Source: Pempheris klunzingeri
Taxonomy: Eukaryota; Chordata; Actinopteri; Acropomatiformes; Pempheridae
Length of the DNA stretch: 64,000 bases
Direction of reading: 5' to 3'
Assembly (NCBI RefSeq): GCF_042242105.1
Contig: NC_092027.1
Coordinates: forward strand, 6,104,721 to 6,168,720
How positions within the stretch are numbered: position 1 is the first letter of the stretch; every line of letters begins with the position of its first letter. Of this stretch, positions 1 to 64,000 are shown in pieces. The notes under the pieces are model-generated. The model had not been told where the DNA came from and searched no databases. It saw only the letters and a list, made by a program, of their open reading frames with translations. The position numbers were made by a program, and so were the translations under genes.

Positions 1-938
1 TAATAAAAAAACAAGCCCTCACAGTCTCTGAGACGTTAATCAGGTCCCGTTAAACGCTCGCACCGAAAAAACAAAGCAACCTCCACAAACTGAATCTCTG
101 TGAAGTAAATTTGGTCAAAACGTTCATCAGAAGCTACAAGAAGCGGAGTGTCTGCAGGCGCGGCGGGTCGTCCGAGTGGAAAGCGTCATCAGTTATTTCC
201 ATTAGACTCCATTAAGGCCAACATGCCGTCGTTCCCTCTGCTGATCAAAAAGGCTCTAATGGTGGAACTGACACGGCTCTGGTCCGGAGATCCTGAGCAG
301 AGAAGCAGGCCGCTGGTCGCATGAGTCATTATCAACAGAAAACACACTGTAGAACAAACACTGTGCTTTTTTTTTTCTATCATACTGGGGATTAAATCCT
401 CTTACAGCACTCAATATTTCAAGGTGAAGACAGCAGGAACATGAGAAGTTCGTGGGGCTTCTACATTGTGCTTCAGATTAACAACAAGCACTTAAACTGG
501 ATCACACGTCTCCATCAGGAGTGTTTTTAAGTTGCAGCGCACACAGAATTAACTGGCCAAGAAGGTAAACATAGCTGACAGGATTCTTTGCTATTTCAAT
601 ACAGAAAAAATGTGCAGAAAGTAGGTTTTTTTTGGCATATTTTCACCAGTAATACTGGAACAGATATACGCATGTCTGAGCAGGACGTTTCTCACACCAG
701 CGGCGGAGAAGCAGGCGGATCAGATTTAGTCCTTCATCTTCATCTACATCACTCAGAGTTCAGTTCATCAGCTGCAGCTCAGCTTCTCCGGCCGATTCAC
801 TCACACTCAGCTGCACACATGGAAGTAACGTCCGTTTGGCAGGAAGCAGGTGAGCCTTCAGATCGTCTCTCCCCGTCGAGGGGCCTCGCTGCACCGCAGG
901 TAACCCACACAATCGCGCCCGTACTCGTTTCTCGCTCT

Positions 939-3900
939 CTAGACGGCGTTTCCGTTCAGCGCGGCGTACTTCAGGCCAGTCAGGTTGTTGCTGGGTGAGC
1001 TGACGCCTTGTGGCGGAGCGCCGACTTCAAACACTTCGTGGATGGCTTTTCGGAAACAGTGAAAATTGTACTCTATCAAACCTGCAAAGAGAGCACATAA
1101 GTTGTTTAAAGCGTTTAACTCCAGACGTGACAGCTGTTTGTGTGAGGAAAACACGCCTCCACACTCGCAATGGCATCTTTTTTTCTAATGATCTCTGTCC
1201 ACACTAAAACAATTACAGCATAATTGTCAAAAACGCTGTGTAATAATGAGATAACGGTAATGGTTGTGCTGCTTCAGTGAGAGATCAATCTAATAACAAG
1301 TCAGCAGGAAAATTGGTGGAAAAAGTATTCAGGTCCTTTACTGTAATAAAAGTAGGAATAAAACACTGTTATAATAATCCATTACAAGTACAAGTCCCGG
1401 CACTGAAAATGCTACTTCGGTGGTATTTTCAACAAAATGTAGCTGAGGTGACAAAAGTAAAACTATTCAACGCAGAAAACATCTCCTGTGAGTGTTATTA
1501 GATTATTATGGATACATTAATGTGCAGTTAGTTACTTAGTTAATTAGTTAACCGTAGTTAGTCGACGTGGAGTTAATTTTAACTATCAATGCATCATATT
1601 TTCACCAGTTCATATGTTTTGCATGAAAAAAATCCTGATTTGTAAAGACATTTTTTTTTAAAGTACAATATTTCCCAGTGAAATGTAGTGGAGGTAAAAA
1701 AAATAGCACAAGATTTTAAAAAAATCCTCAACTTTGTACTTGAGTATAGAACTTGAGTAAATCAACTATGTTACATTGTTTAGTTATCATCATTGACTGT
1801 CTTCCGTTCTAAGTTCAAGGGCTTCTGGAGAAACAAAACTTTTCCTAAACCAAACAGCTGATCTGCAGCTTAATACAGTGCGCTGCATGCGTATCGTCAC
1901 AGCTTTGTGTGTACAGAGACAGAAACATGTGGTGTTATTATTTTTCCAGCTAAGAATGGGTTTACTCTAAAAAGATCAACCCTCATTTACACTTTTGAGC
2001 TGGCGGCATCCTGTGTGACCAAACCACAGTCTGATAATGCCAATTTAAGGGTTAATAAAATCTAAAGCTACTCACCTTTTCTCTCGAAGCTCTCCTCTCT
2101 GAGGATGCAGACGAGAGCGAGGAACTTTGTGACCTCTTTCAAATAAAGCACGGTAGTGTTGTTGAGCTTGATGATAGCCAACGACTCCTTGTCATAGGCG
2201 CAGCCGCTGCCGTCCTCCATTAGCCTGCCAAGATGGGAAAAGACAGACAGGCAACTCTAAACCCCCGAACAGAGAGGATACAACCACTGCCAGCGCTTAA
2301 AACAAACAGGATACGATTCTCCTCACCCGTAAATGCAGGAGACGTCGATGACGACATCGATCATGTCGCAGCAGAGCTCGTAGGACTGCATGTCCACCGG
2401 AGAGCTGTCTGTGGCGATGTAAATCTTGCTAACAACATCAAACAGGAAGGCTTTCTCAATCCCAGAATGCTGCGAAACATGAAGGACGTCATTAAGAGAA
2501 GGTACAGATGGGACACACTCAGAGGACGTTTTGTGCAGCTAAGAATGAAACAGCATACAGATATGAAGATGTTCAAGAGGTTCTCCAGCGTTGGTAACTG
2601 AGGAATGAGCTTCTGGACGACTTTACTGAAGGCCTCGAATATGGAGTGGTCGTAGATGCTGGTCAGGTAGAAGCTGACGAGGGAAAGAAGGAGGGGAGAG
2701 TCAACACGCTGCGAGAACGGGCGGCGTTGCCAAACAAGTTAGGGCAGAAGATGAAAGCCTCAGCTGTAAACACCACAATGCAAGTGATGTCACGTCTGCT
2801 CGCTGTGAGGACGAAACAATCAGCCCATCCACAAAACCAGAGTCTGAGCATGTTTAACTCAACGATACACCGGAAACATCCACGTGTTACAGCTCCACGT
2901 GTCAGAGGTTTAAATTATCCAACATCAGAGTACAGTTTAAAGACACATTCCCTAATTTTCTGACCACTTGAGGGAAACAACTTAAACACACTTAAGTTGG
3001 TTTGCGCCAACAAGGATTATTTTATGTTTCATTTTATTTGGCACACCCAGTGGTTTGTTATCTCAGCTGTTAGGTAGCAACATGTCTCCCTCCGGTATTC
3101 AAATAGGACTTATTGTGAACTCCCCGTGTGTGCTGCTGAGGAAAACCGTCCCGAGAGTTTAGCTTTAACGTGACCCTCCTGAGTCTCCAGCCGATGACTC
3201 TGCCAGCTCAGAGCAGACAGACCTGACATTCAGGTGTCTCCGGTCCCTCCTCCCTCATCACATGTTACTGACAATGCGAGTTTCCTTCTCAATAGTTTAT
3301 TGTTAAAAATGATGCTTGTGACCATACGTTTGATCACATCTACCTCATTTAAACACCTTAATGTGTATTTTGGATGTTTTCTTTACACTAATATAAAAGA
3401 AGACAGGAAGCAAAATAACCTAAACCCTTTAAATTAACCACACTGGTCTATTAAAGAAATATGTTTTTGCCTGTAGTGTCTCTCCAGGGCCAAATACACC
3501 CACACCAGCAAATGCATTAGTGAAAATCTACTTTTAAGCACATCACTGGTTTCTATGAGTGATCCCCAGCTAAGTATCGCTCTCAGTAACTTGAAGAATA
3601 TCAAGTATCTGACCTGTGCAGACACGTCAGTCGCTCACCTGAGGTGAAGCTTCTCCAGGCTGGCGTCTGCCAGATCATCGTTGGCCCTCTGATGAATGTC
3701 TCGCTGTGTTTCTATTTTGTGGTCATCTGACAGGCCGTCTACTTTATGGATGAACACCTCAAAGTTGATGTCTGGGTTCACTTTGTAGGCTCTGGACACA
3801 GTGAGGTGTAGCCGCACCAGAGCCTCCACGTAGTCGTCCTGACAAATTCAGCATGAACAGAAAAAGTGACAAGTTGATTCATCTCACACAGGAAGCCTTT

Positions 3901-5538
3901 AAACAGTATGACAGTATGAGCTTCAGTTTAAACTAATGTCATCCTACCTGAGCATCTATGACAAAGATCAAAGCGCCGGTTCCCTTAAAGATCATCTCGC
4001 TGTCAAACGTGGGGTCGAAGAAGTCCACCTGGCCGGGGAAGTCCCAGATCTGGAAGTTGACAAAGGAGCTGCTGGAGATGTCGTCCTTGTAGATTTTGTT
4101 GGTGCTCTCGAGGAACAGTGTCTCATTCGGAGACATCTTGTGGAATACAACCTGCCGGAGGAGGATTATTGTGTTGTTACTTACAACGTCTTCTCTGATT
4201 CACGTCTTCTTTCTCTTCTTCTCGTAAAACCTTTTAATTTCTTATGTCTAATATTCACTAAACATGATTTGTTTTATGTGTATTTACTAAATATTGTCAT
4301 TGTTTCTCTATATTGTATATACACACACACACACAGACACACACACACACACACACATCCTGTTGAAGGGCGTCAGTGCCTTATACTGAACAGACTATTT
4401 CTCAATCAATCTACTATGTCACAATAAGAATGACTAAAAGCATTCATACATGTTATAGCCTGGCTGATGCTGTATTTTTGAGGCCAATACACATGTTGAC
4501 AAGTACGAAATAAAAAGATCTAATAGTCAGTCACTTTGTTGTGACTGCTGTCTTGTTTTTTGTTATTCTATATTATATTTTTTGTTCGGACAACACAACA
4601 TCTATGGCATGTCTGTCTGTCTGTCCCAGGAGAAGCCTGTTCCTCTTCCTGAGGTTCCTTCAATGTATTTCCTCATTAAAGGACTTTTTCAGGGGGAGTT
4701 TTTCCTTAGAAACACGAGTGGTTTAAGGACAGAGGGTGTTGTGTGCTGTACAGACCTGACTTGCCATTGGTTGGGCTTCAGAATAAAACAGATGCCATGA
4801 TCAGTTTATTAGGTACAGAGAGCTAAAACTGTGTTGCAATAAATCCCACCTTCATGAAGGTTAATATGCTGACACAGTATAAGAGAGGATGTTTACACTT
4901 GTCTAATTGTTTTTTTCTTTTTTTCAAATGATTTTTTCTGCATATTCATATCCATACATAATAGTAACATGTCTGTTGACCTTAGTTCAGTCCTTATGCT
5001 GTCCTTATTCTGCTGTATTCATTCTGAGTGTCTGTTGTTTTGTAGGGTAAATGAGTGACATTCCTCACATGTGTAAACAAACTAAAGCTGATTGATTTAC
5101 TTGTGTGGCTGTTTTGGTTGCTGTAGTTGGAGCTGTTGAACTGTATTATAAATATTTCTATCAATAAAAGTAGATTTAAACTCAAAACACCTCTTAATAT
5201 TAGGAAACAATACAAACAGCAGCACAACTGCAGCCTGTCGTGCAGCTTGAACAGAAACTGAACTATATTAAAAGTGAGCTCTGCTGAAGGAGCGCAGTAT
5301 TTGCTCTAGCCAGGTGTAGCTAACACACAGACAGGTGTCCTGTTTTAAGTTAATTTACCTTCTGAATGGAGGACTTCCCGCTCCGCCTCAGTCCCATCAG
5401 CAGGATCCTCGGTTTGTCAGCTGATGAGGAGCTCTCCTCCATGTCGGGCTCCTCCACCCCATAGCCGAAACTTTTGGGAAACGACCCCACGACACCGTAA
5501 CTCCCCGTTAACGTGGGCTCCTCATACTGAATAGACAT
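939..5538 (-). CDS. rragc: Ras-related GTP-binding protein C (RagC)
   Basis: Seven coding exons on the minus strand: 5538-5359, 4151-3948, 3838-3639, 2673-2559, 2469-2327, 2224-2076, 1081-939 (1134 nt, 377 aa plus stop). RagC pairs with RagA/B on the lysosome surface and signals amino-acid sufficiency to mTORC1. The P-loop GLRRSGKS is at residues 49-56, the WDFPGQ switch II motif follows in exon 2 and the G4-like HKVD in exon 3. The C-terminal roadblock-type half is intact. The N-terminus (SYG..SFPK.FGYGVEE) matches RagC rather than RagD from memory of the human proteins. It is about 20 residues shorter than human RagC because the acidic/glycine-rich N-terminal stretch is short. I chose ATG 5538 because the in-frame codon at 5550 is GTG. 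Upstream it faces ppt1 head to head. The 3'UTR runs left toward the window edge and I could not identify its polyadenylation signal. Confidence 0.95.
1312..1785. mobile_element. degenerate fish-type inverted-repeat element
   Basis: This lies inside the last intron of rragc. The left part reads as a ladder of 'aagtattcaggtcctttac...agtacaagt' motifs. The right part ends in their inverted counterpart (aatgtagtggaggta ... ttgtacttgagta...cttgagtaaat). The same terminal pattern is familiar from short non-autonomous DNA elements repeated in many teleost genomes. It has no coding capacity, and the family assignment is from memory. Confidence 0.5.
4319..4357. repeat. (CA)n microsatellite
   Basis: An imperfect CA run with one CAGA interruption in rragc intron 1. 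It has no other feature. Confidence 0.9.
4610..4795 (+). mobile_element. short dispersed repeat fragment (SINE-like)
   Basis: In rragc intron 1. It contains the blocks 'ctgaggttcctt', 'gggagtttttcctta', 'aaggacagagggtgt' and a terminal 'ttgggcttcagaataaaac'. This order of blocks recurs in a common teleost short repeat that ends in a TTGGGCT..ATAAA tail. The copy is diverged. The class is my recollection and was not checked by search. Confidence 0.45.
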
Positions 5539-5964
5539 CCTGTAACTCACAGCCCACTCTCTGCCTCCCTCTTACTTTAGAAACCTGGCTAAACAATCAG
5601 TAGAGGAATGTTGTTGTCGAGCTAGCATGGCAAGCTAATTAGCTTAGCTAGCAGCTAGGAGCGCGGTGTTTATATATGTTAAAATGCTACGTCAAAACCC
5701 GAAACGTATCCAGATGTGGTTTAAATTTAAAAAAAATCACCAGAAGGTCAAACAACCACAATATCGGCACAGGTTTGATTTAGCCAGACCAGAAAACTGA
5801 GGAAGGATAATTAATTAAAAAAACAAAAAACAGGCTAGTCACAAGTTAGACATTTCCGCCCCCTTTAGCTCTTAGCCCCGCCCCTTGGATCTGATTGGCT
5901 GTTCTCGCCAAACATAGTCATGTGACAAGCAGTCCAACAAACACAAGCAGGAAGAACACAAACG
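5539..5964. promoter_or_regulatory. divergent rragc/ppt1 promoter region with ppt1 non-coding exon 1
   Basis: About 0.4 kb separates the rragc start codon from the end of the ppt1 first exon. That exon is non-coding and ends at 5964 with the donor AACG|GTGAGT. The region carries a GC box (ccccgcccc, about 5876-5884), an inverted CCAAT box (gattggct, 5893-5900) and the E-box gtcatgtgac (5917-5926). There is no TATA box at the expected place, consistent with a housekeeping-type promoter. The transcription start sites are inferred only. Confidence 0.65.
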
Positions 5965-6499
5965 GTGAGTAATGCTTTTCTGTGGCTCATTAGTTTAGCT
6001 TATTATATAAAAAAAAATACAGAAGCTTTCATAAGTGTTGGGTTGATTTTAACCTCCTCCGTAATAAAATTCTGCACCTGCTCATTTCTGAATGCATTTA
6101 GTGTTTGGTTTTTAACGTAAACCTTGTGTAGTTAGTTAGCTTGTTCGAGCTAACTTCCCGTGATTCATTGAAAGTGCGTTTATCTTGTATTAGTCCAATT
6201 TCTGCACTAATTCTCCTGCTGTTGTGCTGATATGTCTCAGACAGCCTCTGTGCAGTGATAATGAACTGAAAGAGGAAATGCATACGGCTTAGTGTCTGTT
6301 TTTCACATGACTGGAACATTTCTATTACATAGGACAAAGAAAGATCAATTAAAGCAAACAGTTAAGTTCATGTCAGTGGTTATTTGCCCCTGTCTTGGCA
6401 GAGTTATGTCTTGATGAAATGGTACAAAGCAAATGAGTGTAAATGATGTATTTTGCAGCACATAGATTCAGACTTCACGTGTTTGTTTCAGGGTCCAAG

Positions 6500-7643
6500 A
6501 TGACAGCAGCCCTCCTGTGTCTCTTCCTGGCTGGTCCAGTGCTGCTGGCTGCTGCTGGCCCAGTTTATGAGTCCAACAATGGGACCGTACCACTGGTGCT
6601 GTGGCATGGGATGGGTTAGTGACTGTCATAGGGAATGATTTGTTCCCAGAATTATTTATTTATCCCTATTATCACCCACTTTCCCCTTTTTATTCCCCCC
6701 TAAGTAGCTTTAAGGTGAAAAAGAATCTCTGACAGTATCACTTACAGTATAATCCTGTGTTTAACCTTTGTGTTGGCTGTAAAGGAGACAAGAAACTAAA
6801 GGAAAAAAACGAATTATCTTTTTTCTAAGACTTAAAACTGAGTTGTTTCTGTGCTGTGTCTCTGGTCCTCTGACAGTCGTATGTCTGAGGGGAAAAAAAA
6901 TGTGAAAGGTGCACAGCAGGAGAGCATGATAATATAATATACATCCACCCATGTTGTTGCTCATGTTGTAGTGAAAGTGAAAGCCAAAAAACACTTCTTG
7001 TAGCACTGTTGAACTACAAGCCTGAGCTGTTGTGCAGTTCGGTTCTTTAGTCTCACTGGGGGAAAGAAAGACAGTAAACACATTACAGTACAACAATAGA
7101 ATCTATAAAAGATGCATATTTATAGCTAAGTGTGAGCTAAGAGCAAAGGAGCAAGGTAACAATGACTTTATAACTGGGCCGTTGCTCATTTTATTCCCAT
7201 AGCGGCTGGAAAACACCGTCTGGGGACGTGGCAAAACAAAAACACTTTCTCTTCTCCCTCAACAACAGCAGCTTAAGTTCCTCTGAGGAACCACTGACAG
7301 AACCACAGAAGCTTTCAACAGTAGAAGGCTGTGCAGTGACCATCTGTCGTAGTCTTATGTGTTCAACAGATGTTACTGTAAGCCAGAATATTATTGATAT
7401 TCAGGCTCGTTCCTCTCTCTTTTTACATTTACATTTTTTTTTTTTACCATAAATAAGTAGTAACAATAAATATATAAACTATGTCGTAGTCCGTCTTTCA
7501 GTACCGTCCAGTTTTTAATAATTAATAAACATTGCTCAAACAGGAATAAATTAATTTTTTGGTGACTATTTTCAGCAATGGACTAATACACGTGTTGCTC
7601 TAGTGTCAGCAACAGAACAATGTGTATGGGACTCATTCATGGT

Positions 7644-7675
<32 letters not shown>

Positions 7676-10600
7676 CTTTATTCATCCCCTTGAGGAAATG
7701 CAGGTATCCAGTAGCTGGCAGTCAGTTGACAATAAAATAGACAAATAATAAAAGTCAGTGAAACCAGTAAAGCTGGTGAAGTAAAATCACTTCAGCACCA
7801 TTTAAGATACACGTCAAATGTATTTATAAACAAGAATAAGCTCCATCAGGCTTTGGCCACACAGACAATACTTGTGTTGTTGGTTTTAAACTACATTCCA
7901 CACGCTACATGTAGAGTGAGTCAAATTTATCATCCCACATATTTTAAGTAATGACATGATAAATGTTCATGTGTTGCCCAGGTGACAGCTGCTGTAACCC
8001 GCTCAGCATGGGGGCCATAAAGAAGATGATTGAGGAGGAGATCTCTGGCATTTACGTGCTCTCGCTGATGATCGGAAAGAATGTCATCGAGGTACTTTCG
8101 CTCCATAAAACCTTTTAAAGTCGATGCTAAAATTCTTACAAAGAAAATGTTGATTTGCTTGCGAAAATGGGATTTGCAATCTCTTCTTTTGACTTTTTCT
8201 CTTATTTTTCTGTTGTGTTCATGCATTTTGTTGCATAAAATAGCAGAGCTCTGCTTTATGTGTATGTTTTATCCATATAATGCGGCATTACATTGTTTCT
8301 CTAGCTTTTTTTAAGCTCGGTAACTCCAAATTTAACCAAAAAAAAAGAGTGTTTCAGGTTAATTTCGTACTCTAAAGGTAGATACATGTCTTCACTGCAG
8401 ACATGTTTAGCCAGGAATGTCACACGTGAACCAGACAGTCATAAGATAAGTACAGAATATTAATACAGATGGATAAAGCAAATGAATGGTGTCAGGCTGA
8501 CGTCGTTAGTAGCAACAATACGGCACGTTCGATTGATACATCCACACGACATGACAGGACTCCTGCTCTGTGATATTTGCAGTGCTTTTGGCAAAAGTTG
8601 CATCAGAAAAAAAAGCTCCTTTTAAGACTCCACCATGCCGTTTTTCAGTGTTAATATTCATAGCGGACCAGTGGGACTCCGCTGCTTTTCTCCTTTGATC
8701 TGTCGGAACACTGTGACTTTATCTCTCAGCTCTTCTCCTCGTGGAACTGTGCTCGTTTTCTTCTTTTAATCTCTCTGTCACGCTTTGAACTTTTCATGTT
8801 TCTCCTCCTGCAGGACACAGAAAATGGGTTTTTCAAGGATGTGAATGAGCAGGTGTCCATGGTGTGCAGTCAGCTGGCTCAGGACCCAGAGTTGAAGGGA
8901 GGATACAATGCTATGGGCTTCTCTCAGGGGGCACAATTTCTGTATGTAACTACTGTTCTGGACACTCAATGGTTTTGTTATGTCAATGTGGTTGAAATTG
9001 GACAAATTCTGTGTTTGTGTAGTTTCCCTTCTTGCCCGATTCTCCTGCAGAGTGATTGAAATACTTAAAAAAAAAAACCCAATATCTTAAAGAATAGCAT
9101 GATGTCAGGACTTTTTGAGAAAGTCAAAGATGGTGAGGTTCAGCTCCTGAGCTTCATTCTCAGGCTGCAGACTCTGTTTGAGCACGTTTCCTGTTTAAAG
9201 TGACAAGAATGAGGAACGGCGCTTTGATTCTTCCTGGTTCCTCTCTTCGCAGACGAGCTGTGGCTCAGCGCTGTCCCACTCCACCGATGAAAACCCTGAT
9301 CTCTGTCGGTGGGCAGCACCAAGGTAAAACCGTGATGGAAAAAAACGAAACACCAGATCCATCTCACTTCCCTTGGCAAACATGGCTCAGGAAACACTGT
9401 TTTATTTCTTCTTATTTAGTTAATAAATGAATGCATCCTTTTAGGTTAAGCTTTGTTATCACACATGATACTAAAATCACCAAACTATTGCTATTATACT
9501 ACAGTATATTAGACAGTCTACTCACTACAGCACCTAATGTGTATTAATCCACAGCTGAAAATAGCAAATTAATATTTACTCTTGTTCGAGTAATGTTTGC
9601 CAAAAACTACAAACTACTTCTACTTCAAATTTCTTTCCTTTTATTAATTCATTTATCATCAATTTATTATCATTTTCACAAACTTGACAAGACACAACTC
9701 TGTGTTTTTCAGGAGTGTACGGGCTGCCCAGGTGTCCCGGAGAGAGCTCCCACATCTGCGACATGATACGCAAAGCTCTGAACAATGGAGCGTACACTGA
9801 CTTGGTTCAAAAACAGTACGCCATCTTTCATCCCTCCCTGAATGACTGCCGATGTGTTAATCAGCCTTGATATTGTGTGACCATCATCGCCACTGCACAG
9901 ACTGTTGTTGTGTTGAGCTGATCTGCAGCTTTGACTGGACGTTGTGTTTGTGGTTATCAGCCTGGTGCAGGCCCAGTACTGGCACGACCCCTTGAATGAC
10001 GACCTGTACAAGAAGCACAGTCTGTTCCTGGCCGACGTCAATCAGGAGAGGGTCAGTACGCAGCTGCAGCACAAAGAGCTCCGCAGAGCCAGAGAGCAAA
10101 TGAGAAGTGTAGAATTAGATCAGACGGTGGGAGAGCAGCCACGCTGGTGTGTCAACTTCAGCTGTTGGGAGAAAATGATACGTTAAAAGTAGAAAATAAA
10201 CATAAGAACTGTCTTTTTCAGCAGCTTTTAACTGCATGTGACAGTTTTTCATCTGCACCTTGCTCCATTAAGACTTTGAGATGTGGTAAAGAAGTAACTT
10301 TTAATGGTTGATGGTCAAATCATTTATAGATCAATTATAAGCCATCAATAAGAACAATTTTTGGGTTGGCAGGTTGTTTGAAATCGCTTTGAGTGACTGG
10401 ACTGTTTGGCGTCTTAGCTTATAGAAAATGGCTGCAAAACTCTTATTTCTTTCTATCTTTGTATATTTTTTTGTACGTTAACTTTTATTAATTAACATTT
10501 GTAACAGCATTGTTATCAGGTAGAAATGTAGAAAACTAGAACTGACCCTAACAGCTTGTAACTGTTACAAGGAAGAGGAAGAGTAAAAATCAGTCAATAT

Positions 10601-11795
10601 CTATAATATATATGATATAATATAGTGAAATGGAAATAAAATAAGATTTATTGAGATGACAAACTGTAAAAGTGGCCGCACATTTACATACTAATGTTTC
10701 TATGTTCTTAAGTTAGAAACATAATCAGCTCTCATGTGTTCTGTAACATCTCATTTCTTTCTGTTTTCAAGGCCGTAAATGAGACGTACAGGAAGAATCT
10801 TCAGCTGCTGGAGAAGTTCGTCATGGTGAAGTTCCTGCAGGACTCTGTGGTGGATCCTGTTGATACAGAGGTAACGTACCGAGCACACACCTCAGAGAAG
10901 TCTCTCAAAACCTCACGTGTCACTTCCTGTTTCCTATGAAACTGTCTCCAAACAAACTGTATTTATGATTTAAGCTAAGTATAAGAAAGCAGCATGACAG
11001 ACCGTCTTGTCCTGATTGTCCCTGTAGTGGTTCGGCTTCCTGAAAACCGGCCAGGCCAAAGAGACTGAAACTCTACAGGAGAGCGCTCTCTACAAAGAGG
11101 TAACCGTGTTCGGGATCTTCTGTCTCAGACGCATTAAATATGAACCTGTCAATATTTGTTCATGTAGGCGGCGATTTAGAGGTCTGGAAGTTAAATGGAT
11201 TATCTTCTGCTTTGCTGAAAAGTCATATTTATACAAGATAAAACTATTATATTATCAGCACGCAGCTCCCATGAGTGTTAGCCAGTGGTGTGATAGCTAA
11301 ACCTCAGTTAAAGGGGCATTCCACACTTTTTACAGCAGGCCCAGAGGAGGGAGCTTTCTAAAGTCTGAGAAAATAACCATGATGGATCTTTTATTTATTT
11401 ATTCTGTCGCTCACATATTCTTCAACTTTATGAAAGTAACTGACTCAGTTGTAAATTGTCTCAGATTCAGTCCAGAAGTCCTTTCACGCCTTAAAACTAC
11501 TGTAAAATGTCATTTTTTCAGTTGCACGTTTCATCCTCACTCTTACAGTCAAAAGGGTCTTAAGGTTACTTAACTGAACCCTCTGACAGACGCTGTGTCA
11601 TGGTGTCCAACACCAAGTCAAGTCTCTGAGGATGTAAAACCAAACCTGAAAATCACGTGTCCCCTCGTACAGGATCGTCTGGGTCTGGCAGCCATGGACA
11701 AGGCTGGAAAGCTGGTTTTTCTGACATCTGAGGGAGACCACCTCCAGTTCACCAGAGAGTGGTTCAACACAAACCTGCTGCCTTATTTGAAATAG
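6500..11795 (+). CDS. ppt1: palmitoyl-protein thioesterase 1
   Basis: Nine coding exons: 6500-6614, 7982-8091, 8814-8941, 9253-9323, 9713-9815, 9961-10051, 10772-10870, 11028-11099, 11673-11795 (912 nt, 303 aa; human 306). This lysosomal alpha/beta hydrolase removes thioester-linked fatty acids from proteins being degraded; its loss causes infantile neuronal ceroid lipofuscinosis in people. Residues 1-20 form a signal peptide. The nucleophile Ser112 lies in GFSQG, and by alignment the catalytic Asp is Asp230 (LQDS) and the His is His286 (EGDHL). The conserved HGMGDSCC segment surrounds residues 36-43. The exon count equals that of human PPT1. A 5'UTR intron (5965-6491) precedes the coding exon. 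The gene faces cap1 tail to tail. Candidate N-glycosylation sites are Asn27 (NGT) and Asn209 (NET). Confidence 0.96.
7644..7730 (-). repeat. (GATA)n with retroelement 3' tail
   Basis: Eight GATA units (7644-7676) run into 'actttattcatcccctt'. Read on the minus strand this is GGGATGAATAAAGTATCTATC, the layout of a non-LTR retrotransposon 3' end: AATAAAGT followed by a short tandem tail. It lies in ppt1 intron 1. Confidence 0.55.
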
Positions 11796-12162
11796 AGAAC
11801 TTCCAGTCAGAAATCTGAGTAAACTTACCAGTATTTAACACCTGAAATTGAATTAATTGTTTTAAGAGGAATATAATGCAAAATCAGAGTAAGAAGCTTA
11901 ATGACTGGATGCGGAAATGTAATCACTCCTTTTGCACTGATCACTTGTAGCACGTTGATGCTGTCTTTATGATGCCATGATCACTTTAGCTGCTACTGCG
12001 TGTACCAGTCTACTGCTTATTTCTAATGTGAACTGTCCTGATGAGGTCAAGTTGTTTTCAGGAACGTTGGATTGAAACTTTTTTTTAATAATGAATTCCT
12101 TTGCGCTAACAGCCTAATGTACGTCATGTCGACTGTATCTGTACATTTTACGTGTTTAATCC

Positions 12163-12168
12163 AATAAA
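12163..12168 (+). terminator. ppt1 polyadenylation signal
   Basis: AATAAA on the plus strand, 368 nt downstream of the ppt1 stop codon and the first good hexamer after it. Confidence 0.7.
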
Positions 12169-12185
12169 GACAAACCAAGACACAT

Positions 12186-12191
12186 TTTATT
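12186..12191 (-). terminator. possible distal cap1 polyadenylation signal
   Basis: TTTATT on the plus strand, so AATAAA on the minus strand, about 1.2 kb past the cap1 stop codon. It lies 17 bp beyond the ppt1 signal on the opposite strand. A second minus-strand AATAAA at 12408-12413 is an alternative, nearer cap1 signal. Confidence 0.45.
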
Positions 12192-13404
12192 GCAACATTT
12201 TTAATGATGTCTCCAGTACTAATGCGCAGAATTCTGATTTTGGACCCAAAAAAACAAAGAGGTAAAAGAAAAAGAGACAATATAAAATAAAACTCAGTGA
12301 AGAGCTTCACAGCTACAAGAGCTGAAGGTAACCAAAGAGTGCAGAGATGGCTAAGAGCGAGTGGAGAGACGCTGATGGTCGGGCTAATGTTTTAAGACTA
12401 TTCAATATTTATTCTTATCTATACAGATAATTGATGTGGAGGTGAAGCATTAAACAACAATCAATGATTATGTTCTTCAGTCTTTTTCCCCCCTCTTCCA
12501 CATTGTATCTACATCTCTTTGTATCTTCTCTTGCGTCACCAAATTTTTATCTTACATGCCTCCTTATGTGGAATGTTTTAATACTCGGGAATGTCCTATG
12601 TGTGGGTTTAAGGGAAAGCACGTGGAATAACTTTCCTGCTATTTTAATTGTTCCAACATCATCTAGATGGAGAGTTTCATGATGGGAAATAGACTGTGGT
12701 TGTGCACGCAACTTGATTTTACTCCTATTTATGTGCTTTGAGAGTTTTTCATATTATCCACTATGAATGTTAATATCGTTACGGTCAACATCAGCGGAGG
12801 TGATATGGATGCCATCATCCTCTGTAAAAAGTGAATTGCATATAATGGAACAGAAACCTACCAGACCCACAACTTAATAAAACACCAGCCCCTCCTGACC
12901 AGGAAGAGGAGAATGAGAAGAATAACAGCCTGATGCGTCCTGATAGCGGAGTCTGATTGGCTGCAGTGCTTTTGTTGCAGAGGAATCAATATCCCCGTTC
13001 CCATGTTGGCTATTCTACATGTTAAATTTAGCTTAGCATTATCCCGATAGATAAAAAAAAAAAATCATACAGAGCATCCCAGCTATTGGCAAAACTCATG
13101 AATGTTTTTGAAAAGTGCTCACAGGGACAACCAATTTAAATGACAAGCTGCTCCCTGCTGATTGGCTGGAGGATTTGCTCCAGATAAAGTGAGCAGTCCT
13201 CTCATTGGCTTATGGGAGGGACAGCTTACGCTGTGATTGGCCGATAAAGGAAGGGAGGGAGGAAATATAACGCAGGAGGTCCAAATCTCAGTCTACAGTG
13301 TGAGAGTTAGCTGGTGGGGTGGTGGATCAGTCAGGAAGGCATTTGCAAAAAAAGGGTGGGGATGGTGTCGAGGAGGAGTGGCCATTTCACATGCTGCCCC
13401 CTGT
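12192..13404 (-). other. probable cap1 3'UTR
   Basis: There is no coding evidence on either strand between the ppt1 polyadenylation signal and the cap1 stop codon. By position this is the cap1 3'UTR, ending at the minus-strand hexamer at 12408 or 12186. Confidence 0.5.
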
Positions 13405-16400
13405 TTACCCGGCGATCTCCGTTGATGTGGTGACGAGCTTCTTGCCGTCCCAGACGGTCTTGAACTGCTCGGGGACAGGAAGCTCCGTCTGAGGGAGGGA
13501 GTAGAGAGAAGATGTGTTAAAATTAATCTAATTAGTGTAATTTCTCACATTTACACTCTATATCATTTATTCATTGTCAACAAAACCATCTTTCAACACT
13601 TTGACTGAACCAGTGGGTCTGGACATAAGATTCTGTAGCGTTCAGCAAATGTTGCTTTGCTGAGGACCGTTTTCAAAGGATTTGGTGCCCTAGTGAGTAT
13701 TTACCAAACCCCCCGGCTGCCAGGCATTCTTTGGCTCAGTGGCCACACCGAGTCACAAGAATGGACCATTAGAAAAATGAGCAACTGTTAAACTCCAGTT
13801 GTTAAATCCAATCAGAAAAATCTAGAAAATAACTGCTTGAATAAGTTTGTGCCATGACGACAACGTGCAGCCATTAGGAAACACAGAGGAATATCACCAC
13901 CGGGTTTAACCTTACACAGAGTTTTCCAGATTTCCTTCCTGAAAGGATACTCACAAATTCTCCATCTTTGTCTGGTACCAGGATGTTCATCTCTGAGCTC
14001 TTGGCGCTGACGATCTCGCAGCTCAGGGAGTCTTGGCTCAGGTAGACATGGCAGCCGTCCGTCTTGTTGATGGAGATAGTGGGGACCTTACCCATGACCT
14101 AGATACAAAAAAAAAATGACCTCCATAAATACACGTACTGGCTGCTGATTAACAACATGCTGGTAAGAAAGGTGAGATTTAAATCTGCTCCAAGTGATGG
14201 GACACACTTGAGCGAAGGACGGACTCTAACTGAGACAGTGGAGCTGCTCTATGGCAGATCGCTTTGTGCAACTACATCAATATAAAGCACACTGCCCATC
14301 ACTCTCCAGTTGTTTTTAAATTTTTGCTGAACATTGATGCATTTTTCATGAACAGTCAGCCACAGATGATCGTTAACGTCCATTATGGTCTCTTTAAAGC
14401 GTCAGTTTGCTGTTGTTGTCGCACACACCTGGACCTTGACATCCCTGCAGTTGATGATCTCTACGATGCCGACGACATCGTCAAACACCAGGCCCATTTT
14501 CTTACAGTTGTCTGAGGGGGAGAAACAAACATGTTCAGGAGAGAAATAGTCTATTTTATTGGTATTTAAGCTAAATTAGTCATTTATCATCATTATCATT
14601 ATTATATTGGCCATATTATGGTCTTAAGATGCATTTCTCCAGGCGGTATATTTTATTGAGAACTGCAGTCTAACAGTTCTTTAATGAATGATTTGCCTGT
14701 CGGTGTTTCTGTGTGATGTTTTCTCACCATCAGATAAAAGCATTTTATACAGTTACTTTTCCTGAACTGCAGCCCACCAACCCCACTTCAAAGTCATTGA
14801 CTATTTCCCCTGTGCTGGAAACTTGAGGGCTCTCAGACAAAAGTCAGTGTTACAGGAGTACAAGCACCATAATGGATTGTGTCACTTATTATTCTTTGTC
14901 TTGTTTCTGTTTAGGTGATAATCACGCTGCAGGCTTTGGAGGATCTAAGCAGAAAGTATAATGTTATCCTGGGTTCGATGAGGAAGCTTTTAGTCTACAT
15001 TATTGCAAATAATACAATTAAAACAAATATAAAGTATGCTGAGCTAGCCATTAGCAGTTCCTGTTTGCAATGGACCCATCGATGCAGAAACTGTATCGAT
15101 GATACTGAGTACTTTGATAGTGAAGAAAACTCGATGTGATAATTATCAGGCAGGTTCTGGAGTTATAAGGATCTTTTTCTAATGATTTCTAAGCAGATTT
15201 ATGTTTATTTGTGGTGAACATCAGAGATAATAGCATCCTCAGAGAATATTAAGCCAAACCGAATGTAAAAGTATGTGTTTCATGCCAGCTGCAACTCCGA
15301 CTGCTGACTGTGTTGACAAGCGAGTCAAAACAATGTTTTCAGAATATCAGCCCCTTTAACCTCACACAGTGTCTTTTCCTCAGGTCTCGTCATTTGGGCT
15401 AAACTACCTCTAAACCGCCAACACGGGTTTTGTTCTTACCTAAAGTGATGGAGTTGAGTTTGCCCTTGACCTGCAGGGTGCTATGGTTACACTTGAAGGC
15501 ATAAACCACTTGTTTCAGCTCGGTGTCGCTGATCACCAGGCCCTGTACTCCCTCTTGGTTCTCCTGCAGAGGGCAAGAAGAAGAAGAAACCAAAAAAGTG
15601 AACAAGAAAATAGAGCTAAAGAGTAGATGAGACAAAATGGCATTAACCCCAGGACCACCAGCGCTCTAGTGGCAACTACAGGCACCACGACTGTCTGCCA
15701 GACCATCACCTGCAGTTTAGTAACATCTCTGTAACGGGTGTATGCAGCCACTTACTTTAAAACACTGCCTTGTCGAGCGCCGTTCAGCTGTTAAAATGAG
15801 CCATCACCTGTTCTTAGAATCCATCCACGGGTTTGATAATCCATCAAGTGTTATTTTTGGACACAAAAGCAATACTTTTCACGTATTATGCATGTCTAAT
15901 ATTGTACAAACGACTCTTGGGTGTTTTGGTGAATGACACTGCTGGCAGCTTTGTTCACTCTCCCTCGTCCAATCACAAGTTACGTTATTAGGTGTTGAGC
16001 TGTGCACAAAGACCTGAAGCAATGTTACAAAACGGTGTATTGCCCATTTATATAAAATAATTGAGAGATTTAATTCTTTGTCCTGGGTATGTAGTAATCT
16101 ACGGCAACACGGAGGAGCTTTGACCACTGCAGCAGGTGGAAAAACTAACCCTATATGGTAATAAATGTATAACACTGTAACTGCAGTCTGTATGGTTGGT
16201 CAGAGGTGTAAATGCTGAGAAATGTAATGTATGTAGGTGAAAGTATTATCATAATGTATTATTCTTGTGTTTGTTTTATGCATTCATGCATCCATATTAT
16301 ACAAAATGCACTTTTAATGTTGTTTGAGACCCTCAAACTATAAGAACAGGCCACCCTCTGTTCTCCTGCTCCATGTTTCAGTAAATGTGTGTGAAAACAG

Positions 16401-19400
16401 ATTTGTCTCCACTTATGATGTCATTAGGGGATCTGTTGATCATGTGACCTCCTCCAGCCTGTCCGTCCACGCCCACTGACCGCCTCCTGAATCCAGCTCA
16501 CTGCTCACCATTATTTTTCCCCTCACCAACGGCAGCTCTTGATGTCATCAAGATGTTGAAAGCGAGCACGATGGAGCACTGGAGTTACTTTTAATAAAAT
16601 GAAAGATCTTTTTTTTTTCTGTCTCAGAGTTGGATTGGCTGTATTTACTGGTGAATCAACAACTCACCACTTTCCACTTCTTCCCGTCCAGCTCCAACAC
16701 GGGGGGCTGCGTGCGGGTCGGGGCGGCAGACGCAGCCGGTCGGGGACTGGGGGAAGCGAAAGGTTTTGGTCCGGTACGCACTGCAGCACCCTGACCCCTC
16801 AGACCAGGATTCTTGTGGGTCTTCTGGTCTTCACTCACATGCTTCAGGCCTGGAGTCGTCAAGAAAAGAGTTCCACCATGAGCACCAGAGCAGTAAAATT
16901 CTGCTTACATATTCATGTATCAGTATAATAATCTAATCATATAATATGAATAGTGACCAGCGTCAGAGTCTGTTGTCTACTGAGACCACCCACCCTTCGT
17001 GATGTCGGATCCCTTGTTGAGGGAAGCGAACAAAGCGTTCCGACTGGCACCAGCATCACCGCCGCCACCACCACCACCACCACCAGAGGATCCACTGATG
17101 TCCAAGGAGGGAGGAGGTGGTCCAGGAGGAGGTGGGGGAGGACATCCACCGGCAGGAGCACTGGGGGGAGCTGCAGAGCCTGAAGCTACGGGACCCTGAG
17201 GTGGACAGAAAATTAGAAATGAAAAAAATGACATTTTATATAAAATGTAAATATTCTTCACCGTTATTCCTACTTGAAAGCGTACAGCTATTTGAGTAGT
17301 TGCACCATTATACAAACTGGTTAAGGGTACATCCTGAATATCTGTTGTAAAGGGACAAGTTAGGAACTGATACAATGCTGAAGCAATATACTGTAAATGC
17401 AGTCAGAATAATTAGTTTTAGCCAATTATTGTATTTACATTTGACAGGATGCTACATCACTTCCCCACTTTTATTTCCCTATATTTATCAATAATGCAAA
17501 TAAGACACGTCTTTGATTGTGTTTGATAAATGCAGGGGATGAAAGGGCATTGTAAATTATTGCAGTGTTGCTAAACTCCTCTTATTTGAGTTTCTCTGAC
17601 GTAGCTTCAGCAGGGCCGAGGTGCTCATGTTCTCAGGCAATTACCATACAAGATATCACCAAAAGAACTAAAACAAAAGTATCAGGCAGATGTTGAGGGT
17701 AAATCCTGGTGTCTGATATACATGCCATTAATTGATCACTTGAGAATTGCTGTTAAAACGTCTCAGACTTCACTGTAAGTAGGTGGAAGCCACTTGATAA
17801 AAATCAGTCTTATTCTTCACACTCAGCTAAGAACGTTTTCACACATGAGTTGGCTCTTCAGAGGAGGAGAAGGGATAATTCCTCAGAGACTCACAGTCTT
17901 GCTCCAGACCAGTCCGGTGGTGTGGTGCTGTTTGATGTAATTTTGCAGCTCAGTCCAGATGAACAGGTATGCCTTCACCCAGTCCACATGCGTCTTGTCT
18001 CTGTGAGATGAGACAGAAACACAAAACACCAGAATTTGAATACAAAAAGATCAACAAACGATTGTGTTTCCTTTTATGTCTCCAACAGTTTATTGCTCCT
18101 TTTTGCAGCCCACAGGAAAACAGACAATGCATGAAATCCTCCACCCACAGAAGCAGAACCAGTGATTTTCTACTTAAAATAGAACATTTTTATAACCTTA
18201 ATCAACCACCAAACCCAGATGTCAGTGTATGAACTGACTGTTTTGGTTAGATGCCTTTTATTTATATACAGCAATACCGTTTTGTATTTAACTCTGCTGA
18301 GAGCTGACTGGCGTATCAGAGCTGTGTTTCAGCATAAACAGGCTGATTTTTTCTGAATATCTTCTACCTTCTAACTTGACTGTAACTCTGGAAGTCTGCT
18401 CATAAAACACAAATGCTTTGATTTCAGGTCTGAATACAGGAAGTCTAGCACCAGCATGCGTCAGTGTGTCGTGCGGCAGCGCTGACTCAGTAAAACTGAA
18501 TTTAAAAAGAGCCTAGAGGAAGGAAAGATGGAAGACAGATGGCTCGAGCAAACGGTTTGGCTGCACATGAAAGTTCAGCTGATCCTCTTAGTTATCAGAT
18601 GGTAAAACATTTCAAAAACAAAATGATGCCTTTAAGAAAAAAAAAGACAGGAAAAAAAAAAAGTCCACTAGATTGTTGCATCACATCTAAAATGAGTGTG
18701 TGAACAACTTTACTGCTGCAGACAAAACAAGCAGGAAACAGAATAAATGAAGCTTTACTTACTTTTCCTTGTATTCCTTGAGCACACGGTTGGTGTAGAA
18801 CATGGCTGCGTCCTGCATCTCTTTCACATAGGGGCATGGTTTAGGAGCCTGGGACACAAAGAAAGACAAGGTCAGCACAAATGCACCCGTGGCTAAGCTG
18901 TGGTTAAATAAATAGCTCAGCATATGGGGAAATACATTCATTTTCTTTCTGGCTGAGAATTAGGCTCCATTGAACACCACTGTGGTGTCTGTGCTCTGAA
19001 TACAGACTGTATTAAAAAAAAAAAAACGTGGACATGACTAGACTGAAGTGTGAAGCCAATCCACAAGTGCCTTAAACTTGCATTCTTTCTAATGGTCAGC
19101 AGGGGGCGACTCTACTGAGATAATAAGAGAGAAGTAGGCTCATTTTCTCAGACTTCCACACATTCAGACCTGTTTTTCCAACCAGCAAACACTTTACTGG
19201 TTATTTTAATAGCGTCAGTCCATAGTTTCAAGTCTCCTCCAATACAGCATGATTGTTTTGTAAATGATAGTCTATTTAGAGTAAAATAGACGTTAAAGCA
19301 GGGTATGCTTTAGGAGGGAATTAGCTTGTGACCAACCAGTCATAGGCGGGTCATGACAAAGCCTAACCAATCAGATTAGATTAGATTAGATTCAACTTTA

Positions 19401-21993
19401 TTGTCATTACACCTGTACAGTACAAGGCAATGAAATGCAATTTGGCATCTAACCAGAAGTGCAACTTGTAGCAAGTGCAGAAATATATAAAGGGTATGTA
19501 CAGAATATACAGAAGGGTGTTTACAGATGCTATATACAGATTAGAGATGCTATATACAGATTAGATCATCATAATCAGACACCGGGGTCATCGCAGATGA
19601 AACATCACATCTGGTTCTGAAACCAAGATGGTGACGCCCAAAATGCCAAACTCAAGGTTTCAAAATGGCAGCCCATGAACCATGGGTGACGTCACTGTCG
19701 CAATGTCCACTTCTTTTATATGGTCAATGCGATAGGCAATTAGCTTAGCTTAGCATAAAGAGTGGAAGCAGGAGGAAACAGCTAGCTTGGCTCTGTCAAA
19801 GTAATAAAATCTGCCACTGCACCAATTTCTATTTTTTAATATAAGCAATTTTAAGATATAGTAATTAGTGAGCTTTAGAGGTGCAGGTAGGCAATTAGTT
19901 ACCTTTGGACAGAGCCAGGCTAGCTGGTGGCATCAATCTTCTCACCTAACTCGCAGCAAAAAGGCAAATAATGCATTTGCCTAAAATGTAGAACTATTCC
20001 TTTAAAAAAAGTATAAAATAATACAAAACAAATTCAGTTCACAGGCCGCGCTCATAATGACATCTTCAACATACTGAAGTGGGTGTACAGAGAATGAATG
20101 CATCCATTATGTGCATTTGAAAACCTGCTGTTTTATTCATAAGAATCAAAAACAACAAACAAAGAGTTAATCATCTAAACTGTAACAGTGCGGCTCTGTT
20201 GCTGCTGGCCATGTGTCAGCCAAGAAACTGTTGTGCAGACAGTGATGACAGAATCAAAGAGTGGCTTGTTTCCAGCCATCATACGCTCATTTATCTGCCC
20301 ACACACACACACACACACAGTCACTCTCTGTAACACTTCCCATTCCCAGTCTCACCATGGCGACCCATCCGAGGGCAGGCACGCTCTCGCTCACGGCAGA
20401 GAGGTGGTTGAAAAGCGGCGAGGTGCGGTTCTGCTCACGGAACGCCTGCACCTGCTGGATCGCTTTGGACACCGGCTGCAGGAGAGTCATCAAAACTGCC
20501 TGAACAGGAAAGAGACGACACAAAATTTCAGTTTTCTCAAAGAAACCTTTTTCCTGTGGTGTGATGACTTTGTGTACTGAAGACTTTTTCTTGCGACAAA
20601 TACAAGTTCTATCACAAAAGAGTTGTTTTCTTTTTTGGAAATCTCATTTGCATATTCAGCGTGACATGTTTTTGAATAAAGCTGGATTTTAAGTTGCACT
20701 GGAGCCCGTCTTTAAAATGCATCTACACTTGACATTTTTCGCGGCTGTGGAGACCAAAAGAACTGTGACAGGTCAAACTGGGCCGATTCAACGTACTCCT
20801 GCAAGTTTCTGAGGTTGAAGAAAGACTGTTTATTCTTTTCATATTCTTTTCTCGCAAAGCCGTGATCCCGACACTCAGATGCTGAAAAAACGCCATGATT
20901 GTTTGCCGTGGTCTCTTATTAAGTAACAACACCATGTGAGTCAATATCTGGCTGTAGCTTGTCATTAGTGTTAGCATTAATACATGCATCTAGTGATGCC
21001 ATCAATGGAGAACTAAATCAGAAACTAAACCCCTGAAGACACCACACCAGGACAGAACTGGTACCAGAGAGTGCAGGGCTGCAAGAGGCGAGCATAATGA
21101 ATTATACAAAGTGATCAAAGTCCTGTAAAGTTAACTCAGACATTAACTGACGGAGCAGTTACGCAGTGTGTTTAACTCACATCAGAGGGCTTCTGGGAGG
21201 ACGAGGCTGATACGAGGAGTTTTCTCTGACAGCAGAATGCCTGCTGTATCATTTCTGCCTGGAAAGGAAGGGAGGTAATTTAGAAATATGTGGAGAACAA
21301 ACAGGTATCCTGGCATGTTTGTACCATTTCACCAATAATTCTATATCGAACGACAAACATGCACACTACACATTATTTTGGACTGAAGAATGCATTCAAA
21401 ATTCAAGTCTCATAAAGTTTTTCTATTTTTGTATCATAAGGGAAAAAAATTAACAAATAAAAAACATTAACGTTAGTCCTCAGGGAAATCATCAGCAGTA
21501 AAATGTGTAATCTAAAGTAACTATATAGACACAGAGGTTGACTGATGCTTTGACGTTGTATCAGAGATGAACACAAATATTTTACTGCTGAACTGTGACT
21601 TACATGTTTCTGGACATCACCTCCGATCTGCTTGCTGAGGGAGAGGTACTGGGCCAAGGGACCCCTGACGATCTCATCGAAGGCCTCGACGTAAGCCGAT
21701 ACAGCTGCAGGAAAACACCAGGCATAAAAACTTATTTAAAATGTCACAGGATAAAAAGGAATAAATAAAAAAAAGGAGACAAAAGAACAGACCAAGAAAT
21801 AAGTGATACTGCATCCACAAAGCACGTGTCAAAGCACGTGGATGCTTGAAGGTGTCTCACTACGTCCTCAAGAGTTTACAGGTCACTGGAATTAATGTTG
21901 ACATCTGTACCAAATTATCTCTGTGCAGTGATTGCTGTGGTCTTTGTTTAAACTACTTGATGATCAAGTCAAATAGCTTTATTGCCAACATTG

Positions 21994-22027
<34 letters not shown>

Positions 22028-22393
22028 ATTCCACTCCAGATGGCAGATCAGGGGCCAAGGGATTAGTTATCTTTGTTTATTTGAGGAGGAGCTGGACTGA
22101 ATGACTACGGCAGAACTGTTAAATCAGATGTTTATCCGATTTAACAGTAGCAAACAAAAAATGGCAAAAAGCTCCTTTTAGGCAGAGCTTTGGCATCAAC
22201 GTGTAAATATTTAACATTATGTGTATTTATTATTTAAGTTTTATTGATGATAAATGGGCTTATTCTATAACAACAACACTTGATCATTACCTCCCCCAGC
22301 ATCACCTCCGGAGCTGCCTCCAGAGCCTGACATGGACTCCAGGCGACCCACCGCCACCTCCAGCCGCTGCACCAGACTCGCCAACTCAGCCAT
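13405..22393 (-). CDS. cap1: adenylyl cyclase-associated protein 1
   Basis: Twelve coding exons on the minus strand: 22393-22291, 21704-21604, 21258-21181, 20499-20356, 18848-18763, 18000-17895, 17195-16994, 16849-16668, 15563-15440, 14511-14429, 14098-13955, 13488-13405 (1437 nt, 478 aa; human CAP1 475). CAP1 works with cofilin to take apart actin filaments and recharge ADP-actin monomers. The RLExxxxRLE oligomerisation motif is at the N-terminus (exon 1). A helical folded domain follows to about residue 206, then a polyproline stretch ([11 protein letters not shown]) and a poly-Gly run. A WH2-like segment ([14 protein letters not shown]) comes near residue 275, and the beta-helix CARP actin-binding domain runs from about 330 to the end. 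The C-terminus TSTEIAG matches the family. I call cap1 over cap2 because of similarity to human CAP1 and the ppt1 neighbour, as in human 1p34. Confidence 0.96.
19373..19567 (-). mobile_element. non-LTR retroelement 3' end
   Basis: In cap1 between the exons at 18848 and 20356. A (GATTA)n run followed by 'ttcaactttattgtcatta' reads on the minus strand as ...CAATAAAGTTGAATCTAATC, the typical 3' tail of a truncated fish LINE or SINE. Its far end contains a tandem duplication of 'gatgctatatacagatta'. Confidence 0.55.
19735..20005. mobile_element. MITE-like element, copy 1 (truncated)
   Basis: Blocks 'ttagcttagcataaagagtgg', 'ggaaacagctagc', 'tggctctgtc', 'gagctttagaggtgcaggtagg' and the end '...actattcctttaa' recur in the same order in the element at 45831-46339. 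The left end is missing or too diverged to see. It lies in a cap1 intron. Confidence 0.6.
20300..20320. repeat. (CA)n microsatellite
   Basis: About ten CA units in a cap1 intron, roughly 40 bp past the donor of the 20356-20499 exon. Confidence 0.85.
21965..22024. mobile_element. retroelement tail with long poly(A)
   Basis: 'caagtcaaatagctttattgcc' followed by an A run of nearly 30 bases. The minus-strand reading GGCAATAAAGCTATTTGACTTG resembles another fish retroelement 3' end. The adjoining A run could also be slippage. It lies in the first coding intron of cap1. Confidence 0.4.
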
Positions 22394-22395
22394 AC

Positions 22396-24923
22396 CTGCG
22401 AGAGACAGAGAACCATGAAGGAGGATTCGCACAACGGAGAAATGAAACATAAGCTGAAAAGTTTACTGGTTCCTGGTCACACTACACAGCAGCCAGCGGT
22501 TATTCAAATCCATTTCCCCTAAATGGCCGCACTGTTATCTGCAACTCCACGAGCACTGGTTTCCTCAGTGCCTACATGCAAAGAGTCGTCTCTCCATCAA
22601 TGACTTGATTTGTATATTATGAATCATTACTAACATAGGTTTGTAAATTTCACACAAAATGAAGCTTATCTAATCACTAATCAACACCCAGCGTTTTTTT
22701 ATTCAACAGTGTGTGGCAGGATTGTACAGCTGTATTGTGTGAGCTTGTTTGTGTCGTTTATATTTATAAATGCTAACGCAAAGAACACAGGACTGTTTGT
22801 GACATTAATGATGCAGTATGTTATGATGATTATAATGTTCAGCACAAGTTTGACTGACGCTCATTAAGGCCTGAACACTTCAGTTGTTATACAGTTTAAA
22901 CAAGACTTCAGAAAACATTATATTTTCATAATGCAATCACATCAAACCAGACAAATCTATTCAGTTTTTGTGTTTGTCATGCTGTCGTCAGCAGTTCTTG
23001 ATCAACAAAGTACAGCAGACTTTCTGTTGTATTAATTGGGGACTGACTGACTCCTGGGAAACAAGGTGAAGGCAATTACTGCAATTAAAAAGTAGCTACT
23101 TTGATAGGATAACAGGGCTCTGGATCCTGGGCAGGTTTTTCCACGGTTGATTTAGTCCTGGAAGGCTTGTTGGAAGTAGGTGTGTGTGTGTAACGGCCTG
23201 CAATCCAACTCCAACACTGCGTCTTTACCTCAATAAGCCGACACATAGGACTCCTGAAGTTCATTCAGACGATGTTCTCACTTGTAAAGAAGGCCTCTAT
23301 AAATGTGGAATTTTGGACTGGCTGGGATTCAAGTTGACTTTTTTTGGGTGGAGTTTTGGGTCGTCAATCCGAAACAGTGGTTTTAGAGCATTATTTATAT
23401 TACAGTTCGCCAAATGTTCATTCCTCCCTCCAACGTGACTAAAAATGGACATCTTACAGTCCGAGGCTGCGACTACTATTTAGCATTTTGTTTCCTACCA
23501 AGGCGATGTCTATGTCTTGTTTTGTCCAAAAAACAGGCCGTAAATCAAATACACAGTTTTGTAAACAACAAAAGGGAAAAAACAAAACAAAAAAACCAAA
23601 ACACATAACTACAAAAAAATGGATTATTAAAATAGCTGCAGATTAATTTCCTTTTGATCTGGTATACAATTAATGGTTGCAGCTCTATGTGTCTGACAAA
23701 GACTGTGACCAAGATGTTATTACATTCCCAAACTTTTCATCTCGTCAACTATTAAAAATGACAGCGTCTAACCTTCGACTGGGTGATTTAACGCCTTGTT
23801 TTGTTCGCCCATACAGTTCTTTCTTTAAGATGTTCTTTTGAAAAGGTCTTAAAAGATGAAAACATGAGATTAAAAAATTACTTTGTGTAGCAGGAATACA
23901 TCTTTGCCTTTCTGTCCTGTTAATCATCTTGTGAGCCCTCAGATTTAGTTTTGGGGACCGCTGACTTCAGACCCATTCCACTCCAGAAGTTGAATTAATA
24001 GAGCCAAAACATGCCGATTTACAGATATTAACGAGTCCCTCTTGGCCCCGTATGACTGAATTCTACCTTCAGAGTGGTTGAGTAACACAAAAGCAGCGGT
24101 ATTGGTAAGCAGGTCAGGACTTGCTGAGTGCAGGTATGCAGATCATTACAAGGTGCTGCAGACTCTCTGCAGAGTTAAGACCTGCCCCGTTATCCCAAAT
24201 ATGTAAAGTGCAGATGCTTGTAAGTTCGACTTTCAGAGCAAAAACACTTAAGATGGCACTCATTCTGACAAACACCAAAACAGATGGAAATGTGTCCCAG
24301 TATGCAAACTGATTCTCCTTATTCACCTTTTCAACTACATGATTAACCAACTTCAATCCAAGTCTAGCATAATCTGACACCTACAATACACACACACACA
24401 CCTAATGAGCGGCTAACATTACATGAGACGGCTGTAACGTGACGCTGCTCTCATCTGTGTGACTGAGTGTGTCTCCAGTCTCAGGTACTTACACCTGGCC
24501 GACGGTGAATGGACACACAGACCACTCTCACTAATGAGGCTGCGCGAGATAAACCTGCCGCCGCCGTCTCACTTTCACTACAGCAACACTGAACTAAATC
24601 TGTGGATATCTAATGACCGAGAGAGCGCTTAACATGTTTGGCTGTGACAGATGAAGCTCGAAGAACATTTACACGCACTTTCTTAGTTGCAATATTGGAG
24701 GGAAAGGAGGTCCAATGCTAGATTTAACAAGATGTGCTGTCAGATTCGTAATCATTTGCACTTATCCTCGGAACGAATAATTCCAGATTTGATTTGAAAT
24801 TTTGCTAAATTTAGATAATTTTAATCACAAAAGAGTTGCATGTGTTTAGGCAACATTTAACATTTGAGAATTTTGGCATTTGCAGGTTAGAAAATGTTCA
24901 TCTTTCTCAGAGTAAGTCATGAC

Positions 24924-24955
<32 letters not shown>

Positions 24956-27873
24956 CACTGTACCCAAATTTCAGATTGGCACGAGTATGTGCCAAGCGAT
25001 ACAAGGCCGGACTGGCTTCTTTAAATACATACTTCCTCAAAGTTCAAACCTGAAACAGATGCTTTTTTTCTCCAAATGTTTGGGGCAGAAATATTGTTAG
25101 TATTGGCATCAGTATTAACTCATATGAGGTTCTAACCCTGCCGTCGTAATCAGTCTAATCACACCTTAAGGCAGAATAATGGGGAAGGGTGAGGAAAGTG
25201 TATGGCAGCATTATATTACTGTTGACTGGAGCAACTGTAGGTCTGATTTGAAAACAAAAGACATCCTTTTGAAAGACTCATTAAGTCCTATTACAGCAGA
25301 AGTGGCCGTGTCATTTCAAAGGGCCTTGTCTTCTCTTACCTTCCTCGTGCATTCATTTACTCATTGAGCCAGAGTTGTAAATTAATGTTAGGCGTGGAGA
25401 TAAAATTAGATCAAAGCAGGACTACCCTTGACCTAAATGCTGAGATGTTCAGGGCCAAAGCAGCATTTACAATATACCTGCAGATACCAGAGTTCAGCCT
25501 TTACATTTCCTGGTCTCAGCCGAAAGGTGACTCACCAGCCGCACAGGAAGGGCGTGGCCCCTAAAAGGTGTTTGTGGGTGTAATAAGACACCAAAAAACA
25601 AGCTCCTAAATGTGTGCGAGTTGTTTAAAAATGGGTCCCGTGGAAGACAAACTGTACCGTTTATAACACTAACAAACTTCTTTGTTAGTGACGCCACTGC
25701 TCACTAGCTTTCCTGCTGCACTATTTCAGATGCTGCAGAAAATTTGAAGTGAACTCAAAGTGACCACATATGCTCACGCCAAGTGCCGACTGTAGAGGAA
25801 ACTTCACTGTCGAGGAAGCAGGAACAACTTTCCAGAGACGTGAGGGCAGATATAGCAATGACTCAAGCAGGGGAATCGTGCCTTTCATAACATTTTCCTT
25901 AGATTTAAGCACCATAAAAAGGCAAGACGGCCAAAACTGGGTGCTCAACTGCCACTTGGTGAGGTGGAGAAACAGTCTGTAGCAGCTTTTTAAACTAGAA
26001 TTTAAGAAAATGTTTTAATGTGTATTAACTTGAATGCTTATAGTTAACGAACAAGCCTGGAGATGCTTAATATTCTTCCTCTTGTCAAAAAATCCCATAA
26101 AAAGCCTAAAACTAACGATGATTTGATCCTACTAAGTATTGTCCGTGTATCCAAGCTGATAAAAGTTCCAAATAAACACGCCATTTAGTCCTGTTTTAGT
26201 AATGTCTGCTAAAAATGAAAGAGTTCAGCTTTAGCATGAAATAACTGGGCCTTTCTTTGTTTTTGTTTTTTTAATGAAACCATATATTTGTAATTCCTTT
26301 TATGCCACAGACAGAAAGTATTGAGTGACAGACTGTTACTGATTGTTGGTTTTGGTCTTTTCATGGGATTTGTTGACAGTTACAGGAAATGGAGAATATA
26401 TCCACCATTATCCTTCAAATTAAGAACATCAAACAGCACAATGCACCATAATGCATGAATTATATGCTGTGATTAAGGACATAAGACCAACATGGAGTGT
26501 TTTTGTCACAAAAAGGAGTAATGCATTTGTGAAGATCTGAATAGATTTGTTTTGCAGACGGGTGTGAGCTACTTAACCATTTGGAAAAGACAGTATCCCT
26601 GCAGGCACCGGGATCTAAAGAAAGACCAATTTAAACCTGGACTGCGTTCACTTCCTCTGCCTTATTGCGCTTACTGGTCTTCCTCCAGTATTTAAAACCC
26701 TGCCAACTGTATTAATGGACCTACTTTTGTGGACATGTGGCAGCAAAGCCCTGCATAAAGCATCATCAGCATGCAGGGGCAGTGAAGTAGGTTAGGCCTG
26801 TGTGAGGGTTTGCCTGCCAGAGGAGGGAGGGGAGGGTAGAGTAGACACTCAGACATAAAGAAAACCAGCAGTCATCTCTCCACTTACAGAGTAAAATGAA
26901 ATAAAACATGTCCTTTTTTTGTCGCAGAGACAGAAGTAGGCCAGGGGGAAGGCGGTGAGCTCTAACCTACCTTACAGTCCTGCTTCAAGGCTCAAGCAAG
27001 TTTAATGCGATCACTGGGGCTTCAATCACAAGGCTAAAGGCTAAAGCTAGCTAGCAGAGCCCGTGGGTGTCGTGCAGAATTCTGTGACCCCAGCAAGTTT
27101 AGCCCCCCTCCCGGCCCATAAACCGTCACCATGGGGAAAAAACTCGACTAAATATGAAACGCAAGGAGACATTTTGGCAGCTTTTCTCTGAGTTAACAAA
27201 TGTCTCCTGATATGTACTTGTAACTTGCTCTAAACGGCTGCTTCATCTATGAGGAAACGCGTCTGCGGGGTGTACAAAATGTGTCACAACACCATCGACG
27301 ACAATGAGGGAGCTAGCTAACCTCACTCCAGACAAACCGCCAGAGATATTCTGCTAAATCTGAGTTAAACATTATGCAGGAATAGTTAGTCAGACTCGTC
27401 CCCGTTACTTCCCCCTCCCTGTTGTTGAGTGTCTGCTGTCTGTTTCGGCATTTCCTGGATTTTTTCCCCTCTCTCTGTCTCACACACACACACACATACA
27501 CACACACCCCTCCCTGTGTTAGCTAATGTTGCTGTAGTCTGCAGAAGAAAAAAAAACCAGAAGTTTCCACATTTCAGTGAGCCAGCGAATTAAATCGAAG
27601 AAACAAGAAGTCTACAAACAACTGACGGTTACAAACATCCACACATATGCACCAGTTAACGGCTAACCGTCATATTTTGCGGCTAACTGTGTAGCAGCCT
27701 CGGCTAACCGGGTGTGTTAGCATCACACCGATTTTAATAAATAATTTGTGAATGATTCGATGTCGCGACAAGAGGACGGACTTCTGTCTATTTCGCTGAT
27801 TTTTTTTAATGCTAAAGCAAACCCGCTAAATACGACTACAAACCGCAAAGGCCACCACAAGCATGCAGCTTAC
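22396..27873 (-). other. cap1 5'UTR intron
   Basis: It runs from the donor CAG|GTAAGC next to the non-coding exon at 27874 to the acceptor CTCGCAG|GT just before the cap1 ATG. At 5.5 kb it is one of the longest introns in the window. Apart from the poly(T) run I see no conserved coding exon, RNA gene or complete mobile element in it. Confidence 0.6.
24928..24949. repeat. poly(T) run
   Basis: A homopolymer of about 22 T in the cap1 5'UTR intron. Confidence 0.85.
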
Positions 27874-28070
27874 CTGCTAAACCGGTGAAGCAGTGATTTG
27901 GTCTTTTATTTCTCCGTGGGAGTGAGCAGTGTGCGGGCTGTCAGGGCAGACTGGGCTTCGTCTTTTTCTTCCTGTATGTCGGTGAATTTACCCAGCTGTC
28001 ACCGCGCCGCGTTTCCGCCCTTGTTCGCGCAACTAACTCCTTTCCCATATAAGGAGCGTGAGAGGCAGAG
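27874..28070 (-). promoter_or_regulatory. cap1 non-coding exon 1 and core promoter
   Basis: The non-coding exon ends with donor GCAG|GTAAGC (boundary 27874, minus strand). Upstream, the sequence is CpG-rich (accgcgccgcgtttccgccc). A perfect CArg-type site CCATATAAGG is at 28045-28054 and could also serve as a TATA-like element for a start near 28015. The transcription start is inferred. Confidence 0.55.
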
Positions 28071-31000
28071 GGCAGCAATGCGAGGGGAAGAAAAAGCGAA
28101 GAAGAAGCGACTGCTTTCCTTCCTCCTCTGGTGTATTTACAGGCTGAGCCGAGATGATGTGCCATCGTGGTCTCTGTAGGGGAAAAGTCACCAATCTGTG
28201 GTGCTGCAGCCACATCTGCAAGGATGTGCAGCTTGATTAAATGCAGGAGGGAGGATCTCACTGTTGCATGTCTGTCTGTGTTTCAGTCAGTGCATCATGT
28301 TTCCCTCCGTGAATGTAATGTTAAGAAAAAAACAAGTCACACATGCAGAAAAGTTGCACATAACAGTGCATCATTGCAAGCAAGCGAGGTTAATGGTGCT
28401 TTCCATGCTCAAAATCAGTGTATTCTGCACTCACACTTCATGTCATTGATCTTTTATTCTGTAAAATGTCTGATAATAGTGTCCATCAGTGTCCCAGAGC
28501 TCAAGCTGACATTTTCTTTTCTCCACCCAACTCCCAAAAACCTAAATATATTGATATAAAATAAAGAAAAGCAGCAACTCTTTACATCTTTAGTGCACAA
28601 AACAACTAAAATTGCAAAAATTCTTTGTCTTTCAATTCATTGATTCATTATGGCAGCCCAACTAGGAGGAATAAAACTTCAAAATAAAAGCATGGGAAAT
28701 AATCTGGGTCTGTTATTTGAATCTTTACATTTTCGTGTTGTTTTCAGTTTTGTGTTGTGTCATTTGTTCATCACTCATAGAAAACTGACCTCTGCTCCCA
28801 TCTGCTGTCATAATGAGGTGGTTGTTAGGGAAGCCATCATCTCACACATTGTGTTAATGGGGCAGCAAAGGACAGCCATCGAGGTTAATGGGCTTATAAA
28901 AGTCAATGAGGAGACAAATTGTGTAATGCGATGATGCCATAAGACGGTTAGAGGGCTCATAGTCGTTGAATAATATGCAGCCAAGGAATTGCATAGTACA
29001 CTACCTTCAAAATAGAAGATAATTAACATAAATTTCACAGTGTTACATGGCGTGGTGTTTTCGTTTGACTTCTGCAAGCTGGGAGAAAGTGGAAAGTAAT
29101 GACAAATGGGGGAACAGGTGAAAAAAAGATGGGAAGAAAAGTACAGTTTTTGCTGAGAAAATAGAAAGAAAGAGCGCACACACACATCTCTCAGAAAGCT
29201 CTAGAACAAACTGAAACATTTTATTTTAATTTACAGATTATCCAGTTGCATCAGGTCTGGTCACAAAGAAGGGAAGAAAGGGTAATCCTCCACTAAAACC
29301 TTCTCTAAAACATCTTAAATTAAACTCCCTTCATTTAACAGTGGCTCCCAATTTCCTCTGTCTGCCTTCACAGTGGACTCCATCAGAGTCAAGGTCAACT
29401 TGCTTACTTCTATAAATCCCAAAACGCGACTGGTAAATGCTGTACGCGTATCAGAAGAGATGCTGAATTTTCGTATTGTCGGATAGGTACATAATTATCC
29501 ACGAAAGGCTCTTCTACTGCCAGTTGTAGAAGGTAGACAGATAAAACAAGAAATGACAGTCAATAAACATCAAATCTTTGCAATAAATCCAAAAGCCATT
29601 TGCAATGACGTGCAAAAAAACATGGGAACAATATTTCAAAGTGTCCAAAAGATGACTTTTCTTTACAACATTGGCACTTGGGTGCGCTTGATTTTAATTG
29701 GACTCTTACGAGATGGCAAAAGATGGTCAGATAAATTCAGCAAGTCTGAACTAAATATTTTAATTAAAAAAAAAATAAATCTCCACCCTGGCCTGATGTG
29801 CACTTGGTGCTTGAAGACCAAACTAGTGCAGCAGGACAGACATCAGCATGAGATGACCTATGAGTAAGAAGCAGACTTTACATTTTTAAATGATTGCTTA
29901 TTTCACACAGAGTACAATGTGAACTCAATGGCGTACCCTTTTAACATTCAACAACCAAAGAAAAAGTGACTTACAGGCCAGTTTCACATGCAAAGCAGCC
30001 GCTCGCCGAGATGCTGCAGGGAAGAGTGATTTGGTTTCAGGTTTCCCTCAATGCAGAGCAGCCCAGAAACACCGTCACTACTACTGAGACACAGAAGAAA
30101 AAGAGGAAGCTGCTGCGGTTTTTCTCTCTTTTGAGTTCTTACAGCCTTCCTTTGTGTGCAGTTCCTTCTGTATTTACAGCAAACATCCCTCAAATTAACC
30201 AACTGCTCTAATCCTATTTGTGGGACGACATAATACGTTTTCAGAATTTCAATTTCTGGTTATTTTGGGCACAAAAACTCACTTTCATCATTAATGGAAG
30301 TTTAGTGATGCTTTTTTTTTTTTAAACATCTAATTGTGGTCACTCATACAGATTTCTTGGAGTTATTTGGGTGCAATGTTCCTGTAATTTTTTGGTGTAC
30401 ACATTCCTCAAAATGAACTGATTATTTGCCAGAAAGCAAAGATCAGTGTTCATCATCGTATCTGGAGCCAAACAGATGCACAGAATTGCCTGACAGGCTT
30501 AAAAAGTTGAAATCCCACTTCGCCGTGCATTAAGCGTCTTTTCCCTTCAAATCTTCAGCTCTGCAACAACCACTGAGGTGTTTCTGGACTTCTGAACTCA
30601 CATTTGCTAAAACACATCCTCTCCTTTGATCTTTGAAGTTGAGGAAATTAAGTATTCTGCACATTTTCAAGTCCTGTTTTTATGGCTGAACTTTCCAACT
30701 TTAACTGTCACAGATTTGCCTTTTCAAACAAACAACGGACAAGATGAGACTGAAGCCGGCAGACAGGAAATAAAAGTGCATCAACAGCTAATCACAGCCT
30801 AAAGGTTGTTTTTTAAAAAAAAAAACATACAAAAAAACAGAAGTGGTCATCATGGTTCAAGCAATCGTTTTGCTAATTAATATTGAGGTGACTGAATAAG
30901 CCGTGTCCCCTCCGTCCCGTTTGTCGTGTTGTGAACTTCTGCTCATTATCGTCTCCGTCGGGACCAAACTCATTAGTGTTGTTTATTCCAGTGTGTGTTC

Positions 31001-32000
31001 CAGCGACTTAATCCATGGAGAAGCCTTCAGAATAAAAGCAGGGCTTGTTTTTTTTTTAAAGATCTTCTGCCTCGGACTGCCACAACCGACAATACTGTGA
31101 CTCTTCTGTGGGTTAATAACAGAAATAAAAACATAGAAACTGCTCTGAATAAACATGTTTTGGCTCAGCAGCCAGAAAAAAAATCCACACACACACACCC
31201 AACATACAAACATGCAGGCGATCACTCCAGAATCAAATTGTACCAGAACTGTAATCTGTCACTCTTCATGCACAATTTTTGTTTGTTTTTCCTTTTTTTT
31301 TTCTTCTCGGTCCGTTGCTGTTGGCCGCTCTGTTTTGGTTGTGTTTTCCCTTCGTCAGAGCGGAGTGAACCATTGGTTTCAACATGGCAGTGTTTGGCAG
31401 CATCAGGTCGACCTGAAACAATGTGAATACGACGTCTTTTGTGTGCGTACATGCGTGTCTACAAGAGGCAAAGATGTGAGCGTGTCAAGTGGCTGGTTTT
31501 CGTGTCATTGAAGCTGAGCTTTTTTTTTTTTTTTTTATAACCAGAAAGTCAAGTGTCACTCAGGGTACTTCTTCTCCCACAGTGTCTAACCAACGTGTGC
31601 CATCAGTAAGAGGAGTAACAGTACATTCTTTATGTCTTTGTCTTAAATAAGAGGGGTCAACGATATATCTTTATACCATTTTAAACACAGTGTGCGTCCC
31701 TAGTTGTCAGCGAAATGGTATTTTTTTTCCCTCCATATTGGCTCAGTGTGAGAGCAGGGACTTTTCAGTACAGTTGTTTTTTTCTGTGACAGTGGGACAA
31801 CATGGTTCCAGCATGTTTTTTCCTCTCTTTGTCTTCCTAAAATCAGTCACCACACAGTCTGCCTTCACTGATGAGAGGTGTGAGGTTTTTGTGTTGAAGA
31901 ACAACAAGAGAGAGACAGGAAGAGTGAGGGACAGAGGGGTGTGACAGCTGGAGGAGGTGTGTGTGTGAGGGCAGCGGCGAGCTCCCTCCTTCCTCCCTTG
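28071..32000 (-). other. probable kiaa0319l 3'UTR plus spacer to cap1
   Basis: There is no exon-like conserved coding sequence on either strand. kiaa0319l stops at 32001 and is transcribed leftward into this stretch. The best minus-strand AATAAA I found is at 29220-29225, which would give a 3'UTR of about 2.8 kb. A Pumilio-type UGUAAAUA occurs on the same strand at 30171-30178. The remaining kilobase to the cap1 promoter shows nothing I can name. A poly(T) run lies near 31521-31536. Confidence 0.4.
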
Positions 32001-35000
32001 CTATAGCAGCTCTTCTCTTTGCTTTTTGCCCCTCGCCGGCCCCTGCCCGTTCCTCAGGGAGCCGTTCTGGGGCCGCAGGAGATGCCCGCGCTCCTGCTCC
32101 GTCCACGGGACCCCGCCCTGCCCGTCGTCACTGTCCAGGTCAGAGTCCGAGTGCATGAGGGCAGAGGAGGTGGGAGCGGGCACCGGCTTCAGACGAGCTG
32201 CTGGGCAGATGGAGGAGGTGAAGAGAAAGAAACAGTCAGATGCCAAAATCACACTGTGCCACACCTGGACTAAGCAGCATATAATCCTTTAATCCTCGAC
32301 TTAAAACAGGTAAACTCCTTTTATTTAGATGTCTAAATCCACACCAGCCTTCAGACTTTGTCTGCAGCTGCTAACATACAGCAGTGCTTTGTACTTCACA
32401 AAAGCGGTGAGCTACAATGTGTGGCTTACCAACTCTTGATGGTTGTAGCTCCAGACTGTCTTGTTCATCAGCTTCTAGTATTTTATACCTGCTTTTGCTT
32501 CTGCGCACTTTACTCTTACGCCTGTCAGGAAAAAACACAACAACACAAAGCACAACAGATATCATCAGTTGGTGTAGAGGGAGTCAAAATGCAATAACAT
32601 GTACACCATTTGTGTCTGAAGACATTCAGTGATAATCACAGTAAGAGAAACTGTGCTCACCTCTTGCAGCAACACACCATCCCCCAGACAACTGTTGCTA
32701 TAGCAACCACAATCATAAAGGATGCTATAGTCACATATAGTACGCTCCACTCTGAAAACAAAATATTTAATTACACACGTGTGTTATTCCTATGTAATGC
32801 ACTTGGTGGAACACATTAAACGGTCATTATTAAGAACATGGATATACCATATATATATCTATATATATCATTACATCTGATGCACTAATTGACTAAGATA
32901 TTTAATTAATCTCACCGCAGTTGCTCTCTGCATCTCCAAGCTGAGCTCTGACGAAGTTCTCCATCCAGAAAGGGTGGCAGACACAGCGCCGTGTGAACGC
33001 ATCACACTCGCCGTGACTCGAGCAGTTTAGCTGGCAGACTGAGGAAGGAGAGCAGCAAATAAGAGATGTAATACTGCAGAGTGGGAAATTACCTTTCAGG
33101 AAGCACACCGAGAGAACTAACATTGCATTTAATAAGATGAAAGTTTAAAGGTTTCACCATGGAGGCAGGAGAAAAAGAGCCATGAGGGGTGAGACATAAC
33201 TTGCAGCGACAGCTCAAAAATCTTAGACATTTGACCTTTGAGTCTCATCTATCTTTATCTGACCATTATCGTAGGTAACAGAGGTCAGGAGGCCAAAGCA
33301 GCTCTGCTCCTGTGACGTCTGGCTCAAACTGAACATCAAGTAAAAGTCAAAGTGCACAAATAATTTCAGAAAAGCCTCTGTTACACCTTTCATGTCCACC
33401 CCAGTATCACTTAACTTAACAAAGTACATTATCTTTCTCTCAACTCCTTCATTGTGTTTTTCTCTTACAAACTATAGTTGTCAGGTACTCACTGACTGTG
33501 TCCACTCGTTGGGCCTTGTAGATAAGAAAGTCATTCTTCTGCTTGCGCAGTTTGTTGCGTAGACCAAGTGCAACGCTGCGGCCGGACAGAGGGGGGCGCC
33601 CTGGACCACCTGACACCAGGAAGACCAAACGAGTACTGAGGAGGAAACAAGAGGAGGAAAATGTTTACTTATATAGTCATGTCCACTGATAAGGTCAAAT
33701 CAAGAAAATCTCATTCCCGCCCTATTCATTGTTATGTTTAGGAGTTCTTCTACAACCCAAACTTGACTTTGGACTTGACTCAAGGAAAATATGTGAGAAC
33801 ATTCAGACATACAACAGTTCTGTTATTACAAAACTCAGGATTTTTAGGTTCACCTGTGCTCATTGAATGCACTGATCTCTCGCACAATGATGTCGCTGTC
33901 GAGCACGCCCAGTAAAACCCCAACCTGGCGCAGCAGCATGTCACGCTGACGGTGGGAGACCTGTGAAACCGAGACCTCCAGCACCAGCTCCACCAGGTCA
34001 CGTTCCCATATGTCTGAGAGAGAGAAAAGGTTAGAGGTATGGACATGAAGGGAAAGGGTACAGAAGGGTACAGTGGAAAAGAAAGGGAGGGAGAGGGAGA
34101 ACGTGACATGAGAAAAAGATTGCAGGATCCATCTGACAGTCTGAAATCTGGGAAACGGGCCAGAGCACCAAGTGACGGATTAGTTTCTGGCTGCGTTTGT
34201 GTCTGTTCACCGTATGCTACACGCCGACCTGCTCAACCTTATGCTGTTGGTTCTGGAGTCTCTTGCTGTGAGGAAACCATTTGTGTGCATGGCCGTGTTA
34301 GAAGGCAAAAATAAACTCCAACACATCCTCAGAGGTATTATGTTACAAAGTTCTAGTTTTCGATATCTCCACTTTTCCCAAAAATAGCCTTCACAAAGCA
34401 GCAAAGAGACAGAAAAGCAAGGTGCGTCACCAACAGTTGTTCTATATCAGTGTGAAAGTTTGTCTCAGTGTGTGTAAACTGCAGGTTTGTGTGTGTGTGT
34501 GTGTGTCCGTGTACCTGGTTTGACCTCCACTGTACCCCTGTCAGTGCTGGTCTGTCCCTTACTGTCTGTTACAGTCAGGGTGAAGCTGTACTTTCCCTCC
34601 ACCAGGTTTCCCAGAAACAGCACTGCCTGGTGGTCGGAGTTGTTCAGTACATCCTAGTGAAAGAAAAAAAGTGTTAAAATCTTTGTAATTTGTGGTCATT
34701 TTCTAGTACTGTGGGTGTCTTGTACTGGTTACAAGGTAAACAGAAAGTGTTTGAAGGCCTTGAGGTGGAATGAGAGTCTGAGAAAACAACAATCATTTGT
34801 ATTGTTCAGTCAAAGGTGTCATTGAAACAGGCAGCCTCACCCCAGCGGCAGGACTGCTATCATCTCTGGTCCACAGGTAGCTGACTCCACCTTTGTCGTC
34901 AGTGGAGTGAGATCCATCTAGAGTGGCGGTCCTGGTAGGCAGAGAGATGTGTGGAGTTGACGCAACGTGAGCGACTGGCGGCTGGTCCAGCTCTGAAAAA

Positions 35001-35456
35001 AAAATTCAATAATTCATCAAACTGACTAATTTCAGAAACACTCGCATTGTGAAATAAGGCAAGTTCATCCACTGAGGTGGATCCAGGTCCAGTAAAACCA
35101 GCGTCTCTTTTTACATCTGTATCAGTTACAAGGGAGGAAAATGTTTTTATTTTGATTTTATCACGGACTCCCAGGAGACTAGTCTTGAGCTGAAAGGGAT
35201 CCAGATAAACACTTCCACTGTGCCTAAGTGCAAAAACACGCCCTGAGCAAACAAACTCGAAACTATCGACTCATTGTAAACAAAATTACTGAAAGAAGAG
35301 CGACTTCTGCTTCAAAAACACACACAGAAATCTACTTCTAATGTTTTCAAAGTGTGAATGCTTCCCATACCACAGATTCACATTTCACAACATCATCCAT
35401 AATCCTCACCTGTCGGAATCCAAACCTGTCAGCTACTTTGCCATAGAGAGAACGAT

Positions 35457-35504
<48 letters not shown>

Positions 35505-35529
35505 TACACACACACACACACACACACAG

Positions 35530-35603
<74 letters not shown>

Positions 35604-38600
35604 TCTCTGACGATGACTGTGACAGCGTCGCTACTCTGCAGCTTCCTGTCATCAGTTACTGTCAGGGTGAACTCGTACGTGCCGACCTCCAGACCTGTCA
35701 CCGTGGCAACAGCACTGTCTGCATTTTCAATCTTTACACCATCAGGACCCCTGGAGGAGGAACAGACGGACAGAGACAGAAAGAGAGAATGTAAAAGAGC
35801 ATTTACCGCACAGGGAGGCATAAACCCTGATTGCTCTGAAGCACACGTTTGTTTTTAAATTAGTTTCTTTGTATGTTTGCGGTGGATCTTTTAACGGACT
35901 GTGTTTCAGAGCCTGCAGCCAAACTGCCAGCACAGATCTGTATACAAGTCTGTGTCAGACTCACTTGGTCTGTTTCCAGTGGTAGGTGGCTATCTTCTGG
36001 TCATCACTGCTCTTACTGCCATCCAGCGTGGTTCGATCAACTGGCAGCGTCAGCTCTTTCTCCGGTCCTGCGTCTGCTACTGGTGGCTTATTGTTTTCTA
36101 GGGGACACGGGATAAGGAACCAAAAGAATCAGTTTTTGTTGTGAAACCCACATGAAAGATACAGTTTGAAGGGAGCTCGTGGCCGTGAAAAGTGGCTGGT
36201 GGTCCTCTGAGCTTACATGGAAACGATGTGAATCATTTCTTACACAAACAGTGCGGGCTGACAAATCTACCCTCGACAGTGCAGCATTAAAGGCCTTTCA
36301 AACTATGAAATTCTGCACTTAAATGTTTGGACATTTGGGTCAATATGCATAATTCTCTGGCTCTTATCCAAATTAGATCAGTGGCACTCAGATGAAAGAC
36401 AAGTGACTGTGCTTTATCTTAAAAATCAGAAGTGATGAGACGAGTGAGAAGGACACAACAACCTTCTTGATAAATAATACATCTGTGTATATGTGTTAAC
36501 TGAAGATGTAAGTTTTGTAAAGTCACGGTGTCGTGTAATCTCATGGAAACCCCAAATAAAACTAAACTAAGTGTACAGTCAAAGAACAGCAGTCCTGCTC
36601 TGAAATACCTGGACTTACAGACACTTCTTTCAGATATTATTACTCAACTGGTTGACATAGCTTGACCTTGCAGATGGATGTTTGTTCACATAACTGCTGT
36701 TCAAACACCGCAAAATCGTCTTGCCAGTGTGTGTTTGCAGTCCACAGTCTAGGCTACGATCTTATCGGGCTGAACGTGCACCTCCCAGCCACCGAGACAT
36801 AATGTTGTTTATCAGATCAGCAGCCTAAGTACCGACAGCAGCTTCACACATTATAGAGGCCAAGTATAAATACCGCGACATTATGCACTGCTGCTCTGTG
36901 TGCTCTTCACACTCCATGTGTACATTTGTATACAGTATGTGGGAGAGTGTAAGGGCGAACACACGGCATATCAGTGCAGAGGAAGTGGGCTGAAAATGCA
37001 GAGATAAGGAGTTTCTCTTTGAGTGGTGTACAAGTGCACACCACAAAGATTAAACTGCAATTATCGTCCTCAGCAGCTGATTAACCAATATTCCTCTCAG
37101 CTGACAACTGAAAAGTTCTCAGGAAGCATAAACAAGAGCTCTTGCTGTTTACCTGGTTGCACAATTACGGTGACCTGGGCGGTGTCCTGCTGTCCAGATG
37201 AGTCTGTCACCGTCAGCTGGAAGGTGTAGTCTCCCTCCTGCATAGCAGACAGCTGCAAGATCGGTGTCCGTACGCCCTAGAGAGCACAAAAAGACGCCAC
37301 CCTTAACCATGATTCTCTAATCACATGAAACTGAAACGCGAGGATTAATTGTATGAATAGTCCTAAAGTGACTCACCTGCATCTCCACCACCTTGTCTTT
37401 GCTCTCAGGGCTGAGGGACCACTCGTAGGACAGGGAATCATGGTCGTCGGTGCTTTGGTTGCCGTATAGAGTGATGGAGTTGCGTGGCAACTGGATGACC
37501 TGGATGAAGCCAGAGGAAAGACAAGCTATTGGTACTGACATTTCACGGGTTTAACTAACCTGCTTTACAATTACACAATTAAAAAAAAACGGTGGTTTGA
37601 TGCATTAATGAACAGAGCCATGATGATAGAAAACACATCAGACCTGGTTAGGGCCAGCATTGGCCACAGGCCGGTAGTCCTTGGCCTTGTTGACTGAGAG
37701 GGTGGCCTGTGTCGTGTCTGTGGCTCCGTCTGAGTCTGTCACTGTCAAACTGAGGTTCACACATTCACACGTTTAAATACACAAACTGTACGGCAAGCCG
37801 CTCTTAAATGAGTCAGTGGGATGTTTGCAGCATATGTATTGCTATTTTAACTTCATCGTCCCTACAGGACGACCGAGGTCCAGCTGTACCTGAATGTGTA
37901 GTTCCCATGCACCAGGCTGGTCAGGGTGAGGACGGGCGTGTCGGCAGAGACCTTCTCCTCCCTCAGGGGACCTTTAACCTCTTCCCAGTGCCACGCCACC
38001 ACCTTGTCATCATCGGTGCTCTCTGTCAGGCACGGGGGAAAATGGGCAGATATTTTCAGTACAAAGCCTCCTGTTAAATCTGTTTGTGTATCTGTGCATG
38101 TGTTTGCGTCGAGTGAGACACTCACGGCTGCCGTCTATGACCGTAGAGCTGGTTGGCAAGGAGATCTCCTGGAACTTTGGGGAAACTACAGCAACAGGAG
38201 GCTTGTTTACCCGCGGCTCTGTCAGGTGGAAAACGAGAAATTACCACGCTTATTGAGCTGTTCGTCAGCTGCATGTGACTGAGGCAGTACACACAAGTCA
38301 GTGGCTTCCCTTGGCTAAAGTTACAAATACAACTGTGTGTGGGAGGAAAGCAGCCTGGTCTTTTCAGCAATAAGATCCGTGTTTATACAGGCAACACAAA
38401 GGCATAACTGTAGACTGATTCCTGATAATCCTGCTGTAGCATGAAAGTCACACTATATTATTGCTCTGCTTAATTAGAATTAGAGTGTGGAGTATTGGGG
38501 TGATCAGTTAATAACATGCTGCCAATTGTCTTAAAAGACAGCAGCATTCACACAAACAGATACAGGCACTGGTTTAAATAGCAGAAACATGTTGCATTGC

Positions 38601-41600
38601 AATAGTCCTGAAATAATACTGAAGCACATGACATGCAATAGATGTGTGTACAGAATAGATCAGCATATTAAATTTAGTGTGGGCAATCAGGATGATAGAT
38701 AGATTGCAAACCTATATAAAGAATATAGATCTTGGAGGATGTTGAGCAACTTCCAGACACCCCCACACAGGTCCTGAGGCACACAACCTCCTCTCCAATG
38801 TAATTTAAAAAATCTATGTACCAGCAAATCCATTCAACTGACTTCACGATTCTCTCTCTCTCTCTCTCTCTGTCTCTATTTCCTTCCTGATTTTTAAAAT
38901 TTTATTTACAGAAGTCACTGTACGAACTGGTGGTGCAGCAGTTGAAATATTACAAAATTCAGAGATTTCGCAAGAGGAAACATATAAATAGTGACATCAT
39001 ATTACAAACAGGAAAGCGCAGGGAATAACGCAATAGGATTACACAGACTGGACATTTAACAGGATATTTACTAAACACAAAACAGCCTTAAAAAGACCCA
39101 CTGAGTTAAACGAAGAGATTAGAAATAAAAAAACAGAACATAGTGAGCGTCATTGGTTATTTATCTCCGCAGCGACCTTGGCTTGTTTTGAAAGGGGGCA
39201 CACAAACACTCACCTGGCTTGACCGTGACATTGACGTAACCTTCTCCGTGAGCCCCGTCACCGTCCACCGTCACCTCAAACTCATACAGGCCCACAGTCA
39301 GCTGAGAGACAGGAGGGGAAAGGAAGGAAATCAAGCAAGCGCAAAGAAGAAGGGATCTTTTTTTAGACACAATCTACTTTCGTTATACATTCAATAGAGC
39401 TGCAGCTGCATTATTAATTTCCAGCAGAGCGTGAACACGAAGGCTGTGATCGGTACCTTGCTGAGTTTAAGTGTCGTGCTGTGCTTCCCTTCCATCTCCC
39501 CGCTGTAATCTTTGGATGAATGAGTTATCAGGCGCCAGTCAAATACATAGTTTGTTCCTGTAAAGAAGTTGCAACATTAAACAAATAAGTAATCAAAACA
39601 AAACTGCTCATGCATTAAATTAATATGTATCAGATGAGGATCATTTCCAGATGAGAGGCTTTGGTATCGTTGGATAACACGTCAAGGAGGGATCAAGGGA
39701 TTAACAAAATTATGACCCTCGTTCCTCTTTGTAGATGTATAATCTTTTTCCGGTTTGGATTTGAAATTATCTGGAAAGTGTTCAGTTGTGATGCACTGTA
39801 TGCTGACGGTGACTCAGGAACAGTCAAGCAGGTTTTACATTGTCGTTCCATTAGCGAATACAAAAAATATCACGTTAAATGACAGTCAATCTGCAATTAG
39901 TCTCCATAAAAACATTTCATATAATCTAATATTTCTGCTACATATGAATGTAGTTATATTACATGACTTATTTAAACAGTGTGCGTCACGTTTCCACATA
40001 GTTTCCAGGTGGTGACGTGCAACAGTTTATTTATCTGGTATTTTCAAGGTTTTACCCTCTTGAGGCGTTGGGACCACGAAGGCATTGAGTTCGACCTCGT
40101 TGCGTGGCAGCGTGACCTCCACACTCTCTCCTGCTGACACCACCAGCTCCCTCACTGTCAGGGGAAACAGCACGGGATAAGAGACGATGCCAAAACTACA
40201 GCAAGGCAACCAAAAGACAGAAGGTGGTCAGAGAGCTGAGTGTTCAACAAGAGACAGATAAATAACTTACCTTGAGCTCAATTTACACATGGATTCATTT
40301 CATAATACCAAATGAAAATATTTGAGAAATTGTCTTCTCTGCACTTGATTATAAGCCAGAATGTGGATACATTAAAATAGGTCTTACAGATGAAAATTTG
40401 ATGTATAAGTGGGGCAGAGACCACATTATTTTCCTTAAATTCCACCTACTTGGCAAATTTACACAAGCGCATTTGAATATCATATACTGTGACAGATAAT
40501 ATATAGTGTATTCAAGACCAGTTGTGCTTCTCTTCATGAGACCCTCAAAGGTGTACTGCAGTGATTCATCGCCGCTGTTGCATAAAATTAGTGGACTCAA
40601 GAGAGATTTAAGAAAAAAAAAATCTGGGTATTTGTATAGTGAGATCAAAGGATCAAAATTAATGCAGCAGTCTGCCTTTTCCCTCCTTCTTCCAAGATCT
40701 CCATAAATGTAAATATTTGAGTGAACTGAGCTGAGATGAAACATAAAAATAACCATCATGAAATTGTCAGACTTGACAAACCTGCCTTGAAAACAACAGG
40801 AGGTTTTGCAGGCGGCTTCTCCGCATGACTAGTAAACTGATCATGATGTCTGTGTCTATTTAGCGAGTTGCGTAAGGCGTCGGCAGTAAAGTGAAACATC
40901 CTCTTCGGAATCCCAGGTTCTTGTTTTGTAGGCTCTAAGCTCCTCATAAAATGCAGCTGGACGTCTGTGTTTTGGTGTTGTTTGCTCTAGTAAATCTAAT
41001 GCTAGTTAAAAGAGCTGAAGAGCTTGTAATGGCATGCATTGATTTACATAATGCATTCTTGCAATTTGTGAGTCAATAGCATTTAAATGGTGGTATTGTC
41101 CGTCAGAGATGAGAAACTGGTCATAGGAGTTATTCCTGTTTGTAGAAGTCCAGCATGTCTCAGCACATTCCTTTTGCTTGCACTCATTTGGCTTCACACC
41201 CACAGCGCATGCTGCTTTCATCTGGAAAAATAACATCTGAGCAGTCTGCCATAACATTCGCGGACAAAGTACATCTCCATCTGGCCAATAATCAAAGAAA
41301 ACAAAGAGGGAAGAGTAAAGAATCTTTTGCAAAATTTGGAGCGTGTGCCACAGAAAAATGGAAATTTAAAAGATTAATTCAAACCAACTTTAGCAAAGAC
41401 CTAAAAGTCAGATGAATCCTTCCTCCAAGGCTGCAAAACCACAGTGCTGCTACATTATGTATTAGTTCATAATTAATAAATGAAGACATGACATATTACT
41501 GAATGAGCTGGAAATAGGTGATCGCTGGCGAGGCATGTGACACCAAACCTCTGCAGACAGCGGCTTCCTTACCAGCCTGTGTTGGAGTTGTGATGATCGC

Positions 41601-44600
41601 AGCTGCAGTCGCTGTGGGCGTGCCGACATCACTGCTATTGGAAGACGCAGCAGTATCGGCGGTGTCGTGTACCGTTGAGTTCTGCTGTGATGGAGCTGAA
41701 GCGGTGTCTGCACTCCCATTGGCTGCCTGACTATGGTTCTTTTGGGCTATTTGAAGAAGTGTGATGGCGCTCGGTACTGTTGGAGTTGGAAAAACTGTTT
41801 CCGGTTTGTCACTTTCCTGCAGAACCAGTTAAAAAATGCCGGTTTGAATGATGTGACAAACTCGCTCACAGGAGCCATTTAATTCCTATTTACAGGTTCA
41901 CATTTCAGTGTTATTCATTTGTATACTCCCCATATTTATCACTACACTCCTATCCGAGTAGTGTGATTTAGAGAGTGAGGGTGGGAAGGATTTAAGAAAG
42001 AACAACAGAGAAAGGTGAAGAATATCGGCTGACTTATTGTAGAGCTGGTTCGTACTGCTAATTAACAGCATCTGCTACAAGCAAACAATGATCAACATAA
42101 CGTTTCAAAAATAACCAATATTCTGTGAGGTTACCGTGCTGGTAAGGTGTCCTGTGCGCAGTCTGTGGCCTCCTACATGCTGTGCGTAACGAGCTTTTCT
42201 ACGTCTTGATGTGACAGGACCCTTAAAGTAAAGATGAAGAAAACAAGGTATTTAGTGCTATGATATTATATATATTCCAACTCAGGCTGTCTGTTGATAC
42301 TAATTCTTGGTCAGATGCCAATGCTCCAATGCAGTGGTATAATTTTTACGCAGGATAACTTGAAAGCGGTGCTAAAAATTGATTAGTTGGCCAGACGACG
42401 GTAACTCACAGCAGAGACACCTTGACTTAATAACCTAAGTATTGACCCAGTGCATGTTCTGTTAAAAACATCTGAATAGATGATGAAACGTTCAAATACT
42501 TAGGCTTATCTTTTTATATTTTTGTTGGCATTCTTGGAAAAAATAATGACCAAATCAATGAAAGTGTGGCCATTCAAATAAGATTACTTGTTGTTTCAGT
42601 TGCTCTCTGTACCTTTGAGAGCACCTGAAGGAGGCCGAGGGACTCCTTGTGAGGCTGGGGAAGGGAGGTGAGGAGGCAGCCTCTATACCGCGTGCAGCTG
42701 AGAAGCACGCATCGCCCGCCGAGGCTCCACACGGCTTGGCAGTTCGGCTTCAGGCAGCAGAACTCCCAACACGTCGCCCCGCCTTTCCCGTCCGCCAGAG
42801 GGTGCCAACCCAGGGAGATGATGCTGCTCCAGTGGATCCCCAGCACCCCGCCGGTCACCCGGCAGAGATTTGCTGACACACCTGGACAGGGACAGGAGGA
42901 AGGAGAAAATGATGTACTGTGCTGATGTTCAAAACTGCTTCTCAAAGTGTTTTACACGTCAATCCCTTTGCCACGTGGTCCAAGATAAAAGAAAAAGCTG
43001 GAAGTTGGTCATAAAACTGGTTTTCCTGCAGAAAAATCCTTTAAAGAGTTTAGTGCAGCGTATGCTTTGATGAAAAAGGATCTGCCAAAGGCGGCAACAT
43101 AGATCAGTCGCCAGGGCAGCAATTCTCAAGCGTTTAAAGATTTCACTTGTTTATATCAATCAGGGCATTGTTGGAGACTCTTGGCATTGTCAAAGGCAAA
43201 GGGGCAAAGTGAAACCCACAGCGAATTCCGGTCCCAGCTAGTGAGACTTTTCACAGATTAAGCTTTGACTTAACATTTCTCAGAAAAGCCGACATGCAGC
43301 CGCAGTTTGAGCAGTCAGCCAAGTCAGCAGCAGAGAGAGGAAGTGAGGCTTTTCCCTGACAAAACAAGACACTGATTAAAACCCAAAGCACAGTGTGCAG
43401 CACGCACAAAACTCCATCCTTGGAGCCAGACCACATCAGACTCATATCAGCATTGCAGTGAGCTAGTACAGTTAGCTGCCCCTACAGCATGTGTGTGTGT
43501 TCCTCTTCAAAAACCTTGCTCTGGGTGGTAAAACTATTCTTATTCAAGAAATGAGCTCAATTCAATCAATCCGCAGTCTCGAATGAGAAATTCATTGTGT
43601 AGTCAGGTGCAATATAACAGCACGGGCTATAAAATACCACAGACTATAAAAGTAGCACAGGGAGAAATTGGAGTTTATATTTCACCAGTACTTCAATGAA
43701 TGTCCACAGAAACACAGGAGCCAAACTAGCTGTGAATAGCTGTCCAGGACAAGAGAATACAGCTGAGTCACTCTGTGAATTAAGAGAGCTGCAGAGTTTA
43801 CAGTGCAAAACCTTCTTTAAACTTATAATAAGTCCTGCTTGATTTGGCGGTAACCCCAGGTGCATCTGTTTATAGTGCAGCCAAACAAATTTGCATTCTT
43901 TGAATGAAGAAGTCAGTCAATAAGAAGGCTGATTATTGCTACTCAGTAGGCAATAATAAGTAATATTAGCTTTTCCAGTCAAATGATACCTGCATTCAAT
44001 TCTTTTTGTAGCCAGAAAAAAATACTATTTATGTGGTTTTTGCTGGAAGCCAATCACCGCAAGTGTTCTTTGATTTAACGTGAGGTGTGATTGCCCCACT
44101 TCTGCAGCAGCTCCAGCCCATGCAGTCTGTGGTGTGCGGTGAAGCGAGAGTTGGCAGTTCAGTGTGCTGAGATGCCATCAAAACATTCAAAAGTATGGCC
44201 GTACTACAAGCCTGCATAAAATTCAGATGGAACCATCATTTCATGACCTACTGTGGTCGGATTCTGTGCTACATACAGTTTAGATAAGATTCCCACACAA
44301 TTATCTTGCTAAAAATGCTGGAGACAGCAGCTCTTCTTCTAACTGCCCACTATGGCTCAGTCTTTTGAGTTGCATTATTTTCTGCAATATTTAAAACTGG
44401 TCTGCTGTCAAAAACCCACCCAAAACCTTAGTAATACATACATTGCATTTCCTGTGACTCCTCCACAATCCAAAACACTGAGCTGATATCAGTGAGATAA
44501 AACTGCAAAATGTACCACTGAATTAAATGCTATATAGAGAGTTAATAATAGGATGTAAATAATAATAAATAAATGCTGACCAAATACAGACCATAAATAG

Positions 44601-45495
44601 TATCAGAAATGGGGTTTAAATTAATGATAGTCTAAAGAATTATACATTTCAATTCAAGCTCTATTAAGCCTGGTGCTCTGAAAACACGAGTAGCTACAAT
44701 ATTTCTAGATATTTTTCAGATAAGATTCAGCTGAGTGCAAGGTTAGTCAGTTAAAGACTTATCCCACTCATGGCGAGGCAGTCAACAGTTACAGTGGCTT
44801 CAAAAGAAAAACACAGTTCATCAGTCCATCTAAGACAGAGCTATACACATATAACTGCTGCTACCATGGCAACACAAGAGCTGAGGGTGACTTTATGGGA
44901 TGTCAGTGTAACTCCAGTCTGGAAAAACACAGGTCTTGCCACATACAAAAACACACAAAAGCACTATAGTTTGTTTGAGAAAGGACCCTTTGGCCTCTGT
45001 TTAGTCATCCCACCCCTTGTCCACTCTGTCCCCCACCCCTAAACACACACACACACACACTGTCTACTCACAGAGCCCCTATTGTCCTGTTTCACACTGT
45101 AACCCACTGAGTAGAGTGGCATCAGAGAGGAGGCGCACACACACAGCAGGGGTGCCAACAGTCTCTCCGCCTCATATTAGAGGGACAGTAAACACCAACT
45201 AACAACTGACAACCATCCAAGCGTCATAATAAGATTGTAAGAAGGATGGAGACCCACCCTGAGTAATCAAAAGCATGAAAATCTACTATGAAGATGAGTG
45301 CTGGGAGTTTAACAGACACAGATGTCAGCTTCCTTATTAGTTCTCAGTCAACACAGGTGGTTTTGCCTGTTGAGTTTAGGGTGATGTTTGGTTTATTTTA
45401 CCGGTGGGAGGAGCAAACAGCCAGAGGTAGGTCAGCGGTAGGAGGAGGAGTTGAGGTAAGCTCCAGGTAAGTGGCTTGTGGTGTGCATAGGACAT
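32001..45495 (-). CDS. kiaa0319l: KIAA0319-like PKD-domain membrane protein
   Basis: Coding exons (minus): 45495-45402, 42881-42613, 42221-42135, 41816-41573, 40154-40056, 39557-39457, 39301-39214, 38218-38126, 38022-37890, 37749-37644, 37499-37377, 37276-37153, 36097-35965, 35750-35602, 34992-34841, 34653-34515, 34013-33854, 33635-33493, 33038-32916, 32751-32661, 32521-32430, 32200-32001; 980 aa (human 1049). This type I glycoprotein cycles between the Golgi, endosomes and plasma membrane; the human protein is a host receptor for adeno-associated virus through its first PKD domains. Domains: signal peptide 1-30; eight-cysteine MANSC/MANEC domain about 32-121; Ser/Thr/Ala-rich linker to about 231; five PKD domains 232-711; Cys-rich EGF-like part 813-853; one membrane helix about 857-879. 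The cytosolic tail has YKIL (896-899), a YxxPhi endocytic signal, and ends REELL, a dileucine-type signal. The first two exons are the least certain; the PKD-to-stop part is secure. Confidence 0.92.
35459..35601. repeat. long (CA)n/(GT)n microsatellite
   Basis: About 143 bp of CA with two CAGATA interruptions. It directly abuts the kiaa0319l exon 35602-35750, and on the gene's strand its first GT is that exon's splice donor. Confidence 0.95.
38857..38880. repeat. (TC)n microsatellite
   Basis: A TC run of about 20 bp in the kiaa0319l intron between the exons at 38218 and 39214. Confidence 0.85.
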
Positions 45496-45830
45496 TTTCC
45501 ACGAGGACCAAGGACCTAAAAAGGAAACAAAAATATGTTAGTGTGCTTTAAAATTTCAACAGAGGTGGGCCAACAAACCTAAATTAAGGGCCATTTTAAA
45601 AATGCAAGTTGAATTGTGAGTTCATACCACGACTCACAATGACAGTAGCAAATAATATCATTGGAATCACTTTCAGACCGGTTTGATGAACACTAGAAAC
45701 ACTGACAGCCAAAACAATATCCATTTTCCTGAGCTGCCAACGCTGCTTTAGCACACATTGTTCTGACACGTCCCTCAGTGTGGATGCTCACATCAGTATA
45801 TTTATAGTTATGGACGGCCCTTAACAAACA

Positions 45831-46339
45831 TTAAAAGGAATAGTTCGACATTTTTGGAACTGTGCTTATTCGTTTTGGTTTTTTCCTGAGAGTTAGAGGA
45901 AAAGATCTTTTCCACTCTCATGTCCGTGTGCTAAATTTGCAGCTTGAGCCACCAGCAAATAAGCTTAGCAGGACGCAAAAAGTGGAAACAAGGGTTCACA
46001 GCTCGCCCAGCTTTCCCAAAGGTAACTGTGAATAAAGAGTCCAGTACATAACCCCCTGTAACACCCCAACGTGTTGTTCGTATACTTCTTTTTAGTACAG
46101 ATTCAACAAACATGATAACACGTGTTAATTAATGAGCTTTAGAGGTGTTGGTAGGCTGATTTTGTGCCAGGCTGGGTGCTTCCCACTATTTCTAGTCTTT
46201 GTGCTCAGCCGAGCTAACTGTCTGCTGTTTGTACCTTCATATTTACTGTACAGACATGACAGTGGTGGCAATCTTCTCATCTAACTCTCAGCAAGAAGGT
46301 AAATAAGTGTATTTCCAAAATGTGTAAGTATTCCTTTAA
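45831..46339. mobile_element. MITE-like element, copy 2 (both ends present)
   Basis: It starts TTAAAAGGAATAGTTCGACA and ends in the inverted counterpart GTAAGTATTCCTTTAA, so it has terminal inverted repeats beginning at TTAA. Internal blocks match the copy at 19735-20005. It has no coding capacity and lies in a kiaa0319l 5'UTR intron. Confidence 0.65.
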
Positions 46340-46704
46340 TACTGCAAAGAACACAAGAATCAATGATGGGATGCTGCTGAAATCAGAATTAAATTCACTC
46401 ATTGATGCCTCATTTAAAATAGTTTCAGAGGAAAGTAGTGAAGATATGCTGAGAGCATTATTCTGAGGCTACAGAAGAAAATTGTGCAGATTTAAAGGTT
46501 ATTTTTAATTCAGTTTTCAGACCTTTCACATAAACTTAGATCAATTCAAGCGTAAGCTGCCCACTCATCTCTCTCACAGGAAGAACAACTGTCAACTCAA
46601 CTAACCAACTGACTCTACATATGGTTTAGTCATAATACCTGCTGTATGTGACCAAACACACCTACTAAATACAAACTGAAACCTGCAAAACACACCGCGG
46701 TTAC

Positions 46705-46885
46705 CTTTCTCCTGTCCAGGCAGTGGAAGAAAGAGATGCGGGAAGAGAGAGAGAGCGATGAGTTAGGTTGGCAGCGAGGCGCTGTGAGGTGACGGGTGAC
46801 GACAAGTCAACACCAGCACTCTGAGGAAGAGATCCAACATGGCCGCCTCCTGGGCCTTCACAGGCTCAGCTGCTCAAACACTACG
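46705..46885 (-). other. probable kiaa0319l 5'UTR exon with a short uORF
   Basis: On the minus strand an acceptor (polypyrimidine, then CTCTCTCTAG|CG) at 46885 and a donor (GAAAG|GTAACC) at 46705 bound a 181-nt segment. It contains ATG 46840 in good context (GCGGCCATGT) and a stop at 46763, a 25-codon upstream ORF. It precedes the start-codon exon, whose acceptor CTTTTTAG| is at 45515. Transcript evidence is lacking, and it could instead be a first exon. Confidence 0.4.
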
Positions 46886-49800
46886 CTAGAGAGAGCGAGA
46901 AAAAGAGAGAAAATGATTGAACACGTGGATCGTTTAACATCAGGATGAAGAAAATTCATATTAACACGCGTTACAGTGATTTCAGCTGCATTGCCCCCCC
47001 AATATGAATTATTCAGGTTATTCCTCCTTCTCCAGCTTGATTACTGGCATGCAACAGTACTTCGGCTCTTTAGAGGAGCATGTGAGGAGGAACTTGAACA
47101 ACCTAATACACATTAACTTGATAGCAAATGTGTACGCAAATCAGATTCAACATTGTGCAGCTGGAGATACTGGAGAGGCAGAGAGAGCAAAGAACACAAG
47201 AACATATATGTGACATCTTGTATCGGAGCATTGAAAGATGGTAATGACGAGCATCATTACAAACAAAAGGAAGAAAAAGAAATTTTAGTTTAGCAGTTTG
47301 TTGAGAACTAACACTCCACTAACACTCTTCCCCTTACATAAGAATTCAGGCCACTGCCTTCTGTTGTAATTATGATATTCAGGACATGAAATATCCAGTG
47401 TTTGAGTGTAGTTCAACAAATACACAAGTCTGTTTCATTATGCAACAATTCTGCTAATATCCTGTTGATGAAAACATGACTCACGTCCTGTGAGCTCTTT
47501 CCTTTTAACTTTTAATTGAAGCCATGTTCATTGACGCACTTCTATCACAGTTGTCTCGTATCTCTGCCTTAGCCAAAGGTCAACAGATTATGGAATATAG
47601 TCAGCCTTAAATATGCAGTGTATCTGTCACTTTGGTCTACAACCTTTTACCCTGCCTGTGTATTCATAATGAATATGAAAAATATCTGTGAGCGCTACTC
47701 TTTGGAGGATAGCTGTATGCAAAATAATAATATTTCTACCTCTGTCCTAAGCCCTTATCCTTCTCCTGTGCAAGCACCACATCAGTCACTAAATACAGAG
47801 CAGTTCTATCACACAGCTGCATCCCTCGCTGCTTCTCCATACGACTGTCTGAGGTCTTTGTTTTAATTGTAAGTCACTCTGGGTGAAAAAAGGGTCAGAG
47901 CCCCACGGGGTATAACACAGGTTGAACATGAATCCTTAGGATAGAAGTGCCAGAACTACAATGATTATTCGATTAGTTGTCGACTATTAAATTAATTGCC
48001 ATTAAGATATTTTTAATTAGTTTGTCATTTTTTAAAAGGAAAAAAAGTCACAATTCTCTGAATCCAGATTCTTAAACGTGAATATTTTCAAGTTTCTTTA
48101 CTCCTCTATGACAGTAAACTGAATATCTTTGGGCTGTTAATGAAACAAGACACGTGAGGACGTCATCTTGGGCTTTGGGAAACAGTGATCCATATTTTTC
48201 ACCATTTTCTGACAATTTATAGACCAAACGACTACATCTATTAAATAATGAGAAAACAATCAACAGAAACAATCCTTTGTTGCAGCAATATACAAAGTTA
48301 CTTTATCCAATTGGACAACGTTAGAAAATGTAAAATATGTGACATTGTGATTAAGATACCTTCACAGGCCATCCAGACCCCTAAAGTTTAACATCCTAAC
48401 ACTTAATGTTCTTTCCTTCTGGAAGTGGGATGTGGAAGTATCTCATTTCCAAGTAATTAGCAATGATAATAAAGTCATGCTGGAGAATAAATAACAAGCT
48501 GAGTGAGTCACAAAAAAGCAGCAGGATGCAGATTGTTGCGCTGCACTTGTAGGAATGGATAACAGTGTGTTCATGACGTGAGGAACAAAGTAACGCTTTA
48601 GTAAGAGGGAATTCATGGACGAAATAAAAGAGCCATGCTGCACTTTTTCCGCTCTCAAATTCTCATGCAAGTTCTCACAGCAGAGTGGAATAAAAGCAGG
48701 GGGTGGGGTGATCAGCACAGGTCCTGGGACACTGTGTTCAAGATGTCAGCAGGCCTCTTCTCCACAGCGTCTCAGTAGGAGACTGCTGTGGGGAAATATG
48801 GTAATAAATCAAGCAGTTTTCACAAGCATGTGCTGTGCAGACGGTCTGTACGTGCTAGCTAGATGCTATACAGCCAATCTTAATTTCTTTTACATGTGAG
48901 TTTAATGCACTTTTCAAATCTAATCCATTACACTGAAGTTTTGATATCATGTGGATCTCATTTGTACTCTTGCACTTTTCAGTTTAAATAGTTTTACCTT
49001 CACTGAATTTGTCATTCTGTGAAGCACTTTGTACAAAATGTGCTACACAAAGAAAAGTTGCCTTGCCATGCCTTCCTCTGTCTTCACTGCTCTGCATTTA
49101 AAGCATGCAGATGGTGATACTCTCTGCAGACTCACTGCTTCGCAGTAATGAGTTCAAGACAGCAGCTGACTTCAGTAACAGATTGCATGACAGCAAATAA
49201 TTTGGTGTAAACTGAAAATACACACTTGTGTTACAACTACATCTGTTCAATTGTAACTTTGCCATTATGCATTTTACGAAGACGCTGTTAAGAGAAAAAT
49301 AAAAGTTAAGATCACAGGCTCTCACGGACTCACACATGAGCTGCTGGCACAAACCTGCATGATCTGCCTCCATATGTGAATCTGCATTCCTGCGCACAGA
49401 CGCTTGAGCCCCAGCAGCCTCCTCCAGCGCTACAATCAACAGCTCAGTGAGTCCTAAAAACACAAACAGTCATTTGTCGTCTTGCGCTTGTTTTTCCTTC
49501 TCCAGGTAATCCACCAAAATAGGAAAAAGAAAAAAAAAAAACAGCTCCGGGTAAAAATAAGTTCAGTGGCGGTTCCTCCTCTTTGATGAAATCAGTCGTA
49601 GATATGCCTTTTCAGTGCACAGCGGTAAACGACATGCCCTCAGGCTGGTGGTGACTATGAGTGTGTGCAGCAGCAGTAATGCTCAGGTGCACTCGGTCAC
49701 CTGGGCTGATGACAGCTCGGCCATTATGGTCACCTCAATGGCTACTTTTCCCTTGAGAAGCTCCTGCAAAACAATGATGTCTCTGACCAAAACCCCCTTA

Positions 49801-51401
49801 CATCCGGAAAAGGACAAGTTCTCTCTCTGTTTGGCCGTTTCTTCCTCCTCTCTGTCTCTCGGGAGTCAATAGCGCACTTGTCGGCTCTGTGCTGGTTTCC
49901 AGGCAGACAGGTTGGTGGAGATTTCTCAGTATAGACACCAAGTCCCACGCACTGTTCCTTCTGGCGGCTACAGGGAAGGAAGATTAAGTTGTTTTTATTT
50001 CTCTCCAAGGTCGAGTCCTTGAAAGAAAGAAAAAATCTGCAAAATAATATAATAATAATCCTTCCATTTTGCTGTGTCAACTAGAGACGCATCCTCACAG
50101 CAACAATTATTCTAATCCTAGGATGACACTTAAATGGATGCAAGTACCACAAGTATTGCAGCAATATCATAAAACTCTGAGTATGGGAATATCATAGGAG
50201 AATGAAAAATATGAGTACACTATGAGGCCATTATAGGTTAAGTCTTACAGCTGAGTAAGACCTCTGACTGTATATAAACATACTGTATTAGTGTCTAACT
50301 TCTAATAGATTTTTAGCCAGAAGACTCATATCAGCTTGTCTTGTATTTGCCTAATCATATTGATTTCAGTCACTTTTTCTGATTTATTGGATTTATTTTG
50401 CCTTGCAGGAATAACATAAGTCAGGATGCACTGATGGCAACATTTTCATTTGCTTTTAGTTTTTGCTGTCAGTTATTTTACTACTATTGGATGTCACTTT
50501 ATGTAACTTCTGTTACACTGAGGGATAAATCTCCGTTTCTTTGGGATGCCGCAAGTCAAACATTTCCCATCCCAGACGATGAAGACTTAACCGAGGGGTC
50601 AACAAATTGATTAGTGGGTCGGCATAAAACATAAAACCCATTCATAAATATCAAATATTGCTGGTTAGAGCCTCACGTGGAGTTGAATGTCCAACATTTT
50701 CATATCAAAGAGGAAGATTTAAGGATTTCTAAGCTCTTGATCTGACTAAGAGAGGAACATCACACAACTATTGAATAACACGTCTAAAAAGCAATCATGA
50801 AAATTAGTTAGTTAAGCCCTGCTCTATAAGAATGATTGAATCTTGCACAGTAATGGATTAACAGATTACACTGCAAACAAGTGCATGATTGAGTGCATGA
50901 ATGAACGGCTGTCAATCAAATGAAATGAATGAGAAGACGCACTGGGATAATATCTCTGAGACCTTTCAGTCAAAATGGTGGGCTCGTACATTATGCATCT
51001 CGCAAACCTGAGGACAAAAGTCAGGGTTGACTCAAAACGTGAAGTGTGTAGCTGCAAAGATAATTTAGTAAAAGGCCGGTGGCTGCAGCCTGCATAGTCC
51101 ACTGCACAATCACAAAATTACAAACGAGGGCTGGGTGAATGAATAATATGACACTTATAGTAACTGATCTTCCTTCCGTTTTAATGGGACACAGCGACGT
51201 CCCAGAGCCGAGGTTGAACACCATAAGGTAGATCACCTGTATAATCCGGGATCACCCCCCTGTTTAAGGCACCTTGAGGCTAACAGCTGCTGGCACACAT
51301 CGCTTTCACTACACACCGTGCAGGAACACGGACTCATCCGGTGCGTTTTAAAGGCAACTGTCACGACACCGTTAAAGAAAGAAAAGTGCGCAGGGACTTA
51401 C
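46886..51401 (-). other. kiaa0319l 5'UTR intron
   Basis: Between the two proposed 5'UTR exons. I see no conserved coding sequence on either strand. Short retroelement-tail-like fragments occur near 47870 and 49020-49070 but are too short to class. Confidence 0.35.
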
Positions 51402-52080
51402 GGTGCTACTGGCTCAGTGTTTCCTCTCCTCGGGTGGCTGTGATGAGATGTGTCGTCGTTGTTGTCGTCGCTGTTGGACAGTTAATTAGGTCAGTGTTCC
51501 TCTCGCTGTTACAGCTGATGTGCCAGTGTGACCACCGTCAAGCTAGTCCCTGTCCGACAAACGCTTCCGGTAGCTGGATTTTCAAAATAAAACCCCAACT
51601 GACACGACCGTTGGAGCGTTTTGCGGCCCACGGAAACACATTAGCCCACATTGACGATGACTCTGACAATAAATATGCAGTCAGTTATAATATTATATGA
51701 ATTAAATTACCCCGACGATATCTCAATTCTATATTTGTTTATGTTTTAACTTTTAGCTGAAAATCCGAGGCTACGTCACTTCCGCCACACGCCACCTGCC
51801 GACCAACTGTCAGGTTCAGCTCAGCATAAACAGTCAGGCCTGCTGAGCTTTTATGTGGTGTAATTAGCGCTGTAACACTAAACGAAAAAAAGGAGTAAAA
51901 ATGCTTTTCCACGACCTCAATAAATTGCGCGGCTTCGCTTCTCCGACGTTACAGGACGGACCAAAATGGCGTCTTCATCCTCCAACTATCCCTCTTGTGA
52001 TTGGCTCTTCGATATTGTTGGGCCGTTTTCATTGGCTAGTCGCAGCTTTATTTTGACTATTCACTTCCGGATTAGCACAT
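51402..52080. promoter_or_regulatory. divergent kiaa0319l/ncdn promoter
   Basis: A minus-strand donor AGCACC|GTAAGT (boundary 51402) marks the likely kiaa0319l first exon. The ncdn first exon ends at 52115 on the plus strand. Between them lie ETS-type sites (acttccgcc at about 51777, cacttccgga at about 52062), a YY1-like aaaatggcg (about 51963) and two inverted CCAAT boxes (gattggct about 51999, cattggct about 52030). There is no TATA box. This is the usual make-up of a bidirectional housekeeping promoter. Human KIAA0319L and NCDN are also head to head. Confidence 0.65.
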
Positions 52081-52115
52081 GAGCTGCTGTCGCATGTGGG
52101 AGCGCTGTAAACAAA
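52079..52115 (+). other. ncdn: ncdn exon 1 with possible upstream start (MSCC)
   Basis: The plus-strand exon ends ACAAA|GTAAGT. An ATG at 52079 opens the frame MSCCRMWERCKQ. With the standard acceptor (CACAG| at 52322) this frame misses the main ATG. With the AG five bases further on (52327) it reads in frame through I-E into the ncdn start at 52333. Confidence 0.4.
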
Positions 52116-52332
52116 GTAAGTTATTTTATGAACGTTTATTAACTTAAATGCCAAATTCATAGCAACCGTTTCTTAGAAATGGGTCTGCAAACCATCTGAA
52201 AATCATTAAATTAGGCTGCGCTCGCTGTGCTCAGCGGTGCGGAGCTAATGACATGATTACCAGCTTGATTTCCAACTCATTTCTTCAAGTTTAATTTCTC
52301 TTCACTCCTTTCCCGGTCACAGCAAAGTCGAA

Positions 52333-55300
52333 ATGGCTGACAGCACCGACGTTACACCTGTCGTGAGCAGCCAGCCTCCTGGCCAAGAGGAGCAGGGAGG
52401 AGGAGAAGGTGGAGGAGGCTCAGAGGGCGATGCAGGAGGTGGTTTGACTGATGCCCAGACAGAGGTGTTGGAGAAATGCCTTCATGCACTGAAGCATGCT
52501 AAAAATGACAGTCACACATTGGCCGCTCTTCTGCTGGTAAGTGTCTCTGATTTCCACTGATCCTCTGCGTCAATATTGTTTTATTAGTTTACCAGCTGTT
52601 TGCAAAATATGTGGCTTGATAATGACAGGAGAGTTTAGAAGCAGGGAAGTGAGGTGCTCAATATTTGTACAAATGCAGGTATTTAAGGGCACTGGGGGCA
52701 TAAAAGAGATTTGGACTGGTAAGGTAGCAATTCAGGAAAGACTCACCTCCTTTTTAATTCTTCTCTGTTTTGCTTTTCAAAATATGAGGATATGAGGGAA
52801 TCAGTTACTGCAATATTCCAATATTAACCTCATAATAAAAACATAGCCTTTAGTCTAACTGTAATGATGTAAAAAATCTAAATATATGAAACATCTCTTG
52901 GTATAATATGGTATAATTCAACAGAATCACAAATGACACCTTTGTAAAATGATTTAAGTTGAATCCACACCTGACTTTGAACAAAAACGGATCTGAACAA
53001 CACTCACAAAGGTAGGATTTATAGCAGAGGCGTTGTGTTTGACTGCATTCGTTTTATTGTAGCTCAGACTAACTAATAAACTGGTAACTGAGTGTTTATA
53101 GGGCTATGTATGATTGAGACCAAGGCTTCAGATGTCACCATTTACAGCTGGTTGTTTTCTGTTTTCCTCTCCCATGTCCAGATAACTCGCTTGTGCCCAG
53201 CCAGCCAGCTAGACAAGCCCACCTTGAGGCGCATCTTCGAGGCCGTTGGGTTGAACCTTCCAGCTCGGCTTTTGGTGACAGCGGTCAGAGGGAGTGACAA
53301 CTCCGGCTTGCCCCCACACGAGCTCCTTTCGCTGGGCACGGCTCTGCTGGCTGCCCTGAGCACAGACCCTGAGTTGGCCTCCCATCCCCAGCTCCTCACT
53401 ACCATCCCGCTCCTGCTGGGCATCTTAGCAAACGGTTCTGTGAGCCAGCAGGAACAGAACCAAGTTGGGGAGATGGGGCAGAGTCCAGATTGTAAAGTCC
53501 AATCAGCAGAGAGCTCAAACACAGGAAGTAATCCTGCCAATGCGGCAAAATCAGCAGGAGAGGGCAAGACCACCACGCAAAAGGGTTGTGATGGAAGTGA
53601 AACAAAGAAAACATCAACATCTCAAGAAAGCTCCGCGTTCGACGAGGCCATGGCTGCTGACTGCTACCAGGTCCTCACGTCTGTGTGTGCGTTACCCAGG
53701 GGCCCTGACCAGCTGCTGAACAGGGGGGCCATTCCTGCTCTGTGCCGAGCGGTGGAACAAAACCAGACTCTCAGCCACGAGAGGGGGCTTGCCTTACTTG
53801 GTTGCCTCCTCTCAGGTAAAGCCAAGGACAAAGCGTGGCGTAAACACCCCGCAGAGCTCCTCAGTCTGCTGGTCAGGCTCTCCAAAGACTTCTGCCAAGC
53901 CAAAGACCAGACCAGCTTGTCTATGTGTGCCCAGTTGGTGCAGTTTCTCCCCCCAGTAGGAGTGGCAGTAGAGGGTGAGGAGCTGAAGGGAGTCGTGGCC
54001 TGTGTGTGGGGGGTGTTGAGACCAATGATGCAGGCTAAGTTGACGCCGAGACAGATCGGGCCGATCCTGGTCCTCAGTGCCTGTCTGCTGGACTTGAATG
54101 GGTGGGAGCTGGCGGGACCGCCAAAGTTCTGCTGCTTACTGGTGAACCGGGCCTGTGTGGAGGTCAGGATGGGTTTGGAGGAGCCGCCTGGTAGTGAGCC
54201 GAGCCCAGAGCTGCAGCACACGCTCACAGGTAGTGTACTTATGTAAAATAGTACATCAATCTAGCTATTCAGAAGAACACTATAACAGTTTATGTTCATT
54301 GTTTGATTCCCGGGGCTGATTTTATGAAATGTACATGTGTGTATGCCTTAATTAATCGAGTCCAGAGTCTCTCAGTTGAATCCCCCATGATCTTTTTGAA
54401 TAGCCCTCATTTTGCTTATTAATTATTTAACAAAATATAGTTTCTGCAAATCATAATTACCTACACAGATGATATTTCAAAGCTGGTGACTAAATTTGGA
54501 AATGACTTTATTTCTGTGCATGTTTTTGGCCTGTAATAAGGCAAAAATATCTGAACCAGGTTTAAAAACCTTCCATGTATAATTTGTGCATACCATCATT
54601 TCCTTTTTTTATTTAATGAGCGCTTTGGCTTAGTCTTCCAGTTGTGTGTTATGAAACAGTGGCTAAGCTAGAATTGTGAAACCATGCGCATGCAAGTAAG
54701 ATTTAATTAACCTCCTACATTACTCAACCCCAGTCGTCTTGTTCCCAGGCTGTTACAGAATCATGGAGGCTGCCATCGAGCAGGCCTGCTGTCTGGGAGT
54801 GTCTCCGACCGCTGCACCTCCTCAGAGCTCCACCTCCTCTCTCAGCCTGCAGCAGAGCAGGCAGGTCCTCGGGGTGCTGGAGGAGGCCTTCTCTGCTTTA
54901 ATATACTACCTGCAGCAGGTGAGAGGACAACGTTTAAGCTTCTGTTTATAGCCAACAAGCTATTTGTTGCTGGTTCTGCAAATTTAATCACTCATTGTGT
55001 ACCAAAGTGTTCTGTGACAAAAATGTACATCCTGTTCTTATAGGTGGATCCCAGTCGCTATGGTGACCCTTTTGTTTTTGCCACTTTCCGCTCTCTTTGC
55101 TCGTGGCTGGCCGAGGAGACTTCCTGTCTGAAGGAGGAGGTGACTGGACTGTTGCCATTCCTGATCGGCTACTCCCGGAGCCACCTGCAGGGCGAGAGCC
55201 CCGAGCAGGGCCTCTCTGAGTGGATGGCCGAGATGTCCGTCAGAGAGGGGGGCGGGGCGTGGACGGGCAGAGAGGCTCTGAGGTAAAGATGCCGATGCAT

Positions 55301-58248
55301 AGCAGCGGGAATCGGTCACAACAATACAAAAAAACGCCAGTGCTTTAATCCATAGATTCTGCAGTCTGACAGTAATCTGAAAGCACTCCGTTCTTCCTCT
55401 TCTTCCCTTGCTCCCCCCTTCAGGTATCTCCTCCCAGCTCTCTGCCACCTGTCGGCAGAGGAAGGTCCCAGGAAGGTGCTGCTCACCCTCGACACCCCGA
55501 ACCTGCTGGTGGACTTCCTGTCGCAGTGCTGGACTTCACTCAAGGGGAAAAGCGGGGCGACGTCGGTCAGAGATCCCAGCATGGAGACCGCCTGCTCAGC
55601 CCTCCTTAACTTCACCGTCACAGAGCCGGAGAGAGTCAGGTAGCAGGTCTACACACTGAAACACTCCTGTGAAGCCTCCACATTAACCAGCTGTTGTTTT
55701 TAACTCGGTACAAAATGTGTTTAACAGTTCACGATGGCTTATATTTAATCTATTTCTGTTATGTTGTCCAGGAAGGACCCGTGTTTCAAAGCGCTGGAGG
55801 CTCTTCTGAGTGAAGCACTTCCTGTTTTGGTGCATAAACCTCACCTGCTCGTCCTAGCAGCAAATTTCTGCACGCTGGGCCTAATGACGGGCAGACTCAA
55901 ATCCGCTCCTGCAGGTGAAAATGTCGTCTTTTTGTTTGGGAGTTTTTCTGCCACCTTGTATATTTTCACTGGCTTGGCTGTCAAAACAATGATAAATGAT
56001 CATACATGATATCTGCAGCACTGAAGTTCCCTTTAGACTTGGTTGTTTTCCTTTTAGTTACTAACATGAAATTTTGACATATTGCATAAATGTGCAAAAA
56101 AATTAGGCACATATTGGATAAGTAAGTGAATGTGGTGTAGGATTCTCCAAGTTTATATTACTTTATTTTGTGTCAGTCCCTTTTAAGAAACACACCCCTC
56201 TTGATCGGCCTGTGAGGGGAACACCGACAAACTGTACTAAACAAGCCACAATCGCTGTTCTCCACCCAGGAGTATTGTCGTTCCACCAAAGTACAAAGCT
56301 CCTCTTTCTTCCTATAGCGTTGTAATTTTCTTTTGCTGAGAGGCTAAGTGGGGCTCAAAGGACATCCCGTAAAGTATTTTACCTTCCCCACGTGAATCAC
56401 AATGAATTTCATTGCTCACATGTCTTGTTTTAGTGCTTTTATTTGCATTTTCATTTACTGTTGTGGACTCAGGTTCAAGCTCCTGTGCTTCTAAACAAGC
56501 CTTTTCTCACAGCAGACACGTCATCGTAGGTAAATCACAGGTGTCAGCAGTAACGTTACTGATGGCTCCGCTCTGTTCTAATGTCCCAGTAAGCCCTCTG
56601 ACAGCGAGTTAACATTCACAACACCCTGAAACAGAATTGGCTTTTATTAATTTGATCACAGAGTTTTTCCTTCCTGTGACATGTGAGAATGTCCTCTGTG
56701 ACGGAGGCCTGGAGACCACAGCTGTGGAGCTGGCAAACCTAAATGGAACCCAGCCATTACTAATGGCGTTAGTTACCCTTCTGCGTTTCCCCTCTATAAC
56801 TGCTTTGATTCTTATGGGAATGCAGATCATGTGGACTCTGGGTTGGGCAGAAACGTGGCTGTGCACAAGAAGCAGATTAGGGCTGTAAACATTACTTTGC
56901 CCTTTTTAAAACTTTGGTTAAAGGGATAGTTCAGATTTTTTGAAGTGGGGTTGTATGAGGTACCTATCCAAAGTCAGTGTATTACCTTGTTTGGAGACAC
57001 TAAGCAATATGCTGCGGTCGACAGGGTCAGCAGAGAGCCATATTTTAGTCCCTTTAAATAAAAAGCCCATTTAAAAAAATCAATATCAGTTTATGTGTAC
57101 TCTATATTTAGAGTAGTTTCACCACTGTTGTCCGACAGCCCTTTCCAAGTGGGAGTTGAAGCCGTCAAAGCTGCCAGACTCCACTGATTTAAAAACAGTA
57201 AGTTTACCTTGCAGAATACTGGAGTTGCTGGACTGCTGCTGCCTTGATAAACGAACTAACTCATCAGTTAGGATTCACAACTCATTCAACTTCATTTTAA
57301 ACACAAAAAGTCACACAATAACACAAGCAGACTAACTGGTTGAGGCGGCAGTCGACCAGCAACTCTGCAATTGCTGTATTTCTCTAGTCTAGTCTCGAGT
57401 CTAGCAGTTTTGCCAATACAGCGGCTTCAGTTCACCTACGGAGGGGGCCGTCTGGCAGAAAGATCAGTGGTGAAAATGCTGTATACGCTCAAAATGGTAT
57501 TGATTTATTTTTTTTAAGGCTCCTGCCTGTTTCTCCAAACTGGGCATGTGCCAATCACAATTTACTGTAGGTAATAAACTACTATGGATACATACCTCAT
57601 GCAACCCCTCTTCAAAAAATCCCAACTAACCCTTTAATGTTAACTGAGTTTCAGAAAATATGCTTAGAAGTGCTTTAATGAATAAGTCTGTTGTGAAATG
57701 GGTCCCTTGTAATGTCGATGTCATGGGTGATTTTCTCACAGTTTAAATTGGCACAAAATGTTATTTGTAGCCTTGGTTTAAAAATATAAGACTCTATTGA
57801 CAACGTGCACTGTTTTTTTTACTTTCCAGGCTCCGTTGAAGCCGGCCAGAGGCGGTTCTTCTCCTCCGCTCTCAGGTTCCTCCGCAGCGCCCTGGACTCT
57901 GGCTCCGGCTCCGGTCCGGTCAGGGTGAGCCTCGGCTGGGAGGAGAGCTGGGACGAGGCCGCGGAGCTGTGGAGGTTGAGTCTGCAGGCTCTGGGGGGCT
58001 GCGTCCGCTCTCAGCCCTGGATCTCCACCCTGGTCAGAGAGGAAGGTTGGCTCAAACACACACTCGCCATGCTGAGTCAGTGTAGCGCACTACCTGACCA
58101 GCACACACAGGGGGCGCTAGAGGAGGCTCTGTGTGCCATGGCTGACCAGTGCCCGGCCTGTAAAGCAGAGATTGGTGACATGATGAGAAATGATAAAGGA
58201 GCTTTGATCTGTATGAGGAACCTGAGGAAGTCAGTGGGAGTGAAGTGA
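52333..58248 (+). CDS. ncdn: neurochondrin (norbin)
   Basis: Seven coding exons: 52333-52536, 53182-54229, 54749-54918, 55044-55282, 55424-55639, 55772-55914, 57830-58248 (2439 nt, 812 aa; human 729). Neurochondrin is a mostly neuronal, helical-repeat cytosolic protein that binds mGluR5 and other receptors, associates with Rab5 endosomes and promotes neurite outgrowth. Conserved blocks include the N-terminal LxALxxAKNDS...AALLL, IFDAVGF-like IFEAVGL, DPELASHPQ, CYQVLTSV...PRGP, LACVEVR-like ACVEVRMGLEE, the WLAEETS..LK.EV..LLPFL block of exon 4, and the last exon. There is a Gly/Glu-rich N-terminal stretch, and a roughly 70-residue polar insertion around residues 153-223 explains most of the extra length. 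It is divergent from kiaa0319l and upstream of tfap2e, as in human 1p34.3. An in-frame longer N-terminus is possible (see 52079). Confidence 0.94.
56922..57633. mobile_element. MITE with TTAA target duplication
   Basis: In ncdn intron 6. The left end TTAA-AGGGATAGTTCAGATTT, with following TTGAAGTGGGGTTG, is mirrored at the right end (CAACCCCTCTTCAA...CTAACCCT-TTAA). This gives inverted repeats of about 45 bp and flanking TTAA at 56918-56921 and 57634-57637. The length is about 712 bp with no transposase. TTAA duplications fit piggyBac or Kolobok-type transposition, and I cannot choose between them. Confidence 0.75.
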
Positions 58249-58320
58249 AACCAGACTGCTGCCGACAGACAACAAGCTCTTTAACGGAGTATTTTTAACC
58301 AACAGAAATGAAAATGAAAT

Positions 58321-58326
58321 AATAAA
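58321..58326 (+). terminator. ncdn polyadenylation signal
   Basis: AATAAA 73 nt after the ncdn stop codon, giving a very short 3'UTR. Confidence 0.65.
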
Positions 58327-58417
58327 CGAGGGCTCTTACTGAAGCCAAATGTGTGAGTTTCTCACTTGTACCAATCTGACATGAATAATGTGACTCTGTT
58401 GTCCCAGACTTTCTTGG

Positions 58418-58455
58418 AAGCAAAGATCATTAGACAGCCGGTCTGATCTTTGCTT
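58418..58455. repeat. perfect 12-bp inverted repeat (hairpin)
   Basis: AAGCAAAGATCA (58418-58429) and TGATCTTTGCTT (58444-58455) are exact reverse complements around a 14-nt loop, in which AGAC/GTCT can pair further. It lies about 100 bp past the ncdn polyadenylation signal. Confidence 0.7.
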
Positions 58456-59029
58456 TCATTGAAATGAAGACGCTGAGAACGATGATGCACAAACACATTT
58501 CTCAGTGTGACACAATGCAAATATTTAGACCGCTCTGGAAAGACCGTTTCCTACATGTCCGTTGTGAAATGTTAATGCCTTTAATAAAGAGCTATTTTGT
58601 TAGAAAACTAACGAGAGCCTCTTTTTGCTTGTGTTACTCTTCATGCTTCCTCTTTTTTTTTTTTTCGAAGCTTTGAACGACATTTATTGTTTTGACAATA
58701 AGTAGCTGAACTCCTAACTGAGGTGTTTTAAAGTCTGAGTCCTACTCAAGTCTCAGGCTTGTCAGAGCACATCCCAGGTTCATTCAAGACGAGGCCCCAA
58801 GGCCGTTCTGGGTTTACAATCATATCAAAACTTGTGTTAAGTTGCAGGGAAGTGGAGTCTCAGGGCAGTTATCAGGCCTCATTGAAAGACAAAACAAATG
58901 TCTGAGTTGACCCCAAGGCTCAAGTAAAAAGTCTGCTAACCTGAAGATAAATATGTTTACTCAGATTTACATGAAGGGAATAGTCATTACTTACATCTTG
59001 TGATGCACATGGACACATTATCAGTGATG

Positions 59030-59869
59030 TAACTTGGGGTCATCGGGTGTCTTTCTCACCCAGGAGAACCAACCAGGGTTGATCAGGCTCCAGTTTGTGT
59101 CCAAACCATCTAGATGCCTTCTCTGCAGCTCCAGTGGTGGTCTTGGTGGTTTTTCTGTGCAGTCCTTTGAAGCCAAGGAGCTTAAGGGCCCTGTAGAGAG
59201 ACCGCCCAGCAAAGCCTGTGCAGCCCACCCTTATCAGGACGCACTGCGCCCACCATCCCCGCTTCCGGCACTCGCTGACCAGGTCCTCACACTTGGCCCT
59301 CTTCCTCTCGTTCGCCTCGTCCATCCGTTCTTCCCAGGAAGCAGTCCGCTCCAACAGGACCACCTGTCTTGATGTTTTCGACATCGGGACCATGTCTGGC
59401 CTTAGTGTGGTTACCGTGATGGATTCTGGGAACTTGAGCTTCCTCCCTCGGTCGACCTGACACTCCTGCCTGCACTTGTGGTTTCTCCCCTGCCTTGACG
59501 AATGTGATGTCTTGTCTCGCTCGGCTGGTCCTTGTGCAGATGGAAGACGGCTGCTGCCTTCAGGACCTGGTCGTGGCGCCAGCGGTAGTTTCCCTCTCCC
59601 AGAGCCTTCGGGCAACAGCTGAGGATGTGTTCGAGTGATCCTCTTCTCTGACACATGGGGCATGCTGGAGTTTCAGCCAAGCTCCAATGAAACGGGCTGG
59701 ATGGGCTGAGAAGAACATCATATGCTGACTGGATCCATAGCGGCTCTGCCTTCCAGAGCTCAGGCCAAGAGATCTTCCTTTCCAAGACTTCCTCCCATCT
59801 GGTCCATGCACCTTGTTGAAGGGAATAGATATAACACTGGTGGTAAAATCTTACAGACCAGGATCTCAC
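59030..59869 (-). pseudogene. decayed non-LTR retrotransposon 3' end with restriction-like endonuclease domain
   Basis: On the minus strand, 59869 to about 59520 encodes a block with the zinc-knuckle CPMC-x7-H-x4-C, followed by GNYRWRHDQVLK. Another frame, about 59475 to 59040, continues with LRPDM-x11-LLE and WEERMDEANERKRAKCEDL. A CCHC knuckle followed by R/KPD...E is the signature of the restriction-enzyme-like endonuclease at the C-terminus of R2/R4-class non-LTR elements; in fish this suggests a Rex6/Dong-like element. At least two frameshifts lie between about 59520 and 59460, and no reverse transcriptase domain is present, so the copy is 5'-truncated and dead. The class is my inference from motifs. 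Confidence 0.75.
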
Positions 59870-60700
59870 AGCAGGCTCCCTGCCGTTAACCCATCAGTCC
59901 TCTTTTCTCTGAACTACCACAAGATGGCGCACTGAGATTTGTTTGGGCCTGATGTTCCTTGAAGTTCCTAATAACTGACTTTACTTCTATCTCTGTGTGT
60001 GTGTGTGTGTTTGAGCATTTGCAAAGAAGATCTGAAGGCAAAACTTTGGAGTGATTTGTTTTTCGTTTAATTATTATTTTTTTGCTTCCTAGGTCGAATT
60101 TGGGAAAACAAGAAGGTTGGCCATTTTAATTGATGACCCGTTGGGGAAAAAAGATGATTAAGGAATAAAGAAAATGCTGATTGATTAAAATAGTGCATTT
60201 CTTTTCAGTTATTAATACAGACCTTCCTTAAAGAGCAACAGACACTCGTAGAAAAGCGACCTACTCAAATCAGTTAAATGCTAAATGTAGGTTTTTCTTT
60301 ATTCTGCAGATATTTGGATGCATTTATTATTTTCTTAGAATATTTTTATGATGATGAATTTACAATAAAGACATTACATGGAAGTGTGTGTAATGCAGAA
60401 TTGTCCTCAAAGGAAGAAAATCAGTGTGTTAATATCGTTGCTGTGCTTTGTGTTAATCACTGGCCACCTACTTTTTCCTCCTCACCATCATCCCTGATGC
60501 TGTAGTCTTCACACACACCGCGTGAAAAAAAAAAAGTTTTTAGTTACCCCCACCGCGACTCCCATCACCTCCCGCCCTCTTTTTTTTTTTTTGTACCCCC
60601 CTCCCTCTCCCCCCCAACACGCATCCATACAAACTCCTGCATCGTCTCTCAAACTAACTCACTCCTCTCTGCACCTTCAGCCCGTCTCCTCTCCATCCAC
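59870..60700. other. ncdn-tfap2e intergenic spacer
   Basis: AT-rich sequence with a short GT run near 59995-60011 and homopolymers. I see no exon, RNA gene or identifiable repeat. From about 60520 it becomes pyrimidine- and CpG-richer toward the upstream tfap2e exon. Confidence 0.5.
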
Positions 60701-60750
60701 CGCGTCACATTAACCCCTCAGCTGCAGCCTGACACCGATACAGAGAGCCA

Positions 60751-60783
60751 GCACCACCACCACCACCACCAGCAGCAGCAGCT
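60751..60783. repeat. (CAC)n(CAG)n trinucleotide run
   Basis: Seven or so CAC units followed by CAG units immediately before the alternative tfap2e start codon, so it would lie in the 5'UTR of that transcript. Confidence 0.85.
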
Positions 60784-60788
60784 CCATC

Positions 60789-60827
60789 ATGCTCTGGAAA
60801 TCCCGATCCAAGGCTGACGGTTTGCAG
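60789..60827 (+). CDS. tfap2e: tfap2e alternative first coding exon (MLWK type)
   Basis: ATG 60789 opens a 13-codon exon, MLWKSRSKADGLQ, ending at donor TTGCAG|GTAAAA in phase 0, the same phase as the downstream MLIHTYSAM exon. AP-2 alpha and beta use first exons beginning MLWK, and the shared exon 2 here begins DRADG, as AP-2 alpha exon 2 begins DRHDG. It lacks the IKYE SUMO-type site found in the AP-2 alpha MLWK exon. Confidence 0.55.
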
Positions 60828-61428
60828 GTAAAACAAACACCAGAGTTTTCTGTTGTCATTGGTGCGTTTTTTCTTCCTCCAGCAGCCTTGCAGCAGGTCT
60901 GTTATGTAGAGGTCTCTTATTGCGCATGAGGCTTCCCATGGAGGGCCTGTTGGCTGGTTTTTCAGAGAAGCTGAAACCGTGGAAGAAAACCACTTTTCCT
61001 TTATTAAACGCGGAAACGATTCAGCTTGGATGAAATGTTTGGAGAAAAAAAAAATCAATTTGTTGTTGAACACAGACAAACTAAAAGATTTCTGACCAGA
61101 GGCACCTGGATGTCCGTGCGTAAAAGCGACTTAAGTCGTTAAAAATCAGAGAAAATTATTTTTTATTTTTCTAACATGATTAATGTGAAGATGCTCTTAA
61201 AGCAAACTCATCCAAAATTAGATATTTTAAAGTCTCTCGGTGCGTAAAATCCAGAATATGATTCAGTACCATTTTTTTTTTTTAACAAAACAATAAATTT
61301 GAAAGTACAGTGTGTGTGTGTTGGTGCCTGTGTGTGAGTGAACGGTCGGTAATTGAATGAATATATCTCTTTAAGAGAAGTGGACCCTGTCGACCCCTCC
61401 CCTCATTCTGCCGGGTGCGCGCAAAACC

Positions 61429-61434
61429 TATAAG
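61429..61434 (+). promoter_or_regulatory. TATA box of the proximal tfap2e promoter
   Basis: TATAAG within 'cctataagtag', preceded by GC-rich sequence (cgggtgcgcgc), about 260 bp upstream of ATG 61693. It would place the start near 61460. Confidence 0.5.
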
Positions 61435-61692
61435 TAGTGCGCTCATGGAGAGGCAGGAGGACTCCGTGTGTGTTGTGCGCGCGTGTGTGTATCTGGCAGC
61501 AGCTTTTCATCTGTGCGTAAAGAGCTCCGTCACGCAGAGAGATAAGGAAAAGTAAATAACACCTTTGAATTTAATGGACCGTTAAAACAGCCTGGATTAC
61601 ATCTCGGAGCATTTGGTGACATCTTTCAGTCGTCGGAAGCCCGCGCGTCCTGCTGAGTTTTTTTAGATTTGGAGGTTTCCACGGTTGTCCAG

Positions 61693-63492
61693 ATGTTAAT
61701 CCACACATATTCGGCCATGGTGAGTTTTATAGAGACTTGTGGTTTCAGCTTTTTAGGCTGCGGATGTCTGTTTATCACCAGTATAACTCAATTTTAAGGG
61801 AGGGTTTAATTTTTGTGGATTATCTGTAAACCAAACCTCAGAGAACATCCACACAATGCCCTACCATCACTTGGAAACAGCTGATTTCGACTAATTTAAG
61901 ATACAGAATATAGACTTTAATTTGATTCCTGTTAAACGCCAGTTTGCAGAGTATAAAGACTGATAATTTCCGGCTGATAATTAAATATATTTCTGGTGAA
62001 TTAAGCTTGTTCTTTGCTCTCCAATAGAATCCCAAGTGTCAATACTTCCCAGTGAGCCTCCCTGACACTGAGTTTACTGTTGCGCATCTGTCCGCGGAGA
62101 TGCTCTTTGTCTGCACGGTGTCACAGAGAGTGAGACCGACTGACAGTCAAGTGTCCACTCGTGCCCAGACAGAGGAGGGTCCATCTCTCTCTGGAGGAGT
62201 GTTACCGCATTTTACAGCTACGAATATAAACTTTGTTAGGCTGGAATGATGAGAGCACCCTAACCCTGCGCTGTGTGGTTGATGTATTATGGATTCACAC
62301 TGTATGTGAGCCTTTAACCTGACAGCGGGCCTCTCTGGACAGATAATGGACATTGTTCCACCACAACGCCATTGATTTGGGTGACCCAGCTTTGAAAAAA
62401 AAATCCAATTTCACCAGGATGTGTATGAGCAGTAATGTAGGCTAGTGGACTACATGTTCCTACACATGCTGGCTTTTCTTTTCTGTGACGGGTTAAACTT
62501 GTAAGAGCCAGTCTGGGAGAACCTTTTCTCTCCTTACATTTTCAGAGGACGGATCAGTGTGGTTTTGTTCACACGGTAACAGATTATTTACAGATGTACC
62601 CGCTCCCCACACCTCCTCCTCCACCACCCTCCCGGAGCAACGTGTTGTTGTTGTTGTTGTTGTTGTGCATTACCTGTCCTTTGTGCAGCTTCGTGGTGGC
62701 CGTGACCTTTGTGACACTGTTCAGCAGCGATGCCGAGGGCGTCTTCTGCCAGTGCGCATCACTTCAAACGCCGCTGCTATTTCCAACCATCTAATAAAAA
62801 TGGAAACACGTTTATTTATGAGTTATTCCTCTTTTGTGTCGTAGTAAAAACCATACATGTGTTGTTTTTTTTTAAAGTTTGTCAGCCCTTGCGATTTATG
62901 CTTTAGTTTTAAATTACTAGATTTCCCGGAGGTCAGAACTTTGGGGATCTGACATGTGATGAGATAGTCCCGTTTTGCACCCCTGGGAGAACAGTTTAAT
63001 AAGGTGTGTGAGCTCCTGATGTGAAGCAAACTTTTTCATTCTCTGCAGGACCGCGCAGACGGACTAAGCGGCTCTTCGCCGAGTGGACGTCTCTCCCAGC
63101 TGTCCTCCCTGAACCAGGCCGCCTACTCCTCGGCTCCCCCGCTCTGCCACACTCCGGCCTCTGACTTCCAGCCTCCGTACTTCCCTCCCCCCTACCCCCA
63201 GTCGTCCCTGCCATACTCCCAGAGCCAGGACTCAGCGTATTCCCACCTGTCAGACCCCTACACCTCCATCAACTCCATCCATCAGCATCAGCAAGCAGCA
63301 TGGCACTCGCAGAGGTCGCGCTCCGAGGAGGGGGGACTCCTGTCACAGTCTCACCGGGCTTTGAGCCTCGATCCCCGACGGGAGTACGCAGCTGTCCCTC
63401 GGCTGCTGCACGGTCTCGGCGAAGGTGCTGCCGCTCTCGGGGACGGTCCTCTCGGGATGCACCTGGGACATCACGGCCTGGAGGATCTTCAG
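61693..63492 (+). CDS. tfap2e: transcription factor AP-2 epsilon (5' part, continues beyond the window)
   Basis: Coding exons 61693-61719 (MLIHTYSAM) and 63049-63492 (148 codons). The last donor is CTTCAG|GTGACT. AP-2 epsilon binds GCCNNNGGC sites as a dimer and acts in olfactory-bulb and neural-crest-related programmes. The visible part is the N-terminal activation region: a hydrophobic/aromatic block with the PPxY motif (FPPPYPQ), Gln/Ser/Tyr-rich sequence and the conserved SLDPRREYA...PRLLHGL segment. The DNA-binding and helix-span-helix domains lie outside the window. The first exon matches human TFAP2E (MLVHTYSAM) and the neighbour ncdn matches human synteny, which favours tfap2e over tfap2a/b. 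Confidence 0.93.
62643..62666. repeat. (GTT)n microsatellite
   Basis: Eight GTT units in tfap2e intron 1. Confidence 0.85.
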
Positions 63493-64000
63493 GTGACTTT
63501 ATTTGTTGATCTATTTTTGTTTTCTACCCTTTGGTTGTGTTGGCGCTGGCGCTGCGCACTGGGAAGACCGTGCGTAAAAGTCACCGGCTACAGGATCAGT
63601 GCGCACAAACACGAATTCTTTATAAACAAAATCTCTTCCGGCTCTCTTTAATTCTTGTTTTTTTCTATTCCAATGTCGTTATAATAACTAAATAAAACGG
63701 AAAATAAATGCAAAATATCTCTCATGGTTAAAAATACGTGGATGTTGGCAACAAGGCCTTTAAGGCAATTTATTTTCTATTTCCGAAAGAATTTATGATG
63801 AATAGATTTTTATTTTTGCACCTTCAGTTAACAAAGACTGCATTTTATTAATCATTTTCATTGAGTTTGGATGTTTTCCCACTTGTTAACTATTTAGATT
63901 TTTGATTTTTTTTTTTTGTAAGAAGCTCCTGCAGATCTTTGCCTTATTCGATTTGAATTTCCCCAAAAATGTGGTTTTGATGTTTAATATCAAAACAAGA

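Follow-up and report, generated by a model that had tools for sequence, protein, structure and literature searches.

Does the first exon of a fish neurochondrin gene (ncdn) encode the N-terminus of a palmitoylated long isoform, and if so, which splice sites bring this N-terminus into frame with the body of the protein? The question arises because the exon, which could be taken for a leader, carries an ATG followed directly by Ser-Cys-Cys (MSCC), whereas the downstream start codon for the remainder of the protein (MADS) resides in exon 2. We examined the gene model, the reading frames created by the candidate splice sites, the genomic distribution of the MSCC arrangement, and the published findings on mammalian neurochondrin.

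The ncdn locus

The gene is located on the + strand of the window, which is the whole 64-kb stretch of DNA that was analyzed. Its eight exons extend from 52079 to 58248 and were drawn by eye using splice consensus sequences and the open frame (Table 1). A match to the Pfam family PF05536 (Neurochondrin) with an E value of 1.8e-111 identifies the gene as neurochondrin. When the genome (646 Mb, 439 contigs) was searched with Pfam, with only the best candidates scored, all four of the four candidate matches fell inside ncdn. A paralog or pseudogene was also sought, and none was found among these best-scored candidates. The presence of a single gene with a clean eight-exon model supports the account given below. 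A repeat or transposon origin for exon 1 was rejected: the 401-base stretch 51940-52340 matches the genome once, at its own place.

Two other searches bear on the N-terminus or on the window as a whole. The Pfam profile is of no use as an N-terminal homology test, its best stretch covering residues 237-735, and no solved structures with homology to the N-terminus were found at E <= 0.01. A scan of the window for RNA families (at the gathering score) and for tRNAs returned none of either.

Elsewhere in the window, exons for a KIAA0319L-like PKD domain are located at 35429-38134 on the minus strand (Pfam PF22352; of two matches, one exceeds the cut-off and the other falls slightly short of it), and a long CA/GT repeat adjoins one of these exons. 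In the human gene order, NCDN lies beside KIAA0319L. The same neighborhood may exist here, the annotation on this side of ncdn reaching as far as 38 kb. Overlapping open frames are also present at 59040-59893 on the minus strand. By their appearance, these may represent the terminal part of a reverse transcriptase from a non-LTR retrotransposon, including a zinc finger of the CPMCQRRGSLEHILSCC type.

Table 1. Coordinates in the window of the ncdn features discussed in the text (a slash marks the exon boundary).
Feature	Position	Strand	Details
Coding portion of ncdn exon 1 (putative long form)	52079..52115	+	MSCCRMWERCKQ and one base of the following codon
Main donor of exon 1, GTAAGT (exon ends at 52115)	52116..52121	+	4.7 bits; six other ncdn donors 1.2-6.8
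Alternative donor CAT/GTGGGA, last exon base 52095	52096..52101	+	0.9 bits; with 52322 gives in-frame MSCCRIKVE-MADS
Acceptor AG1 (CACAG/C), predicted major site	52321..52322	+	5.4 bits; with donor 52115, MSCC is out of frame
Acceptor AG2 (AAAG/T), 5 nt past AG1	52326..52327	+	-2.7 bits; MSCC in frame to MADS
Upstream ORF, exon 2 part (joins 52079-52115)	52323..52366	+	end obtained by arithmetic from the translated length
MADS start codon, short form of 812 aa	52333..52335	+	GTCGAAATGGC, a strong context with G at both -3 and +4
Remaining ncdn coding region, seven exons	52328-52536, 53182-54229, 54749-54918, 55044-55282, 55424-55639, 55772-55914, 57830-58248	+	gene model

An open MSCC frame in exon 1

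Inspection of the sequence reveals that ATGAGCTGCTGT begins at 52079 on the + strand and that its frame remains open for 37 nt, up to the donor CAAA/GTAAGT. From this ATG onward, the exon reads ATG AGC TGC TGT CGC ATG TGG GAG CGC TGT AAA CAA A/GTAAGT. Exon 2 begins either after CACAG (52322) or after CACAGCAAAG (52327), and its sequence then reads TCGAA ATG GCT GAC AGC. The frame, the splice sites, and the unique placement of the exon in the genome are direct observations.

When 52115 is joined to 52327, the translated gene model reads MSCCRMWERCKQIEMADS, which equals MSCCRMWERCKQIE-MADS and continues for 826 aa over eight exons, compared with 812 aa from the MADS start. Splicing could thus potentially connect the Met-x-Cys-Cys start of a putative long isoform, in frame, with the remainder of the protein. 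Joining 52115 to 52322 produces a 26-codon ORF from the MSCC ATG that ends in exon 2 past the MADS start, and so overlaps this start codon out of frame. A sequence-only reading of this locus had proposed that the MSCC frame is open to the donor, that 52327 joins it in frame as MSCCRMWERCKQ-IE-MADS, and that the upstream AG converts it into an overlapping upstream ORF. Its coordinates, sequence and frame arithmetic for exon 1 are correct, and translation bears out both reading frames, at 826 aa and 26 codons, respectively.

The two start codons differ in their contexts. The MSCC ATG is in a weak context (TAGCACATGAG, with C at -3 and A at +4), whereas the context of the MADS codon is strong. 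Under the established rules of scanning, some ribosomes should reach MADS by leaky scanning whichever acceptor is used.

Correspondence with the mammalian isoform pair

Human and mouse norbin/neurochondrin occurs as 729-aa and 712-aa isoforms that are generated by alternative splicing, cited as UniProt Q9Z0E0-1 and -2 (PMC10586782). The same source reviews the palmitoylation of C3 and C4 in mammals together with early-endosome targeting, and describes the 712-aa form, which starts at M18, as being without these cysteines. Sites 3 and 4 of neurochondrin are also tabulated as experimentally positive (PMC3929663), and the human short start is given as MASDC by a cloning primer (PMC5963842). The suggestion that the mammalian protein has a palmitoylated N-terminus agrees with the C3/C4 sites, the second start at M18, and the 729/712-aa layout described in PMC10586782.

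The fish gene resembles this arrangement. It belongs to the same gene family, carries Cys3 and Cys4 in its predicted long form, and has a predicted short form whose start is the following in-frame Met (MADS in fish, MASD in human). The MSCC residues thus occur at the place of mammalian C3/C4, with an extension of 14 rather than 17 residues before MADS rather than MASDC, which supports our account. Because the published mammalian layout is the same, the fish case can be viewed as the counterpart of a known isoform pair, the long and short forms having been published previously for mammals. Human neurochondrin presumably begins with MSCC letter for letter; the remainder of the fish extension differs from the mammalian sequence. 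Given these similarities, MSCC is very probably the ortholog of the mammalian palmitoylated long-form N-terminus and a genuine coding N-terminus.

Overall, the predicted fish long form (826 aa) exceeds its mammalian counterpart (729 aa) by 97 residues. A Gly/Glu-rich stretch follows the MADS start (52387-52440) and a low-complexity polar stretch is present in exon 3 (53440-53640). Judging from the sequence, these stretches may account for much of this excess.

Could the MSCC placement be due to chance?

The strict MSCC codon word is present once in the 64-kb window when both strands are considered, whereas 0.39 occurrences are expected from a first-order base model. The mere presence of this word in the window is therefore ordinary. 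Its position is not, because the same model predicts about 0.00015 in-frame MSCC words per 150-nt leader.

We also searched the genome (646 Mb) for the pattern ATG-WSN-TGY-TGY-N20-30-GTAAGT, with the reversed pattern serving as a control. There are 34 matches to the pattern versus 32 to the reversed control, which places the pattern alone at background. Strict MSCC codons are present in five of the 34 matches, and only one of these five is open to its donor. This match is exon 1, immediately 5' of ncdn exon 2, and its status as the sole strict MSCC frame open to GTAAGT supports our account. The pattern was chosen after the exon had been seen, and so the search demonstrates specificity rather than providing a clean p-value or formal test. 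A chance origin of MSCC at ncdn exon 1 is unlikely. Among viral and prokaryotic contigs, 1 and 34 pattern stretches, respectively, were encountered, and none was confirmed as a relative.

Strengths of the splice sites

Donors and acceptors were scored with weight matrices based on assumed vertebrate consensus frequencies. AG2 at 52327 (AAG/T) scores -2.7 bits versus 5.4 bits for AG1 at 52322 (CAG/C), and it falls below all six other ncdn acceptors, which range from 4.1 to 11.0 bits. Five of these six acceptors have C at -3, the sixth has T, and none has A; AG1 has C at this position. The predicted share of AG2 is 0.4% when the whole site is considered and 4.7% when local bases are used (2.4-9% over the range of assumed frequencies). 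Four candidate branch points are present in 52261-52320. The nearest, 52304, is separated from AG1 by 18 nt and from AG2 by 23 nt, distances at which we take both to be usable.

Published surveys are consistent with a bias toward AG1. Acceptor usage has been observed to track weight-matrix strength when neighboring sites differ, in a study of 3-nt pairs (PMC1449888), and the upstream acceptor of tandem pairs tends to be favored and more strongly expressed (PMC8055015). The greater strength and upstream position of AG1 support our account. The best pair of all is the out-of-frame default 52115/52322, with a summed score of 10.2. Thus, the site scores predict that the short form is the default and that the long form is in the minority.

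Evidence from mammals is mixed on this point. The short-form transcript predominates in RNA-seq data from newborn mouse brain, which fits a short-form default (PMC10586782). However, mammalian northern and western blots are described in the same source as displaying single bands only, presumed to be full-length, which counts against such a default; the predominance of the short form is extrapolated from transcripts. Furthermore, near-exclusive use of 52322 would mean that MSCC is hardly ever in frame, and this sits badly with its conservation. The splice sites that mammals use for the two isoforms are not given in the accessible passages of the neurochondrin literature.

A model for long and short neurochondrin

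We propose that ncdn exon 1 encodes the conserved N-terminus of a long form whose Cys3 and Cys4 are palmitoylation sites, as has been shown in mammals and as we infer here. The MADS codon of exon 2 would be the start of the short isoform. In the most abundant mRNA, 52115 is probably joined to 52322, and in this transcript the weak-context MSCC ATG would be bypassed by leaky scanning such that ribosomes initiate at MADS. Ribosomes that do not bypass the MSCC ATG would read the 26-codon ORF to a dead end. A minority mRNA would restore the frame via 52327, or via 52095 with 52322, to yield the long palmitoylatable form. Both mRNAs would then exist, one route would presumably predominate, and the cysteines would be acylated. 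On balance, we believe that this account is probably correct by one route or the other. We give slightly less than even odds to the view that the MSCC form arises mainly through acceptor 52327.

Another splice pair might produce the long form, in which case the switch would be at the donor and the AG at 52327 would be a bystander. The chief candidate is 52095/52322 (MSCCRIKVE-MADS), and 52095/52289 or 52119/52322 are less likely. All three are in frame, and their summed scores of 6.3, 2.0, and 0.3, respectively, compare with 2.1 for 52115/52327. Four further in-frame donor/acceptor pairs score below zero. However, the donor at 52095 must compete with the GTAAGT donor 20 nt downstream (0.9 versus 4.7 bits), which leaves it with a share of about 7% by weight matrix, and the frequencies used for scoring are assumed ones. 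We regard this possibility, which overlaps with our own account, as somewhat unlikely but worth serious consideration. It also qualifies the earlier suggestion that a 5-nt acceptor choice switches between the isoforms. Both AGs are indeed present and create the frames proposed, but AG2 is far weaker than AG1 and is outscored by 52095/52322. Thus, the sequence gives no specific reason to attribute the long/short switch to the 5-nt acceptor choice.

Alternatively, the MSCC ATG of this fish might only be a relic or the start of an upstream ORF with a regulatory role, with 52322 used throughout, any use of 52327 representing noise, and all protein made from MADS. The best-scoring pair does yield an overlapping ORF, the contexts of the two start codons favor MADS, and small exon length variations at close acceptors have been argued to be mostly noise (PMC1449888). 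Retention of M-S-C-C, with its cysteines at the residues palmitoylated in mammals, would be unexpected if the peptide were irrelevant, as would the occurrence here of the only such open frame among the 34 genome matches. We therefore judge this explanation improbable.

Candidate promoter motifs and leader

Our preferred account requires that transcription begin upstream of the MSCC codons. The sequence ahead of the ATG contains two inverted CCAAT boxes (52000 and 52031), followed by an Inr-like TCACTTC (52061) and an ETS site (52063). These motifs are short, and the Inr-like pattern occurs five times in 51300-52340. A transcription start near the MSCC ATG, on either side, is plausible from these sequence features. 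A start at or after 52079 is possible, and the Inr-like and ETS elements at 52061-52070 count against our account in this respect. If transcription began after 52081, the long form would be removed, and a very short leader would favor leaky scanning. It is nonetheless doubtful that transcription starts from 52079 or downstream so as to leave the MSCC codons outside most mRNAs, because, plausible as these motifs make a start close to the ATG, they are short and recurrent and the GTAAGT donor at 52116 requires an upstream exon.

Two other features of this region were observed. An ATG in a strong context (ACCAAAATGGC, also a YY1-like motif) opens a 38-codon ORF at 51966-52082, whose TGA overlaps the MSCC ATG (ATGA). 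In transcripts with a 5' end before 51966, MSCC would be shielded by this ORF. In addition, the 9-mer TCACTTCCG, which is ETS/Inr-like, is present at 51776-51784 and 52061-52069, both upstream of the MSCC ATG. These are its only two occurrences on the + strand of the 64-kb window, the strand that was scanned.

Membrane anchoring and localization

A choice between a membrane-anchored and a soluble protein, as the sequence-only reading envisioned, oversimplifies the situation. The primer used to amplify a human NCDN-GFP plasmid (...ATGGCCTCGGATTGCG) begins at the short start, and the construct thus is without Cys3/Cys4. Even so, NCDN-GFP partly colocalized with Rab5, and co-purified with it, when the two were co-transfected into SH-SY5Y cells (PMC5963842). 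This result bears on how strictly palmitoylation is needed. The same plasmid also served for work on SMN (PMC5963842). Moreover, phosphatidic acid is bound by both forms, the 712-aa form included (PMC10586782), and palmitoylation was considered an unlikely cause of recruitment to the plasma membrane (PMC4813545).

Neurochondrin palmitoylation is reported to shift with plasticity protocols in rodent neurons, decreasing in cultures and increasing in slices (PMC12515174). Anchoring can thus be regulated post-translationally too.

Implications

Confirmation of the MSCC frame in fish would place the origin of the palmitoylated long isoform before the divergence of fish and tetrapods. Such an age would support a function for this isoform rather than its being a mammalian curiosity. 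Fish ncdn models that start at a MADS-type methionine would then miss the anchor, and exon 1 together with the exon 2 acceptor would be a simple place for genetic separation of the isoforms in fish. We consider it quite unlikely that the 5-nt tandem acceptor of fish is a conserved, neuron-regulated switch between palmitoylated endosomal neurochondrin and an inhibitory upstream ORF, setting both the anchor and the level of translation.

The mammalian N-terminal peptide was not found among the papers searched for it, and guessed primer words were likewise unmatched. Splicing of fish ncdn is absent from the titles among the neurochondrin and zebrafish matches listed. Searches for ncdn with fish names, and for neurochondrin with uORF or tandem-acceptor terms, returned nothing relevant among the matches listed, which leaves prior publication unsettled.

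Comparison with known systems

The arrangement at exon 2 is like that of other tandem acceptors, including NAGNAG sites and those with wider spacings, in that two AGs are located a few nucleotides apart and share one polypyrimidine tract. Unlike NAGNAG-type sites, the 5-nt spacing causes a frame shift, and so the effect here would be on start codon choice rather than on an internal residue.

The predicted long form also has parallels among other proteins. Some N-termini are dually palmitoylated, such as that of GAP-43 (MLCC...), and palmitoylated N-termini are selected by splicing in PSD-95 and GRIP1b. As in GAP-43, the fish neurochondrin cysteines come directly after the start and are followed by basic residues (R5, R9, and K11). 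GAP-43, PSD-95, and GRIP1b are unrelated proteins, and their resemblance to fish neurochondrin is solely in how such N-termini might work.
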